Shown here piece after piece: positions 1-64,000 of a stretch of 64,000 nt of DNA. The DNA comes from Histomonas meleagridis (taxonomy: Eukaryota > Parabasalia > Tritrichomonadida > Dientamoebidae). Positions within the stretch are counted from its first letter, which is position 1. Each line of letters opens with the position of its first letter. The position numbers and the translations under genes are program-made. The stretch is taken from contig WSYJ01000149.1 in NCBI GenBank assembly GCA_020186115.1, positions 1,426,001 to 1,490,000 of the forward strand, in the 5' to 3' direction. The notes under the pieces are model-generated. The model was not told where the DNA came from. It saw nothing but the letters and a program-made list of their open reading frames with translations, and did not search any database.

Positions 1-2777
1 ATTATTAAAATATAATTATGAGTCTTTTGATTAGCTCCATGATTAAATTTAGAAATATGTGTTAAATCATCATTAGTTTTATCATCACTACCAAATTGAT
101 TAATTACATTACGTATTTCAGTATTAGGAAATGATATAAATGATTGTGCTACTGAATCAAATTGTGAAGATAAATGATATACAATATAAATAAATGGTAA
201 TGATACTAATACTATAGTTAATATTACACATAATGCCATATATTCATTAATATCTTGTAAATTATTTTCATAATTATATGAAGTAAATTCAACAGTATAT
301 TCTGAACAATTTAACATTACTTGGAATAAAATTGGAAAATATGTATAAAGTATAGTAAACTCTGGTGAAAAGAAAAAGTCATGAGGCGAATTATAATTCA
401 TTACTTCAAATACATTCATTAACATATTAGATATTAATGTTTTTGCTGCCATTCCTTCATAAGCTTCATAATCATTAAATAAATAAACAACTCTTTGTGC
501 TGCTTCATCATTTAAATCTAAACTTGATAAAGAATTTATTAATGAATTAAATTTATCTTGAACTGTACCTATATGTGAAACTATAAAATCTTTTGTGAAA
601 TTAATTTTACCAATATGATCAGGATATAAATTAGGAGCTATAATTTTCATTATATTATCATCATTAGGATCAATATATATAGGATAACCTTCCATAAAAT
701 GTGGATAAAAATCAATTTCATTTGTAAGTAATGCAACATCAAATAAGAACTCTTGAATTTGTGTTAAGAAATTAATAGATGTATCAAGTTTATTAGTAAA
801 ACCATTTTTGAAATTATAATAAAATAATACATATAAACCAATTGATATAATTACAGTAATTATTGTAATAATAATACCATAATAAATTTTACCAAGTTTA
901 GAATGTGATATTAATTCTTGCATTGATTTCATTAAGTTTTGATTCGATTCATCTAAATCATCATCTTTATTCTTCATTAAATTAGTATCAAATTTAGAAG
1001 ATAATGTATTATTTTTAGTGTCTACTTGTTGTAATATAGTATAAAGTATAGGAAATGTAGCTAATGCATTCGACATAGCAAAATCTGGTTGTGTTCTAAG
1101 TTCTTTTTCTAACATATCGATTTTGTTTTTAATTTCATTAATTTCATTATAATCACGTTTAAATATTTGTTGATATTTCAAATGTAAATTTAAGACATCT
1201 CGAACATTCGGATATTCTTGATTTAATTGATAAAAATCATTATCTAATTCATTAATATAATCTTGTGCTTTCCGAATATCTTCCCAAAAATTCGATATAT
1301 TATTTTGTAATATATTTTCCCAAAACCTTCGCATATATATCATGAAATCTTCCATTTGTTCATTAATATCTTCGATTTGTTCCATGACATATTCAGATGT
1401 AATAGTTTGTCTTGAACGTGCTACATTTCGAAATTGATATAAATATGAAGACTTTTGTTTAAAGTTTGTAGTTTTAGCAATTAATGCTACTGTCCACATC
1501 ATTTGTCTATTATTCGATGGAAACATTGATAAAAATCGTGCATAAAATAATAACAAATATTGATTATTAGGGAATCGAATATTTGCCCAATCAAATATTT
1601 CCATTTTAAATATGTATGGATGACATAATTCAAATGTAGATCTCATTGCACTAATTAATTTAATCGGTGACTTAAAGTTATCATTTAAAATACTTTCCGA
1701 TTGTATTGGATTATCCATACATTGATCAAAAATATTTAATGTCTTTAACATAAATCGATTATTAATTAATCTAAAGAATAAAAATGATGCAATAAATACA
1801 AAAACTGATACAAGAATTGGTACTTCTGGTTTAAATGGATTTGGTAATAAGAAATTAATGAATTGTAATAAACAAACAACAGCTGCTGTTAAATGTAAAC
1901 TTGAAAATACTAAATTGACTGTTCGTTTTGCTAATGGTGAAAATAAAAATAAATATATAACTAAAATAATATGCATGATTAATAATATTAATGGAAATAT
2001 ACATCGAATTTTTCCGGGTATAATAGCAGAACAGATCCCAGAAACAGAACAAAGAATGGCACATGATGTAAAAATGGCTTTGGCCCCATATAACCATTCT
2101 TGCATTGGTACATTCCAAAAAATTACACGTGGTGACACAAAAAATAAGATTAATAAGATACTACTACCTGATATAAATATCCCTAAAACTAATGATACGA
2201 TACTAAGGGCAATGTCTTGACCTTTAACAAGGGAATATATGCAATTTGGTAGGGTCGAAACTAAATATGGAAGAATTATTGGTATAAAAATATCAAATAT
2301 AAAAAATGAAAAATATAACTCTCCACGCCCTATCCTTTTGTTTTTCTGGATTTTTAATACACTCGTTGAAAGATATATAAAAACTATAAAAATAAGAAGC
2401 TCAATACAAAACGCAGCTATCATTCTGGAATAATGGAGAGAAGGATTAAGCCCTTCCCAAAGGTAAGCAAGTACATTAAATATAAAGCTGAAAAAGTTGT
2501 CACTTGGCCATAAATCAGTACAATTATTAAAATAAGCTGGAATAATAAGCTGAATACCAAGGAAAACAGCATATATGTAACCAAATGCTGGATGTACAAC
2601 AATACATGAAAGTACTTTTGCGAAATATGTTTGTAAATTATTTAGAAAAGTAACATAAAAGGGAACATCGAGGATTGAATGTTTCGATTCGACTGTAGAA
2701 AAATCAATTTCACCTGCTTTATTACTCCCCCATGATTGCATATCGAGAGTACTCTCAACAGATGGGAAGCTTTTCAT
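1..2777 (-). CDS. Multi-pass membrane protein, N-terminal part (cyclase/TmcB-like receptor head), runs off the left edge
   Basis: An open frame of about 925 codons runs from an ATG at 2777 to the window edge without a stop. The translation has a cluster of roughly eight hydrophobic segments in the first ~350 residues. A soluble helical region rich in W, Q and E follows (for example around the motif MEQIEDINEQMEDFMIYM), then a further membrane segment near residue 630 and a long loop before another hydrophobic stretch. This plan is that of the large trichomonad proteins annotated as adenylate/guanylate cyclase catalytic domain proteins, whose N-terminal halves resemble Dictyostelium TmcB/TmcC. 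The catalytic domain, if present, lies outside the window. I infer a plasma-membrane sensor that could make a cyclic nucleotide. What is seen is only the membrane head. Other large trichomonad membrane families without a cyclase remain possible. Confidence 0.6.
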   Translation of the reverse strand, partial: MKSFPSVESTLDMQSWGSNKAGEIDFSTVESKHSILDVPFYVTFLNNLQTYFAKVLSCIVVHPAFGYIYAVFLGIQLIIPAYFNNCTDLWPSDNFFSFIFNVLAYLWEGLNPSLHYSRMIAAFCIELLIFIVFIYLSTSVLKIQKNKRIGRGELYFSFFIFDIFIPIILPYLVSTLPNCIYSLVKGQDIALSIVSLVLGIFISGSSILLILFFVSPRVIFWNVPMQEWLYGAKAIFTSCAILCSVSGICSAIIPGKIRCIFPLILLIMHIILVIYLFLFSPLAKRTVNLVFSSLHLTAAVVCLLQFINFLLPNPFKPEVPILVSVFVFIASFLFFRLINNRFMLKTLNIFDQCMDNPIQSESILNDNFKSPIKLISAMRSTFELCHPYIFKMEIFDWANIRFPNNQYLLLFYARFLSMFPSNNRQMMWTVALIAKTTNFKQKSSYLYQFRNVARSRQTITSEYVMEQIEDINEQMEDFMIYMRRFWENILQNNISNFWEDIRKAQDYINELDNDFYQLNQEYPNVRDVLNLHLKYQQIFKRDYNEINEIKNKIDMLEKELRTQPDFAMSNALATFPILYTILQQVDTKNNTLSSKFDTNLMKNKDDDLDESNQNLMKSMQELISHSKLGKIYYGIIITIITVIISIGLYVLFYYNFKNGFTNKLDTSINFLTQIQEFLFDVALLTNEIDFYPHFMEGYPIYIDPNDDNIMKIIAPNLYPDHIGKINFTKDFIVSHIGTVQDKFNSLINSLSSLDLNDEAAQRVVYLFNDYEAYEGMAAKTLISNMLMNVFEVMNYNSPHDFFFSPEFTILYTYFPILFQVMLNCSEYTVEFTSYNYENNLQDINEYMALCVILTIVLVSLPFIYIVYHLSSQFDSVAQSFISFPNTEIRNVINQFGSDDKTNDDLTHISKFNHGANQKTHNYILI

Positions 2778-3453
2778 GGTTATGGTAAAAAACGGATTTT
2801 TTGAATTTTTCAGAGGTAAAATCAGAATTAATTGAAAAGGAAATAAACAACCCTCAGAACAAAACTGTAAGATTGTTGATCAGCTTTGTCCATCCACAAA
2901 GCTCTTCTTACATTAATATTAGGAAATTCAAAAATGTTATACGATAAATGAAAAGATGTTCACAAAATGAAATTTAAATTTGTTATTAATTTGAATTATT
3001 AAAAATTTTTCTTAAAGATCTCAATTAATTACATGAAGTAACCAATAAAACCAAAAATGATCAAATATATTTATAAAAAAATTTTTAAGATTTCTGGTTT
3101 ACAAATAATTATCAAAATCAATGAATACAAAGCGAATAGTATAAAAAATCCAACATGATCTTTGTCAACACTTTTTTATAATGCACATTATAATATTATT
3201 GTATTATGTATTTCCATTTTGCTTTGTGAATATATTTGTTAATATGTAAATTGTTATAACATGTATATATTATGATTTTGATCATTAACATATGTTTATA
3301 TCAACTTTTGTTTTAATACAATTCTTTCTATTGTTAATTGCAAATATTTGATCTTAGAGTTGATTTTAATATTATTAGCAATATGCTTCTTTTCCATTTC
3401 TTATTGAAAATAAAGATTTGATGTTTGTAGAAGAGAAGTCTGAATTAAAATTT
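2778..3453. other. Intergenic, AT-rich
   Basis: About 680 bases separate the membrane-protein start from the last ankyrin module. No open frame of note, RNA gene or repeat was found. The sequence is AT-rich with poly-A and poly-T runs. Confidence 0.5.
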
Positions 3454-4148
3454 TCATTTGGACCTTATATTTTTTCCAAGAAGTAAAATTACTATTTCTT
3501 TGTAACCTCTCATATATGCAATTTGAATTGCGGTAAAATATTGTTAAAACATATTCCAAATTATTAAAACATATTCTAAATTATTAAAACATATTCCAAA
3601 TTATTCAAACAATTACTTTTCTCATTAACATCAATTCCTTTATCTAAAAGTAATTTTACTATTTCTATATTATTATTTCCAACTGCTATATGAAGTGCTG
3701 TTTCAAATTATTAAAAAATTTTCTAAATTATTGAAACATATTTCAAATTATTAAAACATATATAAAATTATTAAAACATATACAAAATTATAAAAACATA
3801 TTCCAAATTATTAAAACATATTTCAAATTATTAAAACATATATAAAATTATTAAAACATATTCCAAATTATTCAAATGAATATTTGTTGCATTAACATCA
3901 ATTCCTTCTTTATCTAAAAGTAATTTTACTATTTCTATATTATTATTTTCAACTGCTAAATGAAGTGCTGTTTTAAATTATTAAAACATATTTTAAATTA
4001 TTAAAACATATTCCAAATTATTAAAACATATATAAAATTATTAAAACATATTTCAAATTATTAAAACATATTCTAAATTATTAAAACATATTTTAAATGA
4101 TTAAAACATATTCCAAATGATTAAAACATATCCAAAATTATTCAAATG
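3454..4148 (-). other. Three ankyrin modules separated by 20-bp-repeat spacers, downstream of the DUF3447 gene
   Basis: On the minus strand, after the stop of the DUF3447 gene, three further ankyrin modules can be read. They lie at 3974-3879 (32 codons, starting K-TALHLAV), 3704-3612 (31 codons, E-TALHIAV) and 3537-3454 (F-TAIQIAY..., 27 codons then TGA). Each is open through its whole length and each has the TAL...EIVKLLL...GIDVN pattern of an ankyrin repeat. The spacers are 174, 174 and 74 nt. They are made of tandem 20-bp units (plus-strand form ATTATTAAAACATATTCCAA) and contain stops. The last module ends with its own stop, as a protein C-terminus would. The modules may be exons of the upstream gene joined in a way I cannot define, silent cassettes, or recently decayed coding sequence. 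Confidence 0.7.
3538..4148. repeat. 20-bp tandem repeat arrays inside the ankyrin spacers
   Basis: Spacers at 3538-3611, 3705-3878 and 3975-4148 are built of a 20-bp unit (ATTATTAAAACATATTCCAA with single-base variants such as TTTCAA, TATAAA, TTCTAA). The period is exactly 20: three units fill each 60-base line. Spacer lengths are 74, 174 and 174, so the longer ones equal the short one plus five units. The first array also overlaps the last codons of the preceding DUF3447 reading frame. Confidence 0.9.
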
Positions 4149-5444
4149 GATAATTTTTGCATTAACATCGATTCCTTTTTGTTCTAAAACATATTTCACA
4201 AGTTCAATATTTTCTGATTCTGAAGCAAATGGCAAAATATCTTTTGGAATTTGGTTATTTTGAAGGAAACAATTAACGAGATATAAATTTCCATTTCTTG
4301 CTGATTCATTTATATTATCAGCATTAATATTAATTCCTTTTTCTGCCAAAAATGCTAAAATTTCATAATTATCCTTTTTAATACAAAAACTTACTAAATC
4401 ATTTGTTTTATCTTCAGACATTTTCGGTATTGATTGTGTTTTTTCTAATTTATTTTCATAAAGATATTTAAAGATATCATTTTGATGAAATTCAATTGCT
4501 GCTCCATATGCACCTTCAAATGATGAATGATTTTGCTCACATAAATGAATGATTTCTTCATTTCCACCTGCAACTGCGTATTTACCTGTGTTATTTACAT
4601 TTGCATTATTCATAAGTAAATATTTAAAACATTTAACTGATGAAAAAAATGCTGCATAATCAATTAATGTAACATTTTCTTGGTTAATAAATGAACATCT
4701 TTCATAAAGTGATGGTTCAATTATTTGATTAATATCAAAATTTGTTTGTGATGATATTTCTTGAAGTTTTTCTATTTCATCATTTCGAATTATTTTCGCA
4801 ATTTCATTTGGATTAACTCCTTCTTTAATATATTTCTTATGAAGCTCCCAATCATTCTTCGAAAGTTCTTCATAATTTTCCAAAAAGTATTCTTCTATTT
4901 GACCATATACATTAAGCTCAAGTCGCAGGTAGATTAGGTTTTCTTCTTTTGGTTTATAATGAGCAAAATATTTTGATTTAATGTTTTTAGTTATATTTTT
5001 ATCAATTAAATTTTGTTCAATCATTTGCTCTATTAAATAATATGATTCTTGTGTGTTTGCTGCAGATATACGTTTGATAAAAATTAAAATTAGTTTAAGG
5101 ATATTTTGATTAATTTCATCTTCTTTAGTTTGAAGTGTTTTTAAAAGATTTAAGTAAATATCAAATGCATGCTTTTTTGATGAAAATGCATTATAAACGA
5201 TGTTGCTTATAATAGTTTTAAATGTGTAGGGATAATTTGAATCGAATAATTCCAAGACTTTATTAGTGGATTCCTGGAAGTTTTTTTCAGTTAAACTGAA
5301 TATAGTTTTCTCAAGCTCAATTAGGAATTTCAAGCATGTTGATAAATTATTCAATTTTTTCTCTCCTGTGTTTATGTTAGTAGTGTCGTCATTAGGCAAA
5401 TGACAAATCGAGTGGGGAGTTGTGGTTTGACATTGCAGTGTCAT
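4101..5444 (-). CDS. DUF3447/ankyrin-repeat protein (head of segmented locus 1)
   Basis: A 447-residue protein. Residues ~35-220 are an all-helical N-terminal region shared with the homologue at 21767. A DUF3447-type ankyrin block follows, with the family signature LIDYAAFFSSVKCFKYLLMN, then AVAGGNEEIIHLCEQNHSSF and a run of degenerate ankyrin repeats. The last 15 residues (HLNNFGYVLIIWNMF) are spacer sequence translated up to a chance stop, so the genuine repeat ends near 4149. Alignment with the second locus suggests the first ~20 residues may be extra, with a later true start. Family members are abundant in trichomonads. Ankyrin repeats bind protein partners, and the actual role is unknown. 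More ankyrin modules lie downstream (3974-3454). Confidence 0.8.
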   Translation of the reverse strand: MTLQCQTTTPHSICHLPNDDTTNINTGEKKLNNLSTCLKFLIELEKTIFSLTEKNFQESTNKVLELFDSNYPYTFKTIISNIVYNAFSSKKHAFDIYLNLLKTLQTKEDEINQNILKLILIFIKRISAANTQESYYLIEQMIEQNLIDKNITKNIKSKYFAHYKPKEENLIYLRLELNVYGQIEEYFLENYEELSKNDWELHKKYIKEGVNPNEIAKIIRNDEIEKLQEISSQTNFDINQIIEPSLYERCSFINQENVTLIDYAAFFSSVKCFKYLLMNNANVNNTGKYAVAGGNEEIIHLCEQNHSSFEGAYGAAIEFHQNDIFKYLYENKLEKTQSIPKMSEDKTNDLVSFCIKKDNYEILAFLAEKGININADNINESARNGNLYLVNCFLQNNQIPKDILPFASESENIELVKYVLEQKGIDVNAKIIHLNNFGYVLIIWNMF

Positions 5445-6071
5445 TAAATAAACTGTTTCTTAACGTACAATTTATCGCCTTTTTATGTTTTTTCTTCAAC
5501 AATATAATTAAAAAAATATGTTCAACATGCGCATTTGGATACAATATTAAATATTGAATATCCCGTAAAGTAGTATAATACTTTTCGATTTGCGAAAATT
5601 TATATTTACAAATTAATACTAACCGGCGCCTGAAAATAAACGTCCCCAAGAACTTTTTGCCATTGACTTTTTTAAATGTTTATAATATCGGCTTTCGTGT
5701 AAAGCGCTCAAAAAGTGGAGGTATACATACAAAATTTTCTTCGATAAGTCGTAAAACCCACTTTTTGATATATTTCACATATTAAATAAATTTAATGAGT
5801 TATATCAAAAAGTGGGAAAGGTGAAATCATGAAAACCATTTCCTTCGTTTTGTAAATAAATCCTGAATAAACACAACAAAAAATCAATACAAATTTATTT
5901 TAAACACAATGTCTGTATTTCTTTATGTTTTTTTTTTGAAAAATTATATTTTTCACATATTGCTATATTAAAATGACTTCTGTTTGTCTTTGCTCACCAT
6001 GAAAAATTAATGCCACGTGAATGAAGCGCATAAATGTATGTCAGTAAAATGTTCTACTACTTAGGATTCAG
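5445..6071. other. Intergenic with a perfect inverted repeat
   Basis: No convincing gene. An 85-codon frame on the minus strand (5649-5392) overlaps the start of the DUF3447 gene and looks like chance. The stretch contains the 16-bp inverted repeat listed separately, plus poly-T runs. Confidence 0.5.
5757..5816. repeat. Perfect 16-bp inverted repeat, 28-bp loop
   Basis: CCCACTTTTTGATATA at 5757-5772 is exactly mirrored by TATATCAAAAAGTGGG at 5801-5816. A partial further copy (CAAAAAGTGGAGG) lies at 5709-5721. This could be the ends of a tiny miniature element or a hairpin. It also carries the CACTTTTT core seen at several start sites here. Confidence 0.85.
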
Positions 6072-6314
6072 TTAATTGAAATTTTTTGTTGGAAGTACAG
6101 AAAGTACTCCAGGCACGTCTGTTGTTTCCACCACTGTTGGTGAGCTTAGCTCCAAAAAATTTTCTATGTACCGCTCACATCTGGCTGGTTTAATTTCTCC
6201 ATTTATCAAAATTAGTCTTCCATTAGGCGCTAACTCGTAAAACTCTGTTCCATTAGGTCCTTCATATGAAACCCAGTGAGCTTTTATATGAAAAGTCGGA
6301 CGGCCTGTTTTCAT
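6072..6314 (-). CDS. Hypothetical 80-residue protein
   Basis: An 80-codon frame with an ATG start and balanced composition: an HWVSYEGPNGTEFYELAPNG segment followed by a conserved-looking INGEIKPARCERYIENF. Its codon and residue make-up is more protein-like than neighbouring chance frames in this AT-rich DNA. I do not recognise a family. It may be a short real gene or a fragment of a decayed mobile-element gene, since the flanks are degraded. There are no membrane segments. Confidence 0.3.
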   Translation of the reverse strand: MKTGRPTFHIKAHWVSYEGPNGTEFYELAPNGRLILINGEIKPARCERYIENFLELSSPTVVETTDVPGVLSVLPTKNFN

Positions 6315-7424
6315 GGGACCTAGATCTTTACAACAGTTTTGAATTGAATTACTTCACTTTGAATAAAAAACGGCTTTTATCAAAGAAATGAAAAAACTGT
6401 AATTATTAGATGATTCATCCTATTATTTCATGCAAAAAAAATGATTTTTTCAAGAGCTGCTTGAAGCAAGTCTTTTGATTGTGTTTTATTGTTAAAAAAA
6501 TATTTAGAAATGATTCTAAATTTTTTTTAGATATTGATGATTTGGAAAAGTTAAACAATGTAAAACAAAAGAATTGTTGATGTTTCTTACAAATTACCAA
6601 ATGAAAAATGTTTTTAGAAGCATGTAAATGTGAAGATTTTTTTTGATTTTCATTTTACTTAAAATAATAAAATATTGATATTTAAATTAATTATAAATTT
6701 GAATCCATTTTATATATCTTTGCTTTTGTAGAGAAAATATATAAAAAAATCGGATCGCATAAGAATAGATGAAAAAGAATGAAGTTTGAAACGTTGACAT
6801 CATAAATTTGAATGCTTTCTTCTCAAAAAAAACTTTTTTCAATTGGGTGATGTCAACTCTCAAAAAAAACCGCTTTATTTCAATGGAAATGGAACAATGC
6901 CAACCACAAAATATCTAAGTGGCGAACATTCTGTGGCGAAAGCAACAAATTGCGTATTACAAATTCACCGAATAAGAAATGTTTCTGCTAAAACCAAAAT
7001 TGTAATTTTCAGCCAAAAAATTTTATAAAATAAAAGATTTCAAAAAAAGAAAAAAATTAATTATTTTCAAAGCTCTGATTATAATGCCTAGCAAACTTAT
7101 TACATCATTACAGGTAAATAAATTAAATGATACAAAGGCAATGTTAATATATAAATGTAGATATTAATATTAACTTTAGTAATGTGAAGGGGAATTTGTG
7201 ATTCCTACATGCACTGTGAGGGGTTTTATTACGACTTTTTGATTTTCGTACATATCAATAATTAAAATGTTAAGGTGTAACTGATGAATAAACATGGTGC
7301 TGGAATAAGCTATCAGTGTTATAAAAAGAATTGATTTTGAAAAGCAAGAATAAAAATCAATTTGATAAATTAAAGCAATAATTTCCATAATTTCGTCAAA
7401 CAATATAACGTGTGATTATAACTA
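6315..7424. other. Intergenic, no supported gene
   Basis: About 1.1 kb of AT-rich sequence. Short frames of 61-75 codons on either strand (6843-7028 plus, 7403-7176 minus) show no recognisable domain. Nothing else was found. Confidence 0.4.
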
Positions 7425-8491
7425 ATGGAGCAACCTTCATCTGAACGATATCGTAAAGAATTTGCAATAATTGAAATTTCTTATTTCCAAAAGAAAAAAT
7501 AACATAAATAAACGGTCTCCTAATTGGCAGACTGTAAAAATTCTTTATTCGAATTTGTATTCTAGTCGAACAATTACCTAATTTTCACAGTGTGACAAAA
7601 AGCTCCTATACCCTGTATAATTGAAATCTAAATTGAATTTCTTAAGGAGTGGTTTAAATCAAATTTGAAAATTTGAAAAATTTTCAGAAGGAACACATGA
7701 AATCAATCATTCGAGTGAATTTGATCAAATATATAGCATTTCATTATTGGATTTAAATCAACGTCTTTCGCAGATTTGCCTCCGTTCAAAATTTGTTATT
7801 TCAGATTCAGTTGTGACATTAGAATTCGAAACACTATATAAAAGTCCAGAATCAGAAACACTTAACATGGCTATTGGCTTTCTTTAGCGGGATGCATTAA
7901 ATTCTCATCAATTAACGTTGGAGCAATTAGATTTTCATCATTTTCTGCATTTTTAAAACGCCATTTGAACTTTGGAATTGAAGGTTTTGCATTTTATGTA
8001 TGTTATTCAACATGAATCAGAAATCAAGTAGATCAAATGAACCACAACTGGAACTTAAACATTTTCCTGTTGTCCAAATCTTAAATTTATAAAGTATCAA
8101 ATGAAAACAAACAGTATTCACATTCCAATGATGATGGAATTCTTTCTGATAAATGATGTGTTAACCTAAATCACTTACTAAAATTGAAGATTATGCGTTT
8201 CATCAGTGTTCTATTCACGAAACAGTTAATATTGCAACAACTGGCAAATATGCACTTTATAACCACACATCTTTATGATGAATTATTAGTAAACTTTATC
8301 TTTTCATATATTTTTATGATGAGTTGGATTACATCGTTTCTTGCTGTTAAGCACCAAAATCAGTCAGTTCCTTAATTATGAAGCCACAAAGTCAAATTAT
8401 CGCTAACATAACCGATAACATAGTTTTGATTGGTTTACTTAATAAAATGGCCGTTTTGTGTAAAACCGTTAAATTAAATGCTTTACCTGCT
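7425..8491 (+). pseudogene. Decayed coding remnants of unknown origin
   Basis: Several protein-like pieces occur on the plus strand, broken by stops and frame shifts. One starts with an ATG at 7424 and reads MEQPSSERYRKEFAIIEISY before a stop. A longer piece around 7710-7885 reads like SLLDLNQRLSQICLRSKFVI. A third near 8377-8500 is rich in NITDNIVLIGLL. Together they look like one old gene that has lost its frame. I cannot name the family; a mobile-element or surface-protein origin is possible. Confidence 0.3.
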
Positions 8492-9469
8492 TCAATCGAA
8501 AGTTGGTACAAACATGTAGCTCTCTTCTGGGGGCCTTTCATCATTTGACCGGCTTGGCGGTTCTAACGAAGTGTATGTTTCATTTGGTTTCAAATCGTAT
8601 GGATTTTGTTGATCGAATGATGTATAAGTTTGTGTTGGCGGAATGTATGTTTGTTGTGGCTCCGGTGGAATGTATGTTTGTTGTGGCTCAGGTGGAGCAT
8701 ATGTTTCTTGTTGAGGAATGTATGCATTCGTTGATACTTCAGTGGGTGGTGGTTGGTAGCTTGCATATTGAGGGGGTTGTTCTTGTGGTTGCATTTGTTG
8801 CTCATTTGTTGTTTGTGATTGATCTGGTATTGTTGCAACAATTGGATTTTCGGAACAGAGTGCTTTGATAGCTTTGTTATCCTCAAGAATTTGAGTCATT
8901 GTGGCACGCATCTCTTTGGCTAAGAACGTGTAAGCGTGTTTAAGTCTTCTGCTTTTGAATTTCGAAAAGCGGTCTTGAATAACAAGAAGTTCTTCATCTT
9001 TCTTGATCGCTTCTGCAAGTACATTGGCTTTCTTTTCTTTGTCTTTGGCAAGTTCGGCTTCAGCTTTGATTCTTTTAGAAGATCCTTTTTCTGATAGAAT
9101 GCGAACTTCCTCCTTTTGCTTTTCATACTTTGTGCACCGCTCTTTGTAGTGGTTCCTGGCTTCGATTGATGCCATTGAAGCTCTATAAAGAACTGTGAAA
9201 CGTGCTGCAATATCATTGAAATCTTCTGCCATTCTTTCATAAGCATCAATAAACCTTTCTTCACTGTTTATGGAGCTATAAAACCTTTCTGTTATTTGTT
9301 TCATCCTTGGAGAAAATTCTGGAACTTCATGTTCAACAATCAACTCAAGGTTATTCATGAATTTTCGATAATGTTTGATTTCTCTTCGATAGTGTTTTAC
9401 CTCGCTTCTTGCATTTTCGACAACAGAATTGATGTTAGCGAGGATTTTCTTTTTGGATACGCTTGACAT
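8492..9469 (-). CDS. BAR-like coiled-coil protein with P/Q/Y-rich tail
   Basis: A 325-residue protein counted from the ATG at 9469; the frame is open further upstream but has no earlier ATG. Residues ~1-210 are continuous amphipathic helices (VENARSEVKHYRREIKHYRK ... FARLY-type coiled coil ... KRRLKHAYTFLAKEM) with the length and charge pattern of a BAR/F-BAR dimer, which senses or bends membranes. Residues ~225-325 are disordered, with near-identical short repeats YIPPEPQQT/YAPPEPQQT. Such P/Q/Y tails often bind SH3 or WW domains or ESCRT proteins. An initiator-like TCACTTTTCT lies at 9544-9535. The BAR assignment rests on pattern, not on a diagnostic motif, so a generic coiled-coil protein is the alternative. 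Confidence 0.6.
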   Translation of the reverse strand: MSSVSKKKILANINSVVENARSEVKHYRREIKHYRKFMNNLELIVEHEVPEFSPRMKQITERFYSSINSEERFIDAYERMAEDFNDIAARFTVLYRASMASIEARNHYKERCTKYEKQKEEVRILSEKGSSKRIKAEAELAKDKEKKANVLAEAIKKDEELLVIQDRFSKFKSRRLKHAYTFLAKEMRATMTQILEDNKAIKALCSENPIVATIPDQSQTTNEQQMQPQEQPPQYASYQPPPTEVSTNAYIPQQETYAPPEPQQTYIPPEPQQTYIPPTQTYTSFDQQNPYDLKPNETYTSLEPPSRSNDERPPEESYMFVPTFD

Positions 9470-9534
9470 TGAAATGATGATCACTTTTGTATATTTTACA
9501 AATGTAATGCGAACCACCAAAGGAATGGTGATAA

Positions 9535-9544
9535 AGAAAAGTGA
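9535..9544 (-). promoter_or_regulatory. Initiator-like TCACTTTT element
   Basis: The sense-strand sequence TTGTCACTTTTCTTT fits the trichomonad initiator TCA(+1)Py(T/A). It lies about 70 nt before the ATG of the BAR-like gene. A second TCATCATTTC sits nearer the ATG and is an alternative. Confidence 0.4.
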
Positions 9545-10065
9545 CAAATTAGTTTCATGATTTGATTTAAAGAACTTAAATATTTAAAACATTTAATCGA
9601 GCCAAAAATGCACGATAATCAAGTAATGAAACATGTTCATGATTAACTCCTTCTTTTACATATTGCATACGAAGCTTCCAATTATCTTTTGATAATTCAT
9701 CAAGTGCTGAGATGAATTCCCCAATGAGTTTTGGTCTTGAAAATTTGTTCATTAATTTGTTTATTTCTTCTTTTGTTTTATATTTAGAAAAATATAATGT
9801 GTTCATGTTCTTTACTGAAGATGGTTCAAGTATTTCTTCTTCTATCATCCTTTCAAGAAGAAAATGTGATTGCATTTCTATTCTCAGTAAATATTCACAA
9901 AATATTAGAACAAGATTAGCTTCAGCTTCACTAATGCTTTTACCTTTTTCATCTTCTTTTTCTTTTGAAGTTAATATATATTTAATATATATATTTATTT
10001 TCATTATTTGATTGAGAAATAAAAGCTGAATAGATAAGTCTAGAAACAAGATAGTTAAATTTATA

Positions 10066-11362
10066 TAGGGTGTCCGGATAAATTTTAGTATCAGCGTTTG
10101 TGCTGAATAATATTTTCTAAAATTTTAAATATAAATACATTAAATGTATGTGATATTTTATTTTAAATATTGGATCTTATTTTTATTTGGTTCATGAGTT
10201 ATAGTAAAAAAAATGATACAAAATCCGTTTATTTTTAAAATACGTTTAAAATTTCATTTTTAAAATGAGTGATCATATGAAACATCTCGTCATATATTGG
10301 TACAGCAAAAATTTGAAGCCAAATGATATATATATAAAATGTTGTAAAAACTTTGGTGAAAATAATGTTCACTATAGCACAATAACAGATTGGTGTAGAA
10401 AATTATTATTAGGCCAAAACATTCTGGTAATAAAAACTGGCAGCGGTTTATCTACAGATAATTTTATTGACCCTTTAATTTGTGATCAATTAGTACAAAT
10501 GCCATTTCACAGTGTCAGAACATTGAGCACAACTTTAAAAATCCCAAAAAGTACAATCCATGATCATCTCCGCAAAATGGGATTTGTTGTGAAGCATTTA
10601 AGGTTCGTTCCCCACACACTTTCTTATGAACAAAAATTACAACGTATTGATAAGTCAAAACAACTTTTGGAAATTATTCAACAGGCACGTCACCAATCTT
10701 GGAAGTTCTTCTTGACAGGTGATGGGAGCTGGTTTTATTTTACAGAAGATTTTGAAATTCAATGGCTCCAGCCTGATCAAAAACCTTTTACAAGACCTAG
10801 AAGAATTATTTCAACACCAAAAAGAATGCTAACGGTTTTTTGGTCTCCTTTGGGATTTAGAATAGTTGAGATGTTACCTTATGGTAATTAATTTAATAGG
10901 TCTTACTTTACTGAATCTATTCTAAAGAAAATTGTTAAAACAAATCCTCAGCAAAAGGAAGGGCGGCCGAAAAGAAAAGTTGTGATGCATATGGACAATG
11001 CGACACCTCATCGGTCAAGGGAAACCAAGAAGTTTGCCATCAAAAATGGGTTATCTTTATGCCCTCATCCAGCATTTTCGCCAGATTTAGCACCATCAGA
11101 CTTTTATCTTTTTGGTAAAGTTAAAAATGAATTAAAAGGTTCAGGGTTTGTCTCAGAAGATGAACTTTTTGAGGCAATTAAGTCAATATTGGAGAAGATC
11201 ACAAGAGATGAACTTGAATCCGTCTTTAGAGAATGGGAAAGGAGACTCCAAGCCTGTATTGATAATGGGGGTGATTACATTGAGTAAAGTTTACTTTACT
11301 ATAAAAATTTTGTTTGTAGCATTTTCTGATATTAAGATACTAAAATTTTTCCGGACACCCTA
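10066..11362 (+). mobile_element. Mariner (Tc1/mariner) DNA transposon, full length, ~1.3 kb
   Basis: Terminal inverted repeats are visible. The left end reads TAGGGTGTCCGGATAAATTT and the right end, in reverse complement, TAGGGTGTCCGGAAAAATTT; matching continues through AGTATC. TA dinucleotides on each side (10064-10065 and 11363-11364) fit the mariner TA target duplication. Size, repeats and the single transposase gene fit mariner elements known from trichomonads (Tvmar1 type). It sits inside a DUF3447 gene. Confidence 0.93.
10265..11287 (+). pseudogene. Mariner transposase with one in-frame stop
   Basis: A 340-codon frame with an N-terminal helix-turn-helix region (residues ~1-110, two HTH units) and a DD34D catalytic core. 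The first Asp is in TGDGSW (D153), the second in MDNATPH (D244), the third in SPDLAPSD (D279). Exactly 34 residues lie between the last two, which defines mariner. Codon 209 (10889-10891) is TAA, just after PYGN; the frame resumes at once with FNRSYF and has no other lesion. Unless the stop is read through, this copy makes no full transposase. It therefore looks recently inactivated and might be mobilised only by another copy. Confidence 0.92.
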
Positions 11363-11460
11363 TATGTCAGCCTACCTACAAATAAATTATTTGTTGCTTG
11401 AACTGATTGATCGAAATTTTTTTCGTTGAGATTGAGATTGATTCTAATGATTTCGAAAGT

Positions 11461-12188
11461 TCCATTAACAAAATAATGTTTCTTGGTGTAGCAATTAATT
11501 GCAAGCAGAGCACTTTTAATGTAGCTACCGTAGATATATAAAAATCTTTTATGTCTACTGCTCTTTAATGTAGCTACAGCTGCTCGATATATCATGCAAC
11601 CTCGATGATTTATCATCACTTCAGCAGTTTTGCTAATTCTCGTTACCATTTTGAATTTTTTCGTAGCCGTCTCGAAGGTGCTGTAAAAGCATTTTTAAAA
11701 TTTATATATAGAATAAAAAATTTACAGATCATTCTCGAAGAAATGATAACGCAACATCTTCCCAAAAAGCGAATGTAAAAGATTAAAACCTTAACCTCGC
11801 CGCGTTCTTTGCGTGGAATGGCCTATAGCCATGATCACATTCTTCAATTTTCAGCAATTTGTTTGTATTCATGTAGACCACCCATACAAATTATGCCATC
11901 TTAATTGCACATACGTTCGACAATACCTTTTTGGGTTGTACCACTTAATAGCACTTAGTCATCATCCAATCTAACGAAATCGACGATCAAAAAAACTTGA
12001 AACAAAAATAACGACACACCGGTGTGTGGTTCTGCAGAATTGGTAACATTAATAGAGGTGGTATTAGTACGAATTCAAGAATGTGCAATAAAACTTTGTA
12101 AAAAATCGAATTCCGTTTCTATATTTTATTGAAAAAGTGACATCAAATTCTTTCATCGTATTAGGGCACCCTATTTTGCATACTGGGG
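11461..12188. other. Intergenic upstream of the giant HEAT protein, with hairpins and a palindrome
   Basis: Contains a direct repeat CTTT(A)ATGTAGCTAC at about 11513-11526 and 11562-11575. Two adjacent hairpins lie at 11800-11832 (CCGCG/CGTGG and ATGGC/GCCAT). A perfect 14-bp palindrome ACACACCGGTGTGT lies at 12014-12027. No gene was found. Confidence 0.5.
12014..12027. promoter_or_regulatory. 14-bp perfect palindrome, possible factor binding site
   Basis: ACACACCGGTGTGT lies about 160 bases before the ATG at 12189, in otherwise AT-rich DNA. A dyad of this kind fits a dimeric transcription factor site; no factor is known to me. Confidence 0.3.
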
Positions 12189-15100
12189 ATGGAAGAAGAA
12201 GACAGAACAAATATTTTTTCAGCAGTATTCTCACGATATGTGGAAAATTCAGGCCTTCATGTAATTTATGCACTAGCAGAATTCGAGAAAAAATCAGATA
12301 CTAACGAAATCTCAAATAATCAAATCCTTGAATCAATCTTTGAATATTTTCCACGAAAGTTATCTTTTTATATAACAATGATTTCAGAAATTACAGATAT
12401 GTTTGCCTTTGGAAGTAATGAGGCTTTACAATATTTATCAAAAATCATTAAAGGTCTTCTTAAGGATTCCAGCAATACTCCTTTTTCAGAAATACAGGGC
12501 ATGTCTCCAAGTTTTGATCCCCAAAATCGACATCACGTTTTACTTTTTTATTATTTTGCCATGTTTTTTGTTACAGATTTAATATGTCATATTGTTGCTA
12601 AGTGTGGACCTGGAAAATCTATTAGTTTTGTTTTACGCGCTGGTTATAACTTTTCAACATCTCAACATTATTTACCAAATCTTGGAATTAAAATTATCCG
12701 TCAGTGGTCTGTTATTTATTCCATCCTTTCAGAAACTGATTTCCCTGCAGTTTCACAAATTTTTTCATTATTTGCAACTACAAATGATCTAACAATACCC
12801 TTTATTTTATATCGATTCATTCGTTTTGATTGTGACAATGGGTATGGCGTAGTATTTTTTGACCAAATAATAACAGCTTTTAAACAACTTATAAAGAAAA
12901 AAGCAGTGAATAATTTAATTTTAGAATCAATTGGTTCCATGATTTTAACACTTCCATATTCCGAAGAAACCTTCCAAAAGATCTATGCATTAATCCGTCC
13001 CTTAAAAAAAGAAAAGAATATTTCGGATGGTGTTTTAACTTTACGTTTATTATTATTATTTCGTCTTCCAAAAGGGGCATCCCAATTAAGCCGCTTTTTC
13101 CACACAAAAATTGTACCATATGCATCAGACAAGCAACATCTTGAAAACAGTATTTTTAACTTTTTTGTATTATTTCATGCACGAAATAGTGATCCCAGTA
13201 GTTTCTTTTGGGAATGGGGTCGAAATCCACGCGCATCCAAATTAAGTTATATCAAATCTAAATCAGTTATTGAATTTCCACAAGAAGATCCACGATCATT
13301 AACATCATTATTTATGAACACGTTTTTTTTAAAATCGGATTTTTCAGTTTCACCTAATTTGTTTAAGAAAGTTTTAGTAATTTTAGCCGGGATTGACTTT
13401 AAATATTTTACTAAAAACATATTACCGAAATTCATTGAATTAAATAATAGTGATCCACGATTCATTACCATGTTACGAATTATTCCATTAGTTAATTCTG
13501 ATGATTTTGTTTCTAATGCATTTCAACCAGTTACAAAAGAACAACAACAAGAATTTAACTTAGCGATAAAACCAAAAGTTAAATTATGTTTAAATGAATG
13601 TGAGAAAGAAATCACACAACAAAATTTAATATTTTTCCAAGATCCCGAATTAATGTTAACATCTTCTTCAAGAGAAGCAGATCAAAAGATTTCGTTGATA
13701 TTAGAAGAATGGAATATTCATGAGTTTAGTGAACTTTTAGTTGATCATATTCAGAATGAACATTATGAAAATAATTTCACGTTAATTGGGAAATTAATAC
13801 CTTCTTTAATATATGTATTAGATCCAACTGATTTTTCGAATGTTTCATTAATGAAATTACTCATCGAACTTTGTAATCATAATAATCCTAACGTTGCTTT
13901 AACATCATATGACATATGTAGAAATATTTTACCAAAACTTCCAAATGTTAAAAATTATTTGGAAGTGATAATTAAATTATCAATGAAGATTATGGCGCCT
14001 GAAAGTTTCTTAACAAAATTATCATTAATATATTATTCATTAAAAATAACAAAAGAAACTTTGCCGATAGAACTATTATATGATTTAGAATTTTATTCTT
14101 TTTGTTGTTTTAGTTCAATATATCCAAATACAAGAAATTTGAGTTATAATATTTTAATTAAAATTAATGAGTTACTGAACTCTAAAGGTTTAATATCAAT
14201 CATTTTACCTAAAAAGAAAATCTTGGAAAGAATTGTGAAAGTTCGTTTGTTTAGTATAATAAATATAAATAATTTTGAACAAAAAAAATTTCCACAAGGT
14301 GAAATACCTTTAGAAATAGCAATTTTAACACATTTTTATGATTTATGGTTATATATATTAGCTGAGATTTTTAACATATTAATTTTTTCCAATTATACAC
14401 CAATATTAAGTCGATTTGATAAATATAAAGATTTGATATTAAAAGTTTGTTTAGATGATAAATCAGAATCAAAAACTTCATTAATTGGAATGTTAATATT
14501 AGTCATTAATTCACAATTTTATAAAGCGTTTATATTAGACTGTAAATTCATTGATAATTTCGAACAATTCGAACCATTTGATTCGAATTATATTGATAAT
14601 CGAGGATTTGCTTGTAATGCATTTCATTCTTTATTAACATCTGGATATGAAGTTAATCAACGAATTGCATTTACTGCATTATCACATTTACATTTTTCAT
14701 TATTAGGTGCAATGATTGATGTTTTATCTGATTTACCAAATGAAAATATACCTGAAGCTACACATATATTAACGAAATTAATACAAACACCAGAATTACA
14801 AAAGCAATTCTTTAAACATAATATTCCACGATTTGTAAGTTTTTTAAACTCATTACATTATTATATAACTAAAACTAAATTAAATAATTTCCGTATTAAA
14901 TCTTGGACTAAAGATGAAGAAATTCATTTGTTTCATAATTTAACATTTATACAAGATTATTGTAATATTATGTTAATAGTATTTAGTTCTTATACTGGTG
15001 TAATACCAGAAGAATCATGGCCAATTAATTCGAGACGTGCAATTTTTCGATTTTTATTAAATTGGGGATTAACTGAATCTAAATCATTACAAGTATTACG

Positions 15101-17534
15101 TGATGAAGTAGAAATAGCTTTAATAATGATATCTAATAAAGGTACTATATATAAAGAAGCGATTTTAGAAGATGATGTTTCATTAATATATTTTTCACAG
15201 ATAGAAATGAAAGGGAAAAACATAATGGCAAATTTATTACAATATAATTTCGAAGCATTATTTAAGTTATATTTAAATGGAGTATTTACTCAACAAACAG
15301 TTTATTCATTATATATCTTAAATGCAATAATTAAAGGTTCGAATTTTAATAATAATTCTAATTTAATTATTCCGAATTTTGGTTATTTATTAATATGTTT
15401 AGAAATACATTCGTTACATAATAATAATCAATTCTCAAAATCTTTTATCGAAAAGTTATATAAGTTTTTAATAAATACTGATTATATGAATAAAGATGAA
15501 TTAATTGATTTAAATCAAACTCCTTCGAATTTATTTCCTTTTGCTACAGAAGCAGTTTTTTCTGCAGCGTTTAACATAATAAAAAATCCTCATAATACAT
15601 TAGTAAAAGATGTTTTAATAATATTATTACATTGGTGTAAAAACATTCGTTTATTACCAATGAATTTACAATGTACGCAAAACATATTTAAAGAATTTAA
15701 TTATTTCACTCCATATCAATTCTTAAGTAATTTAATGGAAGTGACTGAGAAATTAGAACCCGAATTATTCTCTGATATATTTAATATCTGGATCGAATTA
15801 TTACAAAGTCCTGATCATAATGATATTATACCAGTATTTATAAACAATTGTTGGATTAATCCTGAAACTAAAGCACAATTCATATCAGCAAATACTAAAT
15901 TAAATCCAATCGATTTAGCAAAACGACTTTTCACACATTTATCATTTTCTTATTATTATTATATTACTCAATGTCGGAAACAATCATTTGAACAAGAAGT
16001 TAATTATGTCTATAATTTCATCCCAATGTTAAAAGATTATTTCAAAGATATCTTAAAAGAAATGCCACAAATTTTACATTTTGTTATTCTTTATCGTGAT
16101 AAGAAAAGTAAACAACTTGCTGAATTAATATGGAATGTATATAACATCGATGTAAATATTCATGGTCCTGCAATTCCTAAACAACATTTCCGTAAAATCA
16201 TTGATCAAATAATTATGAAACTTGGAGGTAAAGATTCGCAAATAGTTATCGATTGGGGTAATGAAGCACTTAAATGGGTATTCGGTTGTCCTGAATTAGA
16301 GAAAAGTTTAATATCATTACATGTATATAATCATATCTTTAACCCTTTTGATGAAAACTTACCAAATAATATCATGAAAATAGTCTCTTATCATATCGAA
16401 AAGAACTCTAAAGAAACTTCATTGTTATGTGAATTCATTATCGAAACATTTTATTTGTTCATGAAACATCCGAAAATTGATTTTAATTTCTCATTAAAAT
16501 ATCATCGAATTTTCCTCGACTCGAAACTTCTCTTCAAGTCGATTAGAAAAGCAACGCCTTTCTTTATCGAACTATATAATAATATAAACTCTGTGAAAAG
16601 ATTTCCACGTGAATTTATTATTCCAATTGTTCGTCCTTTAATTCCACATATCGAAACAAATAAAGAAACTCAACAATTCATTGATATGTTAATATCTGTC
16701 TTTAAAGTTAATGAATTAATGTTATTATCTTTACCTATAAAAATTAATTTCCCTGAATCATTTCCTTCTTGTCCAAGCTTCGAAGTAGTATTTGAACAAT
16801 CTACTGAAAGTGAATTATGTAATGTGTTATCTTATTATTCTGATATGTGCGTCAAATCTTCAACACAAGTAATGAATTCGATATTTAATATATCAACAAA
16901 AATATTTATAAAAATAGAAAATAATAGTAACTTATTATTCTCATTGACTAAAATTTATCATTGCGCATTAAGATCAATTTTTAAATGTCCCGAAGCAAAT
17001 GGATTTATTAAAATTATTTGTAAGAAACAACCAAGTGTATCAAGTTGTAATATCGGAGACTTTAGTAAATGGGCACGATCGCTGGAGGACGTTAACCGAT
17101 CGTTAAAATTGTTAATCAAAAATAACGAGGGAAATTCACCGACGATAACAGATTGTAAATCGTACCTATCGGTCACGAATTTTTTGTTCATGAAAACACC
17201 ACCAAAAATTATACCTTATTCTACACAATATGATATGATTGAGAGTATGAAGAAAATTACGGCTGTAAGAGGCGTAAAAAAGAGATTGAGAAAAAGTAAT
17301 AGGAAATCAAAATCTGTTGCATTTTACGCTAATTTCGCAAACTCTTTGTCAATTGTATTCACTGAAACAACAGCGAAAAAGGAAATTAAGGAAATGGGTC
17401 CACTGTTACATCCAAAGGCACTCGTGTTTAAGCCAGAAATGTTGGTGATGGCACCGGAAAGAAGAAGAAAGCCATCATCGCATGAGTTTTTGGGCATGCG
17501 TCACTCTTCATCGGTACATTTTGTTCAGAAATAA
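12189..17534 (+). CDS. Giant HEAT/ARM-type protein, probably Furry (Fry/Tao3/Mor2)-like
   Basis: A 1781-residue, almost wholly helical protein without membrane segments or catalytic motifs. Residues ~130-450 contain the run SFVLRAGYNFSTSQHYLPNL followed by paired helices. Their order resembles the conserved N-terminal region of Furry/cell-morphogenesis proteins, scaffolds for NDR kinases in cell polarity. Repeated helix pairs continue to about residue 1650. The C-terminus (~1680-1781) is basic and low-complexity (VKKRLRKSNRKSKSVAFY). The start follows GCATACTGGGG and the initiator-like region; no earlier in-frame ATG is needed. Furry is a tentative call from length and helix pattern; other long HEAT scaffolds are possible. 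Codon usage becomes more GC-rich near the 3' end. Confidence 0.55.
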   Translation: MEEEDRTNIFSAVFSRYVENSGLHVIYALAEFEKKSDTNEISNNQILESIFEYFPRKLSFYITMISEITDMFAFGSNEALQYLSKIIKGLLKDSSNTPFSEIQGMSPSFDPQNRHHVLLFYYFAMFFVTDLICHIVAKCGPGKSISFVLRAGYNFSTSQHYLPNLGIKIIRQWSVIYSILSETDFPAVSQIFSLFATTNDLTIPFILYRFIRFDCDNGYGVVFFDQIITAFKQLIKKKAVNNLILESIGSMILTLPYSEETFQKIYALIRPLKKEKNISDGVLTLRLLLLFRLPKGASQLSRFFHTKIVPYASDKQHLENSIFNFFVLFHARNSDPSSFFWEWGRNPRASKLSYIKSKSVIEFPQEDPRSLTSLFMNTFFLKSDFSVSPNLFKKVLVILAGIDFKYFTKNILPKFIELNNSDPRFITMLRIIPLVNSDDFVSNAFQPVTKEQQQEFNLAIKPKVKLCLNECEKEITQQNLIFFQDPELMLTSSSREADQKISLILEEWNIHEFSELLVDHIQNEHYENNFTLIGKLIPSLIYVLDPTDFSNVSLMKLLIELCNHNNPNVALTSYDICRNILPKLPNVKNYLEVIIKLSMKIMAPESFLTKLSLIYYSLKITKETLPIELLYDLEFYSFCCFSSIYPNTRNLSYNILIKINELLNSKGLISIILPKKKILERIVKVRLFSIININNFEQKKFPQGEIPLEIAILTHFYDLWLYILAEIFNILIFSNYTPILSRFDKYKDLILKVCLDDKSESKTSLIGMLILVINSQFYKAFILDCKFIDNFEQFEPFDSNYIDNRGFACNAFHSLLTSGYEVNQRIAFTALSHLHFSLLGAMIDVLSDLPNENIPEATHILTKLIQTPELQKQFFKHNIPRFVSFLNSLHYYITKTKLNNFRIKSWTKDEEIHLFHNLTFIQDYCNIMLIVFSSYTGVIPEESWPINSRRAIFRFLLNWGLTESKSLQVLRDEVEIALIMISNKGTIYKEAILEDDVSLIYFSQIEMKGKNIMANLLQYNFEALFKLYLNGVFTQQTVYSLYILNAIIKGSNFNNNSNLIIPNFGYLLICLEIHSLHNNNQFSKSFIEKLYKFLINTDYMNKDELIDLNQTPSNLFPFATEAVFSAAFNIIKNPHNTLVKDVLIILLHWCKNIRLLPMNLQCTQNIFKEFNYFTPYQFLSNLMEVTEKLEPELFSDIFNIWIELLQSPDHNDIIPVFINNCWINPETKAQFISANTKLNPIDLAKRLFTHLSFSYYYYITQCRKQSFEQEVNYVYNFIPMLKDYFKDILKEMPQILHFVILYRDKKSKQLAELIWNVYNIDVNIHGPAIPKQHFRKIIDQIIMKLGGKDSQIVIDWGNEALKWVFGCPELEKSLISLHVYNHIFNPFDENLPNNIMKIVSYHIEKNSKETSLLCEFIIETFYLFMKHPKIDFNFSLKYHRIFLDSKLLFKSIRKATPFFIELYNNINSVKRFPREFIIPIVRPLIPHIETNKETQQFIDMLISVFKVNELMLLSLPIKINFPESFPSCPSFEVVFEQSTESELCNVLSYYSDMCVKSSTQVMNSIFNISTKIFIKIENNSNLLFSLTKIYHCALRSIFKCPEANGFIKIICKKQPSVSSCNIGDFSKWARSLEDVNRSLKLLIKNNEGNSPTITDCKSYLSVTNFLFMKTPPKIIPYSTQYDMIESMKKITAVRGVKKRLRKSNRKSKSVAFYANFANSLSIVFTETTAKKEIKEMGPLLHPKALVFKPEMLVMAPERRRKPSSHEFLGMRHSSSVHFVQK

Positions 17535-18074
17535 ATGTTTAATATTAATAATTTTTTATTTTTGTATTAGTATAAAACAAGTATCCCCGAAGCATAAAAA
17601 TACATAAAGTTGTTTTTAAGAATTTAAAAATGAAGTAAAACATAGACAATTATAATTATTTCATGAAATTTTATATGAAAAATATTTTTTTTTAATCCAT
17701 TTGTATAATTCTATAATTATTATATTATGATATTTTCATATAACTTGTTGTGTTCAAAAATTTTTTAAGATATAAAATATCTTATTGATTACATATTCAT
17801 ACAGTCTGAAATGATAAAAACATATTAAATTTTGTCATTTATGATGCAGAAAATCTCGTTTATTAATGTGGACGGAATTATATGTATAAGAAGTTAGTAA
17901 TATATGACATATATTACTGATATTGTTCAAAAAATGACAAATTGTATTTTTATACATATTTTTTTGTGCATAAAAACATTATTAATATATAATACAGTTA
18001 AAAGCATTTAATAAAACCAAACAAATTAACTGTATGTGTTCACTCATTTATTACAAATGTAAATCTTCAAACAT
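17535..18074. other. Intergenic between convergent genes
   Basis: About 540 bases, very AT-rich, lying between the 3' ends of the giant HEAT gene and U2AF. Holds only T-rich and TATA-like runs; presumably 3' ends and poly-A sites. Confidence 0.5.
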
Positions 18075-18821
18075 TTACTCATGTGTATCTGTTTTGATTG
18101 GCTCGACTCCTTTCAGCATTATCTCCTCCGGCGACGTTGATATCTTTGTTTCCTCGTACTCTCTGCTTGGGTAAACTTTGGAGTTTCGATTGAAGCATTT
18201 GACTCGAAGCGCGTGAGAAGGCTCAATCGGATGCACGTAGCCACACATTATCCCTTTGTCGCATCTTTTGTTCGGTGGGTTACATATAAGGGTGCTAAGG
18301 CGAACGCTGTCCCATAGAGATGTCTTGATCTTTCGACCGGCATAATACCTCCCATTGAGCTTCATGTGGGCAGCTAGAGCAGAATCTGCATCATCAAAAC
18401 TGACCCAAACTGTTCCTGACAGAAATGAACGAAGATTTCCTGCAACTAATATATCTGTAATTTCACCAAATTGTCGCAATTCAAGATAGATATCATAATA
18501 AAAGGCATCAAAAAGACGCTGCTTTTCTTCTTCTGTCTTAGGATTTTGCTGATTTAAATAACAATAAAAAACTTCGGGATTTGGATATAAATGATGGAGA
18601 ATTAAAATGCGTGGAAATGCTGTTTTGATATGATAGCAAGGACAATAATCTCCATATGGACATACACCAAATTTATCGTATAATACACATGTCGGATTTG
18701 TGCGATTTTGATTTCTTTCGTATGCCTTAAGTATGCCACGCATTCTGTTCTCTTCTAATTGTCCCTCTAATTCTTTGATTTTTTGTAGGTGCAAGTTTAC
18801 TTTTGGATGGTTGGGGTTCAT
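18075..18821 (-). CDS. U2AF1: U2AF small subunit (U2AF35), splicing factor
   Basis: A 248-residue protein with the order CCCH finger - RRM - CCCH finger. The first finger uses C45, C54, C60 and H64; the second uses C180, C187, C193 and H197. The intervening RRM (66-170) has the long helix-containing loop typical of U2AF homology motifs. U2AF35 reads the AG at 3' splice sites with its large partner in the nucleus. Trichomonads have few introns with a strict 3' motif, yet this gene keeps all zinc ligands. The C-terminus lacks the long RS domain of animal U2AF35. The ATG at 18821 is the first in the frame. Confidence 0.93.
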   Translation of the reverse strand: MNPNHPKVNLHLQKIKELEGQLEENRMRGILKAYERNQNRTNPTCVLYDKFGVCPYGDYCPCYHIKTAFPRILILHHLYPNPEVFYCYLNQQNPKTEEEKQRLFDAFYYDIYLELRQFGEITDILVAGNLRSFLSGTVWVSFDDADSALAAHMKLNGRYYAGRKIKTSLWDSVRLSTLICNPPNKRCDKGIMCGYVHPIEPSHALRVKCFNRNSKVYPSREYEETKISTSPEEIMLKGVEPIKTDTHE

Positions 18822-19023
18822 TTTGAAAATAAAGTATTCAATATAATCATATCGAACTGTTACAATTTTAAATGAAAATTAATTTCTGCAGTAGCTCGCA
18901 ACCTCATGTATAAAAACACATATGAGAGAATCTCCCGATTTTAAAGAAAAGATGAGCTTTTATTCAATTTGAAATAATTGATGAAATCAATATTATATTT
19001 TTTATTAATTTATCATAATAAAC

Positions 19024-19590
19024 TTAGAAACTGAAGGGGTTTGGTCCGTTGTTCGCAACACAAAAATAGTCAAAAGGATCATTTGTATCCATGTATCCAT
19101 AAAAAATGTCATTTTCTGTACTTTCTGTATTTTCTGTGTTTTCTGTATTTTTTATGGGGCCAATTTCTGGAGCTTTGGGTTTGGGATGATTGCTGGATGC
19201 TTGCGCAAGGTGTGATGGAAGAACATATTTTTTATCTCGATTTATATACTTATGCCAACGGTTTTTTATATTATTTCCACTCCTGCCTTTAAGAAAAGAT
19301 GATATTTTAACCCACTTCGGACCAATTTCAAGGAATTTAGATATGATAATGTCATCTTCTTCTTTTGTCCAAGGTCTCTTTTCAACCTGATTTTTAAGCG
19401 TGTTGTTGTACCTATCGCGACATTGACGAGCGGTACGCTCAGGCAATTTTGATGCAATTTCTGCCCAATTAATTTTTTCGCCACAATTAACAAGCTCAAG
19501 TAATATTTTATCTTCTTCGGGTGTAAACCACTTTCTGTGGGGAGTTATTTTGTTATATTTATTTTGTAAAAAGGCGTTCGGCTGGTTCAT
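19024..19590 (-). CDS. R2R3 Myb-type transcription factor
   Basis: A 188-residue protein from the ATG at 19590. It has two Myb repeats: R2 at ~17-67 with W21, W42 and Y61 in the third tryptophan place, and R3 at ~70-118 with W74, W93 and W112. The recognition helices are TARQCRDRYNN and SGNNIKNRWHK. This is the layout of the short trichomonad Myb1/2/3 proteins that bind promoter elements such as those of ap65-1. The tail has an acidic NTEN/STEN tract. The sequence TCCACTTTGATG, with the ATG inside, looks like an initiator and implies a very short leader. Expected to act in the nucleus. Confidence 0.92.
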   Translation of the reverse strand: MNQPNAFLQNKYNKITPHRKWFTPEEDKILLELVNCGEKINWAEIASKLPERTARQCRDRYNNTLKNQVEKRPWTKEEDDIIISKFLEIGPKWVKISSFLKGRSGNNIKNRWHKYINRDKKYVLPSHLAQASSNHPKPKAPEIGPIKNTENTENTESTENDIFYGYMDTNDPFDYFCVANNGPNPFSF

Positions 19591-20357
19591 CAAAGTGGAG
19601 CCAAGCGAATACAACCATTCTTAACTTTACACAAATTTTAACCTTTGAATCCCGCTAATTAAATACAAACCGTAACTGCTATTAAAAAGTTAAAATGGCA
19701 ATTCAAAAAGTGCTTTTTTTTGCTTTTGTCATTCAATTTTTCTAATAGTCAGCTTTACAGTTCGAAAAAATACAACTGAAATGGAATAGATGAACAACTC
19801 AAGACAGAAAGTCTAAAGATACAAACTATTCAAACTCATATGAAAAATTGATTTTTCCGATGTTTTACCTCTCTAATATTAAAACTTATCATTAGATTTA
19901 AATTTCTTCATTCATCCATATTACTTTATTTATATTTTGATGTGATTAAATGTGGTATGCTATATTATAGATCTACCTTCAGAATCCAATTATTGAATGT
20001 TTGTTTTGATTTTCAGTTCCACAATCAGGTTGCAAAATTGCCTTTTAGAATGTTGGAGAGCTCAAAACCAGTGCTCTCTACAAAAATCAGCTCAATGCTT
20101 CTCACAAATGTTCTCAAATGCTCATGAGCAACATTAATATGAGACACCTAATCACAAGCTCTTTTTATGATAATGATTTCACATTAGTAGTTTTTCTTCA
20201 TGATTGGCCACTCAGCAAATTTCATATTTTCACTAATTTATTAAACCTGATTTCGGTCATTGTTCCAAATTCATTTAACAAAGAGAAAACAATTTGATTT
20301 TACTCATAATAATTTGCAAATAAAGTAATAATAATAAATTGTTTTATACAAACAAAT
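19591..20357. other. Intergenic between minus-strand genes
   Basis: About 770 bases with no supported gene. A 61-codon plus frame (19942-20127) is probably chance. A repeated CTC(A)AA(T)GCT-type stretch occurs near 20080-20130. Confidence 0.45.
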
Positions 20358-21392
20358 CTATCCAATTTTAACATTAATAGTCCAAAAGAAGAAGTCTTCA
20401 TTGCATCCTATTCCAAAACAGTCTGTTTGGCAATCAGATGCAGTTACATTTGAAGGAATTGGTATCTGAATTGAATCTTTTTTGGCTTCAATTACAACTT
20501 CCTTTTCCTCAATTCTTATAGAGTAGTCAAGTGGTGGCTTAGGAATAATATGGTCTTCTATGAGGGAATCTTGTTCATATGTTCCATCTTTTATCGTGTA
20601 AACCATTGAATTTGTTGTGGTAAATTTAACGTTCTCTTGACGAATGTAAAAAACATCGATTGGAGCAAACAGCTTTGTCTCGATTTGATTTATGCATTCA
20701 TATACGTTCACAACCTTTTTCCATAGTTTAATAATCGGTTCGGAATACGTAAGCAATGTATTTAAATTTATAGAAAGTAATTTTGTAACTGGAGCAGAAT
20801 GAGCAGGAAACTCTTCTTCTACGGAAAAAGTAGATGTATTTAAGAAACGAACAAACCCATCATCTGTTCCAAAAACAATATGATAATAATGAGGAACAGC
20901 ACAATATACGCAATTACGAAAGCTAGGATTGGTAACAATCCATTCGCCAATACAGTAGCCATTTTCTTTGTTGAACCCTCTAAGAAATCCATCACCGCCA
21001 ATGACAATTGTTTTTGTAAAAGAGCCACAATCAATAAATGTTATTTCCCCTGGCATTCTAGCTCTAGCAAATGACTTTAAGACGATTGATTTGCTATGAT
21101 ACAGATATGAAGTTTGATAAAAAAATGGTATATGTTGATTGTAAGTTAATTTTGGAAATGTAATTAATTCAAGTATGGGCGTTGATTGCTGAAGGGCTTG
21201 AGCATCTTCGTGAACTTGTCTTTTGAGAAGAGAATTCATTCTGCTTTTTGTATCTTCAATTGAATTATATGATTTGATTTCATTTATACACTGGTCAATC
21301 TCTTCCATCATATGCTTAAATTCAATTTTCATTCTTTGTGCATTTTCTAGAAAACAATTCAACTCATTTAGTAGAGATGGATCAGGTTCCAT
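20358..21392 (-). CDS. Coiled-coil plus WD40-like propeller protein, unknown role
   Basis: A 344-residue protein. Residues 1-70 are helical and charged (RMKIEFKHMMEEIDQCINEI), probably a coiled coil. From ~95 on, beta-rich repeats with propeller features appear: VIGGDGFLRGFN, VFGTDDGFVRFLN and LLTYSEPIIKLWKK end in the D/W-like positions of WD repeats. Only four to five blades are evident, so it may pair with a partner or be divergent. No catalytic motif, signal peptide or membrane segment. Exact family not recognised. Confidence 0.6.
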   Translation of the reverse strand: MEPDPSLLNELNCFLENAQRMKIEFKHMMEEIDQCINEIKSYNSIEDTKSRMNSLLKRQVHEDAQALQQSTPILELITFPKLTYNQHIPFFYQTSYLYHSKSIVLKSFARARMPGEITFIDCGSFTKTIVIGGDGFLRGFNKENGYCIGEWIVTNPSFRNCVYCAVPHYYHIVFGTDDGFVRFLNTSTFSVEEEFPAHSAPVTKLLSINLNTLLTYSEPIIKLWKKVVNVYECINQIETKLFAPIDVFYIRQENVKFTTTNSMVYTIKDGTYEQDSLIEDHIIPKPPLDYSIRIEEKEVVIEAKKDSIQIPIPSNVTASDCQTDCFGIGCNEDFFFWTINVKIG

Positions 21393-21766
21393 TTAAATCT
21401 GACAAAAATATTTCAGAAAAAATAAAAATGACAAATATCGTTTAAGTTTGATAAGACAACGCATCACTTTTAAATTTGTTCAATTTTTTTCGTTAAATTA
21501 TCAGCATAATTTACGAAATTGAAATTTCTGATACAACCAAATCTCAAAAATGTAATTATTCCAATAAATAAAATTATTCTCAGTAATGTAAACAGTTACT
21601 AATTTTTGACATTAATAAAATGTAATGTTTTTGAGAAAATTTGTTTAATTTATGAACAAACATTACTAAAATATTAAGATCATTTTCATTTTTTACATTT
21701 TGGGTACCAATGTACTTTATCGTCCTGTATGAAATGTTATGTGAAATATTTATTAACAAGATTAAA
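21393..21766. other. Intergenic between divergent genes
   Basis: About 370 bases between the starts of the WD protein (minus) and the DUF3447 gene (plus), so it should hold both promoters. No motif stands out apart from T-rich tracts. Confidence 0.4.
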
Positions 21767-22972
21767 ATGATTAACACAGATCAAGACGATAATACAAATT
21801 CTAAGTGTGATTCTATTTACATGAGTTTACTTACATCACTTGAACAAATTATTTTTAATTTAAATGAGGAAAATCTTTCTACATCAGTTCAACAGACAAT
21901 GGAATTATATGATTCAAATTTCCCATATTCATTTAATATTGTTATAAGTAATTTGGTTTATTATAGATTTTATTCTAAGTATTATGAAATCAATACAAAT
22001 TTAAAATATTTAGAAATTCTTCAAATGAAAGAGGAAGAAAAAAACAAAAATAATTTAAAAATTATTGATATTTTTGCTAATTACTTAATATCAAAGAAAA
22101 TTATCGAAGAAGATGAACCATATTATATCATAGAAAGCATGATAAAATTAAATTTAATTGATGCAAATATTGTGAATATAATCCAATCAAAATATTTTGC
22201 GCATCGTAAACCTGAAAGTGAATATAAAGATTTTTATAATAGTGATCGATTTTGTAAAACTTTTATGAATAATAATTATAAGCTTTCAAAGAATGATTGG
22301 GAACTTCATAAGCAATTAATCGAAGAAGGAGTAAATCCTAATAAACTTTCAAAAATAATTCGAAATGATGATATTGAAAAACTTCAAGAAATATCAAATC
22401 AAAATTATTTTAATTTAAATCAAATTATTGAACCATCACTTTATGAAAGATGTTCATACATTAATCATTATATTTCATTAATTGATTATGCAGCATTTTT
22501 TGGATCCATTAAATGTTTCAAATATTTGTTATTAAATGGTTCTCGTATCAAAAATACCGGCAGTTATGCTGTGGCGAGTGGTAATTTAGAGATCATTCAT
22601 TTATGTGAGCAAAATCATGCTTCATTTAGTGGTGCATATGAAGCAGCAATTAAATTCCATCGAAATGAAATCTTTGATTATATATATGAAAATAAAATTG
22701 AAACAATTAATAATGAGCTAATACAAATATATTGTGTCTGTAGTGGAAATTATGAAATTCTTACATATTTAGAGAAAAAAGCTATTAGTATAAGTGATTC
22801 TTCTATTAATAAAGCAGCATTATATGGTAACATATATCTTGTTAAACACTTTCTTCAGAATAATTTGATACCAAATAAAATATTATTAAACTCAATCATA
22901 TCGCAAAATTTAGAACTTGTTAAATATATTCTTGAACAAGAAAATGTTAATGTGAATGATAAAGATATTTGA
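21767..22972 (+). CDS. DUF3447/ankyrin-repeat protein (head of segmented locus 2)
   Basis: A 401-residue frame from the ATG at 21767. An ATG 57 bases earlier is in frame, but the later one aligns better with the homologue at 5444. Residues ~1-190 are helical. The DUF3447 signature LIDYAAFFGSIKCFKYLLLN and then AVASGNLEIIHLCEQNHASF follow, and degenerate ankyrin repeats run to the end (YILEQENVNVNDKDI). The TGA at 22970-22972 follows directly after the last repeat, exactly where the first non-coding spacer begins. Twelve full and one terminal ankyrin module continue downstream. If these were joined, the protein would be about 820-850 residues. Ankyrin repeats bind other proteins; the partner is unknown. 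Confidence 0.82.
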   Translation: MINTDQDDNTNSKCDSIYMSLLTSLEQIIFNLNEENLSTSVQQTMELYDSNFPYSFNIVISNLVYYRFYSKYYEINTNLKYLEILQMKEEEKNKNNLKIIDIFANYLISKKIIEEDEPYYIIESMIKLNLIDANIVNIIQSKYFAHRKPESEYKDFYNSDRFCKTFMNNNYKLSKNDWELHKQLIEEGVNPNKLSKIIRNDDIEKLQEISNQNYFNLNQIIEPSLYERCSYINHYISLIDYAAFFGSIKCFKYLLLNGSRIKNTGSYAVASGNLEIIHLCEQNHASFSGAYEAAIKFHRNEIFDYIYENKIETINNELIQIYCVCSGNYEILTYLEKKAISISDSSINKAALYGNIYLVKHFLQNNLIPNKILLNSIISQNLELVKYILEQENVNVNDKDI

Positions 22973-25080
22973 TGTATTATATTTGATGTTATTTTTAATA
23001 ATTTTATATTTCAAAATATTTTTTGAAAATAAAAAAAAATATTTGAAACAGCACTTATGTATGCATCTAAAAACAATTATGTTGAAATAGTAAAAATGCT
23101 TCTTGAAAAGAAAGGAGTTGACATTAATCATAAAAATTTATATAAGTTTAATTAATTTTTATTTCAAAATCATATTTGGAAAATATTAAAATATTTTAGA
23201 ACAGCACTTTCATGGGCAGCATTTAATGGTTTTACTGAAATAGCTAAATTACTTTTGAAGCAAGAAGGAATTGATATTAATACTAAGGAAATTTATTTGT
23301 TTTATTTAGTATTTATTTTAATGATTTTATATATCAAAATAATATTTGGAAATTATTTAAATTATTTATGACAGCACTTATGTGGGCATCTAGATATGGT
23401 TATACAGAAATAGTTAAAATGCTTCTTGAACAAAAAGGAATTGATATTAATACTAAAGATATGAATTTGTTTTATTTGAAATTTATTTTAATAATTTGAT
23501 ATTTCAAAATAATATTTGGAAATTGTTTAAATTATTTGATACAGCACTTATTTTAGCATCTGAAAAAGGTTATAGAGAAATAATGAAATTACTTCTTGAA
23601 CAAAAAGGAATTGATATTGTTGTTGATAACATTTTTTTGCTTGATATAAATTTTGTTGAAATATTTCAATGTTTGAAAACAATATTTGGAAATTATTATA
23701 ATATTTTAGAACTCCACTTATGTGGGCAACATTATACGGTTATGCAGATATAGTAAAACTTCTTATTGAGAAAGAAGGAATTGATAAAAATGTTAAAGTT
23801 GTTTTCTTGAAATCATTAATGATATATATAAATAATATTTAAGAATTGTTTTAATAATTTAGTGAAGAATTTATGGTAGCACTTAAAAAAGGTCACACTG
23901 ATGTAATTAAATTGCTTCTTGAACATGAAAGAGTTTATGTGAATGATAAAGATATTTATTAATTAAATATAAAATTTATTTATATATTTTAATGTTTCAA
24001 AGTAATATTTGAAACATCAATTCTTTTAGCATCTCAACTAGGTTACACCGAAATAATAAAACTCTTACTTGAATTAAAAGGAATCAATATCAATGCTAAA
24101 GATATAAATTTATTTAATTTTATTTTTATTTTTTTATTTTAATATTTCAAAATAATATTTGATAATTATATCAATAATTTTGCACACCACTTATTTTAGC
24201 TTCTAAAAAAGGTTATACTGATACAGTAAAATTATTACTTGAGAAAGAGGGTATAGATATTAATGCTAAAGATGCATATGATTAATGTTTAAAATTTGAT
24301 ACAATGATTTTATATTTCAAGATAATATTTGGTAATACAGCCCTTATTAATGCTTCTGAAAAAGGTTTTAATGAAATTGTTAAATTGCTTCTTCAAGAAA
24401 AAGGAATTGATATAAATGCTAAAAATATTTGTTAAATTATTTTAAAACTTGTTAAAACAATTTAATATTTCAAAATAATATTTGGTGATTAAACATATTA
24501 TTTGAAACAGCACTTTATTTCGCATCCAAAAATGCATGTACAGATATAGTAAAATTACTTCTTGAACAAAAAGGAATTGATATTAATACAAAAGATATTT
24601 AATATTTTTATAGAATATTTAATTCAATAATTTAATGTTTTAAAAGAAAATTTGGAAATTATTTATATTATTTAGAACACCAATTATTATTGCATCATTT
24701 GATGGTAATACAGAAGTTGTTAAATTGCTTCTTGAACAAGAGGAAATTGATATTAATGCTAAAGATATTTATTTTTTTATTTCCAAAATATATTTTAATA
24801 ATTTTATGTTTAAAAAGAATATTTGGAGATTATTTAAATAATTTTATACAGCTTTACTTTATGCATCTTCTAATAACTATGTTGAAATAATCAAATTACT
24901 AATTAAGCAAAAAGGAATTGATCTTAATGTTAAGGACATTTATATGCTTGTTTCAATATTTCTTTTAATTATTAGACGTTAATAAATAAGATTTGGAAAT
25001 TGCTTAAAATATTACAAACAGCACTTATGATTGCTTCACAAAATAATTATCCTGAAATAGTTCAATTACTTCAGGAATAG
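22970..25080 (+). other. Array of 13 ankyrin modules separated by non-coding spacers (locus 2)
   Basis: Modules, each 32 codons and open throughout, start at 23045, 23198, 23368, 23538, 23708, 23861, 24011, 24181, 24334, 24504, 24674 and 24845. A thirteenth (25015-25080) is a short C-terminal one ending LLQE-stop. Each has the pattern x-TAL-x(2)-AS...EIVKLLLEQKGIDIN-x-KDI. Nearly all are preceded by TTT. Spacers are 75, 57, 74, 74, 74, 57, 54, 74, 57, 74, 74, 75 and 74 nt. They share a core like TTTTAATAATTTTATATTTC and AAAATAATATTTGGAAATTA, and carry stops. Adding two codons per junction would restore the usual 34-residue repeat. Neither GT...AG borders nor the trichomonad ACTAACACACAG acceptor is found. 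The alternatives are set out in the findings. Confidence 0.8.
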
Positions 25081-25850
25081 ACATTTTATTTTAACAATAT
25101 GCTTATCTAGTTGAAACTTTTTACTTGCAATAAACTACTGATGGACACAATGTTTAATGTTTTATGTCTTGAATTTTTTTAGATATTATAATAAAGCAAA
25201 TTTGCTATGTATAGTTTTATATTTTATTTATTGTGCGAAAAGCTTTATAATTTAATGAATTTAAAAATTCTTTTGGTTAACTTAATATCTTACCAGATTC
25301 AATTTATCATCATATTTTCATCACATAAAAAAGCATTATTAAAATGAAATAAATAATTATTAAAGCTTTTCTAAAAAAAACAATTAAAATTTTTTTTTTG
25401 TTTTTATCATCATCTGATTCATTATGATTTATTATGGAGTAAAATCTAGTGTGATATGATATATCTAATGAATATTCAATGATTACATATACGTAAATAA
25501 ATAAATAAATAAATAATGTCTCAATATAAGAAAATGTTCAATCCACAATAGAAATAGCATTTGTAATCTTAGGAACAATTGTATTTGCAAATGTACATAT
25601 GATACACTAAATTGTCTTGATCAAGATTTCCGTAAATGAATGTGTAAATATATGGAGTACATAAATCACTATACTTGTCTTTAATTACATCCAATTGATC
25701 TAATTGACTTTGCATATGTGATATTTCTTAATGGTTTTAACAATTTCTCTGCTGATTTAAATGTTCAATTTCATTCGAAGCAAAATCACATTAAAACTTT
25801 AATAATATTTTATTCTCATTTAAGTGAAGTTCATTCATAAAAAAAACATT
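25081..25850. other. Intergenic between the ankyrin array and the WDR11-like gene
   Basis: About 770 bases. Contains an (AAAT)n microsatellite at about 25494-25515. A minus-strand piece (~25720-25600) reads YSDLCTPYIYTFIYGNLDQD and could be a very old coding remnant, but this is weak. Confidence 0.4.
25494..25515. repeat. (AAAT)n microsatellite
   Basis: Five to six tandem AAAT units (TAAATAAATAAATAAATAAA). Confidence 0.9.
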
Positions 25851-28493
25851 TTAATTAAATTCGAATTCTATTCCTTTTTGCGTGCACTTTACCGACTGCA
25901 GTACGTCTGCCACGAAGCCAAATCCGTTGCTCCTCATTATCTCGGCCGCCTCTTTAATCTTTTTGCATGCGACCATGATCGATGCCGCCTGCAGGAAATG
26001 GTTGCCGGCGAGCAGCGTTCGCACGAGCGAGTCCAGAATCGCGCCAATGTCATTGTCATCCATTTTCGTCTTTGCAATTTCGAACACTTCTTCAACATTT
26101 CCTGTCGTCGTGAGAAGTTTCGCAGCCTCTTTGTACTGTTCTGTGATTATTAGGATGTCGGTGGCGTCGGATATCTTATTGGAGTCAATAAGCGCTGCTA
26201 CAGATGGCGCTATTGCATGTTCTGAGTCTTTAGTGTTGAAATATGCAACTTTGATCGCATCGATTACATAGTTCGAACTGTTGGGTGGGGAGGCAAGGAA
26301 TAGGTTCATAGCCTTTTCGTTGTTGCCAAGAAGTATTTCAAGCCTTGCTTTACGAATTCGAAGGACTTGATGTGATGATGAGGTTAATGCAAGCATTCCG
26401 TTGATCACATCCAAGAATGAACGGATACGATCAACTGTGAAGTTCGCGCAGAAGCAATTAGGGGCGAAACGAGTCGGTGATAAAGATCTTAAAAGTATTG
26501 CCAAAAGATTATAACCTGAATGAGAAGCAAGCTGACAAATACTGAACAGGTCTTTACTTGTTTCCTTAAGCTGTTTCATGAATTCCTCCTTTGATAAAAC
26601 ATTAATTTCTTTTGACCTCGAAAGAGGCGTGAGGCTATCGGCCGACAAGACCGTTAACGACGGTTGTGACGGTTTCTTGGCCAAAATTTGGCGACCGTTT
26701 ATCCATTTGATGGATTTTAAACATTTTTCGTCATTTACGAACTTAACATTATAGCGCTCATTATCAAATTTGATCAAACCGACAGAGTTCGCAACGTCGA
26801 CAACGAAGATATTATTTTCGTAAATTTCGATTGACGAAATTTGCTTTTTTAAGAAAGGAATTGTTAAGTTTTTATCTGACCAATCGATTACGATTATGTC
26901 TCCGTGATTTGTGCCGCATATTAAATGGTCGTTCAATGCTTTTACGACTGTTGGATATTCATTAATTTTAATTATATTAAAATCGACTTTTGTTAATAAG
27001 TGATAACTTTCTGATGAATTATCAGGAGATAGTAAATATTTCTTTCCAACCCATTTAGAAGTGATTATAATAATTTCTTCTTCACATATATCTGAAAATG
27101 TTGCTAATACTTGTGTTTGTTCAAGTATTGTAGCAAAATTATTTGTGTCTTTGAATACAAGAACGATATAACCGCTGATGACGATGGCAAAATATTTGCG
27201 GTTTTTCGATACAATTATGTCAATTGAAGATTCATAGAAATTGAATGCAGACCGAAGAAGTGAAAATGCTTTCATCGAAGGAATGTCATAGAAGAAAGCC
27301 TTAGTGGCGTTATTCGCAGCAACAACAATAGCTACAAACTTGTCTTGATTCAGCCATACAATGCGTGCGATTCTTCCTTCATATAAATGAAAGAAATTAG
27401 AAATATGAGAATCTCTTGTAATCGAAATATAACCATAAACTGATCCAGTTATTAACGAGTTATTGTATACATCAAAGTCTAGTGGTTTTGAAGGAAGCAT
27501 TTTATGGACACAACATGGAACAATATCATGATCAACAAATTCGAATATTTGTAGAAACCCACCAAGAGACAAAACAGCAATTTTGTTCTTGTAGTGAGAT
27601 TGGACGATATAAGAACGAATACTACTTTTAGGATGTGAAATATATTGGATATGATGTCGCCTGATGAGGCCATTACTTGTGACTTCATACTTCCGAAAGT
27701 GTGTACCATGAATTAGAGCAAAAATTGTTTCATTAGATTCGTCAAATGCAATATCGAAAATACGCTCATGACCCATATCAGAACCAATGACTTTAACAAG
27801 GGCTCTATCTGAGAGTGTATAAATGTTAACACCTGTCGAGCTAACAAATAAAAGTGTGTTATTGAGAAATGGATAATATCTGACTTGTTTAAGTGGATTA
27901 TCATTTATTGGAAACTTGCCACCAAGGTTGATAGTGCCACCTGTTTGTGCTGAAAGAATTTTGAAATCGCCTAAGCTTGCTGCAACTAATAGAGAATCTG
28001 AATCAAATGGTGATATTGCGAAAAAGTCTGGTGAAAAATGTAACTCGCTTGACCACAAAACTTTGTAGCTACTTTCGTCTGTAATTTGAAAACATGTAAC
28101 ATTGTTATTTGAATCTCCAATAAAAAATTTATCACTTGAAATTGTTGACCATATTGATGAAATAAGAGAACGGTCAGATGTTGTAAAGCTTGCAACAGTA
28201 CGTTTTTTAGAAAAATCAAAAACAATACCTAAAGATTTTGTTGTTATTAAAAGTTGAATTGGCGTTTGTCCATCATTATCAAAACCCATGCACCAAGAGA
28301 GCGTTGTAATGTCTTGGTTTAATGGGTTTGTTGTGAAAAGTAGTTCTAGACTTTTTGATTTATGTGAAAAAATAGATAAAATTGGTCCATTAGCCATTGC
28401 CAATAATCCACTTGGACTCCATGATAATATATTATTTTTCTCTTTATTTGATGGGTAAGTCCAATCTAAAGTTGGAAAGTTCTGTTCACTCAT
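25851..28493 (-). CDS. WDR11-like double-propeller / solenoid trafficking protein
   Basis: An 880-residue protein. It begins with a WD-type motif (LSWSPSGLLAMANGPILSIF) and continues as two beta-propellers to about residue 650. A helical solenoid follows (680-880) with TPR-like pairs (KISDATDILIITEQYKEAAK). Order, length and the content of the solenoid resemble WDR11, which with FAM91A1 tethers AP-1 vesicles at the trans-Golgi network. The first WD repeat and the final helices are the best matches; I rate the family call as likely but not certain (other WD-solenoid coat or IFT-type proteins are the alternative). The neighbouring adaptin gene, in tandem on the same strand, acts in the same pathway. 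TTAACGTTC lies 30 bases upstream of the ATG. Confidence 0.65.
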   Translation of the reverse strand: MSEQNFPTLDWTYPSNKEKNNILSWSPSGLLAMANGPILSIFSHKSKSLELLFTTNPLNQDITTLSWCMGFDNDGQTPIQLLITTKSLGIVFDFSKKRTVASFTTSDRSLISSIWSTISSDKFFIGDSNNNVTCFQITDESSYKVLWSSELHFSPDFFAISPFDSDSLLVAASLGDFKILSAQTGGTINLGGKFPINDNPLKQVRYYPFLNNTLLFVSSTGVNIYTLSDRALVKVIGSDMGHERIFDIAFDESNETIFALIHGTHFRKYEVTSNGLIRRHHIQYISHPKSSIRSYIVQSHYKNKIAVLSLGGFLQIFEFVDHDIVPCCVHKMLPSKPLDFDVYNNSLITGSVYGYISITRDSHISNFFHLYEGRIARIVWLNQDKFVAIVVAANNATKAFFYDIPSMKAFSLLRSAFNFYESSIDIIVSKNRKYFAIVISGYIVLVFKDTNNFATILEQTQVLATFSDICEEEIIIITSKWVGKKYLLSPDNSSESYHLLTKVDFNIIKINEYPTVVKALNDHLICGTNHGDIIVIDWSDKNLTIPFLKKQISSIEIYENNIFVVDVANSVGLIKFDNERYNVKFVNDEKCLKSIKWINGRQILAKKPSQPSLTVLSADSLTPLSRSKEINVLSKEEFMKQLKETSKDLFSICQLASHSGYNLLAILLRSLSPTRFAPNCFCANFTVDRIRSFLDVINGMLALTSSSHQVLRIRKARLEILLGNNEKAMNLFLASPPNSSNYVIDAIKVAYFNTKDSEHAIAPSVAALIDSNKISDATDILIITEQYKEAAKLLTTTGNVEEVFEIAKTKMDDNDIGAILDSLVRTLLAGNHFLQAASIMVACKKIKEAAEIMRSNGFGFVADVLQSVKCTQKGIEFEFN

Positions 28494-28522
28494 TTGTAAT
28501 GTTCCAACAAAATCGTGTTTTT

Positions 28523-28532
28523 GTTAACGTTC
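28523..28532 (-). promoter_or_regulatory. AACGTTA motif near the WDR11-like start
   Basis: GTTAACGTTC (plus strand) lies 30-39 bases upstream of the ATG. The same core occurs at the same distance before the adaptin gene, so it may be a shared promoter element. Confidence 0.35.
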
Positions 28533-28748
28533 TCCGGTGAACACAATTCAAATTTCACGCACAACAAAAATTTAAATTTGAAGTAGAAGCAGCAATTAAA
28601 ATAATAACGAAATAAGTTTTTTTCATTCATCATTATATAAAATCAAAAATTTTCTTATTGAAATTATCATTTTTTTATTGTTACTAACAAAAGAAATTTA
28701 TATAAAAACAACATTTATTTATAAACACAATGCCGCTATTTTTATTAT

Positions 28749-31235
28749 TTATTTCTCTATGTACAACGCATTTGACACCAATGAAATAAACCCAGAAATT
28801 TCATACACAGAATTCGAGCATATGCAGATGTTGCAACATTTCTCCTGTGTACTCTTCTGTACTTCCAAAGCGAAAACAGATCCGAAAATAGTTTTACAGA
28901 CGAAATATTCACATCCATTATTGGAAGCCACAGCGTAAATATTATTTTTCTCGAATATTTTCTCCAAATCCTCCAACAGAACATTTGCTAATTTTTTGGT
29001 CACTTTAATGTTCTGTGGAATTTTACTTAAACAATTTAAGAAATTCGATTTCTCAATCAAAGCGCCTTTTTCATTATCATCCAAAAGAATAAATGGCAAT
29101 GAAATCGGCACCGAAAAATAATCAGTTACATCATCGAAACATAATTTTAATGGAATATATTCGAACAATTTTTGTTCATTATAATTCTGATTAACGTTAA
29201 CAATAACATAAAAATTCTTTTTTTCGTTTGCTTTGATTTCTTCTTCATTAATATTAATAACGAAAGCATTCCATTCCGAAGTTATTTGATGAATAACAAT
29301 TGTTTCATCACTATTATTACATATAGTTAAATACATTAATCGTTTTTGCGAATTTTTAATTGTTAAAATTCCTTTGATTTCAATTATATCTTTTTGTTGA
29401 TATAAAATCGGAATATTTTCTAAGTTTTCGTCAATTTCATTTTCGTCTTCATTATAAACAATTGATAAAATATTGTTTTCTTCAGTATATACAATCGGAT
29501 TAATAACATTTTCATCTCGTAAATGAAAAGAATTGTTTTTGTCATTGAGAATTGTGGATATTGTACCCATCTGCTCAATCTTTACGTCAAGATTTGCGCT
29601 CTTTAATATGTTTGGTATGAATGGAGGTAACAATGACATTATAACTTCTTTCGCTTTCTTTCGTGACTCTGTTAATAAACTTAAGTATAATTGCGCGCGA
29701 TCTTTTAGATCTGGTGAACTTAGTTCATAAATGGATAAATATAAAACATGTTTTAACATTTGTTTGCCTTTGGTTGGGTTTCCTAAATAAAACTTTATAA
29801 TCGCTGTGAGTATCGATAATTGAACTTCAACTGGATCATCAACAAATTCTTGTAACAACAAACTATCAATCAACTCTGCGACGTTTTGGATCGCATATGA
29901 ATATTCTCCGATCATCCATATTACTGCTGATCGTGCTTTTGCATCGGAGAAATTATGTATTAATTTACAAACAATTGGTATGATGTTTTCATATTGACTT
30001 GGATAATTCCGGAAAATATTGACTGTTACTACTATACATTCTTGGATAATGTAGTCTACTTTTGTTTGGATAAGAGTTATAATTAAGTCAACGCAATTTT
30101 TGACAACGCTATCGTACAAAAGTGCTATTTTGCCAATGCATTGAATGCTTTTCTGTACAAATTGAATACAGCCGTCCTTAACGTACGACTCAAGCTCTGA
30201 AATTATTTCAATTGAATTCTCTTCGGTTGTGAGGCCGATAACGATATCGAGTTTCTCGATTTTTATGTAATCAGCATCATCTTTATGGCACAAAAATAAG
30301 GGAAAATATTCAAGAAGATATTGACGGAGTTGTGGAAGCATTAGTTTGATGTTTTTTAAAACAGTAAATTGAACTTCTTTTTTCGAACGAAGTAAGCTAA
30401 GAAATTGATGAAGAATGGATTTGATGGTCTCTGCTGAAAAAAGAGAGTCATTTATAATGGTACACATCTTGTAACAACAGAAAAAAGCAGATGTAATTAT
30501 TCCTGGATTAACACGGAAAAGTTGTGGAAATACTTTTTCGATAACAGATTTGGCGAATCTTGGATCATTTGGAGAGAAGTCGCGAATAAAATCAAGAAAA
30601 TGTATCATTTTCCATTCTGATAAATCTTCGATAACTTTAAGTAAATTATCTACTGTTTTAATGTTGATAGTAATTAACTGTGTTTTATATGTGCGATTTA
30701 TTTCTTGCATTGTGAAAATAGCATTTAGAACTACATTTGGATTTGGATCATTAAGAAGATTATGAAGTATTGGAATAAGATTATATTTTGAAATTAAAGT
30801 ATGATCATTGTTATGTAATTTTAATATTGAAAGAGCTGAAGTTTCACGAATATAAGGATCTGAAGATTGAGATCCTGAAACAATAATTGGAATTAATTGA
30901 ACTGAATTTTCTTTGTTACACATTATTCCTGCTTTACGTACTGCATTTGCTTTCAAAAGTAAATTTGGATTTTCAAAGTCAGATATAATTGAATTAATCA
31001 AGTAAATATTTAATGATAAATTTGTTGTGGCGCTCGAAGCGCCAATAATTCTAATAAATCTATGTATTGATATATTATCATCAGTTTGAAAGTTAGTAAT
31101 GGATGGAATAATTTGTGAATTGTCTTGCTGTTTTGCAAATCTTGTTACTAACTGTCTCATTCCGTCAACTTTCATTTTTTGATCTTTTGAATTTAAATTT
31201 TTTATTATTTCTTGGATGTCAGCGGAATTTGTCAT
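28749..31235 (-). CDS. AP-complex beta-adaptin (AP-1/2/4 type)
   Basis: An 828-residue large adaptor subunit. Residues ~1-540 are the HEAT-repeat trunk, including LLKANAVRKAGIMCNKENSV, YIRETSALSILKLHNNDHTL and LLNDPNPNVVLNAIFTMQEI, where beta-adaptins have their conserved NPLIRALAVR and DPNPxVxxxA motifs. After a short hinge, residues ~570-828 look like a beta-sandwich plus platform appendage (ear). Beta-adaptins join clathrin or accessory proteins and bind dileucine cargo at the TGN or plasma membrane. The hinge has no clear clathrin box. AP-3 is less likely because it lacks this ear form; AP-1/2 and AP-4 cannot be separated by eye. Tandem upstream of the WDR11-like gene. Confidence 0.85.
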   Translation of the reverse strand: MTNSADIQEIIKNLNSKDQKMKVDGMRQLVTRFAKQQDNSQIIPSITNFQTDDNISIHRFIRIIGASSATTNLSLNIYLINSIISDFENPNLLLKANAVRKAGIMCNKENSVQLIPIIVSGSQSSDPYIRETSALSILKLHNNDHTLISKYNLIPILHNLLNDPNPNVVLNAIFTMQEINRTYKTQLITINIKTVDNLLKVIEDLSEWKMIHFLDFIRDFSPNDPRFAKSVIEKVFPQLFRVNPGIITSAFFCCYKMCTIINDSLFSAETIKSILHQFLSLLRSKKEVQFTVLKNIKLMLPQLRQYLLEYFPLFLCHKDDADYIKIEKLDIVIGLTTEENSIEIISELESYVKDGCIQFVQKSIQCIGKIALLYDSVVKNCVDLIITLIQTKVDYIIQECIVVTVNIFRNYPSQYENIIPIVCKLIHNFSDAKARSAVIWMIGEYSYAIQNVAELIDSLLLQEFVDDPVEVQLSILTAIIKFYLGNPTKGKQMLKHVLYLSIYELSSPDLKDRAQLYLSLLTESRKKAKEVIMSLLPPFIPNILKSANLDVKIEQMGTISTILNDKNNSFHLRDENVINPIVYTEENNILSIVYNEDENEIDENLENIPILYQQKDIIEIKGILTIKNSQKRLMYLTICNNSDETIVIHQITSEWNAFVININEEEIKANEKKNFYVIVNVNQNYNEQKLFEYIPLKLCFDDVTDYFSVPISLPFILLDDNEKGALIEKSNFLNCLSKIPQNIKVTKKLANVLLEDLEKIFEKNNIYAVASNNGCEYFVCKTIFGSVFALEVQKSTQEKCCNICICSNSVYEISGFISLVSNALYIEK

Positions 31236-31986
31236 TAAATTTTGGAATTCAGGTGACCGTTTACTGAATATCTTAACGTTCGTCTTTCGTAACGTACTTA
31301 TTTAATGAAATTTGTTTCTTCCTTCCTTCTTAGACAAGGAATGTTTTATATTTCGCTTAGAATATCATATACATGTGAGATTGATGTTTTAAATTAGGGA
31401 AATATAACATTTCATGCCGTATGACAGTTTTTCTTATTGATTTTTGAACGAAAATAAAAGTATATTTTTAATGAAAGGCTCTTTGATTCTCCTAAAGTTC
31501 ATTCATTCCAATGACTTTATAGTCCAAAGTATAAACATTGATCATTTTTCTGGAAATTAGTTTTTTCAATTCATAAATTGAATTTTAATGTAAAGCATAT
31601 AATTTAAAAAATTCCAACAAAAAAATGTTATTAAAAGAAAAAAATATCCAAATCCATGTTTATTATTATGAATAGTCATGGCAAAAATGGTAAATTTTAC
31701 TGGGTATTTTTGTTACTCATGCACACCCTGGTCAAATTGAATAAATTTTCATGTTTATTTTATTTGTGTGTATACTCATGAAAAGATCGTTAAAAACAAG
31801 AAATTACCCAATAAAATGAAGAGGAGATGACATCGGATAAATAAAATGTCAAAAATTGCACGTTAATTTCATAAAATGAATGTTTTCTCAATTAATATCA
31901 AAGCAAACGCCACTTTTAATTCAATTCCACACTTGGAAATTAAATGTTAAAATAGACAAAAATTCATATTGTTTCATGACCTATTT
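31236..31986. other. Intergenic between tandem minus-strand genes
   Basis: About 750 bases. TTAACGTTCG at 31273-31282 lies 38 bases upstream of the adaptin ATG. The rest is AT-rich. A duplicated TTTTACTGGGT occurs at 31695 and at the 3' end of the talin-like gene. Confidence 0.45.
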
Positions 31987-34900
31987 TTACTGGGTCTTTT
32001 CCGCATCTTTTAGAAGATTTTCCATTTTTTCTTCCAAATATTGCATTTTCCATCTACACAAGTGCACCCTAGATTCCAATTGTAATCTCTTCATCAAATG
32101 TTCTCTTGCAGTATTTAAGTTTATTCCCTTCGCTGGTGTAGAAGCCTGTGAAGCGACCTTTGACTTTTCCATCGTTTCATTCAATTTAACAAAACCGCCG
32201 TTGATAATATTCAATTGTTCTTTCATTTGTGAGACTTCAGAATTCTTTTCGTCGAATTCAATACTTTCAATACCGCGTTCAAAAAGTTCCTTCACTTTCT
32301 TCGAATATTCAATTAATTGGTTAACGTTCGGTAATTTTGTGCCATTGATATTTTCATTCAAATCCTTCATGAATTCAATGATATTTTCACCTTTTTCTAA
32401 AGTTTTATCTATGTCATTAATTTCTTTAATATGGTCTTTCATATATAACAACAAATTCTCATAAGTAGTTGAGCCAGAAACGCATAAATTCAACAAAGTT
32501 AAAGTAAATTCTCTAGAAGCAGAAGGTACCATTTGTTGAATTAAGTTAATTTTATCATTAATCAATCCAATATTTTCTTGTAACGGTTTGGAGACGTTAA
32601 ATATTTTATCTCTCAATTCATTTAACGATACGTCTTCGTTTTCAATCAGTGTCAAAGTTTCACCTGTCAATTGGAGAACGTTATTTAATATATTCATAAT
32701 TTCATTAAAACTGTTTTTGAATTGTTCGTTCCAATTTGGATTCGCTTGGAATTTGGATTTTAATGCCTTATTTAACAAATCCATATAATTACATAACGAA
32801 TTTGCTTCTTTTGTTAAGTTCAATTTATTTTGTAAGTTAACAGAACATAATGAAGTCTTTAGTATATTTGTTAATGTATTATTAACATTTTCATATAAAA
32901 CTTTACTATTTTCGACAATCGAATTGTTGTCTAATGTTTGGATGTTATTAAAGAATTCATTTATAATGTTTTTAGTGTTTTGAATAACGTCTAAAGTTAC
33001 ATTACAAGTTTCCTTAGAGTCAATAGTTGTTTCTTCTGTAGTTAATCTTGGAATTTGTATCTTTGTTGGAAGCTGATTTACTAATTCTGGTTCATAAGGC
33101 AAATATTCGATATCTGTTGTCTTCGTTATAACCTTCAAAAGTTTCTTTATTGTTTTATATATTGGATATTGTTTTACTATTAAAACATTAATATCATAAT
33201 CTTTAATAGTTTCCAAATATTCGGAAATTTCGATCTTTAATTCATTTATTAAATTGTTTATATTTTCATTTAAGTTTTTCATTGTATTATGTTGCAAAAG
33301 TTCATTTACTTCTGTTGAAAGTTTTGATGTTTCTTCATCAAGATGTGGAACATTTTGAGATAATGTTAATAAAAATGATTCCTTAAGTTTCGAGTTACAA
33401 AATCCTGCGTTAATAATTGATACGTATAATATTATATTAATTAATTTCTCTAAAACATTTTTCTGTAATTTGATCATATTCGAATTATCTTCATTTTCTT
33501 CATTAATGAATGATAAGTCATCTACAATATCACCAATGTTATCTACATATCTTCTAAATAATCGTAAGTTACCATTTGATTGATCTTTTAGATAATTATT
33601 TAATATTTTTATTGTATTTTTTGATAAATGAATAAACTCTTTATAATATTCAATATGTGGATTCTTATTAAGGAATATCGCATGTTGTGTCATTATTTGA
33701 ACATTCGAAGATATTAATAATAATTGACGTGGATCTTTTTCTTCTGTTAAGTTTTGAGCATAGAAATTATTATCTGTACGAATGTCTAATAATGAATTTG
33801 TATCATTAACAGTTGTGATAGAATTCGTTAATGAATTCGATACTTCTGTTACATAAGATATTAATTTCGATTTAGATTCTTCATTATTAATGTTCTCTTT
33901 TGTATTAATATCTTCAATAATTGGTAAAATATCATTTAGTAATTGATCATTAACTTTCTTTTCTTTTGTTGTAGCTTCTAATGATTTAAGTTCAATGATT
34001 TTGTCATGAATTTCATTGTTATTATCAGTCGATAATAAATTAATTAATTCAATTGTCTTTTCATTAGTTTTCTCTTTAATTTCTTCATTGTTTAATGATC
34101 GTGTTTCAATAAATGAAGAAATCTTTTTAAGTTCATCATGAACTTTATCGATTGATTCTTTAGTCGAATCTTCTTTAGTAGCATCTTCTACTAATTTTAA
34201 TACTTTTACTAATGAAATATCTAAAAGTTCTTTAGATTCTTCTTCAATAGTTGGTAAAACACCAGCTAACGAAGCCAAAATAGTTGGAGATTGATTAATT
34301 AATTGTTCTTTAACATCTTCTTCTTTATTATTATTATTATTATCTTCATTTATTATATTATTAATACTTGAAACCATTTTATTTTCGATTTCATTAATTG
34401 GCATTGTAGTATAAGTTGGTAACATTTCGACAAAACTATTAAATGATTTAGAACATTCATTATTAATTTTAGTATCATCATCCTTTAAATAATCAATTAC
34501 TTCTTTAGTTTGGTCATAATATTTAGTGTTTTCCATTGTAGATAAAACTAATTCAAGTTGTTTATTATTAGTTTCAGTAAATTCTAATTTTTGTGTATAA
34601 TCAGGTTCTTCATAATTTTCAAGTTCTTGAATTAATTCATTTAATATTGATACTAATTGAGGTATCCATACTTGTAATTTAATATCTGCTTTATACGCAA
34701 TTTCAACTTTACATAAAACAGAAAATTGTTGATCAATATTATAAATAATTTGATATATTTGATTAAACTTATCCATAAATTGTTGTATATTTTCTTCAAC
34801 TGAATTCGATAATGCTATAACAAATGATAAATGTGACATTGGACTCCGTAATAACATTGGTACTTTCATTGTATCATTTTGTAATGTTTCTAAAACAATT

Positions 34901-37900
34901 TCCATTTCTGTTTTAGATTGTAATAATAATGATAATGCCATCATTCGATAATTTGCTTCCGAAAATTCACTTAATGGACATAACCAATCTTGTATAATTA
35001 ATTGGAATTCTTTCATTTGATCTGTTGTATCTACTTCTTGTAAATATCGTGCTATAAAACATAAGTTAATGAAATTCGATGATATTAATATTGATGGGTT
35101 TTCTAAGAATGTTAAAGATTGTTTAATATTTTCATCATTTGGATTTTGATTTAAATATTCTTTAATTATAGTTTCAGCATTTGAAAAGAAATATAATGAT
35201 AATGATAAATCAATTTCATCAATATAATCATTAAACTTTTTAATAATATTTATAATATTTTCATCTTGAATTTCTTTTAATAATAATAATGAATAACAAC
35301 GAATTTGTTTCATTTGATTATAATTTAATGATACTGATGGGAAACTTTTAGATTCAATTAATACTTGTGGATTAAATGAATTTAATGCGTTATTTAAATA
35401 TTGTAAATAGAATAACTCTTTTTGATTATTATTTGGTTTATAATTCGATAATAAATCCTTTAATTGTATTGTTGCTTCACCTGCTGCGACTGCAAATCCA
35501 ATTGTCATTATTTTGAATTGTTCATTTTTAACTTCTTTATTAAATTGTGATTGAACTAATGTACGTAATTCATCAATATAAAATTTTTTCTTTTCATGTG
35601 CATTAATTAATGTTATAGCAGCAATTAAAATTGTTGGCATTAATTCGGTATTTTTAGAGAATATATCAAATTTATCTTGAATTATATCTTTTACATCTTC
35701 TGATATATCAGCAAATGATTTAATCTTATCGAAAATTATTTGTAAATCTAATGTTTGTGAGTTTAATTGTGATTTATTTCGTTGTCGATTATGATTTTCA
35801 GATACATCAGTAAATTCTCCTAAATTATTTTGGAAATCAGATAATACATTTAATAAAGGTTTCATTGATGAATCTTCTCTAACTTGTGGTATAATATTTT
35901 GTACCATTTGATATAAATTATCTGCATTTTGTTGTTGTGATTCAACTTTATTAATCGATGTAGTAGATGTAGTATTTACCATAGTCTTTTGTAATAATTT
36001 GATTTTAGATGCTAAATCTGGATTCTTAATTGATGTTTGTGATACAATAGAATTAACTTGTGTTATCACTGGATTTATAGTTTCAACAAATATTTGGATA
36101 TCACTTTCTCCAACATGAGGTTTAATGATTTTATCAATAATCATTTCACAATTATTGAAAAATGTTTCAAGTTGTTTTGTAAATGTTGTTGTTTCAATTA
36201 AATATGGACTAACTATTTTAGAGAATATTGTAATTTGATATTTCTTTCTTGCAATTTCTTTAATTTTTGATAATATTTGTGATTCATTATCTTTAATCTC
36301 TTGAAGTGATGTAGATAATTGATTAAAATATGCTTGCCAAAACTTCATAATAGTTAAAATATTCTTTTGATTAGAGAATAATTGTATTGATGAGAAATTA
36401 TCAAAGAAACGTGAAACTTCTTCAATTTGTGGTATAATATCTTCAACCATAGTTTTGACTTCTTTACCAGCAAAGAATGGTATTATAGATATTGTTGGTG
36501 GTTGTACAGTATCATGTTCAGGTAATTGGTTAATACATAATATAATTAAATCAGTTAAATCATAAGCTTCTTTAATTTTAACAAACTTTTCTTCATTCAA
36601 TTCATTCTTTGCTATGTTTTGTGCTTCGATTAATATATTTTTCATTTCTTGAAATATTTCTACTTGTCGATCAGGGAATGGAGATCTTAATATAAATATC
36701 ATATCTTTTAATAATGTTTCTTTATCTTTATCACTAGGGATTAATAATGCTATATTTTTAATTGTTGTAGATAATTCTTCTAATAAGTTATGGAATTGAT
36801 CAAATGAAGCTATATGATTTGATAATAAGTCATCAATAATTCGAATGATATTTGAGAAATAATGTATTAATGAAGCATCATGTAATATTGTTGATAATTC
36901 TCGAATATGTTTCATTACTTCTATTAATATTTTATGCGTTTTGTTAATCGCTATAAAGATTGATCGTGTCGGATTATTTAATGCTCGTTTAAATATTGTA
37001 ATTAATGTCTTTAATTGCATACTTTGACCTTTAACTTGTTCATAAAGTTCTTGTGATTTAGAATCTGTCCATTTAACATCATGATTTAAGAACTTAACTA
37101 TAGTTTCGACAAGTGAATCATGAAGTGCTTTTAATTGTTGTGAAGAAGGGATATCACGGAATGGTTCTATTCGAACATCATTTAATAATGTAATAAATTG
37201 ATCAAGTTTCTTCTTAGAAAAGATTAACGCTTGTTGAAATGTTTTATCTGATGTAATTGACGTAATTAATTCAGTGATTCCTTTACAATCTAAAACAGCC
37301 CTTTGTAAAACTATAGTTTGTTCCTTAAGTTTATCAAAAAATGGTATTGAAAATGGTCGAATTGTTAACTTTTGACGTAAATCATTTGCATTTGAATATG
37401 CATTACCTAATGATATTAATGCGGTATTAATTTTCTCAACTAATTCTTGATTATTAACTATTTTCGGATCATTTTTAACAGTATTTCCTACTGTTAATAA
37501 TATCGCAATTGAAAATAATGTTTGATGAAATCCAAATATATGTTTTAATCGATCAACTGGCTCATGTGGTATTAAAGGTCGTAATGTATCTTTAATAAGA
37601 GTAGTAAAATGTTCAATCGCTGGTAAAAATGATGAACCTGGTGATAATGGAATAACACTTTCAGCAAATGCTGTTAAAGATTTCATTTCATCTAAAAGAT
37701 GTATTAAATGAAATTGTGTATTATATAAAATTGTACCATTTGTTGGACATTGTTTAAGTTCTTTAAGACTATCTTGAAATGTTTCACGATATTTCTTTAA
37801 GAAATTAACCCAATTCTCAATAACAGTTTTACGTTTCGAATCAACTTTAACCATAATTTCAGATCGAATAAGTTTTTGACATGTTATTAAAATATTTAAA

Positions 37901-39369
37901 CTTGATAATATTAATTCAATACTTCCAACAGTAATATTTGAAGTAGAGATCATATATAATGCGGAATTAATTGTGTCTCTTTCTGCATTTGTTATATTTG
38001 TAGATCGTGTAATAATTTCATTAGTATTAAAGATTAAATGTAATAATGAATCTTGTTCAAACATATCTTTGTCACAATTCGCTTTAATATTTGCAACTTC
38101 ATTCGGTAATTCTTGTTCAAACTTAGGTAAAAGTGGTAAAACTTTAGTTTTATATGGATTTAATGTTCCTGGATAATATAAATATTTCCCTAATGTTGTT
38201 AGTGTATAATAATATGTAAAATTAGTGATGTCTACTTCTTCTGTTGTTAATGTTTCTTCTTTCAGAAATCCATCAGTGATTAATTCGGCACCAAATTCTT
38301 TTACAAGTGATGCATATGTAGATATCATTGCATATATAGTTTGTGCATTCTTAAAATGTATTTTTAATTTATGTTCGTGGCCATCAGGTAATAAAAATTT
38401 AATTGTGATTGTGCCTTTCGATTTATGTACAGAAACATATCGATAATATGGTATCGAATAAACAATTTCTTTGGATTCATTATATAAATCAATTTTAATT
38501 GGGCCAATATATAATTCACATGGGATATAATTCTTATCTTCTCCTTCTGCATATTTACATTTAAAGATTTCACAGCCGAAATTCGGAATTGAATGGGCGA
38601 CCGTTAGGTACTGCCCGATAGCTTCTTCTTTGGTCGGCGCTTTTCGTGAAGACAGATATTCCACAACTAAAGCTTTGACATTTTCTGGAACATCTGGCGG
38701 TATTGAATTCTCACTAATTTCGTCACTATCATTAGCTACTATATACAATGAATAATAACATAACTCGGCTTTTTTCTCATCGGAAATGGGAAAGTTGTTC
38801 TTCTTAATATGCTCAGAAACATCGTTATAGGCTAATAATGCAGAGGCACGATCAGATATTTGGGATTTGGTGAATACAAAATAACGCCTTTTGAAAAATA
38901 CTTTATCATAGTTGGTGCATTGCTGTGGTAATGATAAATCAAGATTAAGTGGAATATGTTCACCTTCGGGTGAAATTGTAAATAAAGAATATCCAATTGG
39001 ATTTCCAATTCGAAGTTTCTCAGCAATATATGAAACTAATTCTTTGACAGTTTTGGAAATATCAACAATTAACTTCTTGGAAGAACCATCAGAAGTTAGA
39101 ACAGTGATTGCATTGTTTGTTTTTAATACAAACAAAGCCATTCCATCATGAAGATGATAATGTGATATGTCTTTATCTGGGTTTATCCATTTATAAGATT
39201 TGTCTTTCTTTCGAATCAGTAATTTTGTATTTTTGTTCTCAGGTATTTTTAAATTTTGTAGAGCAAGTGAAAGGAGCTGAGAACCTTTGATTTTGTCTGG
39301 GTACTCAAATTCCTGGGCGTTGTTGCCATGAATATTGTCGCATGTGATCAGGGAAATCGAGCTAGACAT
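31987..39369 (-). CDS. Talin-like FERM and helical-rod protein
   Basis: A 2460-residue protein, the longest gene of the window. Residues ~1-400 form a FERM region with ubiquitin-like F0/F1 (SQLLSLALQNLKIPENKN and KELVSYIAEKLRIGN), an acyl-CoA-binding-like helical lobe (residues ~170-280) and a PH-like F3 (IGPIKIDLYNESKEIVYSIP). The remaining ~2000 residues are long amphipathic helices like the talin rod. The last ~70 residues (LNTAREHLMKRLQLESRVHL) resemble the I/LWEQ/THATCH C-terminal actin-binding and dimer helix. Talins link membrane adhesion receptors to actin. Trichomonads lack integrins but adhere and spread actively, so an adhesion linker is a fair inference. Middle regions have N/E-rich low-complexity tracts. 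Initiator-like TCACTTTTGG lies ~40 bases upstream. Confidence 0.8.
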   Translation of the reverse strand: MSSSISLITCDNIHGNNAQEFEYPDKIKGSQLLSLALQNLKIPENKNTKLLIRKKDKSYKWINPDKDISHYHLHDGMALFVLKTNNAITVLTSDGSSKKLIVDISKTVKELVSYIAEKLRIGNPIGYSLFTISPEGEHIPLNLDLSLPQQCTNYDKVFFKRRYFVFTKSQISDRASALLAYNDVSEHIKKNNFPISDEKKAELCYYSLYIVANDSDEISENSIPPDVPENVKALVVEYLSSRKAPTKEEAIGQYLTVAHSIPNFGCEIFKCKYAEGEDKNYIPCELYIGPIKIDLYNESKEIVYSIPYYRYVSVHKSKGTITIKFLLPDGHEHKLKIHFKNAQTIYAMISTYASLVKEFGAELITDGFLKEETLTTEEVDITNFTYYYTLTTLGKYLYYPGTLNPYKTKVLPLLPKFEQELPNEVANIKANCDKDMFEQDSLLHLIFNTNEIITRSTNITNAERDTINSALYMISTSNITVGSIELILSSLNILITCQKLIRSEIMVKVDSKRKTVIENWVNFLKKYRETFQDSLKELKQCPTNGTILYNTQFHLIHLLDEMKSLTAFAESVIPLSPGSSFLPAIEHFTTLIKDTLRPLIPHEPVDRLKHIFGFHQTLFSIAILLTVGNTVKNDPKIVNNQELVEKINTALISLGNAYSNANDLRQKLTIRPFSIPFFDKLKEQTIVLQRAVLDCKGITELITSITSDKTFQQALIFSKKKLDQFITLLNDVRIEPFRDIPSSQQLKALHDSLVETIVKFLNHDVKWTDSKSQELYEQVKGQSMQLKTLITIFKRALNNPTRSIFIAINKTHKILIEVMKHIRELSTILHDASLIHYFSNIIRIIDDLLSNHIASFDQFHNLLEELSTTIKNIALLIPSDKDKETLLKDMIFILRSPFPDRQVEIFQEMKNILIEAQNIAKNELNEEKFVKIKEAYDLTDLIILCINQLPEHDTVQPPTISIIPFFAGKEVKTMVEDIIPQIEEVSRFFDNFSSIQLFSNQKNILTIMKFWQAYFNQLSTSLQEIKDNESQILSKIKEIARKKYQITIFSKIVSPYLIETTTFTKQLETFFNNCEMIIDKIIKPHVGESDIQIFVETINPVITQVNSIVSQTSIKNPDLASKIKLLQKTMVNTTSTTSINKVESQQQNADNLYQMVQNIIPQVREDSSMKPLLNVLSDFQNNLGEFTDVSENHNRQRNKSQLNSQTLDLQIIFDKIKSFADISEDVKDIIQDKFDIFSKNTELMPTILIAAITLINAHEKKKFYIDELRTLVQSQFNKEVKNEQFKIMTIGFAVAAGEATIQLKDLLSNYKPNNNQKELFYLQYLNNALNSFNPQVLIESKSFPSVSLNYNQMKQIRCYSLLLLKEIQDENIINIIKKFNDYIDEIDLSLSLYFFSNAETIIKEYLNQNPNDENIKQSLTFLENPSILISSNFINLCFIARYLQEVDTTDQMKEFQLIIQDWLCPLSEFSEANYRMMALSLLLQSKTEMEIVLETLQNDTMKVPMLLRSPMSHLSFVIALSNSVEENIQQFMDKFNQIYQIIYNIDQQFSVLCKVEIAYKADIKLQVWIPQLVSILNELIQELENYEEPDYTQKLEFTETNNKQLELVLSTMENTKYYDQTKEVIDYLKDDDTKINNECSKSFNSFVEMLPTYTTMPINEIENKMVSSINNIINEDNNNNNKEEDVKEQLINQSPTILASLAGVLPTIEEESKELLDISLVKVLKLVEDATKEDSTKESIDKVHDELKKISSFIETRSLNNEEIKEKTNEKTIELINLLSTDNNNEIHDKIIELKSLEATTKEKKVNDQLLNDILPIIEDINTKENINNEESKSKLISYVTEVSNSLTNSITTVNDTNSLLDIRTDNNFYAQNLTEEKDPRQLLLISSNVQIMTQHAIFLNKNPHIEYYKEFIHLSKNTIKILNNYLKDQSNGNLRLFRRYVDNIGDIVDDLSFINEENEDNSNMIKLQKNVLEKLINIILYVSIINAGFCNSKLKESFLLTLSQNVPHLDEETSKLSTEVNELLQHNTMKNLNENINNLINELKIEISEYLETIKDYDINVLIVKQYPIYKTIKKLLKVITKTTDIEYLPYEPELVNQLPTKIQIPRLTTEETTIDSKETCNVTLDVIQNTKNIINEFFNNIQTLDNNSIVENSKVLYENVNNTLTNILKTSLCSVNLQNKLNLTKEANSLCNYMDLLNKALKSKFQANPNWNEQFKNSFNEIMNILNNVLQLTGETLTLIENEDVSLNELRDKIFNVSKPLQENIGLINDKINLIQQMVPSASREFTLTLLNLCVSGSTTYENLLLYMKDHIKEINDIDKTLEKGENIIEFMKDLNENINGTKLPNVNQLIEYSKKVKELFERGIESIEFDEKNSEVSQMKEQLNIINGGFVKLNETMEKSKVASQASTPAKGINLNTAREHLMKRLQLESRVHLCRWKMQYLEEKMENLLKDAEKTQ

Positions 39370-40399
39370 TTAAAGTTGTCTCACTTTTTCGGAATTTTGT
39401 ACCAAAAGTGACAAAAACAATTTTTCTGTCAAGTTAAGTTCGATGATTTAATTCCCAGAAAATAACGGTTTGGTGTAATCTATTAAAAAAAAACCACAGT
39501 TTTAACAAACATGTCATTTTTGACTTCAAAAAGTTTTTTTGTGCAATGTCAACAAAAGCTCAAAACTGAAAATGCATAATTGGTAAATTAGTATTTACGT
39601 ATGACACATTGTGGAAAGTTTTTGTGATATAATCAATGTGATAACTTGTTTAAATGTGAAAATTTTGGATGAAAAGTTATTGAAATGTATTTTTTTTATA
39701 TGAGCATCGCAAATTAGTTCATTTGAAAAATATAAAAAGAGTTTGTTGTTATTATAAAATAATTGTTTTTTATTTAGTAAAAAAAGTAAAGTTCAGCTCA
39801 ATTGTAACAAGCTGTTTGTACATGTAATCCATTAGAACACTTGTATCAGGTGAACATAAATGAAATGCTCTTCGTATTAATAATTATAACCATTTCGATC
39901 TTTTCTCAGATGATTGTTTTAATTCTTTTGGTACTCTTTTTAGGAATTCAATGTTAGTATAAATTTGTTGAAATCCATCATGTGATACTACTAATGTAGC
40001 TAAGATTGCATTTAATAATGAGGTCAAAATATAATCGCGAATTTTAAATGAAAAATGTGTATTACAAAAGTTACACATAAACAAATGAATTTTTGAAATT
40101 GACATGCTTGAAAGCACATTATATAAAAATACAATTAGAATTTATCAAAGTATATATGAATTTTTTTGATAATGATTTAATATATTTAAAATATTTTTTG
40201 AATAGCTACTTTTGTGAGATTATATTCTCCTAGAAATTATATTATTAAATCACGGAAAAAATAAAACCAAGTAATAAATTTTAAAATATATTTTTTTGAG
40301 AAATCAAAAAACCATATGAAATGTTTTTAAAATGTTTGAAGATAATGAACAAAATATATCTTTAATTTGTACATCATAAAAAATTTTTTTGGGGTATGA
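39370..40399. other. Intergenic, no supported gene
   Basis: AT-rich stretch. A 77-codon minus frame (40117-39884, ending FLKRVPKELKQSSEKRSKWL) is the only sizeable one and is not recognised. Confidence 0.35.
39402..39411 (-). promoter_or_regulatory. Initiator-like TCACTTTT element before the talin-like gene
   Basis: TTTGTCACTTTTGGT on the sense strand, about 40 bases before the ATG at 39369. Confidence 0.45.
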
Positions 40400-40950
40400 T
40401 GAATGGTGCTCCCGGATTTGAAAGGAATTGATCGTTGGAAGTTGTTTGCATATTCCTTCTGTGGATTCGCTAACAACATCTAAGTGTCCAAATTGTTTGT
40501 CTATATATGTTAAATATGTGATAACACTTGTTGTAACATTAAAAAATGCACTAAAACCAATTTCTGGTTCTTTATCTCCATAATAATAGATGCATTGAAG
40601 ACTATAACAACCCGAAAATGCTGAACTTCTAATTTCTCTTATTCCATATCCAAGTGTTCATATCGTTAAATTAGAACATCATCAAATGCATAGTTTCCAT
40701 TTGTTACAACTGCATTTGGAATCATAATGTTTTTGAATGTTGAACAGTATGAAAATGCTCCACCACCATTCGTTGTAACTTTTTCTCCAAAATTAATCGT
40801 TTCTAAATTATCTCGTAACGAATACACAGAACTCCCATTATTTGATGCTGAGTTCGAACCAAATTTGCATTGCTGGATTCGAATCCATATCGATATAATG
40901 CATAATGATATAAACCTAGGAACAAGTGTAATATTAATGAGGAATTAAGT
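40400..40950 (-). pseudogene. BspA-like leucine-rich-repeat gene fragment
   Basis: The minus strand reads LETINFGEKVTTNGGGAFSY, then FKNIMIPNAVVTNGNYAFDD, a stop, and after a gap IREIRSSAFSGCYSLQCIYY and FNVTTSVITYLTYIDKQFGH. These match the repeat end and post-repeat segment of the intact BspA-like proteins at 54740 and 57286 (AFSSCSSLEEI and LKCIYFYGETPPYILNNAF). Head, membrane segment and tail are missing and frames are broken, so it is a dead copy. Confidence 0.75.
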
Positions 40951-41154
40951 TATACACATTTTTTATTTAAAATTCGTTTTACAGCAACAAAACTTCATAA
41001 TCACTAATAGTTAAACGGTCTGTATTAATTAACGTACACATAAGAAATGAGAACTCAAAGAACAAAAGAAAGAACTAAACAATCAACAGTTCCCATATGT
41101 AAACTAAGAGGTTCAAAGCCAACAAACTTAAGATTATCAACACGTGGGATTAAA

Positions 41155-42465
41155 ATGACTACTACTCAGAAACAAGATAAAACAGATTCACAAAATCCTC
41201 CTCAAGCTCAACTTTTAGCTGAAGAATATGTGCATAACCTCCAACAGCAGATATATTTTCTCGATGCAGAACTTCGTTTTCTTCGTGATCGTGCCGGAGT
41301 GGATTCAAATGATACTTCAGTTGATGCAGCAATTCGACGTTTAAGACGTGCATGCGCAATGCATGAAGAAGAAACCAACAAAAAAATCAAAGAACTTGAG
41401 CAATTAACACAAGAAAAGCAAAAAGAAATTGATGATATCGACGAAAATAAAGCAGAAGAAGTGTATGACAAAGCTGTTGCTTCTGAGGCAAACAATATCG
41501 AAGTGCTTAAGAATGCTTTTGCAGAAGTTGCTAATCCCATACACATGCATCAATTACAATATGAACATCAACAAAAAGCAGATTTGTTTCACAGCACTCA
41601 AAGAGAAAACATAAATAATGACATCAAAGAAAAGAAATCACAACGTGAAGCTAAACAAAATGAACTCTCTAAAATAACACTCAAACTTGAAGACATTCGA
41701 AATGAAAGAAAATCTCTCATTGACAAACTAAAAGACAGTATACGAAGTAAGCGTTTACTTGAAGAAGAATCTGATGTCTTAAACTTTTATTCCCAACAAG
41801 ATCTTACGCCTACAAACCAATCATTAAATGTCATCAAAGCACAAAACTCAAGAATCGAAGCGGAACTTGAATCTGCGCGTCGAAATCGAACTGATCTCGA
41901 ACAACAAATCGAGCGACTTCTTGGCAAGAATGTACATCTTAAAGCCGAGTTAAATGATTTGGAATCGAAAGTTAAATATGCGAAAAACATAAAAGAACAA
42001 ATGACGAAATTATATTCAGACAAATATAATCAAACAAAAGATGCGTACGAAAAGATTAAAGCTGAACTTATAACAGTAAAAGAAGAAAAGAAACAACTAA
42101 AAGAAAATTTCCGAAAAAGTAATGCAGATTTCGATCAATATCTTTCGCAAATTAATAAGTGTCAAGCTGAGCAACAACTTATCGAAGAAGAAATCGAATT
42201 TAAAAAAGAAGAAAAATTGAAAATCGATAAAGAAAGCGAAAAAGTTCAAGCGGAAATTAAGTTGCTAAATGAAGAAATTAATGAACTAAATAAGGAAATG
42301 GACAATTTGGTACACAGTATTGCAGAGGCATCAGAAAAACAGAAAAGAGTCGAAGTACTCGTGGAAATAAATAAGAACGACCCAAGATGCGTTTTGGAGA
42401 ACTTGCCTCCGGGACTGGAGGCGCTATTGGAGTCCCTAAATGTGGTTACAGATAAATTAGAATAA
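41155..42465 (+). CDS. Long coiled-coil protein, perhaps axonemal/basal-body
   Basis: A 436-residue protein from the ATG at 41155. An in-frame ATG at 41047 would add 36 basic residues without likeness to a known start, so it is less likely. Nearly the whole length is coiled coil (KELEQLTQEKQKEIDDIDEN, RLLGKNVHLKAELNDLESKV). The N-terminal segment AEEYVHNLQQQIYFLDAELR followed by FLRDRAG resembles conserved motifs of flagellar coiled-coil proteins. Trichomonads have four to six flagella and a large mastigont skeleton, so this is plausible but unproven. The C-terminus ends in PPGLEALLESLNVVTDKLE, short and non-coiled. Confidence 0.65.
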   Translation: MTTTQKQDKTDSQNPPQAQLLAEEYVHNLQQQIYFLDAELRFLRDRAGVDSNDTSVDAAIRRLRRACAMHEEETNKKIKELEQLTQEKQKEIDDIDENKAEEVYDKAVASEANNIEVLKNAFAEVANPIHMHQLQYEHQQKADLFHSTQRENINNDIKEKKSQREAKQNELSKITLKLEDIRNERKSLIDKLKDSIRSKRLLEEESDVLNFYSQQDLTPTNQSLNVIKAQNSRIEAELESARRNRTDLEQQIERLLGKNVHLKAELNDLESKVKYAKNIKEQMTKLYSDKYNQTKDAYEKIKAELITVKEEKKQLKENFRKSNADFDQYLSQINKCQAEQQLIEEEIEFKKEEKLKIDKESEKVQAEIKLLNEEINELNKEMDNLVHSIAEASEKQKRVEVLVEINKNDPRCVLENLPPGLEALLESLNVVTDKLE

Positions 42466-43058
42466 TATTTTGTATAAAAATCTTTTACCATGAAATCATT
42501 ATTACAATCAAAATTACGCCGTAAGAATTTTATGTTTTGGCTTTAAGATTTCAATTTTTAGCTTAAAAATGTTTTGAAGTTGTTGATCAAGAATTTAAAG
42601 ATTTTATTTATAAGAAAAATGATCACTGGGAAATGTAAGGAGATCTACCAGAGATCTGATAATTAGATTTCTTAAGTAAACTTTTTTTCTGTTTTGAATT
42701 TCATAAATAAAATATATATTTTCCTTAATGTATAAATTCAAAAAATGATGCAGAAAGGTTTCTCAATGATAGAAATGAAAGAAAAATCATCGGATTCATA
42801 TTTTAAAACTCAAAACCTTTCTCCATTCACTTTATTTTAATTTCTTTTCAAAACATGAACAAGATTAACTTTTATCTATAACATTTGAAAGTTTCACAGC
42901 ATAAAGTTTTCCATCCCGTTTTAATTTCTGAATACACGCGAATAAATTCAGCCTTTTTGATGATCTTATTATTTATATTAATGGGATGTCTAAAATAACA
43001 TAAATATATTTAAAATTTTCTCAATAATCCGATGCCGCCTTTTAATATTATTCAAATT
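42466..43058. other. Intergenic between convergent genes
   Basis: About 590 AT-rich bases between the 3' ends of the coiled-coil gene and the helical protein; no feature found. Confidence 0.45.
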
Positions 43059-44111
43059 TTATGAAAAATTTTTATTCATCACGAATGCTTCATAATACAA
43101 TTGCTGTGTTACGATAGCATCCGACTGATACTTCAGTTTTTCGACGATGTTGTCCATGAATCCTTTTCTATCCAATGCGGGCACCAAATACAGCAAATGC
43201 TTGATCAATGTGTCGAAGTGCTTTGGCCTGTTCAACATGTTCTGGTAACTTGTCTCGATGCATTCGCTTAAGATTTCTTTTCTCTTTTGGAACGTGCCGA
43301 AGTCCGCCAACGACAACACAAGTAAATACTGCGGACTTTTGAAGATGAAGAACTCCAAATTCGAAAATATTTGGTAATAAATCGTTTCGTAATCATCCGT
43401 GTTAACCTTAGATATGATCGAACATAACCCGTGAACAAATTCGTCAGTCTTCGCAAGTGATATAAAGTTTGGAACAATCGATGAAAAGATATCTGTAAGT
43501 AAATGAATTGGTATAATGTCAATGATCAATTTAAGATATAAACATGATAATGAGGAACTGCTTCTCCAATCAAACTTTAATAAAGGCGAAAGAATTTGTT
43601 CGTTTTCTTTGTATTCTTTGATGGTGTTTTTAAGTAATAATGGATACTCACGTGAATTATTGTTTCGAAAAGCAGATATAATAACAGTGGGTAACGAAGC
43701 GGCATAGTCAAGATGCTTAAATGTGATAACTAACGTCGAAAGAAGATTGCAGCCGGAATTAAATTGCATGAGCTTTTCAACGTTTTGGAGTAATGCATGA
43801 TTCCATACAACACATTCATATGAAATTTTCATATGGATATTGTATATAAATGAAATACCAGCTTCATGAGCAAGTAATATATGATAACACTTTATAAGAG
43901 ACATCAAAAACCATTCATCAGAATGCCTGCCAGAATATAGCTGGACAAGCTGCTTACGTGCTTTTGAGTAATATATTAAGGTTTCTATTTTATTACGAGC
44001 CGCCGTAAGTGTTGATATTTCAGCAATACTATTAGTTGGTGTATTGGCTTGGGGTGTGGGTGATCTGTATTGATATCTTCGTGACTGTTGCTGTTGTCTA
44101 TTTGTGTTCAT
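43059..44111 (-). CDS. Alpha-helical repeat protein, unknown
   Basis: A 350-residue protein from the ATG at 44111. Residues 1-35 are Q/R/P-rich (NTNRQQQQSRRYQYRSPTP). The rest is a regular alpha-solenoid of about seven ~36-residue units (NVEKLMQFNSGCNLLSTLVI, SLAKTDEFVHGLCSIISKVN). The spacing and the HALL..V/NHALLQ-type helices are faintly like Pumilio/ARM repeats. The RNA-contact triplets of Pumilio are not evident, so I leave it unassigned. The sense sequence GACACTTTTGGG ~35 bases before the ATG may be its initiator. Confidence 0.6.
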   Translation of the reverse strand: MNTNRQQQQSRRYQYRSPTPQANTPTNSIAEISTLTAARNKIETLIYYSKARKQLVQLYSGRHSDEWFLMSLIKCYHILLAHEAGISFIYNIHMKISYECVVWNHALLQNVEKLMQFNSGCNLLSTLVITFKHLDYAASLPTVIISAFRNNNSREYPLLLKNTIKEYKENEQILSPLLKFDWRSSSSLSCLYLKLIIDIIPIHLLTDIFSSIVPNFISLAKTDEFVHGLCSIISKVNTDDYETIYYQIFSNLEFFIFKSPQYLLVLSLADFGTFQKRKEILSECIETSYQNMLNRPKHFDTLIKHLLYLVPALDRKGFMDNIVEKLKYQSDAIVTQQLYYEAFVMNKNFS

Positions 44112-44666
44112 TTGCGCCCATTCCCAATAACGGCTATGCCGACCCAAAAGTGTCTTATAACCGCTATTTTTTCACTACATGTAAAATATTCAAATATGAT
44201 GTAAAACATACAAATCATCCTCACTAAACCTTTAATCAGACCATTGGTCTTACAGAAAATTTCTTAATTAATTAATAAAGCACTACATGCACATTTTATA
44301 ACATAACCATTGAAGCTATAAATATCAAAGAATGATAGAATAATTTGTTATTATTAAATGATTCATTTTGTGCTTTGTGATGAAAGAATAAATTTACAGA
44401 ATTATGCAAACTTATCTTGTTTTTTAAAGGAAAATATTTGATTTAATTATATTTATGAATACCAGTATATATTAATTTTTTTTTGAAAAATTGAAGCTTA
44501 TTTAGAAGTGTTTTCTTGATAACCAACTGTCTATTTCAGATTATTTGCTGGGTAATTACCACAATTACCGCCAATTGAATCTTTGCTTCTTTCACCTTCA
44601 TGAAGTTCTGAAACTGGGGGTATGACACTTTTCTATAGTCAGAACTAGAAATAAACTGAAGAATCA
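44112..44666. other. Intergenic between divergent genes
   Basis: About 550 bases between the helical protein (minus) and the decarboxylase (plus). Must contain both promoters. No repeat or RNA gene was found. Confidence 0.4.
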
Positions 44667-45884
44667 ATGCTGACTGAACTAAACAAACACATCTTAGAAC
44701 AAGCAAGCAAATTTGATACGTTTTATCTATATAACGAAAAACAAATCCTAGAAAGCATTGATAGAATTAAACAAAATTTTCCAGATATAGATTTTCTTTA
44801 TTCAATTAAGTGTAATTCAAATCCTCATGTGCTAAGCACTGTTTTTTCTCATGGGCTTGAGGCAGATGCAGCAAGCAAAGGAGAAGTACTAATTTCATGT
44901 GAGGTGGGTCTTCCTAAAGAAAAGATATATTATTCTGCACCAGGTAAAACAATTTCCGATATAGAGCAGACCATCACAAAATCAATTCTTATTGCTGATA
45001 GTATTGACGAAATCCTTCGTATAGAATCGATCGCCAAACGCATGAATATTCAAGTTTCTATAGGAATTCGTCTTAATCCCAATTTCACATTTTACAGTGA
45101 CCGTGGTAATCTATCTAAGTTTGGAATTGATGAAGATCAAGCTATTGCATTTATTAAGAACACCACACTACAAAATACAAAAATAAATGGCATACATGTT
45201 CACCTCAAAAGCCAAGAATTAAACCCACATGTTCTTTCTAAGTATTACACTCGAATGCTTTTACTTGCAGAAGAGTGGGAAAGCCTTACGGGCGGACTTT
45301 CATTTCTAAACTTAGGATCTGGTTTTGGGGTACCCCAACGATCGAATGATACTTCACTTGACTTGTCAATTCTTTCATCAGAAATCAACCCTCAATTTAA
45401 GAAATTTAAAGAAAAACATCCAAACACTCGAATAATCATTGAAACTGGTCGTTATGTTGTATGTAAAAGTGGTTATTATATTATGAAAGTTTTGGATCGA
45501 AAAGTTTCGATGGGTAAAATCTTCATCATAATAAAAAATACTTTAAATGGCTTTATTAGGCCCTCCATTGCAGAGCTAATAAAGAAGTATGCTTCGGAGG
45601 ATGATCCCGCTGGAACAGAACCTTTGTTTACTGCAAGCAATGCATTCCAGTTCTTTACGTTGAAGGATGATAAACCTTCTGAAACAGTTTCTTTAGTAGG
45701 AAACTTATGCACAGCTGCAGATGTTGTGGCGGAGGACATATTGATGCCTCATCTTGAATATGGAGATGTTATTGGGATAACAAATGCTGGAGCATACGCA
45801 GCAGTGCTATCGCCAATGCAGTTTTCTTCACAGGAAAAGCCAGTGGAATTGTTCCTAACTTCGGACGGATGTATAAAACAGTAA
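44667..45884 (+). CDS. PLP-dependent group IV decarboxylase (diaminopimelate/ornithine decarboxylase family)
   Basis: A 405-residue alanine-racemase-fold enzyme. K48 in YSIKCN is the Schiff-base lysine. EADAASKGE (65-73), the glycine-rich NLGSGFG phosphate site, ETGRY and the second-subunit catalytic C348 (NLCTAADV) and Y377 (NAGAYA) are all present. The segment STLNGFxRPS (here NTLNGFIRPSIAEL) is typical of bacterial type III PLP decarboxylases used in siderophore, antibiotic or carboxynorspermidine-type pathways rather than of eukaryotic ODC. The substrate cannot be told: a basic amino acid or meso-DAP is expected, and polyamine synthesis is one option. There is no targeting peptide, so cytosolic. 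Likely acquired from bacteria. Confidence 0.85.
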   Translation: MLTELNKHILEQASKFDTFYLYNEKQILESIDRIKQNFPDIDFLYSIKCNSNPHVLSTVFSHGLEADAASKGEVLISCEVGLPKEKIYYSAPGKTISDIEQTITKSILIADSIDEILRIESIAKRMNIQVSIGIRLNPNFTFYSDRGNLSKFGIDEDQAIAFIKNTTLQNTKINGIHVHLKSQELNPHVLSKYYTRMLLLAEEWESLTGGLSFLNLGSGFGVPQRSNDTSLDLSILSSEINPQFKKFKEKHPNTRIIIETGRYVVCKSGYYIMKVLDRKVSMGKIFIIIKNTLNGFIRPSIAELIKKYASEDDPAGTEPLFTASNAFQFFTLKDDKPSETVSLVGNLCTAADVVAEDILMPHLEYGDVIGITNAGAYAAVLSPMQFSSQEKPVELFLTSDGCIKQ

Positions 45885-46211
45885 ATTATGTTATAAATAA
45901 AGAGCATAATATTTAGTGAAAGAGAATATTCATAAAATGATAAATTTGTTTGGATAATTTTTCCATTTAGTAAAAATAAATGAATATCTTTCACAAAGTG
46001 ATGTTGTTTCCTAAAGTTTTTTGATATTATCATTTGGAATTTTTGGAGTTTCATATTTTTAATTTTACTGGAATAAGAAGAATAATTAAGGATAATTTAT
46101 TTTATGACAAATTTATGGAAAAAATTTAAACAATCAAAGATTAAAAACATTTTAAATTGTTTAAATATGTGTATTGTTTAACAGATTTATTGAATAATAT
46201 CATATGTCGAG
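45885..46211. other. Intergenic, AT-rich
   Basis: No gene seen. Lies between the decarboxylase stop and a BspA fragment. Confidence 0.4.
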
Positions 46212-46346
46212 AACCCATTTGTTCAATGTACAAATTATTCCTATTATGAAAATGATGGAATTCTTTATAACGAAGATATCATAGATATTATTTGTTATCC
46301 AATAGGAAAAGAAGATAAAACATTTGAATTTGGGATCTCATCATGA
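46212..46346 (+). pseudogene. Short BspA-like fragment
   Basis: Reads NPFVQCTNYSYYENDGILYN, then CYPIGKEDKTFEF, before a stop. The intact protein at 54740 has NPFLRCYS... ENDGVLYDN...SYPAGNDAKTFQIPN in the same order, with about 15 residues more between the first two blocks. It is an isolated relic without start or tail. Confidence 0.7.
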
Positions 46347-46491
46347 TGAGTTTAAAATTTTAACCAATTGATTTATCTTCGTTTGGTAATAGAAATAAAT
46401 CTAATTTGTTAGAGCATCGCTCTAGCTTCAATATAACAGATTATTACAAGAATTTTCTTTTGTTTCTAAACTGATTAGATTTTTATGATTG

Positions 46492-46501
46492 TCACTTTTT
46501 A
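46492..46501 (+). promoter_or_regulatory. Initiator-like TCACTTTTTA element before katanin p80
   Basis: TTGTCACTTTTTATC lies 34 bases ahead of the ATG. It is identical in its core to the one before the Rab-like gene. Confidence 0.5.
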
Positions 46502-46527
46502 TCAATAAACGTATTTTCCCAAAATCA

Positions 46528-48174
46528 ATGCGACCAAAACTTCATCAACTCCAAAGTGTCATTGCCCACGAAGGTGAAATCAATGCAATGGCACTTGGAC
46601 ATCGAACTGGTTCAGTTTTTGCTACAGGCGGTGATGATCGATTTCTTCATTTATGGTCAATTGGAAGTAATAATCCTCGTGCTTCATTTGGGCCATTTCA
46701 AAGCCCCATCACAGTTTGTAAATTTGACAGTACAGAAGAATCAATAATTTGTGGCAATAATGGTGGAACTGTTATGCATTTTGATCTGAATGGATCTAGG
46801 TGTATTTCAAATTGGGCTGCCCACAGATCAGCAGTTCTTGGCCTTGCTTTTCATCCTCAAAATCCCAAATTAGTTTTATCTTGTGGTTATGATGGAAAAT
46901 TACATATTCTTAGTTCTGGGCAACGACGACCAATTCAAAGTTATAATGCTCATAATGGACCAGCCAATCATGTTTCAATTTCCAGTGATGGTCGTTATGC
47001 AGCAACTTGTGGTGATGATAAAACAGTTCGAGTTTTCGATCTTTCAGCACAGAAACAACTTTTTAAATTCGACAGCCACACAGACTCTGTTACGTGCGTT
47101 GAATTCCATCCAACCGATCCAATTCTTATATCTTCTAGTGTTGATCGGTCGATCAGATTCTATGATCTTATTGCACAAAAAGAGATTCCAGTATCATTTC
47201 CACTTGATTCTGCGCCCGTTGACATTGTTTCCTTCTCCCCAACGCATAACGTTGCGTTTTCCATATCTGCTGATTATCTTAAGATCGTTGGATGGAATCC
47301 ACCAGAGTTTTTTGACCACTTTACTGTTGGCCTTGAGAAGCCACACGACGTCTCCATTGACGAACAACTCATAACTATTGCCTCCTCTCGACATGATTGC
47401 GCATTAATACATCGAATGCGTCTCAGCAACTTAAAACCATTTTCGCACATGAGCACACAGAGTTTAAGTCCTCTCTCAGAGCCCAAAAAGCATTCACGTC
47501 CGACCACTCCTCGATTAATTGATCAATCAGCGATTTCACAATTTCGTGCTCAATCGCCAAAAACTCGAAAGCAAACTCCGAACAACAAAGAATCGCGTGT
47601 GCAGTCTGTCCGTAAGAAGCAAAGCGGTCCTTCTACAAACAACAACAATAATAATAATTCTTCGAATCCTGTTTTGATTTCGACCGAATTTCGAAAGTCG
47701 AAATCGACATTTATGTCACAAATCAATGATAAATATGCTCGTTTAATGCGGATAAATGAGATGTTACAACAATTTGGGTTAACTAGTCTTATGCAAAATG
47801 TTTTAAATAACGTCGATTTAGGCTGTGAAGTTTTGAGCATCTTGAGGTTGAAACCTGAGGTAGTAAAACTTGAGCACTCCGTTCTGATGTTGCAGATAGC
47901 GTCGAAAATATTCGATGCCGACCAAGATTTGGCCGTGCAGACTATAGAGGCAATGCTGCAAGGATTCGGCAAATTGGTGTACGCAACACAAAGAACAACG
48001 CTACGAAGAATTGGTGTCGACGTGGCATTGGAAGAAAGAAAAGAAAAATGCGAATCGTTCGTGGAGGCATTTAGAGAGGTGGCGCCGAAGCTCAAAGCTG
48101 TGGCTTCGGGAAAGTCAAATAACGCGCAAACAGCAGCAGAAATCTTGGACGAATGGAAAATGTTTTTGAAATGA
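46528..48174 (+). CDS. KATNB1: Katanin p80 regulatory subunit (WD40 plus con80)
   Basis: A 548-residue protein from the ATG at 46528. Residues ~10-300 form a WD40 propeller of about six visible repeats (VFATGGDDRFLHLWSIGSNN, AATCGDDKTVRVFDLS, ILISSSVDRSIRFYDL), with the katanin-typical GW(N/E)PP segment after it (IVGWNPPEFFDHF). A linker of ~100 residues rich in S, K and N follows. The con80 domain (406-548, LMRINEMLQQFGLTSLMQNV to DEWKMFLK) binds the p60 AAA ATPase. Katanin severs microtubules at spindles and flagellar bases, apt for a multi-flagellate. The frame is open upstream only through non-ATG codons, so this start is firm. All expected parts are present. Confidence 0.95.
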   Translation: MRPKLHQLQSVIAHEGEINAMALGHRTGSVFATGGDDRFLHLWSIGSNNPRASFGPFQSPITVCKFDSTEESIICGNNGGTVMHFDLNGSRCISNWAAHRSAVLGLAFHPQNPKLVLSCGYDGKLHILSSGQRRPIQSYNAHNGPANHVSISSDGRYAATCGDDKTVRVFDLSAQKQLFKFDSHTDSVTCVEFHPTDPILISSSVDRSIRFYDLIAQKEIPVSFPLDSAPVDIVSFSPTHNVAFSISADYLKIVGWNPPEFFDHFTVGLEKPHDVSIDEQLITIASSRHDCALIHRMRLSNLKPFSHMSTQSLSPLSEPKKHSRPTTPRLIDQSAISQFRAQSPKTRKQTPNNKESRVQSVRKKQSGPSTNNNNNNNSSNPVLISTEFRKSKSTFMSQINDKYARLMRINEMLQQFGLTSLMQNVLNNVDLGCEVLSILRLKPEVVKLEHSVLMLQIASKIFDADQDLAVQTIEAMLQGFGKLVYATQRTTLRRIGVDVALEERKEKCESFVEAFREVAPKLKAVASGKSNNAQTAAEILDEWKMFLK

Positions 48175-48380
48175 AATGTTCGGTTTGATATTTTGTGTTT
48201 TAATGCGAATTCATTTAATAAACTGTTGTCTACGAAAACAAAATGAAATTAAAAATTATAAAAACAGAAATAATTTTACAAAAAATTTCACATAACTTAG
48301 TGGGTTTAATAATATTTAAATATTTTTTTTTTATTATAAGCAGTGAGTTAAATGTTATAACATTTTAAGGGTGGATTGTG

Positions 48381-48390
48381 TCACTTTTTA
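48381..48390 (+). promoter_or_regulatory. Initiator-like TCACTTTTTA element before the Rab-like gene
   Basis: GTGTCACTTTTTAACTA lies about 60 bases before the ATG at 48442. Confidence 0.45.
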
Positions 48391-48441
48391 ACTATAAACA
48401 GTTTTTATATATTTGTGTGTAATGTAAATAGTTCACCTCCG

Positions 48442-48933
48442 ATGGACGAATATTGCAGCCCAATATTTCGTATCGCATTAATGAGTGATTCAGGCGTTGG
48501 AAAAACGCAAATTTGCTATTGGATTACTGAAGGCAAAAATTCAGATGAGCAACTTAAACCTACAATTGGAATGATATATTATCATATGCAAAATACACCC
48601 ATTGGCGAAGGAGTGGTTGTTCAAGATACTTCAGGAAATCCAAAATTTAGACCTTTATATAAGTACAAGATTTTAGCTCATGTCGTTCTCATTGTTTATG
48701 ATGTTTCAAACCGAGAAGCTTTTGATCAAGTTGAGTCATTTGCTTCAATTTTTGACGTAAAACCTCAAGTTTTACTTTTAGTCGGAAATACAGTTGCAAA
48801 AAAAGAACGGCAAATATCACTTGAAGAAGGTTCAAAAAAAGCTGAGGAAATAGGAATGTATTTTATAGAAGTGAATACCATTACAGGCGAGGGCCTTGAA
48901 ATGAAAAAAAAGCAAAAATGTTTTATCCAATAA
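48442..48933 (+). CDS. Rab/Ras-like small GTPase with a CaaX-type end
   Basis: A 163-residue protein, somewhat short for the family. P-loop SDSGVGKT (15-22), switch I T41 in PTIG and switch II DTSGN (62-66, where most have DTAGQ) are present. The guanine-specificity motif is degenerate: GNTVAKKE instead of GNKxD. The G5 loop VNTITGEG also deviates. The C-terminus is polybasic and ends KKKQKCFIQ, a CaaX box for prenylation rather than the double-Cys of Rabs. Membrane association is therefore expected; nucleotide choice or affinity may be altered. The first in-frame ATG is at 48442. Confidence 0.85.
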   Translation: MDEYCSPIFRIALMSDSGVGKTQICYWITEGKNSDEQLKPTIGMIYYHMQNTPIGEGVVVQDTSGNPKFRPLYKYKILAHVVLIVYDVSNREAFDQVESFASIFDVKPQVLLLVGNTVAKKERQISLEEGSKKAEEIGMYFIEVNTITGEGLEMKKKQKCFIQ

Positions 48934-49113
48934 GTCAATTACAGATCTTTTATAAAAAAAAAAATTAAATAAATTCGTTTTTCCATATGAAAAAACAAAG
49001 CTTTTTTCTTGCTTTAAACTATTTTGTAGCTGGTTCCAAAACCTCAAAATTTGTGATTTGCATTGGAAACCGTTTAAATTGCGTTCAAAAGACTTTTGAA
49101 AAGTTTACATTAT

Positions 49114-50940
49114 ATGGAAGAAGAAGAAAAAAAATTTAGTTCAAATGATTTTGAAGTAAAAAGCTTAATAGGAGAAGGCTCATATGGAAAGATTCAACTC
49201 TGTGAAGAAAAAGCAACAGATCAATTGATTGTTATAAAAGAAATTTCATTACTTAATAGAACAGCAAAGGAAATTGAAGAAACTCAAAAAGAAACAAAGA
49301 TACTTTCGCTCCTTCACCATCCAAATATAGTTGCATATAAAGGATCATTTATTGAGGATAACAAATTATACATAATGATGGAATATGTTGATGGAGGAGA
49401 TTTAGGACAAAAGATCAAAAATGCAACAGCACCGTTTGAAGAGTCCCAGATATTAAATTGGTTTGTACAAATTTGTCTTGCCATCAAGCATATTCATGAT
49501 CGTAAAATCATACATCGAGATTTGAAAGCAGAGAATGTATTTCTTATGAAAAATGGAATGGTTAAACTTGGTGATTTTGGTGTTTCCAAAATTCTCGATA
49601 ACACATCACAATTTGCAAAAACAGCAATTGGTACACCCTACTATATTTCTCCAGAACTTTGTCAAGGTATGGAGTATAATGCAAAAAGTGATATTTGGGC
49701 CCTAGGATGCATCCTGTACGAACTCTGCACGCTTAAGCATCCATTTGACTCAAATTGCCTAAACGGTCTCATCATCAAGATTGTTAGAAACAAACCAGCG
49801 CCAATTTCTAATCAATATTCTCCAAAACTTCGTAATCTAGTTGACCAACTTTTACAAAAGCAAAGTCGAAAACGACCTAATATCAATCAAATTCTAAGTA
49901 TTGATTTTGTTAATGAAAAAGTCAAAAATTTATTAAGTGTTACAATGCAAAAGATCGAGTTTAGCCATTCTGTTTTTCATGGTTATAAAGGTGGTGAAAC
50001 ACCACGAGAATATGATATCCCAAATAAATCAAAAGCTCAATTAAACCCAACCAAAAAGCCAAAGACCAACATAACTAAGCCAAAGGACACTATTCAAAGT
50101 TCACGTAATGCCAAACGTTTCCACTCCCAACAATCATCATCAACAGATCAAAATTATCCACGTAAGCCATTAACAGTTGAAGAAAAGCGGCGAATCGAAA
50201 TGGAGAAAGACCAAGTCAACAAAGCCAAGCAAAAAGCCGTTCTCGAGAAACAAAAGCAAAAAGAAGCCGAACGAAAGAAGCACTTCGAAGACCTCAAACG
50301 CGAAGAAAAAGAGCGCAAGAAGAAGTACGAACAACTTGAGTCACCATTCCGCAAAGCCATGAACACAAAAAGAGCGCAAAACGTTGTCGATGGACAACCA
50401 CAACAACAAACGAAGCCGAAAACACCGAAAAGTAAATCGATAACGCAACAACGCGACAAAGAAGTTGAAGACTTACGTAAGCTAATTCGCCGGAAACGTA
50501 ACGAAGCAAAGAAGCAAACAGTTGATAACAATCACATTCAAATTGGAAGTGTTATCTTTCCAATTGATAATGATGACGAATTTGTATCATTAGCTGCGTA
50601 TGCGCAAAACATTGTCGAGCATCCACCAGAGAATGTTGAAACAGAAGACGAAAATGAAAACGTGGAAAGAGTGAAGTTTATGTTTAAAGGAAAGGAATTA
50701 CAAATTCCTTCGAATAACGACGTGAATTATGAGAACGAATTCGTGAGAATGTTCATTGAGAAGGGTATAGGGTTTGAGAAATTGTCCGATGTTTATAAAA
50801 TTGTGGCCGAGAAATCATGCGAAATGAATGAGGAGCAAATGAAAGAGGAAATTGAGAAAATTCTTGTGAACGAACATGAAAGAGATTATTATCCTTTGAT
50901 ACAACAATTGGTGTTGTCGGATAATATAAGTGAAAATTAA
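49114..50940 (+). CDS. NEK-family protein kinase
   Basis: A 608-residue Ser/Thr kinase from the ATG at 49114. The catalytic domain (~13-272) has GEGSYG (20-25), VAIK-type lysine K42, HRDLKAEN (134-141), DFG (154-156), GTPYYISPE and the final R in RKRP. The YKGSF and EYVDGGDL segments and the short C-lobe are NEK-like. A basic, lysine/arginine/glutamate-rich coiled coil (~340-480) follows, then an acidic tail. NEKs control the cell cycle, centrosome/basal body and flagella. All catalytic residues are intact, so it should be active. The region 50150-50540 is notably more GC-rich, as expected for K/E/Q repeats. Confidence 0.93.
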   Translation: MEEEEKKFSSNDFEVKSLIGEGSYGKIQLCEEKATDQLIVIKEISLLNRTAKEIEETQKETKILSLLHHPNIVAYKGSFIEDNKLYIMMEYVDGGDLGQKIKNATAPFEESQILNWFVQICLAIKHIHDRKIIHRDLKAENVFLMKNGMVKLGDFGVSKILDNTSQFAKTAIGTPYYISPELCQGMEYNAKSDIWALGCILYELCTLKHPFDSNCLNGLIIKIVRNKPAPISNQYSPKLRNLVDQLLQKQSRKRPNINQILSIDFVNEKVKNLLSVTMQKIEFSHSVFHGYKGGETPREYDIPNKSKAQLNPTKKPKTNITKPKDTIQSSRNAKRFHSQQSSSTDQNYPRKPLTVEEKRRIEMEKDQVNKAKQKAVLEKQKQKEAERKKHFEDLKREEKERKKKYEQLESPFRKAMNTKRAQNVVDGQPQQQTKPKTPKSKSITQQRDKEVEDLRKLIRRKRNEAKKQTVDNNHIQIGSVIFPIDNDDEFVSLAAYAQNIVEHPPENVETEDENENVERVKFMFKGKELQIPSNNDVNYENEFVRMFIEKGIGFEKLSDVYKIVAEKSCEMNEEQMKEEIEKILVNEHERDYYPLIQQLVLSDNISEN

Positions 50941-51204
50941 ACTGTTGGTATGAATTTGTTAATATGTGTTTTGTTTTACTAAAAAATTGATACTGTTATT
51001 TTGGTTCGATAAATCTTTCAGAATTTTTTGTAAAAAATAAAAATTAAATTAATAATTTTAAAGCTATATAACTATTCAACGAATCAATGAGTTTGAATGA
51101 AACGATCAAAATTCACTTAAATTCAATCACAATTTTTGTGATAACTGTTTCTATCGTACTCCCAAAAAGTTACTTTTGAAAGCCTATATCAAAAAATCAA
51201 TACA

Positions 51205-51360
51205 ATGAGGCCACACCATAAGCCACAATCATATCCCATGCTAAACATACCTTATATGGAAAATTTAATCACGTACCTTGATAACCTATTACAGAGAAGC
51301 CAAGGGACGTTGGATATTGTAGTTAAATTTAAAAAAAAAGGCATGCCGATTGGCATCTAA
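51205..51360 (+). CDS. Small ORF, 51 residues, hypothetical
   Basis: An ATG after ATCAATACA starts a frame (MRPHHKPQSYPMLNIPYMEN ... KKKGMPIGI) ending in TAA at 51360. It is less AT-rich and more protein-like than chance frames nearby, and contains one helix-prone segment (YMENLITYLDNLLQRSQ). It sits alone between the NEK gene and a structured RNA. It is too short to name, and could instead be part of the leader of that RNA. Confidence 0.4.
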   Translation: MRPHHKPQSYPMLNIPYMENLITYLDNLLQRSQGTLDIVVKFKKKGMPIGI

Positions 51361-51400
51361 TATTCGATTACAATATTATGTTTTTTTTTTTTATTTTTTA

Positions 51401-51559
51401 TCACACCTTATTGTTCGCTAACCCAGTCCTTGGATTACCTCGCTTGATCAGTTGATTTGACTGTACAGCGATGTTCCAAGTAATATGGCATAATCTTCCT
51501 ATTTTGTTGGTTAGGATCAAGTTTGTACCCACCGCTGTGATTCTGTGAAGTTTTTTTTT
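51401..51559 (+). ncRNA. Candidate structured RNA with pol III-like terminator
   Basis: A GC-richer island in AT-rich DNA that folds into a nested stem: 51401-51405 with 51536-51540 (TCACA/TGTGA), 51418-51423 with 51509-51514 (CTAACC/GGTTAG), 51429-51434 with 51475-51480 (CTTGGA/TCCAAG), 51440-51444 with 51467-51471 (TCGCT/AGCGA) and 51449-51452 with 51460-51463 (CAGT/ACTG). It ends in T9 (51551-51559), as RNA polymerase III transcripts do. A T12 precedes it. No coding frame spans it. It does not match tRNA, SRP, U6 or RNase P signatures I know. A stretch TTGGTTAGGATCAAGT is near a U2 motif, but the rest does not fit U2. Confidence 0.55.
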
Positions 51560-51752
51560 CTTCAGTCCCTGTCATTTCGTTTTCGAACTGTGTAGAAAAT
51601 TTTGGTGGTCACCCAAATTGTGTAAGCTTGTTGAATTGATTTGAATCCATCGCCGATCATTTTCAATTCAAACGTTTTTCAATTTTTTTTGAATTTAACA
51701 TTCACTTTTTTAAACGTCACCTTACACCAAAAACGAATATTATGGATGCTTT

Positions 51753-51986
51753 TTAGTTCTTTTTGCTTGTGTCTTCTTTTTGTGGTTGCTGGCTTTGGTT
51801 TGGCATCGGATTCACTTGTTGGAAGCGTGGAATCCAAGGAAACTGAGGCGTCCTGTTACTTGGGGTTGGAAGTGCAGTTGAAAATGGATTGGATTTTGCA
51901 ACAGCTGTTCCGAACCCAAATTCACTTGTTGCCTTTGTATTTGTTGGTGAGGAGTGAGAAAAGGATGAAGATGGTGGACCCCACAT
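51753..51986 (-). CDS. Small P/S/Q/F-rich protein, hypothetical
   Basis: A 77-residue frame, minus strand, ATG at 51986. It is rich in Ser, Pro, Thr, Asn and Gln with FG/PF pairs (SEFGFGTAVAKSNPFSTALP) and ends in QQPQKEDTSKKN. Codon use is like the real genes here, and the plus-strand frame opposite is less convincing. Disorder and FG/PF content recall nucleoporins or adaptor-binding peptides, but this is only suggestive. ACTAACAG directly upstream recalls a trichomonad intron end, without any donor found. Confidence 0.45.
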   Translation of the reverse strand: MWGPPSSSFSHSSPTNTKATSEFGFGTAVAKSNPFSTALPTPSNRTPQFPWIPRFQQVNPMPNQSQQPQKEDTSKKN

Positions 51987-52100
51987 GCTGTTAGTAACTA
52001 TTAAATGGCGCTGTCATTCTTCATGTTGAGTCACCCCAAGTTATTTATTGATCTGCAAATATACAAAAGATCAATTTTGGGCAAATATTTTTGAACCAAC

Positions 52101-53606
52101 ATGTGTTGGTTCAATCGACCGTTAAAATGCTTCCAAACAAATAGGTATATGGGGCACCCCAATATTATTAACATTGCAAACATGATGAAAAAGGTGTTTT
52201 TTGCACCTGAACCAAGCAAGAATAAAACAAAGTTTGCAAATCCATCCCAGGTTGCTTTGTTACAAAGTTCCTCTTTGTATGTTAAAGTTTCTTCACTTGA
52301 TAGAATCTCTGAAAATCCAGTTTTTGCAATCGAATACAAAAACATTTCATCGCCTCCCTGTACTTCCTCACCCACGGAAAATCATGTTCCGAAAAATCTC
52401 GAAATTATCAAGAATAATAAATCATTCTCAAAAAATAATTCTTCAGACTTATTTATCAAAATCCCTGAAAATGACTGGGATTCATGTTCCTTCCGTTTCC
52501 ACACCATTGTTGCTTTAAATTGTATCGGGATTATTCCCTCACTTACCAAATCCATATTTTCATCACAAGAAATCTATAATTTATATTGCAACAAATTTTT
52601 TGAAACGTATAACATCCAATCCCAACCCATTGACATTGCATTATCACAATTATTTTCAAATTTATTTTTTTATTTATCGTTGTTTAATTTCACCAACACC
52701 AACAGTCCTCAAGAGAAACAATCCTACGAGCACTGTTTAAAGCTATGCCAAGAGTTCAGTAACAAGTCAGTTCATCAACTTTCCGAGTCATCAGAAAATC
52801 GATATTTTTCATTTTCTGAACTGAAGTATGCCATTTCCAACTATCATAAAACTTTTTTTCCTGACCGTCCGATCCCTTCAGACATCATTGATTCTACCAC
52901 ATATCATATATTGTCATCCACCGTAATCACATTGCGATACATTTTAGTTAGTTTAAACTTTTTGTCTAATTCATCTGGATCATTTCCCGATCTCGTTGAG
53001 TCCATTCATTCGTATCAAATCTTTCACAAGTTGCCCATTGGCGATTTCGACTTTTATACTTTGCGACACATGTGGAACCAATCAATGTCGAACAAGTGCA
53101 GCATATATGGGACATTTAACATGTGCGGCGTTAATATTCCGATTCCACATGAAATAGACTTTCATGAGAAACTTGGAAAGATAAAAATCGATCAAAACAA
53201 AAACGAAGAGCTAAAAGATATAAACAATTTCGTTAATGATATATTTAATAGTGTTTATACTCACGTCGAAGTTCCGAATTCGATGATAAATAAAATTAAA
53301 GAATCAACAAAAAAACAAATGAATTATGTTGCAAAATTGATCGAAAAACAAATGGAGTTCTTGCATATTATTAAAAAAGTGGAAGGAGGAATAGAAGCAA
53401 AGAAAATTAAAAACGAAAACACGAAAAGAGAAATAGCTGAAGCAAACGACGTGATAGAAAACGTGATTAAAAAATGGAAAAATATGAAAAAGGAATCGGA
53501 AAAAATTAAAATGATCGTGGAGTTGCAAAGAAAAGGAAACGCAATAATGGCAATGATCATTTTGGTGTTGATGGTTTTGGTTGTTTGGAAATATTTTAGA
53601 AAATAA
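52101..53606 (+). CDS. Tail-anchored coiled-coil protein, unknown
   Basis: A 501-residue protein. In-frame ATGs at codons 1, 17 and 28 leave the start uncertain; I give the first. The middle is helical and beta-mixed without a recognised domain, perhaps a GTPase-effector or exocytosis-type fold. Residues ~395-480 are a lysine/glutamate coiled coil (NKIKESTKKQMNYVAKLIEK). The last ~22 residues form a hydrophobic anchor (AIMAMIILVLMVLVVWKYFR) with a short RK end, so it should be tail-anchored in ER, Golgi or another endomembrane with its bulk in the cytosol. This layout fits SNARE-like or golgin-like proteins, but no SNARE layer motif is seen. Confidence 0.7.
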   Translation: MCWFNRPLKCFQTNRYMGHPNIINIANMMKKVFFAPEPSKNKTKFANPSQVALLQSSSLYVKVSSLDRISENPVFAIEYKNISSPPCTSSPTENHVPKNLEIIKNNKSFSKNNSSDLFIKIPENDWDSCSFRFHTIVALNCIGIIPSLTKSIFSSQEIYNLYCNKFFETYNIQSQPIDIALSQLFSNLFFYLSLFNFTNTNSPQEKQSYEHCLKLCQEFSNKSVHQLSESSENRYFSFSELKYAISNYHKTFFPDRPIPSDIIDSTTYHILSSTVITLRYILVSLNFLSNSSGSFPDLVESIHSYQIFHKLPIGDFDFYTLRHMWNQSMSNKCSIYGTFNMCGVNIPIPHEIDFHEKLGKIKIDQNKNEELKDINNFVNDIFNSVYTHVEVPNSMINKIKESTKKQMNYVAKLIEKQMEFLHIIKKVEGGIEAKKIKNENTKREIAEANDVIENVIKKWKNMKKESEKIKMIVELQRKGNAIMAMIILVLMVLVVWKYFRK

Positions 53607-54739
53607 TTAAAAATGTAAGAAAATGCGAATTTTGTTTTTTGTTGCGAATATAACTTATGGAATTATATTTGTCTAAAAGTACTCAAGAAATGAAATTTTA
53701 TTTTGCTTATATATTAAAATGATATGATATAAATTGGACGCATGTTCGTTGACATTAAATATTATGTAATTTTCAATTAAGATATTTATAAAGTTCTTAC
53801 CAAAAAAGTGAAAATAATTAGTTATTCAAAATTAAAATGCATTATAAATTTTAAGGTATTCAATGTATTTCTTTAAATTTTTTCTATCATTTTAAATGTT
53901 TTTACAGTGAGTTTAATCTTTTTATGAATTAAGTTAAAAATTATTGGTTTTTATTCATGTTCATCATAAGAAGAAATAACATTTGTTGATGCTAAACATA
54001 ACAAATATTGGCGCGACAGCATTTCATCTCTAAATTAAGATGCGTCTCAAGTTAAAATCCTATTGCAATAATGGGAGAGAATGATCAGGGGATGTACCAA
54101 TCTTAAATCTGTAGTTCTTGAAGGTACTGTCTCTTAAATATCGTATAATCCATTTCTTCGTTACTAAAGCTTGCAAATGGACATCCAAAGAAAGCATTTA
54201 TTTCACTTATTATAAAAATGTTCGAGTTTTATATGATGTTCAATTACGAAACTTTTAGAAAAATTATTTTATAACTTCAAAAGGGATAAATTGTTTAATT
54301 AATTTTGCCTAAAAATGTATAGTTAAAAATTGTAATATATTACAAGTTATATTTTCACTGATTGAGATCCGAACTCCATATATTACATATATATAAAGAA
54401 AATTATCTAATATCAACTCACTTTTTAACGAATACCAAAATATTTCCCTAAATCTAATCTAATATAAGAAGCTTTGGACAAAAAAGGAATTGCACGATTT
54501 TTTCAAGACCAAATAAACATAGAAACCACTGTGATCGCACACAAATATTTTGACTGCTTTATGTTGCTCTCAGAAATATTTTTGTGGTAATAACGTTATT
54601 CTCAGAAAAAAAAAGAAGTTGTTGACAATTTTCTGTGATAGTTTGGTCAAGGTCTTCTTTTTCTATACGTTGTTTCTTAACACCGAGTTTGACTTTTCTG
54701 ATGGTTAGATAGGTCCTGAAAACAAAATTCAAATCCATT
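53607..54739. other. Intergenic with a relic of the BspA N-terminal region
   Basis: About 1.1 kb. Around 53876-53945 the bases resemble those of the first membrane segment of the BspA-like gene at 55090-55160 (CATTTTAAATGTTTTTACAG versus CATTTTAAATCTTTTTATAA, and onwards through TTAAGTTAAA-ATTATTG). It is non-coding here, so an old copy. The remainder has no feature. Confidence 0.5.
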
Positions 54740-57130
54740 ATGGCATTTGGATGCTTTTGGATAGTTATCCAAATGCTTAATTTAGTATCATGTAACTCAC
54801 ATGTTAATGGAGAAGAAATGGTAAATTATAACTCAAGAGAAATTATTTCAAAAAACATAAATATTCAAATTCTTTCAAACAAAATAAAGCCAGTTCTCCA
54901 ACGTTATGAAAACGATATTTTTGCATTATTCACTTATCTTCCAAAAAGAAATCATTTTCTTATAAGGAATGTTTCAAAAATTAACGAGAATTATTTACTA
55001 TCAAATTATTCTTCTTTGGTTTCATCAAACGATAGAAAGGATTTCCAATTTTTTAATGTTGCATACTATTTTTTACTTTTTGATTCATATTTTTCTTTCA
55101 TTTTAAATCTTTTTATAATGAGCTTAATTATTTTATGTTTAATTAAGTTAAATATTATTGATCTTAAAAATCACAAAAAGAAAGAAATTTTAAAAGTTAA
55201 TTTTGTTTTGATAATATTTGTTTTGTTTTTTGGCTCATCAATGCAAGCATTTGATCCTTTTTCTAATACATTAAATATTCTTACTTCGAATGATTTTACA
55301 CAGACATATCAAAACAAAACAGAACATGTTATCATTTCGAGTGGTATTGAATTAATTCCAGAATATGCATTTGATTCATGGATATTTTTAGTCACAGCAT
55401 CAATTGGAGATACAGTTAAAGAAATTGGTACGTCTGCGTTTTCGTCATGTTCCTCATTAGAAGAAATTACATTTAATGAAGTCATAACAACCATTGGATT
55501 TTTTGCGTTTCAATATTGTGAAAAAATAGAAAGTTTAACTCTCAAAAAATCACTTACTTTAGTAAAACAAAATGCTTTCTTAAGATGTACCGGACTGAAA
55601 TCTGTAGTACTAGAAGAAGGATTAACATCACTTGGAACATTTATATTCCAAAATTGTTATAATCTTGTTGATATTACAATTCCAAGTACAGTTTCATCAA
55701 TATCATTAAATCCATTCCTTCGATGTTATAGTATTAAATTTATCAAAATCTCTCAACAAAATCGATACTTCTCCAATAATGAAAATGATGGTGTTTTATA
55801 TGATAACTTAATTACAAAGCTCATCAGTTATCCAGCAGGAAATGATGCGAAAACATTTCAAATTCCAAATTCAGTAACTTCAATTGAATCTCATGCATTC
55901 GATAACTGTCTTAATTTGACTTCAATTTCATTGGGAAATAATGTACAAACAATAAAAGATTCTGCATTCGCTAAGTGTCTATTTACGAAATTCATTATTC
56001 CAGATTCTGTTACAACTATGTATGATAATGTCTTCAAATATTGTGAAAACTTAGAGACAATTATAATCGGAGAAAATGTGAATATGATTGGATTGGAAGC
56101 ATTTTATCAATGTACATCACTGAAATGTATTTATTTTTATGGAGAAACTCCTCCTTATATTTTGAATAATGCTTTTACAAATGTTTCAGCAACTTCAGTT
56201 ATGACTTCTAATTCATATGATGGTGATACATTTGGTACATTAAAAGTTTCAAAAGGAACAACAATTGATGAATGTCTTCCACCAACACTCACATTTACAC
56301 AATCAAATACATTTTCAAATTCAAACACATTTTCGAATTCATTTACACAATCAAATTCATTTTCACAAAGTAATACATTTTCGTGTTCATTTACAAAATC
56401 TAATTCATTTTCACAAAGTAATACATTTTCGTGTTCAAATTCATTTACAGAATCAAACACATTCACCAAATCAAACACATTTACTGAATCGAATACATTA
56501 TCAAATACATTTACTAAAACGAATTCATTCACACAAAGTAATACATATAGTAAATCAAATACATTTTCGAAATCAATTACATATACGCAAAGTAATTCAT
56601 TTACTAATTCAAACACATACACAAAATCATACATGAAAAACATAAATTTAACACATTCATTTGTCTTATCATATATTTTGTCAATTACTAAAACATTGAC
56701 TTTATATAATTCATATTTTACACAATCATATTCATTCACAATTATCAATTCAATGTTAAAATATGTTGAAACGTCAATTATTCATTACGAATATTCAATT
56801 ATATTTTATTCGAAATATTATAGTATTTATTCTCATTATTATTTTATCATTAATGAAGAAGATACAAATAATAATGAAAAAGATGATGATAAAACAAATA
56901 TTTATATTATTGTTGGAATTGTTATTGTTGTTGTAATTATCATTTTGATCATCATTATTATATTTTTGATTCGTCATCGAACCGATAAAGAACTTAATGA
57001 AGAAGAAACAAATATTATTAATGATACTGAAAACAATAATAATTATTCGATTGTCTTCTTACCAAATAATATGAAAGAAGATCCATTTGCAGATGATTTC
57101 AAAGAAGATAATTTAGATGTTCATATATAA
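54740..57130 (+). CDS. BspA-like leucine-rich-repeat surface protein 1
   Basis: A 796-residue protein. It has an N-terminal hydrophobic start (1-20), a long hydrophobic segment (~104-140) and a second, signal-like one (~152-170, NFVLIIFVLFFGSSMQAF). About twelve TpLRR/BspA repeats follow (195-495; IPEYAFDSW, IGTSAFSSCSSLEEI, IPNSVTSIESHAFDNC). A ~130-residue stalk of Ser/Thr/Asn/Phe tandems (TFSNSNTFSNSFTQSN) comes next, a membrane anchor (~719-744), then a 52-residue cytoplasmic tail ending EDPFADDF...DVHI. BspA-like proteins are the largest trichomonad surface family, tied to adhesion. The paralogue at 57286 lies tail to tail with it. Confidence 0.92.
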   Translation: MAFGCFWIVIQMLNLVSCNSHVNGEEMVNYNSREIISKNINIQILSNKIKPVLQRYENDIFALFTYLPKRNHFLIRNVSKINENYLLSNYSSLVSSNDRKDFQFFNVAYYFLLFDSYFSFILNLFIMSLIILCLIKLNIIDLKNHKKKEILKVNFVLIIFVLFFGSSMQAFDPFSNTLNILTSNDFTQTYQNKTEHVIISSGIELIPEYAFDSWIFLVTASIGDTVKEIGTSAFSSCSSLEEITFNEVITTIGFFAFQYCEKIESLTLKKSLTLVKQNAFLRCTGLKSVVLEEGLTSLGTFIFQNCYNLVDITIPSTVSSISLNPFLRCYSIKFIKISQQNRYFSNNENDGVLYDNLITKLISYPAGNDAKTFQIPNSVTSIESHAFDNCLNLTSISLGNNVQTIKDSAFAKCLFTKFIIPDSVTTMYDNVFKYCENLETIIIGENVNMIGLEAFYQCTSLKCIYFYGETPPYILNNAFTNVSATSVMTSNSYDGDTFGTLKVSKGTTIDECLPPTLTFTQSNTFSNSNTFSNSFTQSNSFSQSNTFSCSFTKSNSFSQSNTFSCSNSFTESNTFTKSNTFTESNTLSNTFTKTNSFTQSNTYSKSNTFSKSITYTQSNSFTNSNTYTKSYMKNINLTHSFVLSYILSITKTLTLYNSYFTQSYSFTIINSMLKYVETSIIHYEYSIIFYSKYYSIYSHYYFIINEEDTNNNEKDDDKTNIYIIVGIVIVVVIIILIIIIIFLIRHRTDKELNEEETNIINDTENNNNYSIVFLPNNMKEDPFADDFKEDNLDVHI

Positions 57131-57201
57131 TAAAAATAGAAATATATTAATAAATAGCTCAAATAGTTAATATTTTATTTATTTTATATTGAGTTAAACT
57201 T

Positions 57202-57203
<2 letters not shown>

Positions 57204-57234
<31 letters not shown>
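57204..57234. repeat. (AT)n microsatellite
   Basis: About 15 AT dinucleotides in the short gap between the two convergent BspA-like genes. Confidence 0.95.
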
Positions 57235-57237
<3 letters not shown>

Positions 57238-57285
57238 TCAAATTTATGAGAATATAAATCACATACTTAAATCATTAATAATGAT

Positions 57286-59547
57286 TTAAATATTTATATT
57301 TAATGTATTTTCCTCGAAATCTTTTGCAAAAGGATCTTCTTCGATATGAGAAAGGCTCGCGAAGTTATCCATTATGATTTCATTATTATTATTATTATTA
57401 TAATTCACTTTTTCTTCAAGTTCTTTTTCACTTGAACTTTGTTTTCTTTTACGAAAACGAACAAATAAGATAACACATATCAAAACAACAATGATTATTC
57501 CAATACTAACACAAACGCCAATTATAATTTTATTGATTTTATTATTATTCAAATCTGTTCTATTTTCATTTTGGAGAATAGTATAAAAACCCGAATAATA
57601 CGAAAAATACATTGAATATTCAACAACTTTATATTCGTAATAAATAAATTTAGTTTCAACATATGAATATATTGAATCAATAAGAGAAATAGTAATAGTT
57701 TGAAGAATTGTTGATTCTGGAATAATTGTAAGTGAAATTGATTGTGAATATAAAATTGTTTGAACAAATGTTTCACCAAATTGTCTGGATGCAGAAAATG
57801 TATTTGATTGTGTGAAAGTAATTGATTTTGTGAATGAATTTGAATTCGTAAATGTATTTGTAAACGAGTTTGACTTAGAAAATGTATTAGATTTAGTAAA
57901 TGAACATGATTTTGTAAATGTGTCTGATTTGGTAAAAGTATTCGATTGAGTAAAAGTATTTGATTGTGTAAATGATTTCGAGCCAGTGAATGAATTCGAC
58001 TTAGTAAATGTTTTTGTAAATGAATTCGATGCTGTGAATGGATGTGTTGGCCAAGGATATTGACTGCATCCTTCAACTGCTATATCTTTTAATACATTAA
58101 GTTCACCAAACATTGTTCCTTGATATAAATAAGATGTCATAATGTATTTAGTTTGCGTATTTGTAAACACATTTGTACCAATTGATGATGGCGTTTTTTG
58201 ACCTGTATAATAAAAACATTTTAAATTAGTACAATCTTGAAATGAAGAACTTCCAATTGAAGTAATAGTTTCACTTATAATAACTTCTTTTAGATTATTA
58301 CATGCTGAGAATGCAAAATTTTGGATTGTTGTAATTGTTTTTGGAATTGTGATCGATGTAAATTTACATGAGCTACATGCATATGTTCCAATAATTTTGA
58401 CTGAATTTAATATTTCAAATTTTTCACTAGTAATTCCTGCTGGATAACAAACAATTGTTGTACAATCTTTGTTATAAAGAATTCCATTTCCACTGGAATA
58501 ATATATGTTTTCGCTCGAAACTTGGATTGTTTGAAGATCTGTACATCCTTTAAAACAACCTGATCCAATAGAAGAAACTTCTTTTGGAATTAAAATATTT
58601 GTTAAAGAAGAACATGATTGAAATGCAAAATCTCCAATAGTTTCAATACTTTCACTAAATGTAATACTTTTTAATTTTGGACATTCTGCAAAAACATAAT
58701 TTTGAATTGTACTTATTGATGGAATATTAACATTTGTTAATGATGCGCAAGAACGAAACGCATTATTGGCAATTATATAAGCTGAATTAATTGTAACAGA
58801 AATTAATGAATTCCATTGATAAAAAGCATCATACCCAATTTGTTCTACATCTCCTTGAATTATAAGATATAATGTTTGACTCTTGAACAAATCCCTATCA
58901 TCATATTCATAAAGAGTAGCTATGGTATAGGTTTTTGTTGTTTGCTCAAATGTTTCGAATGAATGTTCAGAATAAATCACAAATAGAAAACATAGAAATA
59001 TGCGTTGAAGTGTTTCTTCGTTTTGAGAACCTCTAAAATCTGATGTTTCATATTTTGATTGATGAAATTTTGCTTTAATAAAAAATAAAACAGAAATTAA
59101 CATAATAAATATTAGGATTGATTGAACTAGTTTTAATGTGGAATAAGTTAGGATATCGTTAAAAAATAAGAAAATTATTTTCGCTTGATTAACATATTTG
59201 ATGTCAAAATAAATCTGTTTCTGTAAAATAACTACTGACAAATCAGAATCCGAATCAGCATTTATTCTTCTAATATATATAAAGGTATATAATGATATCA
59301 AATGCAAATTAGGGTGACTTTCTTTATACAGAGAATAAAAATGACTGGAAATGATATTACAATCATTTATAGCATGAGGAATTTGAAGAAACAGGTTTGT
59401 AATTTCGTAAGAAACAGATGTTATATTTGAATCATTCCCCATTTTTTTCCAAAACATCAACTTACATGAATCACTTGATATTAGACATAATGCTGGTGTA
59501 GACATTGCAGCCAGTACGAAACAAGCGTATTTGAGCCGACCAAACAT
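57286..59547 (-). CDS. BspA-like leucine-rich-repeat surface protein 2
   Basis: A 753-residue protein from the ATG at 59547, chosen because it opens with a good signal peptide (MFGRLKYACFVLAAMSTPAL) and has TCATTTCACG only ~17 bases upstream. The frame extends 31 codons further to an ATG at 59640. It then has a hydrophobic segment near 140-165 (LKLVQSILIFIMLISVLFFI), a second hydrophobic stretch (RIFLCFLFVIYSEHSF), BspA repeats (~210-480; IGYDAFYQWNSL, IGDFAFQSCSSLTNI), a Ser/Thr/Phe stalk (SNSFTGSKSFTQSNTF), a membrane anchor (~672-696) and a tail ending EEDPFAKDFEENTLNINI. The order and the tail match the convergent paralogue, so they arose by duplication. Confidence 0.92.
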   Translation of the reverse strand: MFGRLKYACFVLAAMSTPALCLISSDSCKLMFWKKMGNDSNITSVSYEITNLFLQIPHAINDCNIISSHFYSLYKESHPNLHLISLYTFIYIRRINADSDSDLSVVILQKQIYFDIKYVNQAKIIFLFFNDILTYSTLKLVQSILIFIMLISVLFFIKAKFHQSKYETSDFRGSQNEETLQRIFLCFLFVIYSEHSFETFEQTTKTYTIATLYEYDDRDLFKSQTLYLIIQGDVEQIGYDAFYQWNSLISVTINSAYIIANNAFRSCASLTNVNIPSISTIQNYVFAECPKLKSITFSESIETIGDFAFQSCSSLTNILIPKEVSSIGSGCFKGCTDLQTIQVSSENIYYSSGNGILYNKDCTTIVCYPAGITSEKFEILNSVKIIGTYACSSCKFTSITIPKTITTIQNFAFSACNNLKEVIISETITSIGSSSFQDCTNLKCFYYTGQKTPSSIGTNVFTNTQTKYIMTSYLYQGTMFGELNVLKDIAVEGCSQYPWPTHPFTASNSFTKTFTKSNSFTGSKSFTQSNTFTQSNTFTKSDTFTKSCSFTKSNTFSKSNSFTNTFTNSNSFTKSITFTQSNTFSASRQFGETFVQTILYSQSISLTIIPESTILQTITISLIDSIYSYVETKFIYYEYKVVEYSMYFSYYSGFYTILQNENRTDLNNNKINKIIIGVCVSIGIIIVVLICVILFVRFRKRKQSSSEKELEEKVNYNNNNNNEIIMDNFASLSHIEEDPFAKDFEENTLNINI

Positions 59548-59556
59548 GTTGTAGAA

Positions 59557-59566
59557 CGTGAAATGA
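59557..59566 (-). promoter_or_regulatory. Initiator-like TCATTTCACG before BspA-like gene 2
   Basis: The sense strand TTATCATTTCACG gives a leader of about 17 bases to the ATG at 59547, the usual short trichomonad length. It supports that start over the upstream ATG. Confidence 0.45.
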
Positions 59567-60040
59567 TAAATTTTCAATTGAGCGTTGCTATCAAACCACT
59601 CAAAATTCAAAGAACTATAGGTCGATATTTTAAAAGTCATAAAATTCGACAACTCAAAAAGTTATTAAAGTGATATGAATATGTTATCATCGAATTCAAC
59701 TTCAAATAAGCATATGAACTTTCAAGTTACACTTATTCTAAAATATAAATAAGACTTTACTTCCATCATTCAATATATTTAAGAAAAGTGTATCAATCAT
59801 CCTAAAATTAAATTTAAAATTATACCAAACAAAATAGCTACAGTCGGCAGAACGTAGATTCTCTGGTAAATCATTACAATATTGTAAAGAACATCTTTTA
59901 GCATATAAATTTCGATCATGTTAAGGGGCGAACGTTAAAATATTTCCCAATCGTTTAACGTTCACGGAGCACCCCATTGTCATATCACATTCCCTATCGA
60001 CCGTTAATATTAACGAATATAATTTAGTGATTTAATCAAC
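59567..60040. other. Intergenic with paired AACGTT motifs
   Basis: About 470 bases. GAACGTTAAAA (59939-59949) and TTTAACGTTCACGG (59954-59968) form an inverted pair around the 3' end of the phosphatase gene; CGACCGTTAATATTAACG follows at ~59998. No gene was found. Confidence 0.4.
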
Positions 60041-61012
60041 TCAACAAAACGCATTTTCGTCGTGTGTATCGTCTAATGTATCACCTTCTGATTCTACGAA
60101 CTCGAAAGAGCATGAAAGCTTTGCATCTATTTTTAGCATTGCCCCCTTATTTCCATATTCGCCACAATAATTTGATGCTGAGAAGACGGTCACCACTGTC
60201 TGCTGTGGGTAGAATGGGAACTCGTAACCATCTGGGACAACCTGATGTGCTCTACATATCAAATCGAAGTCATATTTGTCGAGGAAATCATTTGCAACAT
60301 CAGCGCCAAATGTATATGATGTACCACGCTCAGACTCCTGGAAGCCATTGTAGTCAGCAGAAGGATCCGCCCATACCAAATCAGAGATAAATCCGTTTTC
60401 AGGAATATCAAGTGGCCGTGGGAGCTCCTCAATCATTTCAAGACTTTGCATTTGCCCAGAGATTCCTCCATGAACGCAAAAGATACGGCTACTAATGACT
60501 GCGGCTAATGGGAGATATCGGAATACTTCATTAAATGTCTTCCAGATTCCGCGGTTGTGCTTTAGTTTGCACTCTCCGAGGAAGCCGTAAAGTTCTGAGA
60601 TTGTTTCGGTCTCATGGTTACCTCGAAGTAAGTAAACATTTTGTGGATAAAGAAGTTTCATGCAGAAGAGTAAGGTCACAGTCTCAATAGAATGGTCTCC
60701 ACGGTCAACGTAGTCGCCGAGGAATAAGTACTTCGTTGTTTCCGGGTTTCCTCCTTTTTCCAAATATTGTAATAAATCGTTGAATTGACCATGAAGATCA
60801 CCAACGACGCATATCGGTGCTTGTATTTGTAGAAGCATTGGATCCTTAAGAAGTGCTTGTGTCGTTAAGGTACATATGAGTCTCAAGTCCTGCGCTGTGA
60901 GTGGAACAGATTCGGATTGCTTCAGTCCGCGGCTGCTGATGAGCTTCTTATAGATGAGTTGCACCGTCGCCTTATCATCGGACGAAAGGGTAAAACCGTC
61001 TTGCTGGTTCAT
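60041..61012 (-). CDS. PP1-type Ser/Thr protein phosphatase catalytic subunit
   Basis: A 323-residue metallophosphatase with all signatures: GDLHG (71-75), GDYVDRG (99-105), GNHE (131-134), HGG (181-183), RAHQ (254-257) and SASNYCGEYGN (~278-288; PP1 usually has SAPNYCGEFDN). The overall likeness is to PP1 rather than PP2A or PP2B. The two-metal site residues are complete, so it should be active. The short tail ends DENAFC, without the TPR/LPP motifs of PP2A. It acts on many phosphoproteins via regulatory partners. It lies downstream of, and on the same strand as, the homeodomain gene (gap ~150 bases). TCACTTTTCA is ~100 bases upstream of the ATG. Confidence 0.94.
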   Translation of the reverse strand: MNQQDGFTLSSDDKATVQLIYKKLISSRGLKQSESVPLTAQDLRLICTLTTQALLKDPMLLQIQAPICVVGDLHGQFNDLLQYLEKGGNPETTKYLFLGDYVDRGDHSIETVTLLFCMKLLYPQNVYLLRGNHETETISELYGFLGECKLKHNRGIWKTFNEVFRYLPLAAVISSRIFCVHGGISGQMQSLEMIEELPRPLDIPENGFISDLVWADPSADYNGFQESERGTSYTFGADVANDFLDKYDFDLICRAHQVVPDGYEFPFYPQQTVVTVFSASNYCGEYGNKGAMLKIDAKLSCSFEFVESEGDTLDDTHDENAFC

Positions 61013-61104
61013 CGACTGGCGTTTCGCTAACCGTCAAACACCCTTCAATTATTTGAATGTGATCAGCGGTTTGCCCGCGAATGTATTATATTGCTTTTTC
61101 ATCC

Positions 61105-61114
61105 TGAAAAGTGA
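61105..61114 (-). promoter_or_regulatory. Initiator-like TCACTTTTCA upstream of PP1
   Basis: ATGTCACTTTTCAGGA on the sense strand, about 95-100 bases before the PP1 ATG. This is longer than typical leaders, so only a candidate. Confidence 0.35.
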
Positions 61115-61168
61115 CATATACCGATCATATTGCACTCAATATAACGATAAAGAAAACGATCAAAGTCT

Positions 61169-62830
61169 TCACAATGGTGTCACCTTTTTCTTACTTTTTG
61201 CTCTGTGATTTTGGAACCAGTAAGAAACCGATTTTAACGGAGCGTTCAGCTTCTCTGCTATTTCCATTTTCTCGAGTTTACTTGGCTTTGAGTTCAATTC
61301 GAACATTTTCTTTAATTCATCGATTTGTTGAATTGTCCATATAAATCTGACGTCGGGGTTCATGTTTCTCTTCTTAGGAATAGCCATTGAAGGCGTTCCT
61401 TTACCAGCCGAATTTACAGCATATATAACAAATTTTTTAAATTTGTCAATAATTTTCGCCTTAGCTCCAATGGTAGTGTCGCCAGGGATATTAAACAGGT
61501 GTAAAACATCGCCGTCAAAATTGATTCCTTCGATTATAAATGAATCAATATCAGATCCCCCATTCTCGGCAGGCAAACTCCAAGAAAACTCATATTCGCA
61601 ATCGCCTAATTTGTCCACTTTGAAGTTTGTACATTCTGATGGAACTGTTACAGGCTGAGTTTCGAAATACAAAGGCTCTGAGTCAGTGGTACCACATCCG
61701 TTGTCGATTCTTATGAACATTTTATACTTTGTTGAACCGCTAATTCTTATTTCGAGTAACGACGGAATTTTGACACAATTTAATTTATATAATTTCAATG
61801 AATCCTGCGTCTGATTTATTACGATGAATTTAACTGACTGAAGGAATGGCGAATAAGGAATTGGAGGAATTTTTACGATCAAACTACTTGATGAGAATGT
61901 CATAATTTCCGGCGAATTAATCTGTTTAATTGGGTAAAAGAAAACAGTGCTCAAGCTGAAGTTATCATTGTCTTCATTAATGTAATACACATTTGTTAAG
62001 TCAGTGAATATGTTATATATCGGCAATACATTGTACAACGAACATTTGATGATGTAAATCGTTTTGTCCATTACACTGAGCGCAAATGGCTGAAACAATG
62101 GAAGCGCCGAATACGGGTTAAATGGGAAGTCATGGAATAGTATAAACGTAGGAACTTCTGATTGATCAATGCCAAAGAACAACGCCTCTTTCATGCGGCT
62201 TATTTCGTTTTGGAATTTGTCTTGATTTTCAAATTCGTCATAGACTTCCCAATGTTTTATGTCAACATATAGTAGAAATGGTTTCTCTTTCGTGTATATT
62301 ATTAATGTTTCGTCGTATTGAAACGTGGCGAAAATCGTCGAGATGTGATACGTGGTTTGAAGGTTATGGAATGTGGAAATTTTGGTGTTGATGCAGATTG
62401 ATTGGATTCCAAGCGCATCCGCTTTGGTTACGAGTAAAAGTTCTTCGTTGATTTCATTAATATGCGCACCGATGATGGTTCCATTGGTTTTGATCGAGTA
62501 TATTTCGATTTTCCATGTTTCTTGATCAAGAATGCCTAAAAATGGAGTTGGAGAAAATGAAAGAATTAATATGTTTTCACCATAATGATATAGTTTTAAA
62601 TGTTCTGCTTTGATATTTATGTTTAACTCTGGACCTGCTAATTGTAATGTTGATAAATTCATTCGTAAGATTTTAACATTAATCTCATTAAATTTTGCAA
62701 TGATTAAAAATTCTCCATTAAGTGTAACAATGGAACTTGAATTTTCTAAATCACTTGTGACAATATGACCAATAATTACGTCCTGGCACACGGGGATTGC
62801 AGGCAGCAGCTTTTGAGATGTTAAATCCAT
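61169..62830 (-). CDS. Beta-propeller-like / fibronectin-III / homeodomain protein
   Basis: A 553-residue protein. Residues 1-380 are beta-rich, with propeller-like four-strand units (GENILILSFSPTPFLGILDQ, DETLIIYTKEKPFLLYVDIK), though no clear WD or Kelch motif. Residues 396-485 match a fibronectin-III fold (SWSLPAENGGSDIDSFIIEG ... IYAVNSAGKGTPS). Residues 491-553 form a homeodomain with the recognition-helix signature YWFQNHRAKSKKK (W538, F539, N541, R543). The homeodomain binds DNA, so a nuclear factor is expected. Propeller plus FN3 recalls HCF-1, a chromatin scaffold that also binds PP1, the next gene here. The start ATG at 62830 is the first in frame. Confidence 0.8.
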   Translation of the reverse strand: MDLTSQKLLPAIPVCQDVIIGHIVTSDLENSSSIVTLNGEFLIIAKFNEINVKILRMNLSTLQLAGPELNINIKAEHLKLYHYGENILILSFSPTPFLGILDQETWKIEIYSIKTNGTIIGAHINEINEELLLVTKADALGIQSICINTKISTFHNLQTTYHISTIFATFQYDETLIIYTKEKPFLLYVDIKHWEVYDEFENQDKFQNEISRMKEALFFGIDQSEVPTFILFHDFPFNPYSALPLFQPFALSVMDKTIYIIKCSLYNVLPIYNIFTDLTNVYYINEDNDNFSLSTVFFYPIKQINSPEIMTFSSSSLIVKIPPIPYSPFLQSVKFIVINQTQDSLKLYKLNCVKIPSLLEIRISGSTKYKMFIRIDNGCGTTDSEPLYFETQPVTVPSECTNFKVDKLGDCEYEFSWSLPAENGGSDIDSFIIEGINFDGDVLHLFNIPGDTTIGAKAKIIDKFKKFVIYAVNSAGKGTPSMAIPKKRNMNPDVRFIWTIQQIDELKKMFELNSKPSKLEKMEIAEKLNAPLKSVSYWFQNHRAKSKKKVTPL

Positions 62831-63656
62831 GTGATTTGATGCGACGGTTGTACATCAAGCAAAATTGTCTTAATTGAAAATTGAACTTTTGAATAAATTT
62901 AAATTAAAATGTAAATATTGAGGCAAATATATATATTTTTTAAAAAATACATAAAAACAATCATCACAATAATATATAGTTATGATATATAAAACATGGA
63001 CTAGAAAAATAAAAAATTTTATATTTTGATGATATTCAATTACATGTAAAAATTTAAAAATCTCATGGACATATCTTACTCACTATTAGTTGAATTACTT
63101 CACATCAGTATAAATGTTGATTTTACTAATAGCTTTGATTTTGAGACTTTCTGCTTTCACGAATCTATGCATAACGAAATACCGAAAAGTGCTGAAGCAT
63201 ACTAATATGACGCAAAAGCAAGTGTTATTATCTAAACCTGAATATGTTGTGTTATAAATAGCTTTTTGATAAGTGTAAACTTAGTTATAAAGTTCCGTCT
63301 TCTTAGAAGAAAATTCAATGTGAATAGTGCCACATAATGAATTTATGCGTATTCACAAGAAAAGGTCAAAGGCGTTCCAATGAGACTCGTATTTTTTCTT
63401 ATTTAAATGAATACCATAATAAAATTAGGAAAAAAATAAAATTATTACAACGGTTTTTTCAAATATTGGTCGATCATTTCTATCACAATTCATGAATTAT
63501 CGTTGTAAAATGGTGATAATATTCGATTTCTCACTTTTTCTGAAGAATTTTTCGGTGCTTTTGAATTGCCTCAAAATTGTACGATAGATTTATTAATTTT
63601 TCAGGAAAATTAATTCAGTTTTGTATCATCAATAAACCATTCAAAATCTTATAATC
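62831..63656. other. Intergenic, no supported gene
   Basis: About 830 AT-rich bases upstream of the homeodomain gene. Nothing recognisable on either strand. Confidence 0.4.
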
Positions 63657-63854
63657 ATGCAGAAAGTTATAAATTTTGGAGAAAACAAATTTGTTGTAAT
63701 TTATATATTCCTTAGTGTTTTAATTAATGCAGTGATTACCAATATGCATATAGTAAACACAAGCATAATATTTTGGCCAAAATTCAAAAACTATCAAAAG
63801 GATGATAAAAAAAGACATAATTTAATAAAATTGGTCATATACGTAATGAATTGA
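63657..63854 (+). CDS. Hypothetical 65-residue membrane peptide
   Basis: ATG-started frame with one hydrophobic stretch (FVVIYIFLSVLINAVI) and a basic C-terminal half. There is no family likeness. In DNA this AT-rich such frames arise by chance, so support is weak. Confidence 0.2.
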   Translation: MQKVINFGENKFVVIYIFLSVLINAVITNMHIVNTSIIFWPKFKNYQKDDKKRHNLIKLVIYVMN

Positions 63855-64000
63855 TCATAATATATTATCTTCAAGTATATTAGCATTCCAAGTATAATAA
63901 TCAGTTCTAAGGAGAAAAATTGTTTGATTTCATCTGAAATTTGGAATAAATACACGCAATAAATTCAATGCGATCATTTCAATACAATATTTGAGTAGAA
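63855..64000. other. Right edge, nothing seen
   Basis: The last ~150 bases are AT-rich without a feature. Confidence 0.4.

Follow-up and report, generated by a model that had tools for sequence, protein, structure and literature searches.

Segmented ankyrin genes in the window

The window, which is the whole stretch of 64,000 nt of Histomonas meleagridis DNA that was analysed, carries on its plus strand a segmented ankyrin gene at 21767..25080, in which an open head is followed by 13 modules without an internal stop (22967–25080) and with TAG as the last codon, and in which an AT-rich spacer lies at the same hinge ahead of each of the 13 modules. Both the gene and the constant position of its spacers had been proposed in the initial annotation and are confirmed here. 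In the list below, hinges were placed by the hinge parse, and modules by module matches together with the hinge parse, except where another basis is given in brackets.

21767..22966, plus strand: head, the N-terminal DUF3447/ankyrin part, whose frame stays open as far as the D codon of hinge 1 (ORF 21710–22972; Pfam DUF3447 and Ank)
22967..23047, plus strand: hinge 1, 81 nt, three script-placed 17-nt elements (parse score -8.9)
23048..23137, plus strand: ankyrin module 1
23138..23200, plus strand: hinge 2, 63 nt, three 17-nt elements and four codons
23201..23290, plus strand: ankyrin module 2
23291..23370, plus strand: hinge 3, four 17-nt elements, codons S, Y, G, M
23371..23460, plus strand: ankyrin module 3
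23461..23540, plus strand: hinge 4, four 17-nt elements, codons E, D, G, D
23541..23630, plus strand: ankyrin module 4
23631..23710, plus strand: hinge 5, four 17-nt elements, codons K, N, G, R
23711..23800, plus strand: ankyrin module 5
23801..23863, plus strand: hinge 6, three 17-nt elements, codons N, D, K, S
23864..23953, plus strand: ankyrin module 6, divergent start EEFMVAL (sequence, hinge parse)
23954..24013, plus strand: hinge 7, 60 nt, three 17-nt elements, three codons
24014..24103, plus strand: ankyrin module 7
24104..24183, plus strand: hinge 8, four 17-nt elements, codons Y, N, D, C
24184..24273, plus strand: ankyrin module 8
24274..24336, plus strand: hinge 9, three 17-nt elements, with G and N adjoining as its last two codons
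24337..24426, plus strand: ankyrin module 9
24427..24506, plus strand: hinge 10, four 17-nt elements, codons K, N, G, E
24507..24596, plus strand: ankyrin module 10
24597..24676, plus strand: hinge 11, four 17-nt elements, codons N, N, G, R
24677..24766, plus strand: ankyrin module 11
24767..24847, plus strand: hinge 12, 81 nt, three script-placed 17-nt elements, last codons Y, G, Y (parse score -0.9)
24848..24937, plus strand: ankyrin module 12
24938..25017, plus strand: hinge 13, four 17-nt elements, codons N, D, G, Q
25018..25080, plus strand: terminal module 13, TAG at its end (sequence)

The spacers of this gene consist of four or three elements with four codons (once with three), and two of the 13 hinges, at 81 nt, are one base over the length rule given below; by eye, the first 21 nt of hinge 1 parse as an 18-nt element followed by GAT and those of hinge 12 as an 18-nt element followed by AAA. 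Uninterrupted reading of hinge 1 leads to a TGA at 22970–22972, the end of the head frame, and the order of elements 1 and 2 in hinge 2 is uncertain. The modules are indeed uniform and the spacers do fall into two size classes, as annotated, but a module has 30 codons (TAL...KD) rather than 32, the I of KDI being the first triplet of the spacer, and counting from the D codon to the T codon gives 80/81 and 60/63 nt instead of 74–75 and 54–57 nt. The suggestion that two added codons would restore a repeat of 34 residues came near; actually, four codons within the spacer (c1, c2, Gly and x) replace the I and the gap. No Rfam family matched the window at its gathering score. A second gene of the same kind lies on the minus strand.

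4152..5444, minus strand: head (ORF 5444–4101, DUF3447, sequence)
3972..4151, minus strand: hinge 1, nine 17-nt elements, each with a single sense codon behind it (20-nt periodicity, hinge parse)
3882..3971, minus strand: ankyrin module (sequence, module matches)
3702..3881, minus strand: hinge 2, nine elements, nine codons (hinge parse)
3615..3701, minus strand: next ankyrin module (sequence, module matches)
3535..3614, minus strand: hinge 3, four elements, four codons (hinge parse)
3454..3534, minus strand: terminal module, TGA at its end (sequence)

The 17-nt element and the restored hinge

A spacer is a string of 17-nt elements with the consensus ATTT-N9-ATTT and single sense codons in between; the first base of the element is mostly A and sometimes G, the last three are mostly T, and a few elements are apparently 18 nt long. 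The plan of the spacer is D–17–codon–17–codon–17–Gly–17–codon–TAL, and omission of the 17-mers restores the ankyrin hinge D-x-x-G-x-T, so that modules and restored hinges together show the 34-residue ankyrin repeat (TxLxxA, LLL, G-x-D-x-N and D-x-x-G-x-T). When 144 spacers of 77 nt were scanned for element length and offset against 118 uninterrupted hinges from the same genome, the maximum was found at 17 nt and offset 0, with 7.79 bits per spacer (runner-up 4.36; background over 272 settings, mean -4.2, s.d. 3.4), which is a narrow fixed length as in tiny introns of 15–18 nt. Spacer lengths follow the rule used, 17a + 3b, in 210 of 226 cases, compared with 18% of lengths 30–100, and six of the 16 exceptions are 78 nt long.

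The codons freed in this way contain no stop in 552 (expected 44.6 pooled, 28.6 summed per site) and none in a second set of 217 (expected 31.4), and one stop was found in the 100 listed of 1364 places elsewhere in the genome (expected 18.1); these expectations assume independent bases and are weakened by the shared ancestry of the copies, and three of the 12 shifted codon positions taken as controls were likewise without stops. The third freed codon is Gly in 118 of 138 spacers (five 20-nt loci being left out), and natural, uninterrupted hinges have Gly in 84 of 118. One analysis excluded six loci that were irregular or belonged to the 20-nt kind.

Several other units and readings were rejected. 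The 20-nt periodicity is real, but a fixed 20-nt repeat is equal to 17 nt plus one codon, and a single 68-nt intron per spacer was dropped because other ankyrin genes show 17, 34 and 51 nt. Frameshifted translation through the spacers would find the downstream frame open in 54% of the 77-nt spacers, yet the consensus sequence is likewise open, and repeats of 20 nt run through all frames.

Recurrence and coding constraint

The segmented layout recurs across the Histomonas meleagridis genome: all 30 head loci fetched have modules downstream, 95 of the 103 heads scored (from 2423 candidates) are free of internal stops, and crude extrapolation gives more than 30,000 elements genome-wide. The elements were met in ankyrin hinges and not in 150 Ras/Rab matches. 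In other ankyrin genes, 49 of 75 typed repeat steps with an excess of at least 10 nt are exactly 17, 34, 51 or 68 nt; nine steps of +68 come from L031 and L075, which are of the main family type and were left out of the class listings behind the motif-only placement. This placement gave a joined frame in phase 0 in 83% of cases (200 rotated controls: mean 38%, maximum 53%), placing the element between codons as in bypassing, and regained Gly in 16 of 27 (500 random excisions: mean 4.8, maximum 11), with 11 of 61 placements in two- and three-element hinges outside phase 0 (ties shared). The share of interrupted hinges is not a genome estimate, because the second-batch ankyrin regions were selected for short open frames.

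Module matches numbered 257 in 31 loci, and the 199 of full length contain a stop in one case and a frame-breaking indel in none. The other 58 comprise 28 last repeats of heads, seven inner partial matches without stop or indel, and 23 matches at the end of a locus; in the extrapolated stretch, where the arrays end or the fetched piece stops, nine of these 23 have a stop and two an indel that breaks the frame. Neutral simulation on 58 close pairs predicted 21.5 stop-bearing modules, with a minimum of 13 in 200 runs, against one observed in the pool of 180, and stops and frame-breaking indels do not reach the neutral frequency of a pseudogene array.

In 39 close pairs, which were chosen for similar modules, base differences were 0.36 at c1, 0.40 at c2 and 0.51 at x, compared with 0.12–0.18 in the elements, 0.10 at Gly and 0.10 in the modules; the codons flanking Gly are the fastest-changing part of the unit, and Gly and the 17-mers are far slower. 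Of these 39 pairs, 26, 30 and 31 show a non-synonymous difference at c1, c2 and x, and seven at Gly. The non-synonymous to synonymous ratio at c1 was 26:2 against 0.84:0.08 for single neutral steps, and at c2 and x, too, it is close to the value for such steps; their speed is therefore variability and not evidence of positive selection. Ankyrin framework residues are conserved and surface residues variable. The initial annotation had also named dN/dS between modules as a check; plain dN/dS is near 1 (0.77–1.10), which speaks against the reading of the elements given below.

The joined protein form was not found in five records examined of 18 matches or, with a generic query, in six records examined of 120 listed among 5439 matches, which decides little. 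A term search of the main texts of two proteome papers (PMC6250841 and PMC9610433) did not find 'ankyrin'; the word is also absent from the main text of the genome paper, which counts 573 introns, and an extract of PMC10063853 contains one KANK1-named unigene, which cannot be tied to the segmented ankyrin family.

Probable omission of the elements and comparison with known systems

The spacers are very probably composed of codon-aligned 17-nt intervening elements that are absent when the hinge D-x-x-Gly-x-T is read. The statistical basis of this reading is the element length, the register, the constraint on single codons and modules, and the presence in many ankyrin genes; given the scan, the stop-free codons and the Gly, the elements would have to be missing from the protein. 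The 17-nt elements would sit at codon boundaries of the ankyrin β-hairpin hinge, with one sense codon between successive elements, and once all of them are out the frame would continue into the next module. We lean towards their removal from the transcript by a route other than canonical GT–AG splicing. The idea of a working segmented gene with non-canonical excision is supported in essence, although the unit is the 17-nt element, several to a spacer, and not one intron.

Alternatively, the elements might be kept in the mRNA and passed by the ribosome, 17 nt each time, with the single codons decoded. The placement at codon boundaries, which an RNA-cutting machine does not need, the lack of splice signals and the several bypassing elements that extracts of PMC8211752 and PMC4592705 report for a yeast mitochondrion are in its favour. 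However, matched take-off and landing triplets are lacking (the preceding triplet equals the last triplet of the element in seven of 576 cases and the codon after the element in 47 of 576), no RNA structure was detected in the spacers (mean MFE z +0.07 over 60, no alifold consensus), and the second gene in the window would need nine consecutive skips, one codon apart. Ribosomal skipping is the chief alternative, though less likely than removal from the transcript.

Successive removal of 17-nt mini-introns with unusual ends by the U2 spliceosome is unlikely, even though Prp8 is present in the genome together with a U6 snRNA candidate (43.7 bits, slightly below the gathering score of 44), and spliceosomal introns of 15–16 nt in Stentor (PMC9505925) and 16–17 nt in mikrocytids (PMC10245619) are precedents. 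In this genome, the inferred spliceosomal introns are 23–24 nt long with GTATNT and TAAC...CAG, a motif drawn from three such introns, which lie in two Rab genes, and from GTATNTN{3,14}TAACNCCAG, which occurs at 22 places in the genome against six in reversed controls; none of the 226 spacers contains GTATNT...TAAC-N2/3-CAG in order (GTATNT alone in 26, TAAC..CAG in none). Even when the ends may shift by as much as 6 nt to an equivalent join, GT..AG is possible in two of 576 elements. The phase bias and the 3-nt exons that would separate the introns also argue against the spliceosome. The earlier statement that no GT...AG is present holds for the element boundaries (574 of 576) and for these only, because chance pairs lie inside 176 of the 226 spacers. 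Two further candidates were rejected: GT–AG introns at the spacer ends, where base frequencies are not invariant (GT 44% at best, AG 77%, from ACAGCA codons), and the T. vaginalis 3' motif ACTAACACACAG, found at three places against two in reversed controls in 43 Mb and never with GTATGT.

It is highly improbable that the head alone is the gene and the modules are recently duplicated relics: the TGA of the head frame, the overall dN/dS and the stops in the last partial matches, though arrays end there, would suit such decay, but the near absence of stops and frame-breaking indels from full modules, the stop-free single codons and the conserved framework do not. The second idea of the initial annotation, a reservoir of silent cassettes recombined into expressed genes, is extremely unlikely and is not needed, because heads precede the arrays and are mostly stop-free, and both the hinge codons and the modules are under coding constraint where they stand; the repeated elements around single variable codons could be recombination seams, and one natural contiguous join exists (L042, the sole match read), but only this best of 150 scored matches to a 43-residue join query starts at residue 2, the others beginning at residue 5 or later, and the arrays are located behind their own heads.

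Returning to codon-aligned elements removed from the transcript, the genes would encode many related ankyrin binding proteins, a large family whose repeats vary most at the element-bracketed codons, and the placement of the elements around variable codons of the binding loops suggests a role in diversification. Recombination between elements is possible as an extra role. More tentatively, tens of thousands of 17-nt elements may operate outside the canonical spliceosome and known bypassing, with single codons as exchangeable cassettes for binding-site diversification, in a decoding or excision system coupled to natural diversification of ankyrin binding-loop codons. If true, a eukaryote reads genes via one-codon exons parted by 17-nt inserts without splice signals, which would be a new way to interrupt genes, would mean that present annotation can hardly see a large gene family, and would give experimenters a compact system in which to study how intervening sequence is measured and omitted.

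The elements share with tiny spliceosomal introns (Stentor, mikrocytids and the Trichomonas type B of 23–25 nt) an AT-rich composition, a very short and narrow range of lengths, and the need to be missing from the protein, whereas they lack GT–AG and the 5'/3' motif pair of the genome, are codon-aligned and stand several in a row with one-codon exons. With programmed translational bypassing (T4 gene 60 and the byps of Magnusiomyces mitochondria) they have in common gaps between codons, of lengths that are not bound to multiples of three; however, they are without matched triplets and structure, fixed at 17 nt, nuclear, and in the window follow one another up to nine times. The Tritrichomonas foetus DUF3447–ankyrin protein TRFO_02040, compared here at the protein level, has a homologous head, with 43% identity across 44% of the query, and is on record as one continuous protein. 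Designed ankyrin repeat proteins and natural ankyrin surfaces combine a variable D-x-x-G-x and first helix with a conserved framework, as is also the case here, with the difference that in Histomonas meleagridis 17-nt elements bracket each variable hinge codon.

Ankyrin arrays in the window and across the genome

Histomonas meleagridis is a trichomonad and a parasite of poultry, and the genome assembly searched comprises 43,276,120 bases, within which the window corresponds to C84:1426001-1490000. The initial annotation of a segmented ankyrin gene was borne out by this analysis, and the opposite strand carries another gene built in the same way:

22967-25080: DUF3447-ankyrin head, then 13 open ankyrin modules (30-codon units, TAL...KD) with AT-rich spacers, always at one site
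5444-3454, opposite strand: second gene, plan as at 22967-25080

A search for further loci with this plan, as had been proposed, was run genome-wide with the head and gave 114 matches corresponding to 103 heads (103 scored of 2423 candidates), with modules downstream of all 30 head loci that were fetched. Across 31 loci (29 of the fetched head loci and both window genes), 257 modules were identified with a nucleotide model, 199 of them full length; a stop is present in one of these 199 and a frame-breaking indel in none. The 58 remaining modules include 28 last repeats of heads and seven inner partial matches without stop or indel, while the other 23 are each the last match of a locus, nine with a stop and two with a frame-breaking indel, all in the extrapolated stretch. 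Stops are present in eight of the 103 scored heads; together with L013, a locus with a stop in a module, these form a decayed minority beside constrained family members.

With at most one mismatch allowed, 2595 genomic places match a 26-base piece of the spacer, versus none for its reversed control, and both of the two places checked lie inside ankyrin arrays. The same piece matches 67 of the 226 studied spacers at this threshold, from which a crude extrapolation gives about 8750 spacers and, with 871 elements in 210 fitting spacers, more than 30,000 elements in the genome; these totals are rough because the studied loci were those most similar to the head of the window.

Other features of the window are as follows.

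54740-57130 and 57286-59640: convergent pair of open frames carrying leucine-rich repeats of the BspA-like kind (Pfam on the first only), a repeat region rich in serine and threonine, and a C-terminal hydrophobic segment
10265-10891: mariner-like transposase fragment (Pfam HTH_48 and Transposase_1, both under curated cut-offs)
44667-45884: pyridoxal-dependent decarboxylase, ornithine/diaminopimelate/arginine type

A 17-nt step in the ankyrin hinge

The common hinge of the main family, with 77-nt spacers, measures 80 nt from the D codon to the T codon, which is four times 17 nt plus a codon. The consensus elements are, as listed, ATTTATTTGTTTTATTT, ATTTATTTTAATAATTT, ATTTCAAAATAATATTT and AATTATTTAAATTATTT, and the codons between them are N, K, D or E at the first position (c1; 117 of 144), mostly Y, N or D at the second (c2), G at the third (122 of 144) and mostly K, E, N or D at the fourth (x), together reading D-x-x-G-x-T. 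The shorter hinge is without the first element, and the 20-nt repeat of the other family is one element (ATATGTTTTAATAATTT) plus one codon. When 272 combinations of length and offset were scanned against a hinge profile from 118 uninterrupted repeats, 17 nt at offset 0 scored best (7.79 bits; runner-up 4.36). The rule used, a spacer length of 17a+3b, describes 210 of 226 spacers, with a chance share of 18% of lengths between 30 and 100, and 37 of 51 spacers that are only 60-80% identical to the consensus keep the 77-nt length because of the 17-nt-plus-codon structure. In the gene at 22967-25080, the script places every element in ten of 13 hinges; the element order of hinge 2 is uncertain, and for hinges 1 and 12 an 18-nt first element was assigned by eye.

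The same step appears in the ordinary ankyrin genes of the genome, where repeats mostly lie 99 or 102 nt apart. In 42 regions, 226 steps from one repeat to the next were measured, 221 of them typed as 33- or 34-residue repeats; 118 have no excess and 75 have an excess of at least 10 nt, which is 17 nt in 11, 34 nt in 21, 51 nt in eight, 68 nt in nine (all from two regions of the main family type) and another value in 26. The extra bases are T-rich and in most cases open with A or G and then T; in 28 of 38 cases their last bases ahead of the x codon are TTT. With elements placed by motif only in 38 interrupted hinges, the joined frame is in phase 0 for 83% of elements (200 rotated controls: mean 38%, maximum 53%), and removal of the placed elements brings Gly back into position in 16 of the 27 hinges with two or three elements, versus 4.8 on average and at most 11 of 27 in 500 random excisions. 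Single hinge inserts of 18 nt rather than 17 occur at the loci L062 (C11:176400-177700), L076 and L084; that of L062 is in frame and open.

Constraint on the modules and on the single codons

A module dN/dS near 1, together with transcripts that are truncated or retain all spacers, had been named beforehand as a sign of decay. The plain value is indeed near 1 (0.77-1.10) and initially favoured decay, but a site-by-site view shows a conserved framework and variable surface residues in the first helix. When the 515 differences of 58 disjoint close pairs were placed at random following the spacers' substitution spectrum, 21.5 modules were expected to contain a stop (minimum 13 in 200 runs), whereas one was seen in the whole pool of 180 modules. 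Codons with a single change in close pairs are synonymous or non-synonymous in a ratio of 83:239, against 53.5:300 expected.

Stops in the single codons were compared with expectations that assume independent bases, and since the copies share ancestry the precise ratios should be taken loosely: the 138 main-family 77-nt spacers have none in 552 codons (expected 44.6 pooled over sites, 28.6 per site), five loci of the 20-nt family none in 217 (31.4 expected), and the 100 listed of 1364 places of a separate genome-wide pattern, taken as ankyrin hinges by pattern alone rather than place by place, one (18.1 expected). The third codon is Gly in 118 of the 138 spacers, and 58 diverged copies retain Gly in 42 and have no stop in 232 codons. 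Absence of stops alone is no proof, because shifted codons also gave none in three of 12 shifts (up to 186 among 414 codons in others); the profile scan, the Gly and the divergence carry the argument.

This divergence was read in 39 close pairs picked for similar modules (module difference 0.10). Base differences are 0.36 at c1, 0.40 at c2 and 0.51 at x, compared with 0.12-0.18 in the elements and 0.10 at Gly, and non-synonymous differences occur in 26, 30 and 31 pairs at c1, c2 and x, and in seven at Gly, with no module codon exceeding 21 pairs. Two or three bases differ in 13 (c1), 14 (c2) and 19 (x) pairs. The non-synonymous to synonymous ratio at c1, c2 and x roughly matches neutral single steps, and stop-making steps, which make up 8-22% of neutral steps there, are absent. 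A translated hinge that has lost its elements would be expected to show just this: fast, sense-only codons and a fixed Gly between slower elements. The speed of c1, c2 and x may reflect diversifying selection or codon exchange.

Proposed removal of the elements and comparison with known introns

The sequence evidence supports that the coding information is continuous only without the 17-mers. By default, the elements would be cut from the RNA by a non-canonical machine before decoding, because such removal would spare the ribosome repeated skipping; one-codon exons and the phase bias of the elements count against it. The phase bias would be accounted for if the ribosome passed over each 17-mer in the mRNA, but matched triplets are present in only seven of 576 elements, no RNA structure was found on looking for it, and the second gene of the window would need nine successive skips. 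The bias could also stem from spread of the elements by duplication of 20 nt (element and codon), against which stands the retention of four codons in most hinges. The elements do not have the features of canonical introns: the intron motif pair inferred for this genome is found in none of 226 spacers, and GT-AG ends are possible in two of 576 elements.

Fifteen proteins from metagenome contigs (P0001-P0015) are 44-56% identical to the head. Among the 14 matches read, five (P0001, P0002, P0004, P0008 and P0014) end exactly at the ankyrin hinge, and P0013 continues past it in frame, the added peptide being compatible with three elements of the 17-nt type. Judging from these protein sequences, the elements may be older than the species. 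A contiguous join without spacer is present in P0006 of a relative and in L042 of H. meleagridis (C63, near 50639-50761); in L042, whose modules are of the type of the main arrays, the first hinge is without elements and the second with them. No description of 17-nt hinge elements was found in the titles or abstracts listed for open-licence papers on Histomonas introns, the Histomonas genome and ankyrin, Tritrichomonas ankyrin and introns, 17-nt introns and bypassing.

The intron motif inferred for the genome comes from a control set of 150 Ras/Rab matches out of 666 candidates; 148 of the 150 begin at position 1 or 2 and two at position 26. Reading DNA against protein, both late-starting genes hold putative 23-nt introns (GTATCTTTATTTTATAACTCCAG and GTATGTTTTAATTATAACTCCAG), and one has a further putative 24-nt intron with the end TAACCTTCAG:

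C63:209600-210450 (L067) and C40:8650-9500 (L068): Rab1-like genes with inferred 23-24-nt introns, GTATNT...TAAC...CAG

The stricter pattern GTATNTN{3,14}TAACNCCAG occurs at 22 places in the genome versus six in reversed controls, 14 of the 22 being exactly 23 nt. Prp8 is present in the genome, where one candidate for U6 snRNA reaches 43.7 bits, slightly below the gathering score of 44. The H. meleagridis genome paper gives 573 introns, never more than one per gene, and the word 'ankyrin' is absent from its main text (PMC8529796). The shortest spliceosomal introns known are those of Stentor, with 15-16 nt (PMC9505925), and of mikrocytids, with 16-17 nt (PMC10245619); T. vaginalis introns are of the GT/AG type with a short class of 23-25 nt (PMC12316389). 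The T. vaginalis motif, ACTAACACACAG, differs from the motif inferred for H. meleagridis introns.
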